Origin: Methanobacteriota archaeon
Lineage (GTDB): Archaea; Thermoplasmatota; Thermoplasmata; RBG-16-68-12
Length of the DNA stretch: 12,047 nucleotides
Assembly: GCA_005879015.1 (NCBI GenBank)
Contig: VBMC01000003.1
Coordinates: 1-12,047 of the forward strand
Direction of reading: 5' to 3'
Shown here piece after piece: positions 1 to 12,047 of this stretch. Position 1 is the first letter of the stretch; each line of letters starts with the position of its first letter. The translations under genes were made by a program, and so were the position numbers. The notes under the pieces are model-generated. The model ran no database searches. It was not told where the DNA came from and saw only the letters and a list, made by a program, of their open reading frames with translations.

Positions 1-437
1 AGCGCGTCCAAGGGCATGAGTTTCCCGGTTCCACTCGCGACGTCTACGACTTCCGCGAGTGCGATGCGATGGTCTCCCTTCTCCGAGATCTCGAGCACAT
101 GGCAATCGATCCATCCCGCGGCGCCGACAAGGACGGGGAGTCCAGACGGCGTCCGCTCGGTCTTCACCTTCTTGAGTGAGCCGTCGACGAGGCTTTCGGC
201 GACACCGGTCATCCCGTCGGCCAGGAACGAGACCGCGAACGATTTCGATTCACGCACGTTCGCCAGAGTGCGACTGTCCTCGGAAAGGGCGAACGCGACC
301 AACGGGGGCTTGAACGATGTCTGCATCAGCCAGGTTCCGAACATCAGGTGGTCCGCACCCTCGCTCGTCTTCGTTCCGACCACGTAAGCGCCGTACGGGA
401 TCATCTGCAAGACCCTCTTCTTCGCCTTCTTGTCCAT
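1..437 (-). CDS. Flavin reductase-like FMN-binding protein, C-terminus cut by window edge
   Basis: The frame is open from an ATG at 437 to the left edge of the window, giving about 145 residues of an unfinished protein. The N-terminal part reads like the split-barrel flavin reductase-like domain: a start of the type MIPYGAYVVGT, then a FGTWLMQTSFKPPLVAFAL segment (compare the family's T-x-SW-x-x-Q-x-S-x-x-PP-x-V-A), and SKSFAVSFLADG, matching the conserved 'G-x-F-x-V-N-x-L' strand. Members bind FMN and either reduce free flavin for partner oxygenases or act as flavoproteins of unknown substrate; the role here is not resolved. It lies 77 nt downstream of tRNA-Tyr on the same strand. Only a weak GGTAAG precedes the ATG and no clear TATA box is visible. 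The plus-strand frame over the same bases is a shadow with no family resemblance. Confidence 0.8.
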   Translation of the reverse strand, partial: MDKKAKKRVLQMIPYGAYVVGTKTSEGADHLMFGTWLMQTSFKPPLVAFALSEDSRTLANVRESKSFAVSFLADGMTGVAESLVDGSLKKVKTERTPSGLPVLVGAAGWIDCHVLEISEKGDHRIALAEVVDVASGTGKLMPLDA

Positions 438-499
438 CGTCTTACCGGCACGCGCATGGCGTCCGCGGCTAATCAAGTTCCACCTGGGCTCCATCGGAC

Positions 500-521
500 G
501 GCGGGAGGAAAGAATCCCGCC
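500..521 (-). terminator. Hairpin and T-rich trailer after tRNA-Tyr
   Basis: On the minus strand GGCGGGA (521-515, the 3' acceptor strand plus A73) is followed by the loop TTCTTTCC and then TCCCGCC (506-500), a perfect 7-bp inverted repeat. The pyrimidine- and T-rich loop could end transcription or form part of the pre-tRNA trailer. The trailing TCCCGCC could also compete with the true 5' acceptor strand for pairing. Confidence 0.35.
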
Positions 522-628
522 TGCCGGATTTGAACCGGCGGCCTGATGATGGCAGCGGGCACCGCGCACGTAGCGTGCACGGGAGCACTCTACAGTCACC
601 CGCTCTGACCAGGCTGAGCTAAGGCGGG
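515..628 (-). tRNA. tRNA-Tyr (anticodon GTA) with intron
   Basis: A full cloverleaf folds on the minus strand. The acceptor stem is CCCGCCT (628-622) with AGGCGGG (522-516), followed by A73 at 515. Positions 8-9 are TA, the D arm is GCTC/GAGC, the anticodon stem is GGTGA/TCATC, and the T arm is GCCGG-TTCAAAT-CCGGC. The loop CTGTAG-A gives anticodon GTA at 593-591. A C1:G72 pair with A73 is the known identity signature of archaeal and eukaryotic tRNA-Tyr, which independently supports the assignment. The mature length is 75 nt after removal of 39 nt between positions 37 and 38. CCA is not encoded. A TATA-like CTTATGG (657-651) lies about 26 nt upstream of the 5' end. Confidence 0.95.
551..589 (-). 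other. Archaeal tRNA intron at position 37/38 of tRNA-Tyr
   Basis: The stretch between G37 (590) and A38 (550) cannot be fitted into the cloverleaf and sits at the canonical archaeal intron position. It is GC-rich and contains a self-complementary core, GCACG-CTA-CGTGC. Archaeal splicing endonuclease cuts a bulge-helix-bulge motif. Here the helix between loop bases 32-35 and the intron's 3' part is imperfect (one T:T mismatch, one G:T), so it would be a relaxed motif, and the exact cut sites could differ by a base or two. Confidence 0.8.
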
Positions 629-650
629 ACGCGCGTCGAAAAGCTTCGGG

Positions 651-657
651 CCATAAG
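651..657 (-). promoter_or_regulatory. TATA-like box of tRNA-Tyr
   Basis: CTTATGG on the minus strand is centred about 26 nt upstream of the tRNA-Tyr 5' end, the usual archaeal TATA-to-start distance, and is one of few AT-rich spots in a GC-rich spacer. Confidence 0.45.
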
Positions 658-710
658 ATTCTATCGCATCGGCGACCGGAGCGGCGCCGCCTCAGTCCGC
701 CGATGTCGAA

Positions 711-720
711 TCATATATAC
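711..720 (+). promoter_or_regulatory. TATA box of the QW-motif protein gene (leaderless start)
   Basis: TCATATATAC lies in GC-rich surroundings with its centre near 716, 26 nt before the ATG at 742. That places the expected transcription start at or next to the start codon. With no Shine-Dalgarno site in front, the mRNA is probably leaderless, which is common in archaea. Confidence 0.6.
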
Positions 721-741
721 GTCGTGCGGTTCCACTAGCGG

Positions 742-1698
742 ATGGAGCTGCGTCGCGGGCTCCGAGATTGGCTTCTCGCGAAGGACTCGGACCCGAGCGT
801 TCGTCTGCGCGTGTTGCGGGACATCCTCGATCGTCCGACCGACGATCCGGCCGTCGCCCGCGCGCAGAAGGAGGTCGGGAGGCGCGGATGGGCCGCCCAG
901 ATCCTCAATGGCCAGCATCCCGAGGGGCACTGGGTCACCCCCGGCAATTCCGCTCGCGAGTTGTATCGCCCAAAGTACGTCGCGACGAATTGGCGGCTCC
1001 TCGTCCTCTCCGACCTCGGGCTCACGAAGAAGAACGCTCGAGTCGCCAGGGCCGTGAACCTGTTCGTCCGCCGGTTCTCGCGCACCGGCGATCTCGGGGG
1101 GCCCCGGAGCGAGGTGTGCTTCACCGGGAACGCGGTCCGCATGCTCGTCCGGTTCGGCTACCTGAGGGACCCACATCTGAGGCCCGCGATCGATTGGCTC
1201 GTGCGGCATCAGAAGAAGGACGGCGGGTGGCATTGCTTTCGCTCCAGCATCGGAACGCTCGACTGCTGGGAGGCGCTCGCCGCGTTCTCGGCGCTTCCGA
1301 CCGCCTCGCGTACCCCTGAGATCCTCCGGGCGATCGAGCGGGGCGCGGAGTTCTATCTCAAACGACGACTGTTCCGCGAGGGTGCCTCGCCGTACCGTCC
1401 TTGGTTTCGCCTCCACTACCCCGTCCACTACTACTACGACCTTCTCGTCGGCCTCGACGTGCTCACGTCCCTGAGGCACGTGGACGATCCGCGAATCCGT
1501 CCGGCCTTCGACCGGCTCATCGAGATGCGCAACCGCGACGGGAGTTGGAACATGGATGCATTGCATCCGGACTCGGAGGACCCCGCGTACCAATTCCGGG
1601 GAGCGTTCTATCCGCTTGGTTTGGAGGTGGCTGGACGCCGAAGCCGATGGATTACGACGACGGCCCTCACGGTCTTGAAGAGAATGGGCGAGGGCTGA
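742..1698 (+). CDS. QW-motif alpha/alpha-barrel protein (squalene cyclase/prenyltransferase-like fold)
   Basis: A 318-residue soluble protein with no signal peptide or membrane segment. It carries QW-like repeats typical of the terpene cyclase/prenyltransferase alpha/alpha-barrel superfamily: AAQILNGQHPEGHW (about 51-64), RPAIDWLVRHQKKDGGW (147-163) and RPAFDRLIEMRNRDGSW (253-269). The spacing of roughly 100 residues between the outer repeats fits paired helices of such a barrel. At about half the length of a squalene-hopene cyclase, it also shows no DxDD protonation motif, so a cyclase reaction cannot be claimed. Conserved-looking HYPVHYYYDLL (225-235) and DCWEAL (174-179) could line a cavity. 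It is a single-gene unit between two minus-strand tRNAs, with its own TATA box and apparently a leaderless start. Function unknown; a terpenoid or polysaccharide-binding role is possible. Confidence 0.8.
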   Translation: MELRRGLRDWLLAKDSDPSVRLRVLRDILDRPTDDPAVARAQKEVGRRGWAAQILNGQHPEGHWVTPGNSARELYRPKYVATNWRLLVLSDLGLTKKNARVARAVNLFVRRFSRTGDLGGPRSEVCFTGNAVRMLVRFGYLRDPHLRPAIDWLVRHQKKDGGWHCFRSSIGTLDCWEALAAFSALPTASRTPEILRAIERGAEFYLKRRLFREGASPYRPWFRLHYPVHYYYDLLVGLDVLTSLRHVDDPRIRPAFDRLIEMRNRDGSWNMDALHPDSEDPAYQFRGAFYPLGLEVAGRRSRWITTTALTVLKRMGEG

Positions 1699-1722
1699 GG
1701 CGCAGGGACGAAGGGAGAGTCA

Positions 1723-1796
1723 TGCCGCGGGCCGGGCTCGAACCGGCGACTTCGAGATCTTCAGTCTCGCACTCTCCCAAACTGAGTTACCGCGGC
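1723..1796 (-). tRNA. tRNA-Phe (anticodon GAA)
   Basis: The minus strand folds into a complete 74-nt cloverleaf without intron: acceptor GCCGCGG/CCGCGGC with A73 at 1723, TA at 8-9, D arm ACTC/GAGT, anticodon stem CGAGA/TCTCG with loop CTGAAGA (anticodon GAA, 1762-1760), and T arm GCCGG-TTCGAGC-CCGGC. No CCA is encoded. It is convergent with the QW-motif gene, whose stop codon is 24 nt away. Confidence 0.96.
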
Positions 1797-1820
1797 TCGC
1801 GCGGCCCATGAGACCTCGGG

Positions 1821-1833
1821 GGAAATAGTTTTT
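1821..1833. promoter_or_regulatory. Shared AT-rich promoter element between tRNA-Phe and the M20 gene
   Basis: GGAAATAGTTTTT is the only AT-rich stretch between the divergent genes. Read on the minus strand (AACTATTT) it lies about 30 nt before tRNA-Phe. Read on the plus strand it lies about 46 nt before the ATG at 1873, which would leave a leader of about 20 nt. It may serve one or both directions. Confidence 0.4.
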
Positions 1834-1872
1834 CGTGGACCTCAACTGCGATTCTCATTCGGTCTCGAAACC

Positions 1873-3324
1873 ATGGGTCTTATCGTGCCCGCGTCCTTCC
1901 CGCGGTCGGTGAAGCGACCCGCACCCGCGTCCGTCTACCGAGCGCTCGAATCGCGGTTCCCCGAGGCCCTCGAGTCGGCTCGAACCCTGCTGCGCCAACC
2001 GTCCGTGAGCGCCACCGGGGAAGGCGTCGCCGAGTGCGCCGAGATGGTCCGCGAGATGATGGCGGGGATCGGATGCAAGACCCGGACATGGAAGAACCGC
2101 GGATATCCGCTCGTGATCGGCGAGCTCGACGTGGGGGCGCCGGTGACCCTGATCGAATACGAGATGTACGACGTCCAGCCGGTGGGCGACCTCGACGCAT
2201 GGAAGGTGCCGCCGTTCGCGGCCGACATCCGTGAGGTCCCCGGGATCGGGAAGGCGATCGTCGCCCGGGGCTCGACGAATTCCAAGGGCGCCCTCGCGAA
2301 CCATCTGTTCACCTGGAGGATGATCCAGGACGTCGACGAGATGCCCGTGAACCTGAAGATCCTCGCGGAAGGAGAGGAGGAGATCAGCAGTGCGAACTTC
2401 ATCGAATTCATCCGCACGCACCGCGGCGAGCTGAAGGCGGATGGAGCGATCGCGAACGACTATTCCGAGGATCTCCGCGGGGTTCCGACGGTCTACCTGG
2501 GCGTCAAAGGCTGCCTCTACCTGACGATCTGGTCCCGAGGGAACCGGACCGCCGGGGGACCGATGGAGAGCGAGATCCACAGTTCGGATGCGGTCTGGAT
2601 CACGTCGCCGGTGTGGCGGCTCCTGCAGGCCCTGGACACACTCGTGGACAAGGATCAACGGCCTGCGATCGATGGCATCTGGGACGAGGTGCGGAGACCA
2701 ACGAAGCAGGAGGTCGCGATGGTGCACCGCCTGGCGAAGAAATTCGACCCGCGCGGATGGCTGCGGGAGAGCGGGGTCGCGAAATTCAAGTACGACCTGC
2801 CGAAGACGGAGCTCCTCCTCCGGTACCTGTACGAGCCCACCGTGAACATCTGCGGCATCCACTCCGGGTACGTCGATCACGGAGGGACGAAGACGGTGCT
2901 GCCGCACGAGGCCTACGCCAAGGTGGACATCCGCCTAGTCAAGGACATGACGGTCGCGGGAACGCTGCGGAAGCTGCGCGCCCACCTGGAGAAACGGGGC
3001 TTCGGCGATCTTCGCATCGATGTGCACGGCCCGTACGGCCCCGCGAAGACGGACCCCGACTCTGGAATCGCACGGTCGGCGATCGAGGCGGTCCAAGCCC
3101 ACGGCAAGGAGCCCGAGGTCTGGCCTTCGAGCGGCGGGACGATGCCCGCCTTCGCCTTCGACGAGTATCTGCACCTGCCGTGGGTCGCGACCGGGCTCGG
3201 CCACGGCGCCCACGCCCACGCGCCAAACGAGTACGCGTCGATCGACGGCATGCGGCGATTCATCGCCGGCGAAGCCTCGTTGGTCTACGCCGCGTCACGT
3301 CGGCTACGACCGCGAGCGACGTGA
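1873..3324 (+). CDS. M20-family dipeptidase-like metallohydrolase with altered metal site
   Basis: A 483-residue, probably cytoplasmic protein of the M20 peptidase/deacylase family (carnosinase/ArgE/DapE-like), which uses a di-zinc site to hydrolyse dipeptides or N-acyl amino acids. Recognisable blocks in order: YDVQPVGD (99-106), W110-KVPPF, ARGSTNSKG (131-139), EGEEEISS (166-173, with catalytic Glu169 and metal Glu170), ANDY (194-197, Asp196), the lid-domain EIHSS (His236), and AHAPNE (448-453, His449). The family's first metal ligand, His in GHYDVQP, is Met98 here, and the bridging Asp of the RGxxDxKG block is Asn136. Length and domain layout are otherwise normal. The ATG at 1873 lacks a Shine-Dalgarno site; Val13 (GTG) is a possible alternative start. 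A monocistronic unit with a T-rich ending. Substrate unknown. Confidence 0.88.
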   Translation: MGLIVPASFPRSVKRPAPASVYRALESRFPEALESARTLLRQPSVSATGEGVAECAEMVREMMAGIGCKTRTWKNRGYPLVIGELDVGAPVTLIEYEMYDVQPVGDLDAWKVPPFAADIREVPGIGKAIVARGSTNSKGALANHLFTWRMIQDVDEMPVNLKILAEGEEEISSANFIEFIRTHRGELKADGAIANDYSEDLRGVPTVYLGVKGCLYLTIWSRGNRTAGGPMESEIHSSDAVWITSPVWRLLQALDTLVDKDQRPAIDGIWDEVRRPTKQEVAMVHRLAKKFDPRGWLRESGVAKFKYDLPKTELLLRYLYEPTVNICGIHSGYVDHGGTKTVLPHEAYAKVDIRLVKDMTVAGTLRKLRAHLEKRGFGDLRIDVHGPYGPAKTDPDSGIARSAIEAVQAHGKEPEVWPSSGGTMPAFAFDEYLHLPWVATGLGHGAHAHAPNEYASIDGMRRFIAGEASLVYAASRRLRPRAT

Positions 3325-3330
3325 ATCGGG

Positions 3331-3348
3331 CCTTTTTGCGTCAAAAAA
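3331..3348 (+). terminator. T-rich terminator / inverted repeat after the M20 gene
   Basis: Seven bases after the M20 stop codon there is CCTTTTTGCGTCAAAAAA: a T5 run and a perfect 6-bp inverted repeat (TTTTTG/CAAAAA, loop CGT). Oligo-T stretches end transcription in archaea; the symmetry could also let it work on the opposite strand. Confidence 0.5.
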
Positions 3349-3430
3349 TGGGACCGAAAATCGACGTCGAAACGTGGGGCTCTCACATGGAGAAAAAGAC
3401 TCATTCTCAAGGGTAGATTTTCAGCGCGAC

Positions 3431-3440
3431 ACATATAAAT
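3431..3440 (+). promoter_or_regulatory. TATA box of the pilus operon
   Basis: ACATATAAAT is the best TATA match in the window. Transcription would start near 3460-3465, leaving a leader of about 40 nt that carries AGGTGA (3492-3497) before ATG 3502. Because the in-frame ATG at 3454 would lie at or upstream of the predicted transcription start, the promoter position argues for the 3502 start. The rest of the 177-nt gap after the M20 gene is AT-richer than its surroundings and shows no gene. Confidence 0.65.
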
Positions 3441-3491
3441 AGCGTCATCCAGGATGGGCGGATGTAATAATGCAGACGGAGGATTTTCTGC

Positions 3492-3497
3492 AGGTGA
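3492..3497 (+). promoter_or_regulatory. Shine-Dalgarno site deciding the pilin-like start at 3502
   Basis: AGGTGA matches the 3' end of archaeal 16S rRNA and stands 4 nt before ATG 3502. Starting there gives a short, basic N-terminus directly before the hydrophobic helix, as expected for a prepilin. Confidence 0.5.
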
Positions 3498-3501
3498 CGA
3501 C

Positions 3502-4499
3502 ATGCGAGTCCTGATCCGCGATTTCCGGTCGGATGAGCGCGCCGTCGCCTCGACCATCGGCACGGTCATGGCCCTTCTCGTCTTCCTCACGTTCCTGAGC
3601 GTCATCGTGAACCAGTATGTCCCGATCTGGATGAAGGATTCAGAAGCGTCCCACATGAACACGGCCCTCGGCCAGTTCGGTGGGGTCAAGGGCGACATCG
3701 ACCTCCAGATGCTCGCCGCCCAGGCGTCGGCGGACGCGGGAACCTTCCACATCCCGGTAACGACGGCGACCGCGATCAACCTCGGCGTAGACGGCGTCCC
3801 GATCTTCTCCTCTCCGACCCCCGGGACGCTCGAGTTGAGTCCCGATGCGGGGGCGTTCACCGTGGCGTTCGACTACACGCTCCAGGGGGTCCGCAAGCAG
3901 GCGACGGACCAGGCGAGTGGAGCGATCGTCCTGACGGCGTCGAACCGCTACTACACGCCGCAACGGGTCGTGTATGAGAACGGGGCCGTGATCCGGTACC
4001 AGACGGACGGTCAGTTCGTCCGGGTCCACCCGACCTTCTCCGTGCTGGTCGCCAACAACTCCTTGGACATCTCCTTCGCCCTCGTGAGCCTCTACGGAAA
4101 AGGGATCGTGACGGGCACCACGACCGAGATGGTGAGCACGGAACTGTTCGCCTTCGATCGTCAGGACTACAGCAGCTTTCCGAGCAACGCGATCATCTGG
4201 TTGAACCACACGTCCGCCTACGGACTCTCGTGGTACCGGTTCTTCAACCAGACCCTCTCGGACACACTGAAACTCTCCGGCACGTACACCAAGAGCGCCT
4301 TCGCCGAGACCTTCACCGCGATAACCGGTGGGAAGACGGTCTACCAGGTCGGTTGGACCTTAACCCGACGACGCAGATCTACCTCGTGCGGCTCACGGTG
4401 AACAACAACCCCGGCGTCATGGGGATCAGCTACTTCCGGCTCCAGCACGCCCAAGTCCAGGTCGGCATCGGAGACGCGACGCAACAGATCCAGTTCTGA
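3502..4499 (+). CDS. Type IV pilin-like / pilus-associated protein, frameshifted near 4350
   Basis: The N-terminus has a class III signal peptide pattern: a charged stretch ending DER13-A14, then an uninterrupted hydrophobic helix from V15 to about V36 (start VASTIGTVMALLV). R-A before the helix fits the archaeal prepilin peptidase preference. Downstream is an extracellular beta-rich domain with few charges (residues ~60-330). The reading frame is broken: after GGKTVYQV it runs into an Arg-rich tail and stops at 4401, while the family-like sequence LDLNPTTQIYLVRLTVNN continues in the -1 frame to a stop at 4497-4499, 12 nt before the ATPase start. One missing base at about 4348-4358 would restore about 332 residues. 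No slippery heptamer is visible, so sequencing error or true mutation is likelier than programmed frameshifting. First gene of the pilus operon. Whether it is a major filament subunit or a minor pilin cannot be told. Confidence 0.75.
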
Positions 4500-4511
4500 G
4501 GTAGACGAATC

Positions 4512-6056
4512 ATGCCACGGAAACGGAAGGTGATGATGCCGAGGGGCGCCATCCAGCAGAAGGCCGAATGGTCGGGGAGTCGCGGGTCCTACCTGACCGC
4601 GATCCCGAACCTGGTCAAGGACACGATGGAGGAAATGGAGGTCTTCTCGATCCGCGAGCCGTTCACGTACGCGCGCATCCTCTACGACCACGATCGATCC
4701 GAGTACATCTACGAGGTGTGGGAGCCCCACCTCGACGCCCGGGAGAAGGAATTCCTCGACATGATCAAGGACTCGCTGAACCGCACGCTCGAGTACGAAT
4801 GGGACAAGATGGCGGAGAAGGACAAGAAGGAATACATCTCTGAAGCGGTGGACTCGTTCATCAAGTCCCGTGGCCTCCGTCTCGAGCCCGCTTCGAAGGA
4901 CAAGATCGTCTACTACATCATCCGCGATTTCGTCGGGTACGGACCCGTGGACGTCCTCATGGCGGACCTCCGCATCGAAGACGTCTCCTGTGACGGAACG
5001 AGCATCCCGCTCTTCGTCTTCCACCAGAAGTACGAGTCCATCAAGACGAACGTCATCTTCGACGACGACGATGCGCTGAACTCGTTCGTGGTCTTGCTCG
5101 GGCAGCGATGCGCGAAGCAGATCTCCGTCGCGAACCCGATTCTGGACGGGACCTCCTACGAAGGCCATCGCGTCCAAGCGACGTACAGCCGGGAGGTGAC
5201 GACCCGTGGGTCGTCCTTCACCATCCGGCGTTACAAGGAGAAGCCCTTCACCCCCGTCGAACTGGTGAAGTTCGGGACCGCGAGCGCGGAGATGGTCGCC
5301 TACCTCTGGGTCGCCGTCGAGAGCGGCAAGTCCATGATGGTCTGCGGCGGCACCGCCTCGGGGAAGACGGCCACCCTGAACAGCGCCGCACTGTTCATCC
5401 GCCCTGGCGCGAAGATTGTCTCGATCGAGGACACACGCGAGATCAACCTCCCGCACGAGAACTGGATCCCCGGGGTCACCCGATCCGGCGTCGGCGAGCG
5501 CGGAGCGGACGGGAAAGCGGGTGGCGAGATCGACATGTATGACCTTGTAACCATGCACGCGGACTCCGTCAAGTCGATGGTCAACCGCCTGGAGAACCCG
5601 CCGATCAACACGCCGCGTATCCTGCTCACCGCCCTGAACTTCGTGGTCATCCAGACGCACGCCCGGATCGGCGACTCAATCGTGCGCCGCATCAAGCAGG
5701 TCGTCGAGCTCGTGGGATTCGAGCCCGAGACGAACGAGCTGATCACGAACACCGTGTACGAGTGGGACGCCGCGACGGACACGTTCGTCTACAAGGGGCA
5801 CTCGTTCCTGTTCGACGAGATCATGGAAATGAAGAACATGACTCACGAAGAGATGGAGTCGGAGTTCGCGCGCCGAATCGACATTGTGAATTACATGGTC
5901 CAGAAAGGGATGACCGACTTCCGAGAGATCGCGAAGATCGTCGTGCAGTACTACCAATATCCCGACGAAACCGCGAAACGGGTCCGCGAGGAGATGGGAC
6001 TGCCGGAAGCCGGAATCCCGAAGGCCGTCGAAGCCGGAGGTGAGACGGTTGGGTAG
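4512..6056 (+). CDS. Archaeal type II/IV secretion ATPase 1 (TadA/PilB/FlaI family), lacks Walker B segment
   Basis: A 514-residue cytoplasmic ATPase of the type that powers assembly of archaeal type IV filaments. The N-terminal domain (about 30-240) carries the DVSCDG block (157-162). The C-terminal RecA-like domain has Walker A GGTASGKT (279-286) and the Asp box SIEDTRE (304-310). At DMYDLVT-MHAD (341-350) the chain jumps from the segment before the conserved Arg residues straight to the His box. Compared with ATPase 2 exactly 36 residues (108 nt) are absent, including the GEVRG Walker B and the 'LRQRP' arginines. The frame is kept and the rest aligns well to the end. Catalysis is therefore doubtful as written. 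The start has GAGGT 9 nt upstream. The gene overlaps the next one by 8 nt. Confidence 0.88.
   Translation: MPRKRKVMMPRGAIQQKAEWSGSRGSYLTAIPNLVKDTMEEMEVFSIREPFTYARILYDHDRSEYIYEVWEPHLDAREKEFLDMIKDSLNRTLEYEWDKMAEKDKKEYISEAVDSFIKSRGLRLEPASKDKIVYYIIRDFVGYGPVDVLMADLRIEDVSCDGTSIPLFVFHQKYESIKTNVIFDDDDALNSFVVLLGQRCAKQISVANPILDGTSYEGHRVQATYSREVTTRGSSFTIRRYKEKPFTPVELVKFGTASAEMVAYLWVAVESGKSMMVCGGTASGKTATLNSAALFIRPGAKIVSIEDTREINLPHENWIPGVTRSGVGERGADGKAGGEIDMYDLVTMHADSVKSMVNRLENPPINTPRILLTALNFVVIQTHARIGDSIVRRIKQVVELVGFEPETNELITNTVYEWDAATDTFVYKGHSFLFDEIMEMKNMTHEEMESEFARRIDIVNYMVQKGMTDFREIAKIVVQYYQYPDETAKRVREEMGLPEAGIPKAVEAGGETVG
6036..6043 (+). promoter_or_regulatory. Strong Shine-Dalgarno site pointing to a TTG start at 6049
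   Basis: GGAGGTGA is a full match to the anti-Shine-Dalgarno sequence and stands 5 nt before TTG 6049. It covers the in-frame GTG at 6040, so that GTG is unlikely to be the start even though it gives the longer frame. The site lies inside the end of the ATPase 1 gene, suggesting translational coupling. Confidence 0.6.
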
Positions 6057-7086
6057 CAGCGCATTCGAGAAGCTTGAGACGCGCGGGACGCTCACGAAGA
6101 CGAAGCGGTTCAGACCCGGAGAACAGACGGAAAAGGCGCACCACATGGTGAAGCTGCCGAAGGGCGCGAAGCCCGTCAGCGTGAGCCTGACGCCGAAGCA
6201 GCAAGTCGCGTGGCGCATGTTCGGGAAGTTCGTGCAGGCCCGGAGGAAAGAGGACCCGGACCTCGAGGAGAGCCTCCTGCGGGCGCACATCAAGCTCCGG
6301 CCGGAAGAATATCTCGCGGTCGCTTGGATGAACACGACGTTCGCCGCGGTGGGCGCAGTGATCGCCGCCTCCGTCGCCGCCCTCTTCCTGTTCTTCCTCC
6401 AGATTCCGATTTTCACCCTGCTCATCATGCTCGGCCTGGTCGCGGCCATTCCGATTTTCTTCTCATACATGTATTTCTTCGGCCTCCCGGTCGGGTACCA
6501 TGGGAAACCGGCCTCCATGGCCAAGAAGCGCGGCCACAAGATCGACAAGAAGATCTCGGGCGCGATGTCGTTCATCTCGGCAATGGCCTCGGCCGACGTC
6601 CCCGTCGACGTGATCTTCAAGGAACTGTCCAAGCAGACGATCTACGGAGAGGTCGCCCGCGAGGCGGAATGGATCACCCGGGACACCGAACTGCTCGGCC
6701 TCGACATCTTGACCGCGATCCGGAAGGCCTCTCAGCGCTCGCCGTCGGCCAAATTCCAGGACTTCCTGCAAGGCGTCGTGACGACGTCGACGAGCGGCGG
6801 TCAGCTGAAACCCTACTTCCTCGTGAAGGCAGAGCAGTTCGAAAAGGAAGACCGCCTCGAGATGCGGAAGAAGATGGAGACGCTCGGGATGCTCGCCGAG
6901 TCCTTCGTGACCGTCGTCGTGGCGTTCCCCCTGTTCCTCGTCGTCATCATGGCGATCATGGCCCTGATCAGCAAGGGCTCATCCGGCACGATCCTCGTGC
7001 TCCTGTACGTCGTCGTGGGCCTCATGATTCCCCTGAGTCAGTTCGGTTTCATCTTCGTCATCTGGAACATGGAGCAGGAGGGCTGA
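6049..7086 (+). CDS. TadB/TadC-like (GspF domain) pilus platform protein 1
   Basis: About 345 residues, counted from the TTG start supported by GGAGGTGA. Layout: a charged cytoplasmic N-terminus (1-90), two transmembrane helices (about 97-117 and 121-145), a cytoplasmic T2SSF/GspF domain (about 165-280), and two more helices (about 285-307 and 313-338). Inside the domain are the typical AMASADVPVDVIFKEL helix pair and the TSTSGGQLKPYF region. The protein would form half of the inner-membrane platform on which the secretion ATPase acts. It carries one GspF domain, unlike FlaJ, which has two in a single chain; this matches TadB/TadC and Methanococcus EpdJ/EpdK. The stop codon is 1 nt before the next start. 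Confidence 0.88.
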   Translation: MGSSAFEKLETRGTLTKTKRFRPGEQTEKAHHMVKLPKGAKPVSVSLTPKQQVAWRMFGKFVQARRKEDPDLEESLLRAHIKLRPEEYLAVAWMNTTFAAVGAVIAASVAALFLFFLQIPIFTLLIMLGLVAAIPIFFSYMYFFGLPVGYHGKPASMAKKRGHKIDKKISGAMSFISAMASADVPVDVIFKELSKQTIYGEVAREAEWITRDTELLGLDILTAIRKASQRSPSAKFQDFLQGVVTTSTSGGQLKPYFLVKAEQFEKEDRLEMRKKMETLGMLAESFVTVVVAFPLFLVVIMAIMALISKGSSGTILVLLYVVVGLMIPLSQFGFIFVIWNMEQEG

Positions 7087-7087
7087 G

Positions 7088-8017
7088 ATGACGAACGCGG
7101 AACTGGAAAAGGCCCGCGTCCGGCTCTACGAGAAATCGGACCGCAAGCCGGCGATCATGGCGACCGGAGGGGCCCTGATGGCCCTCTTCGGCTTCATCGC
7201 CTTCCTGAACCTGATCGGTTCGGTGAGCCTCGCCCTCCGGCCCGGTCAACAACCGATCGAACGCTTCCTCTTCTGGCTCGTGTTCGCCATCATGGGATTC
7301 ATCGGTCCCTACGGCTTCTTCTTGGCCAAGAGGCAACGCGAGATCAAGCAGGTCGAGCGACGGCTCCCGGACTTCCTTCGCGACGTCGCGGAGGCGGGGC
7401 GTTTCGGCATGACCCTCGCGGACGCGATCGTGGTCTCGAGCAGCGGCCGGTACGGCAAGCTCACGCCCGAAATCAAGAAGATGGCGGCTCAGATCACCTG
7501 GGGCGTTCCCGCGACGGAGGCGCTTCGCCTCCTTGCGACCCGCGTCAAGACCCCGATGGTCGAGCGGGTCGTCGCGATCATCGTGAAGTCGTCCGACGCG
7601 GGCGGCGATGTGGCCGATGTGCTGACGATGGTCAGCCACGACACCAAGGAGAACCAGCTCACGGAGGACGAGCGGCGCATCACGATGTCCACGTACATCG
7701 CGGTCATCTACATCTCGTTCATGGTGTTCCTGGTGACGATCTGGATCCTGAACGTGACCTTCCTCCCGAAGATGCTGGAGGCGAGCGGCGCCCTGGAAAC
7801 CGGAGCGGGTGGCGCGCTCGCCGGCGCGAGCCCCCTCGCCAACGACTTGCCGACGGTCGTCTACAACGTCAAGATCGCGTTCTTCATCGCGGTTATCGTG
7901 CACGGCCTCGGGGACGGTATCCTTGCCGGCGTCCTCGATACGGGGAAGATCGCGAACGGGCTCCGTCACAGCTTCATCCTGCTCGTCATCTGCGTGCTCG
8001 CGTTCCTGATCATCTGA
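7088..8017 (+). CDS. TadC-like (GspF domain) pilus platform protein 2
   Basis: A 309-residue membrane protein, the second half of the platform. Hydrophobic helices lie at about 22-48, 58-80, 203-227, 259-283 and 291-309. Between them the cytoplasmic GspF domain (about 85-195) shows the classic RRLPDFLRDVAEAGRFGMTL start, LRLLATRV, and SSDAGGDVADVL followed by a long charged helix. This is close to the TadC pattern 'LPDxLxxLAxxxxAGxxLxxAL'. GGAGG (7077-7081) sits 6 nt before the ATG, inside the end of the previous gene. A Gly/Ala-rich loop (233-252) separates helices 3 and 4 outside the cytoplasmic domain. It probably forms a heteromer with platform protein 1 and is served by one or both ATPases. 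Confidence 0.9.
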   Translation: MTNAELEKARVRLYEKSDRKPAIMATGGALMALFGFIAFLNLIGSVSLALRPGQQPIERFLFWLVFAIMGFIGPYGFFLAKRQREIKQVERRLPDFLRDVAEAGRFGMTLADAIVVSSSGRYGKLTPEIKKMAAQITWGVPATEALRLLATRVKTPMVERVVAIIVKSSDAGGDVADVLTMVSHDTKENQLTEDERRITMSTYIAVIYISFMVFLVTIWILNVTFLPKMLEASGALETGAGGALAGASPLANDLPTVVYNVKIAFFIAVIVHGLGDGILAGVLDTGKIANGLRHSFILLVICVLAFLII

Positions 8018-8021
8018 GGTG
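8016..8021 (+). promoter_or_regulatory. Shine-Dalgarno site pointing to ATG 8027
   Basis: GAGGTG lies 5 nt before ATG 8027 and covers part of the in-frame GTG at 8021. The ATG is therefore the better start for ATPase 2, two codons shorter than the longest frame. Confidence 0.55.
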
Positions 8022-8026
8022 TGCGA

Positions 8027-9841
8027 ATGAGCCAGTCCGCGGAGAAGGTTGATACCCAGGCAATCGAGAAGTTGAGCCGAAGGAAGGCCGCCACCGCAAG
8101 CCGCGTTGCGGACCTCGACCGGGAGCGCGGTGAAGCGAAGCAGATGCTCGACGACCTCGAGAAGAACCGCAAGGCCGCCGTCTTCGGCGCCCTCGACTCG
8201 ATCAAGAAGCGGTACTTCGGCCGCCTGCTCGGCGACCGGGGCATCAAGGTGAAGGCCCCGAAGGTCAGCGGCGTCGTGGAGACGACCCTCGGGAAGATCA
8301 CGACGATCCCGAAGATCGTCCAGAAGAACATGAACGAGATTGAAATCCAACCGATCCTGAAGAACTACGCGTACGTCCGGATCCTGTACGACACGATGGC
8401 GAACGAGTACTTCTACGAGGCGATCGAGCCGAAGCTCATCGAAGAGGAATCGGAACTCCTCGACGTCCTCAAGGAGATCCTCGTCGGCAACCTGGAGCTT
8501 CTCGAAGGCTCGGAGAGGGCCCAGAAGGAGAACTACCTTCGGCGCATGGTCGATGGCGTCCTCCGCGAGCTCGGCGTCGAACTCCACCCTGTCTCGAAGG
8601 AACGGATCATGTACTTCGTATTCCGGGACTTCATTCGATACGGGCCGATCGACGTCGTGATGACGGATGTCCAGGTCGAAGACGTCTCGTGCGACGGCGT
8701 CCAGGTGCCCCTGTACATCTACCACCGCAAGTACGGATCCATCCCGTCGAACCTGAAGTTCGACTCGGCGGAGGAGCTGGACTCCTTCGTCGTCTGGTTG
8801 GCCCAACGGTCCGGGAAGCACATCTCTGTCGCCCTACCCATGCTCGACGCCACGATCCCGGACGGTTCGCGTCTGCAGGCCACCCTCGGCATGCACGTGA
8901 CGAAGCGCGGCTCCTCGTTCACGATCCGGCGGTTCCGGGAGAACCCCTTCACCCCGCTCGATCTGGTCCGATTCAAGACGATGTCCCCGGAGATGATGGC
9001 CTACCTGTGGCTCGCCATCGAGAACGGGCAGAGCATGCTCATCTGCGGCGGGACCGCCTCCGGGAAGACGACGACGCTGAATGCGATCCTCCTGTTCATC
9101 CCGCCCCAGATGAAGATCGTGTCCATCGAGGACACCCGGGAGCTGAACCTCCCCCACGAGAACTGGGTGCCCCTCCTGACGCGCGCCGGGTTCGGCGGCA
9201 AGTCCGCGCACACGGGAAAGGCGGCCGGCGAGATCGACATGTTCGACCTGCTCACCGCGGCCCTCCGGCAGCGACCCCAGTACATGATGATCGGAGAAGT
9301 CCGTGGGCCCGAGGCGTTCGTCGTGTTCCAGGCGATGGCGACCGGCAAGTCGGCCTACACGACGTTCCACGCGGACGACGTGCAGGCGATGGTCCACCGC
9401 CTCGAGAACGATCCGATCAACCTGCCGCGGGCCCTGGTCGCCGCCCTGGACATCGTCCTGCTGCAGGCGCAGGTGAAGGTCGGGACGGACATGACGCGAC
9501 GCGTGAAGGCGATGGTCGAGGTTGTCGGGACGGACCCGGAGTCGAACGAGTTGATCACGAACTCCGCGTACACGTGGAACCCGGCCGATGACACGTTCAA
9601 CTATTCCGGCCATTCGTACGTCTACGAGAAGATATCCCTCACGCGGAACTGGAACCAGCGGCGGATGGAGCAAGAGGTCAAGCGACGCCTGGACATCTTC
9701 GACTACATGAAACGGACCGACATCAAGAACTACCGGGACGTCGCGAAGATCGTCTCGGCTTACTACCGGGACCCGGACGGGATGATCAAGATCGTTCGCG
9801 ACACCCTGGCGTCCCAAGGCGTCCAGGTTCCTGCGAGCTGA
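8027..9841 (+). CDS. Archaeal type II/IV secretion ATPase 2 (TadA/PilB/FlaI family), intact
   Basis: 604 residues from ATG 8027. The first ~95 residues are an extra N-terminal region relative to ATPase 1, highly charged and helical (about 8-65, possible coiled coil). Then come the N-terminal ATPase domain with DVSCDG (219-224) and the RecA-like domain: Walker A GGTASGKT (341-348), Asp box SIEDTRE (366-372), LTAALRQRP, Walker B MMIGEVRG (420-427), and His box TTFHAD (446-451). All catalytic motifs are present, so this is the enzyme expected to drive filament assembly as a hexamer on the platform proteins. It is a diverged paralogue of ATPase 1 over the whole shared length. It ends 8 nt from the convergent MFS gene, with no obvious terminator between them. 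Confidence 0.93.
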   Translation: MSQSAEKVDTQAIEKLSRRKAATASRVADLDRERGEAKQMLDDLEKNRKAAVFGALDSIKKRYFGRLLGDRGIKVKAPKVSGVVETTLGKITTIPKIVQKNMNEIEIQPILKNYAYVRILYDTMANEYFYEAIEPKLIEEESELLDVLKEILVGNLELLEGSERAQKENYLRRMVDGVLRELGVELHPVSKERIMYFVFRDFIRYGPIDVVMTDVQVEDVSCDGVQVPLYIYHRKYGSIPSNLKFDSAEELDSFVVWLAQRSGKHISVALPMLDATIPDGSRLQATLGMHVTKRGSSFTIRRFRENPFTPLDLVRFKTMSPEMMAYLWLAIENGQSMLICGGTASGKTTTLNAILLFIPPQMKIVSIEDTRELNLPHENWVPLLTRAGFGGKSAHTGKAAGEIDMFDLLTAALRQRPQYMMIGEVRGPEAFVVFQAMATGKSAYTTFHADDVQAMVHRLENDPINLPRALVAALDIVLLQAQVKVGTDMTRRVKAMVEVVGTDPESNELITNSAYTWNPADDTFNYSGHSYVYEKISLTRNWNQRRMEQEVKRRLDIFDYMKRTDIKNYRDVAKIVSAYYRDPDGMIKIVRDTLASQGVQVPAS

Positions 9842-9849
9842 GCGGGCTT

Positions 9850-10989
9850 CTAGGATCCGGCCGTCTTGCGTCGGACTCCCAACGCCGCCGTCCCGGACGC
9901 CACCATCGACAGGCCAAGGACGAGGAACAGGACCGCGTTCTGATTCTGCTGGAGCAACCAGCCCGCCAGGATCGCACCGATCGCCCCGATCCCGAAGACG
10001 CTCAAGAATGCGAAGCCGAACGCCGAACCCCGAAGGGGCCGGGGAGCCTCGCCCGTGACCAACGTGTTCTGCAGCGGCTCGAGGGAGAACAGCACTAGGC
10101 CGAACACGATCGCCGTGCCTCCGAAGAGGCTCCCGGGCTGGCCTCCGGACGCGAAGAGCGCGAGGAGCAGCAGCAGCAGGGCACCCGCGAAGCTCAACGC
10201 GAACAGGGCCCGCTCGGGCCGGGGACGTTCCGCCAGCCGCCCTGAGGCGACTTGCCCCACGGCACCGCACGCGAGCGCGAAGGCGAACAGGCCCGGTCCA
10301 ACGAAGAGCGGGAGAAACGCGAGACCCCCTTGATAGGCGAAACCGGCGAACATGTAGACGAGCAGGACCAGAATGAACGGACCCGTGAACAGGGCCCGAC
10401 GGGAGACGACAGAGCCCTGACCCCCCGCCGGGTCGTGGGGAAGGGGCGCGATCAGGAGGAGCGACGCCGCCGCGACCGCGGGGAGGATCAGCGCACCGGC
10501 TACGAGGCGCCAGGACCAGCCGATCGACAGCGCGGCACCAACGAAGGCGGGCCCGGCGGCGATCCCCAAACTCCCGCCCATCCCGTGCCAGCCCATCGCG
10601 CGGCCTTGCTCGGCCACACGCCGCGAGATGACGGCGAGGCCCGTGGGATGATAAATCGCTGAGGAGAAGCCCAAGGCCCCGAGGGACACCGCCAGCGCGG
10701 GAATCGAAGGGCTCACAGCGACCGCGGCCATCGATCCTCCGATGCCCACGGCGGACAGGAGGAGAAGCCGACCCGGCGCCCGGCGATCGGCGAGGAATCC
10801 GAACGGCACGGCACCAATCCCGTAGAGCCCGAAGCCGATTGCGAAGAGGAGCCCGAGGGTGAGAGGATCCGCATGGAAATCGTCGCGCCATGCGAAATTC
10901 AGGAACACGGGGATCGCGAGGATGTTCGCGTGCACCACGCCGTGCAAGAACCCGAGGAGGGCGACGACCCTACGATCCTCCCGTCGCAT
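9850..10989 (-). CDS. MFS transporter, fosmidomycin-resistance-like with YHPTG motif
   Basis: A 379-residue, very hydrophobic protein with about 11-12 predicted transmembrane helices. After helix 2 is the MFS signature loop GFLADRRAPGR (79-89, compare G-x-L-a-D-r-x-g-r-r). In helix 4 it has SSAIYHPTG (104-112), a motif shared with the Fsr/fosmidomycin-resistance branch of the major facilitator superfamily. A second, degenerate loop, SGRLAERPRPER, opens the C-terminal half. Such proteins export small molecules; the substrate here is unknown. It is transcribed toward the pilus operon. The ATG at 10989 has a TATA-like CCTTATCA about 27 nt upstream, so the mRNA may be leaderless. At the shorter end of the family (usually 380-410 residues) but not visibly truncated. 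Confidence 0.9.
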   Translation of the reverse strand: MRREDRRVVALLGFLHGVVHANILAIPVFLNFAWRDDFHADPLTLGLLFAIGFGLYGIGAVPFGFLADRRAPGRLLLLSAVGIGGSMAAVAVSPSIPALAVSLGALGFSSAIYHPTGLAVISRRVAEQGRAMGWHGMGGSLGIAAGPAFVGAALSIGWSWRLVAGALILPAVAAASLLLIAPLPHDPAGGQGSVVSRRALFTGPFILVLLVYMFAGFAYQGGLAFLPLFVGPGLFAFALACGAVGQVASGRLAERPRPERALFALSFAGALLLLLLALFASGGQPGSLFGGTAIVFGLVLFSLEPLQNTLVTGEAPRPLRGSAFGFAFLSVFGIGAIGAILAGWLLQQNQNAVLFLVLGLSMVASGTAALGVRRKTAGS

Positions 10990-11010
10990 TCGGCGACGAC
11001 AAGGTGACCC

Positions 11011-11020
11011 CGTGATAAGG
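11011..11020 (-). promoter_or_regulatory. TATA-like box of the MFS gene
   Basis: CCTTATCACG on the minus strand is centred about 27 nt before the MFS start codon, suggesting a leaderless or nearly leaderless transcript. Confidence 0.4.
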
Positions 11021-11033
11021 ATTTCTTCGGAGG

Positions 11034-11129
11034 TTACGCCCGGACGATCGCGCGCACCACTCCCGGAATCGCGAAGACCAAGCTGACGAGGAACGGCCGC
11101 AGCCAGGATGTCGCGCGTCGAAGGTTCAC
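11034..11129 (-). CDS. Possible 31-residue hydrophobic small protein
   Basis: A GTG-started frame in the spacer would encode a basic N-terminus (about 10 residues), a hydrophobic stretch SWLRPFLVSLVFAIPGVV long enough for one membrane helix, and a basic end before TAA, 45 nt ahead of the MFS gene. The frame stays open far upstream without stops, as GC-rich spacers often do. The GTG has no convincing Shine-Dalgarno site or TATA box. Listed only because its composition is membrane-like; it may well be chance. Confidence 0.18.
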   Translation of the reverse strand: MNLRRATSWLRPFLVSLVFAIPGVVRAIVRA

Positions 11130-11170
11130 GATACTCGAGGCACGACGGTGCCCATGGCCTTTGGGAAATC

Positions 11171-11188
11171 GTTCGGCCCAGGCCGAAC
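11171..11188. repeat. Perfect inverted repeat (8-bp stem) in the MFS/zinc-ribbon spacer
   Basis: GTTCGGCC-CA-GGCCGAAC is a perfect 8-bp inverted repeat with a 2-nt centre, about 55 nt downstream of the zinc-ribbon stop codon. It could be an RNA hairpin helping termination, or a dimeric operator. The rest of the 253-nt spacer (10990-11242) holds only the MFS promoter, a doubtful small frame and a T-rich tract. Confidence 0.5.
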
Positions 11189-11208
11189 CGAGCGGTCGCT
11201 GGGCCGCG

Positions 11209-11226
11209 AAAAGTGAAAAGGAAAGA
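11209..11226 (-). terminator. T-rich terminator after the zinc-ribbon gene
   Basis: On the minus strand, 16 nt after the stop codon, TCTTTCCTTTTCACTTTT is a pyrimidine tract with two T4 runs, the usual form of archaeal intrinsic terminators. It stands out in a GC-rich region. Confidence 0.5.
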
Positions 11227-11242
11227 GGTGAGCGGGCCGGAC

Positions 11243-12047
11243 TCAGAGGTCGTCGTCCGTCGTGTTCTCGCTGCCCGAGCCCGACTGGCCTTCGTCGTCC
11301 TGACCTTCGCCCGAGGGCTTCTTGATCACTTTCTTTTGCACGACGGGCTGCGCTGCGACCGGCTTGCGAATGACGCGGCGCGGGATCCCTTCGGTCCCGC
11401 TCGGGGACCCGGACTGTCCGCTCGGACCGTACGGGGACGCCTGGCTCCCGGAGGGAGTCTCCGGGGGCGGGCTTCCGCCGGGGCGTCGCGTCTGGATCAC
11501 GGGGGCCACGCCGCCGCTCCCGCCGCCGCTTGGCGGCCGGGGCGACTCACGCATGAGCGAGCCGCACTTGTGGCAGACGGTGGCCGTCACGGAGTTGAGG
11601 GTGCCGCAGGTCGGGCACGGCTTCGAGCCCATCTTGCGCATCTCCTCTTCCTCGCGGAGCCAATCCTCGAAGGTCACGAAGGTGGGCTGCTTGCGCCACC
11701 ACTCTTGGAACTCGCGGTCGGACAACGCACGGCCGAGTTGCCGGGATGCTTCCTCCTTGAACTTCGTTACGACCTCGTCGTACTGGAGGCGCATCTTCTC
11801 CTGGTAGTCGGCCATCTCGACCTTGCCCGTCGCGAACTCGACGCCGCACTCGGGGCACTGCTTCACGTCGACCGGGATCCAAGCCTGGCAGTTCGAGCAC
11901 TTCGCCATGTCCTTCTCGAACTCGACGCCGCACTTCGGGCACGACGTCGCGTCCTCGGGGATGAAGGCGCCGCACTCGCCGCACTCGACCATCTTGCCGA
12001 GGCCGTAGACCTTCCAGTACAGCGTGACGCCGATCACCGCCGCGGCG
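11243..12047 (-). CDS. Triple zinc-ribbon protein with disordered tail, N-terminus beyond window
   Basis: At least 264 residues (numbered from GTG 12037). The frame continues open through the right edge (AAA before V-I-G-V), and the residues before the first ribbon (VIGVTLYWKVYGLG) look like the end of a membrane helix, so the true start is probably outside. The other in-window start is Met16 (ATG 11992), with no ribosome site. Three zinc ribbons: C19-x2-C22/C33-x2-C36, C47-x2-C50/C61-x2-C64, and C141-x2-C144/C155-x2-C158. Between ribbons 2 and 3 is a charged helical segment rich in W, E and K (72-138). The tail (160-264) is Pro/Gly/Ser-rich, has two basic patches around RRVIRKP and KKVIKKP, and ends acidic. 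Likely a scaffold or nucleic-acid/protein-binding factor; function unknown. Confidence 0.85.
   Translation of the reverse strand, partial: AAAVIGVTLYWKVYGLGKMVECGECGAFIPEDATSCPKCGVEFEKDMAKCSNCQAWIPVDVKQCPECGVEFATGKVEMADYQEKMRLQYDEVVTKFKEEASRQLGRALSDREFQEWWRKQPTFVTFEDWLREEEEMRKMGSKPCPTCGTLNSVTATVCHKCGSLMRESPRPPSGGGSGGVAPVIQTRRPGGSPPPETPSGSQASPYGPSGQSGSPSGTEGIPRRVIRKPVAAQPVVQKKVIKKPSGEGQDDEGQSGSGSENTTDDDL

Follow-up and report, generated by a model that had tools for sequence, protein, structure and literature searches.

The window, by which we mean the whole stretch of DNA analysed here (12,047 nucleotides of the draft genome G000), contains a pilus operon in which the gene order is pilin-like gene, ATPase 1, TadC1, TadC2 and ATPase 2. 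The features considered are the following.

3454..4499, plus strand: pilin-like gene with a DUF7289 match below the cut-off (open reading frames 3454-4401 and 4230-4499)
4512..6056, plus strand: ATPase 1, an archaeal type IV pilus / FlaI-GspE2-type secretion ATPase (open reading frame, Pfam, lengths in relatives)
5396..5988, plus strand: patch of low identity around the junction (sliding identity to G008, the closest relative compared)
5549..5550, plus strand: junction at which 108 nt, or 36 codons with RQRP and the GEVRG Walker B, are gone; judged very probably a local assembly error
6040..7086, plus strand: TadC-like membrane protein 1, T2SSF (open reading frame, Pfam)
7088..8017, plus strand: TadC-like membrane protein 2, T2SSF (open reading frame, Pfam); the G008 copy lacks 65 nt
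8021..9841, plus strand: ATPase 2, a complete paralogue (open reading frame, alignment, Pfam); the G008 copy lacks 69 nt and 96 nt

At 4512-9841, secretion ATPase and TadC-like genes stand in a single row, two of each kind. Matches to ATPase 1 and ATPase 2 share one contig in 31 of the 41 genomes compared, and the pairing is therefore conserved in the group. The row resembles euryarchaeal type IV pilus loci with ATPase/TadC modules (Makarova et al. 2016, PMC4858521) in joining a secretion ATPase with TadC-like genes and pilins, and differs from them in having two ATPases and two TadC genes; exactly this layout was not found described in the excerpts on type IV pilus loci that were searched (PMC4858521). 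The pilin-like gene reaches 21.8 bits with DUF7289 against a Pfam cut-off of 27. It is seemingly split, as alignments to G008, G002 and G001 place a 1-nt frameshift at about 4358-4363, which may be either another local error or genuine.

As assembled, ATPase 1 has 514 amino acids, against about 550 in most of the database relatives listed. Two Pfam profiles match it, T2SSE and PilB3_C. T2SSE (PF00437) scores 45.5 bits, above its cut-off of 24.9, with a best stretch that covers only positions 101-188 of the 370 in the profile, and gives 113.4 bits on the paralogue ATPase 2. When ATPase 1 is aligned to the paralogue at 8021-9841 the two are 49% identical and there is a single internal gap of exactly 36 residues, located between DMYDLV and TMHAD of ATPase 1 and containing RQRP and GEVRG. 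We take GGTASGKT to be the Walker A P-loop, GEVRG to be Walker B, and RQRP to supply the arginines named after it. With these names, the assembled chain retains the P-loop (residues 279-286), IEDTRE and MHAD, and lacks Walker B and the RQRP arginines. The original prediction had described just this, a protein missing exactly 36 residues (108 nt) with Walker A and the remainder preserved, and the alignment confirms it; its placing of the paralogue 4 kb downstream is a fair rounding of the 3.7 kb from DMYDLV to DMFDLLT.

At the junction the window reads GACATGTATGACCTTGTA followed directly by ACCATGCACGCGGAC, with the break between 5549 and 5550. The bases on the two sides, GTA and ACC, meet exactly between two codons of the 4512-6056 open reading frame, and residue 347 comes next. 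In the complete copy carried by G008 the lost stretch starts with CGCGCGGCGCTG and finishes with CCGACCATGTCG, and the exact microhomology is 0 nt. A deletion between two direct ACC repeats, which had been proposed as the origin of the gap, was rejected because such a loss leaves one copy of the repeat, whereas the ACC triplets at 5542 and 5550 are both still there.

To place the absent residues on solved structures we used an intact relative, P0003. Its residues 43-526 align to 2oap, an archaeal GspE2-type ATPase (E 4e-122), and its residues 102-519 to 4ii7, the FlaI/ArlI secretion ATPase (E 2e-81). We take 2oap to be GspE2; the structure record itself reads type II secretion system protein. 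Both alignments include a RAALRQRPnYIxVGEVRG-like stretch and the HA box, and the 36 residues absent from the window correspond to 347-382 of P0003 and align without gaps to both structures. The assembled copy in the window differs from 2oap and 4ii7 in being without these residues, which the compared relatives keep.

The comparison with close relatives that the original prediction had called for was made at the DNA level. With the 108-nt segment of G008 as query, 15 of the 18 further genomes of the same genus gave a match of 107-108 nt and at least 89% identity where their ATPase 1 lies; in the remaining three (G006, G010 and G013) ATPase 1 is not assembled across the junction point. A search of G000 itself with the segment gave no match at E <= 0.001. 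Across 89 ATPase 1 sequences, a number that includes eight stretches from relatives, several of them on contigs already among the genome-contig loci, a loss of at least 36 nt was seen once, in the window itself, and in none of the 80 genome-contig loci. The segment is therefore present in close relatives and its loss is seen only in this assembly, the outcome that the original prediction had named as refuting a biological reading of the gap. Elsewhere in the same gene, the G012 copy (L221, G012:C255:6000-8600; among the 15 genomes above but not one of the eight stretches) holds the segment but lacks about 163 nt further upstream, which changes its frame. Single stops inside the match were noted in 10 ATPase 1, 2 ATPase 2 and 1 TadC1 rows.

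Of 5246 matches in the protein collection 120 proteins were listed, and among these the window protein stands as a singleton from a single contig. The full segment is held by 114 of these 120, including P0059 and P0062, which fall outside the search pattern for the segment yet have it in full; the other six are the window protein, which has none of it, and five 'src' source proteins, which are short of all or part of it. Three of these five (P0076, P0080 and P0093) lack the whole segment and two (P0084 and P0120) its second part, in every case inside larger gaps, and a further protein, P0079, has the segment and lacks the Walker A region. All six are of source 'src' with no contig shown and have differing internal in-frame gaps. 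We take them to be products of protein-level assembly, and they are probably chimeras of it. A wider class of shortened ATPases was not drawn from them, as their gaps are larger and no contigs are shown.

These counts bear on the proposal that ATPase 1 is functional, either as a regulator or as the non-hydrolysing partner in a mixed hexamer formed with ATPase 2. Two ATPase paralogues do lie in one gene row, and Walker A and most of the chain are conserved. Against this, the Walker B stretch and the arginines are kept in all 15 comparable genomes of the genus and in 114 of the 120 listed proteins, so that no lineage is seen to maintain such a subunit; the window stands alone among the 89 ATPase 1 sequences, and the absent stretch aligns gaplessly to 2oap and 4ii7. 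We regard a partner or regulator as extremely improbable. Equally slight is the chance of a true strain-specific allele that would bind ATP without hydrolysis and poison or tune a mixed hexamer with ATPase 2.

The flanks of the junction show identities of 96.2% and 97.2% between G008 and the window, and ATPase 1 of G008 is intact. G008 has gaps of its own in neighbouring genes of the operon: its TadC2 is short of 65 nt, and its ATPase 2 of 69 nt at one point and 96 nt at another. The three recur in comparisons with other relatives that reach these points, except that the 65-nt gap is unreported against L040 and that L034 ends before the 69- and 96-nt gaps. The G008 contig concerned, G008:C76, is VBLU01000060.1 (L033, L041) of Euryarchaeota archaeon isolate EA_5, which has the same 65, 69 and 96 nt gaps, and the TadC2 and ATPase 2 versions on this public contig should be treated with care. 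Smaller differences flagged outside ATPase 1 were one of 45 nt near the ATPase 2 start (L040/L045, one contig), one of 39 nt in TadC1 (L086, L088) and one of 45 nt in TadC2 (L120).

Because G008 has gaps in the pilus operon, both draft genomes were sampled for losses. We compared 41 G000 contigs (232,103 nt of 1,577,932) with 61 G008 pieces (537,935 nt), keeping HSPs of at least 150 nt and at least 80% identity, those contig pairs in which 500 nt or more were aligned, and net differences of 20-999 nt. A difference was counted as a loss when the shorter side had at most 20 unaligned nt; breaks unaligned on both sides were dropped. In 51,579 aligned columns there were 14 simple losses, nine in G000 and five in G008, with exact lengths of 65, 65, 69, 81, 82, 94, 96, 96, 108, 108, 112, 116, 123 and 128 nt, and the counted set held no gaps of 19-64 nt. 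Microhomology at the 14 losses was 0-4 nt. The idea that all gaps are in frame was rejected on the exact lengths, since seven of the 14 can be divided by three (P = 0.15 against an expectation of one third). The losses form a class with next to no repeat at their ends and no clear regard for reading frame. This also qualifies the emphasis first placed on the frame of the ATPase 1 gap: it does fall at a codon boundary, and this is weak evidence because losses between these two genomes preserve the frame at a rate close to that of chance.

The losses strike genes that are hardly dispensable to a cell. In G000 they remove 65 and 123 nt from ATP synthase subunit A, 128 nt from adenylosuccinate lyase (purB), 112 nt from DNA ligase, 96 nt from an Mrp-like iron-sulphur carrier and 82 nt from a PAS histidine kinase, where the Mrp name scores below its family cut-off and subunit A passes the NF003220 cut-off and fails those of closer models. 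In G008, 116 nt are gone from seryl-tRNA synthetase (serS). The complete copies in L214 and L138 gave no family match. The reading frame differs between the pieces of subunit A (atpA), the ligase and the PAS kinase of G000. In protein searches of G000, the adenylosuccinate lyase match covers residues 108-456 only; subunit A gives three matches on one contig with residues 89-106 and 582-621 absent between them; and the orthologous ligase gives two matches with residues 163-196 absent between them. The ligase alone is no proof, because G000 also has a third match, a short one, as well as another ligase that is 36% identical. The same class of loss is thus found elsewhere in the assembly regardless of gene function or frame.

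Two further observations concern these genes. In G018 (L222, G018:C69:1-1600) one DNA ligase copy is without about 107 nt and changes frame, a loss of the same class in a further draft of the genus; the out-of-frame loss in the G012 ATPase 1 belongs to it as well, and the class thus extends beyond G000 and G008. In subunit A, a stretch at about residues 257-411 is present in G008 (L217:14501-16765), G000 (G000:C9), G002, G015, G007 and G005 and missing from G016, G001, G003, G011 and G018, in which matches split at 255-256/412; it looks like an intein with patchy distribution.

As a control we compared eight other copies of the pilus region in 28 pairs, and found no losses of 60-130 nt in 250,438 columns; the pairs are non-independent, cover the pilus region only and, at 74.6-93.9% identity, are less similar than G000 and G008. 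Seven differences did appear, six measuring 20-31 nt and the seventh 1035 nt.

Identity between the window and G008 is not even around the junction. Per bin it is 96-100% between 4600 and about 5395 and 98-100% between about 5988 and 6488, with a patch of 89-94% at about 5396-5988, where the junction lies. A lasting switch of haplotype at the junction was rejected, as there is only this local dip, which suggests that mixed strains meet at the join. Across the 69-nt gap of G008, identity to the window goes from 97.6% to 91.0%, and both drops are consistent with joins made where strains differ. The assembler would have joined pieces at a strain-variable spot and may have dropped the sequence between them.

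Two papers bear on how such genomes were assembled. PMC6784897 and PMC7111523 are, we presume, Diamond et al. 2019 and Chen et al. 2020.

Depth-sample names link G008 and many of the relatives to PMC6784897, excerpts of which describe assembly by IDBA-UD, with one sample assembled by MEGAHIT with the IDBA-UD scaffolder, and state that scaffolding errors were corrected in the dereplicated bins. We infer that G000 was assembled in a similar manner. According to the portion of PMC7111523 covered here, local assembly errors are suspected to be especially prominent with IDBA-UD. The gaps described above resemble the local errors of short-read metagenome assembly treated there in that wrong local sequence leads to incomplete or incorrect protein-coding genes in databases. 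They differ in the means of recognition, as that text, in the same portion, identifies errors by missing perfect read support and ours are judged from sequence comparison, and the size class of 65-128 nt is our own observation, not taken from that portion of PMC7111523.

A real strain-specific deletion, with ATPase 1 either a pseudogene of recent origin or an allele damaged in some members of the population, has several points in its favour. The gap keeps the frame and leaves the gene otherwise open; de Bruijn assemblers do not usually make a junction without some support from reads; and the 1-nt frameshift in the pilin-like gene, together with the out-of-frame loss in ATPase 1 of G012, could mean that the operon is decaying. 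We nevertheless consider it very unlikely. Losses of the same size class, which break essential genes, separate G000 from G008 about once in every 4 kb, their clustering at 65-128 nt with none at 19-64 nt in the counted set is not what real deletions would be expected to give, and neither is the removal of pieces from both the DNA ligase and the ATP synthase genes of one genome. The exact allele, moreover, has no second copy among the 120 listed proteins of 5246 matches.

We therefore favour, with a probability of roughly 0.94, a local assembly error in a fragmented and probably strain-mixed archaeal draft genome as the source of the 108-nt gap. This reading is based on the presence of the segment in all comparable relatives and on the recurrence of 65-128 nt losses in both G000 and G008, essential genes included. 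Three findings weigh against it: the gap is in frame and the remaining gene open; G008, linked to PMC6784897, carries gaps despite the correction of scaffolds stated in the excerpts of that paper; and the G012 ATPase 1, broken elsewhere, could be read as decay of the gene. Among the three options raised at the outset, assembly error is strongly supported, while a non-hydrolysing partner and an early pseudogene are unsupported because comparable holes exist elsewhere in the draft, out-of-frame ones in essential genes among them.

Most probably, then, the gap is real in the file and not in the organism. The best explanation is that the product of the real gene is about 550 residues long, retains Walker B and the arginines, and is an ordinary secretion ATPase of an archaeal type IV pilus. 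The main value of the finding is as a warning: the sampled alignment of G000 and G008 has a hole of 65-128 nt roughly every 4 kb, and half of these holes happen to stay in frame and can therefore pass for catalytic motifs lost in evolution. A search of such genomes for 'inactive paralogues' should begin with a comparison of relatives and an inspection of essential genes.
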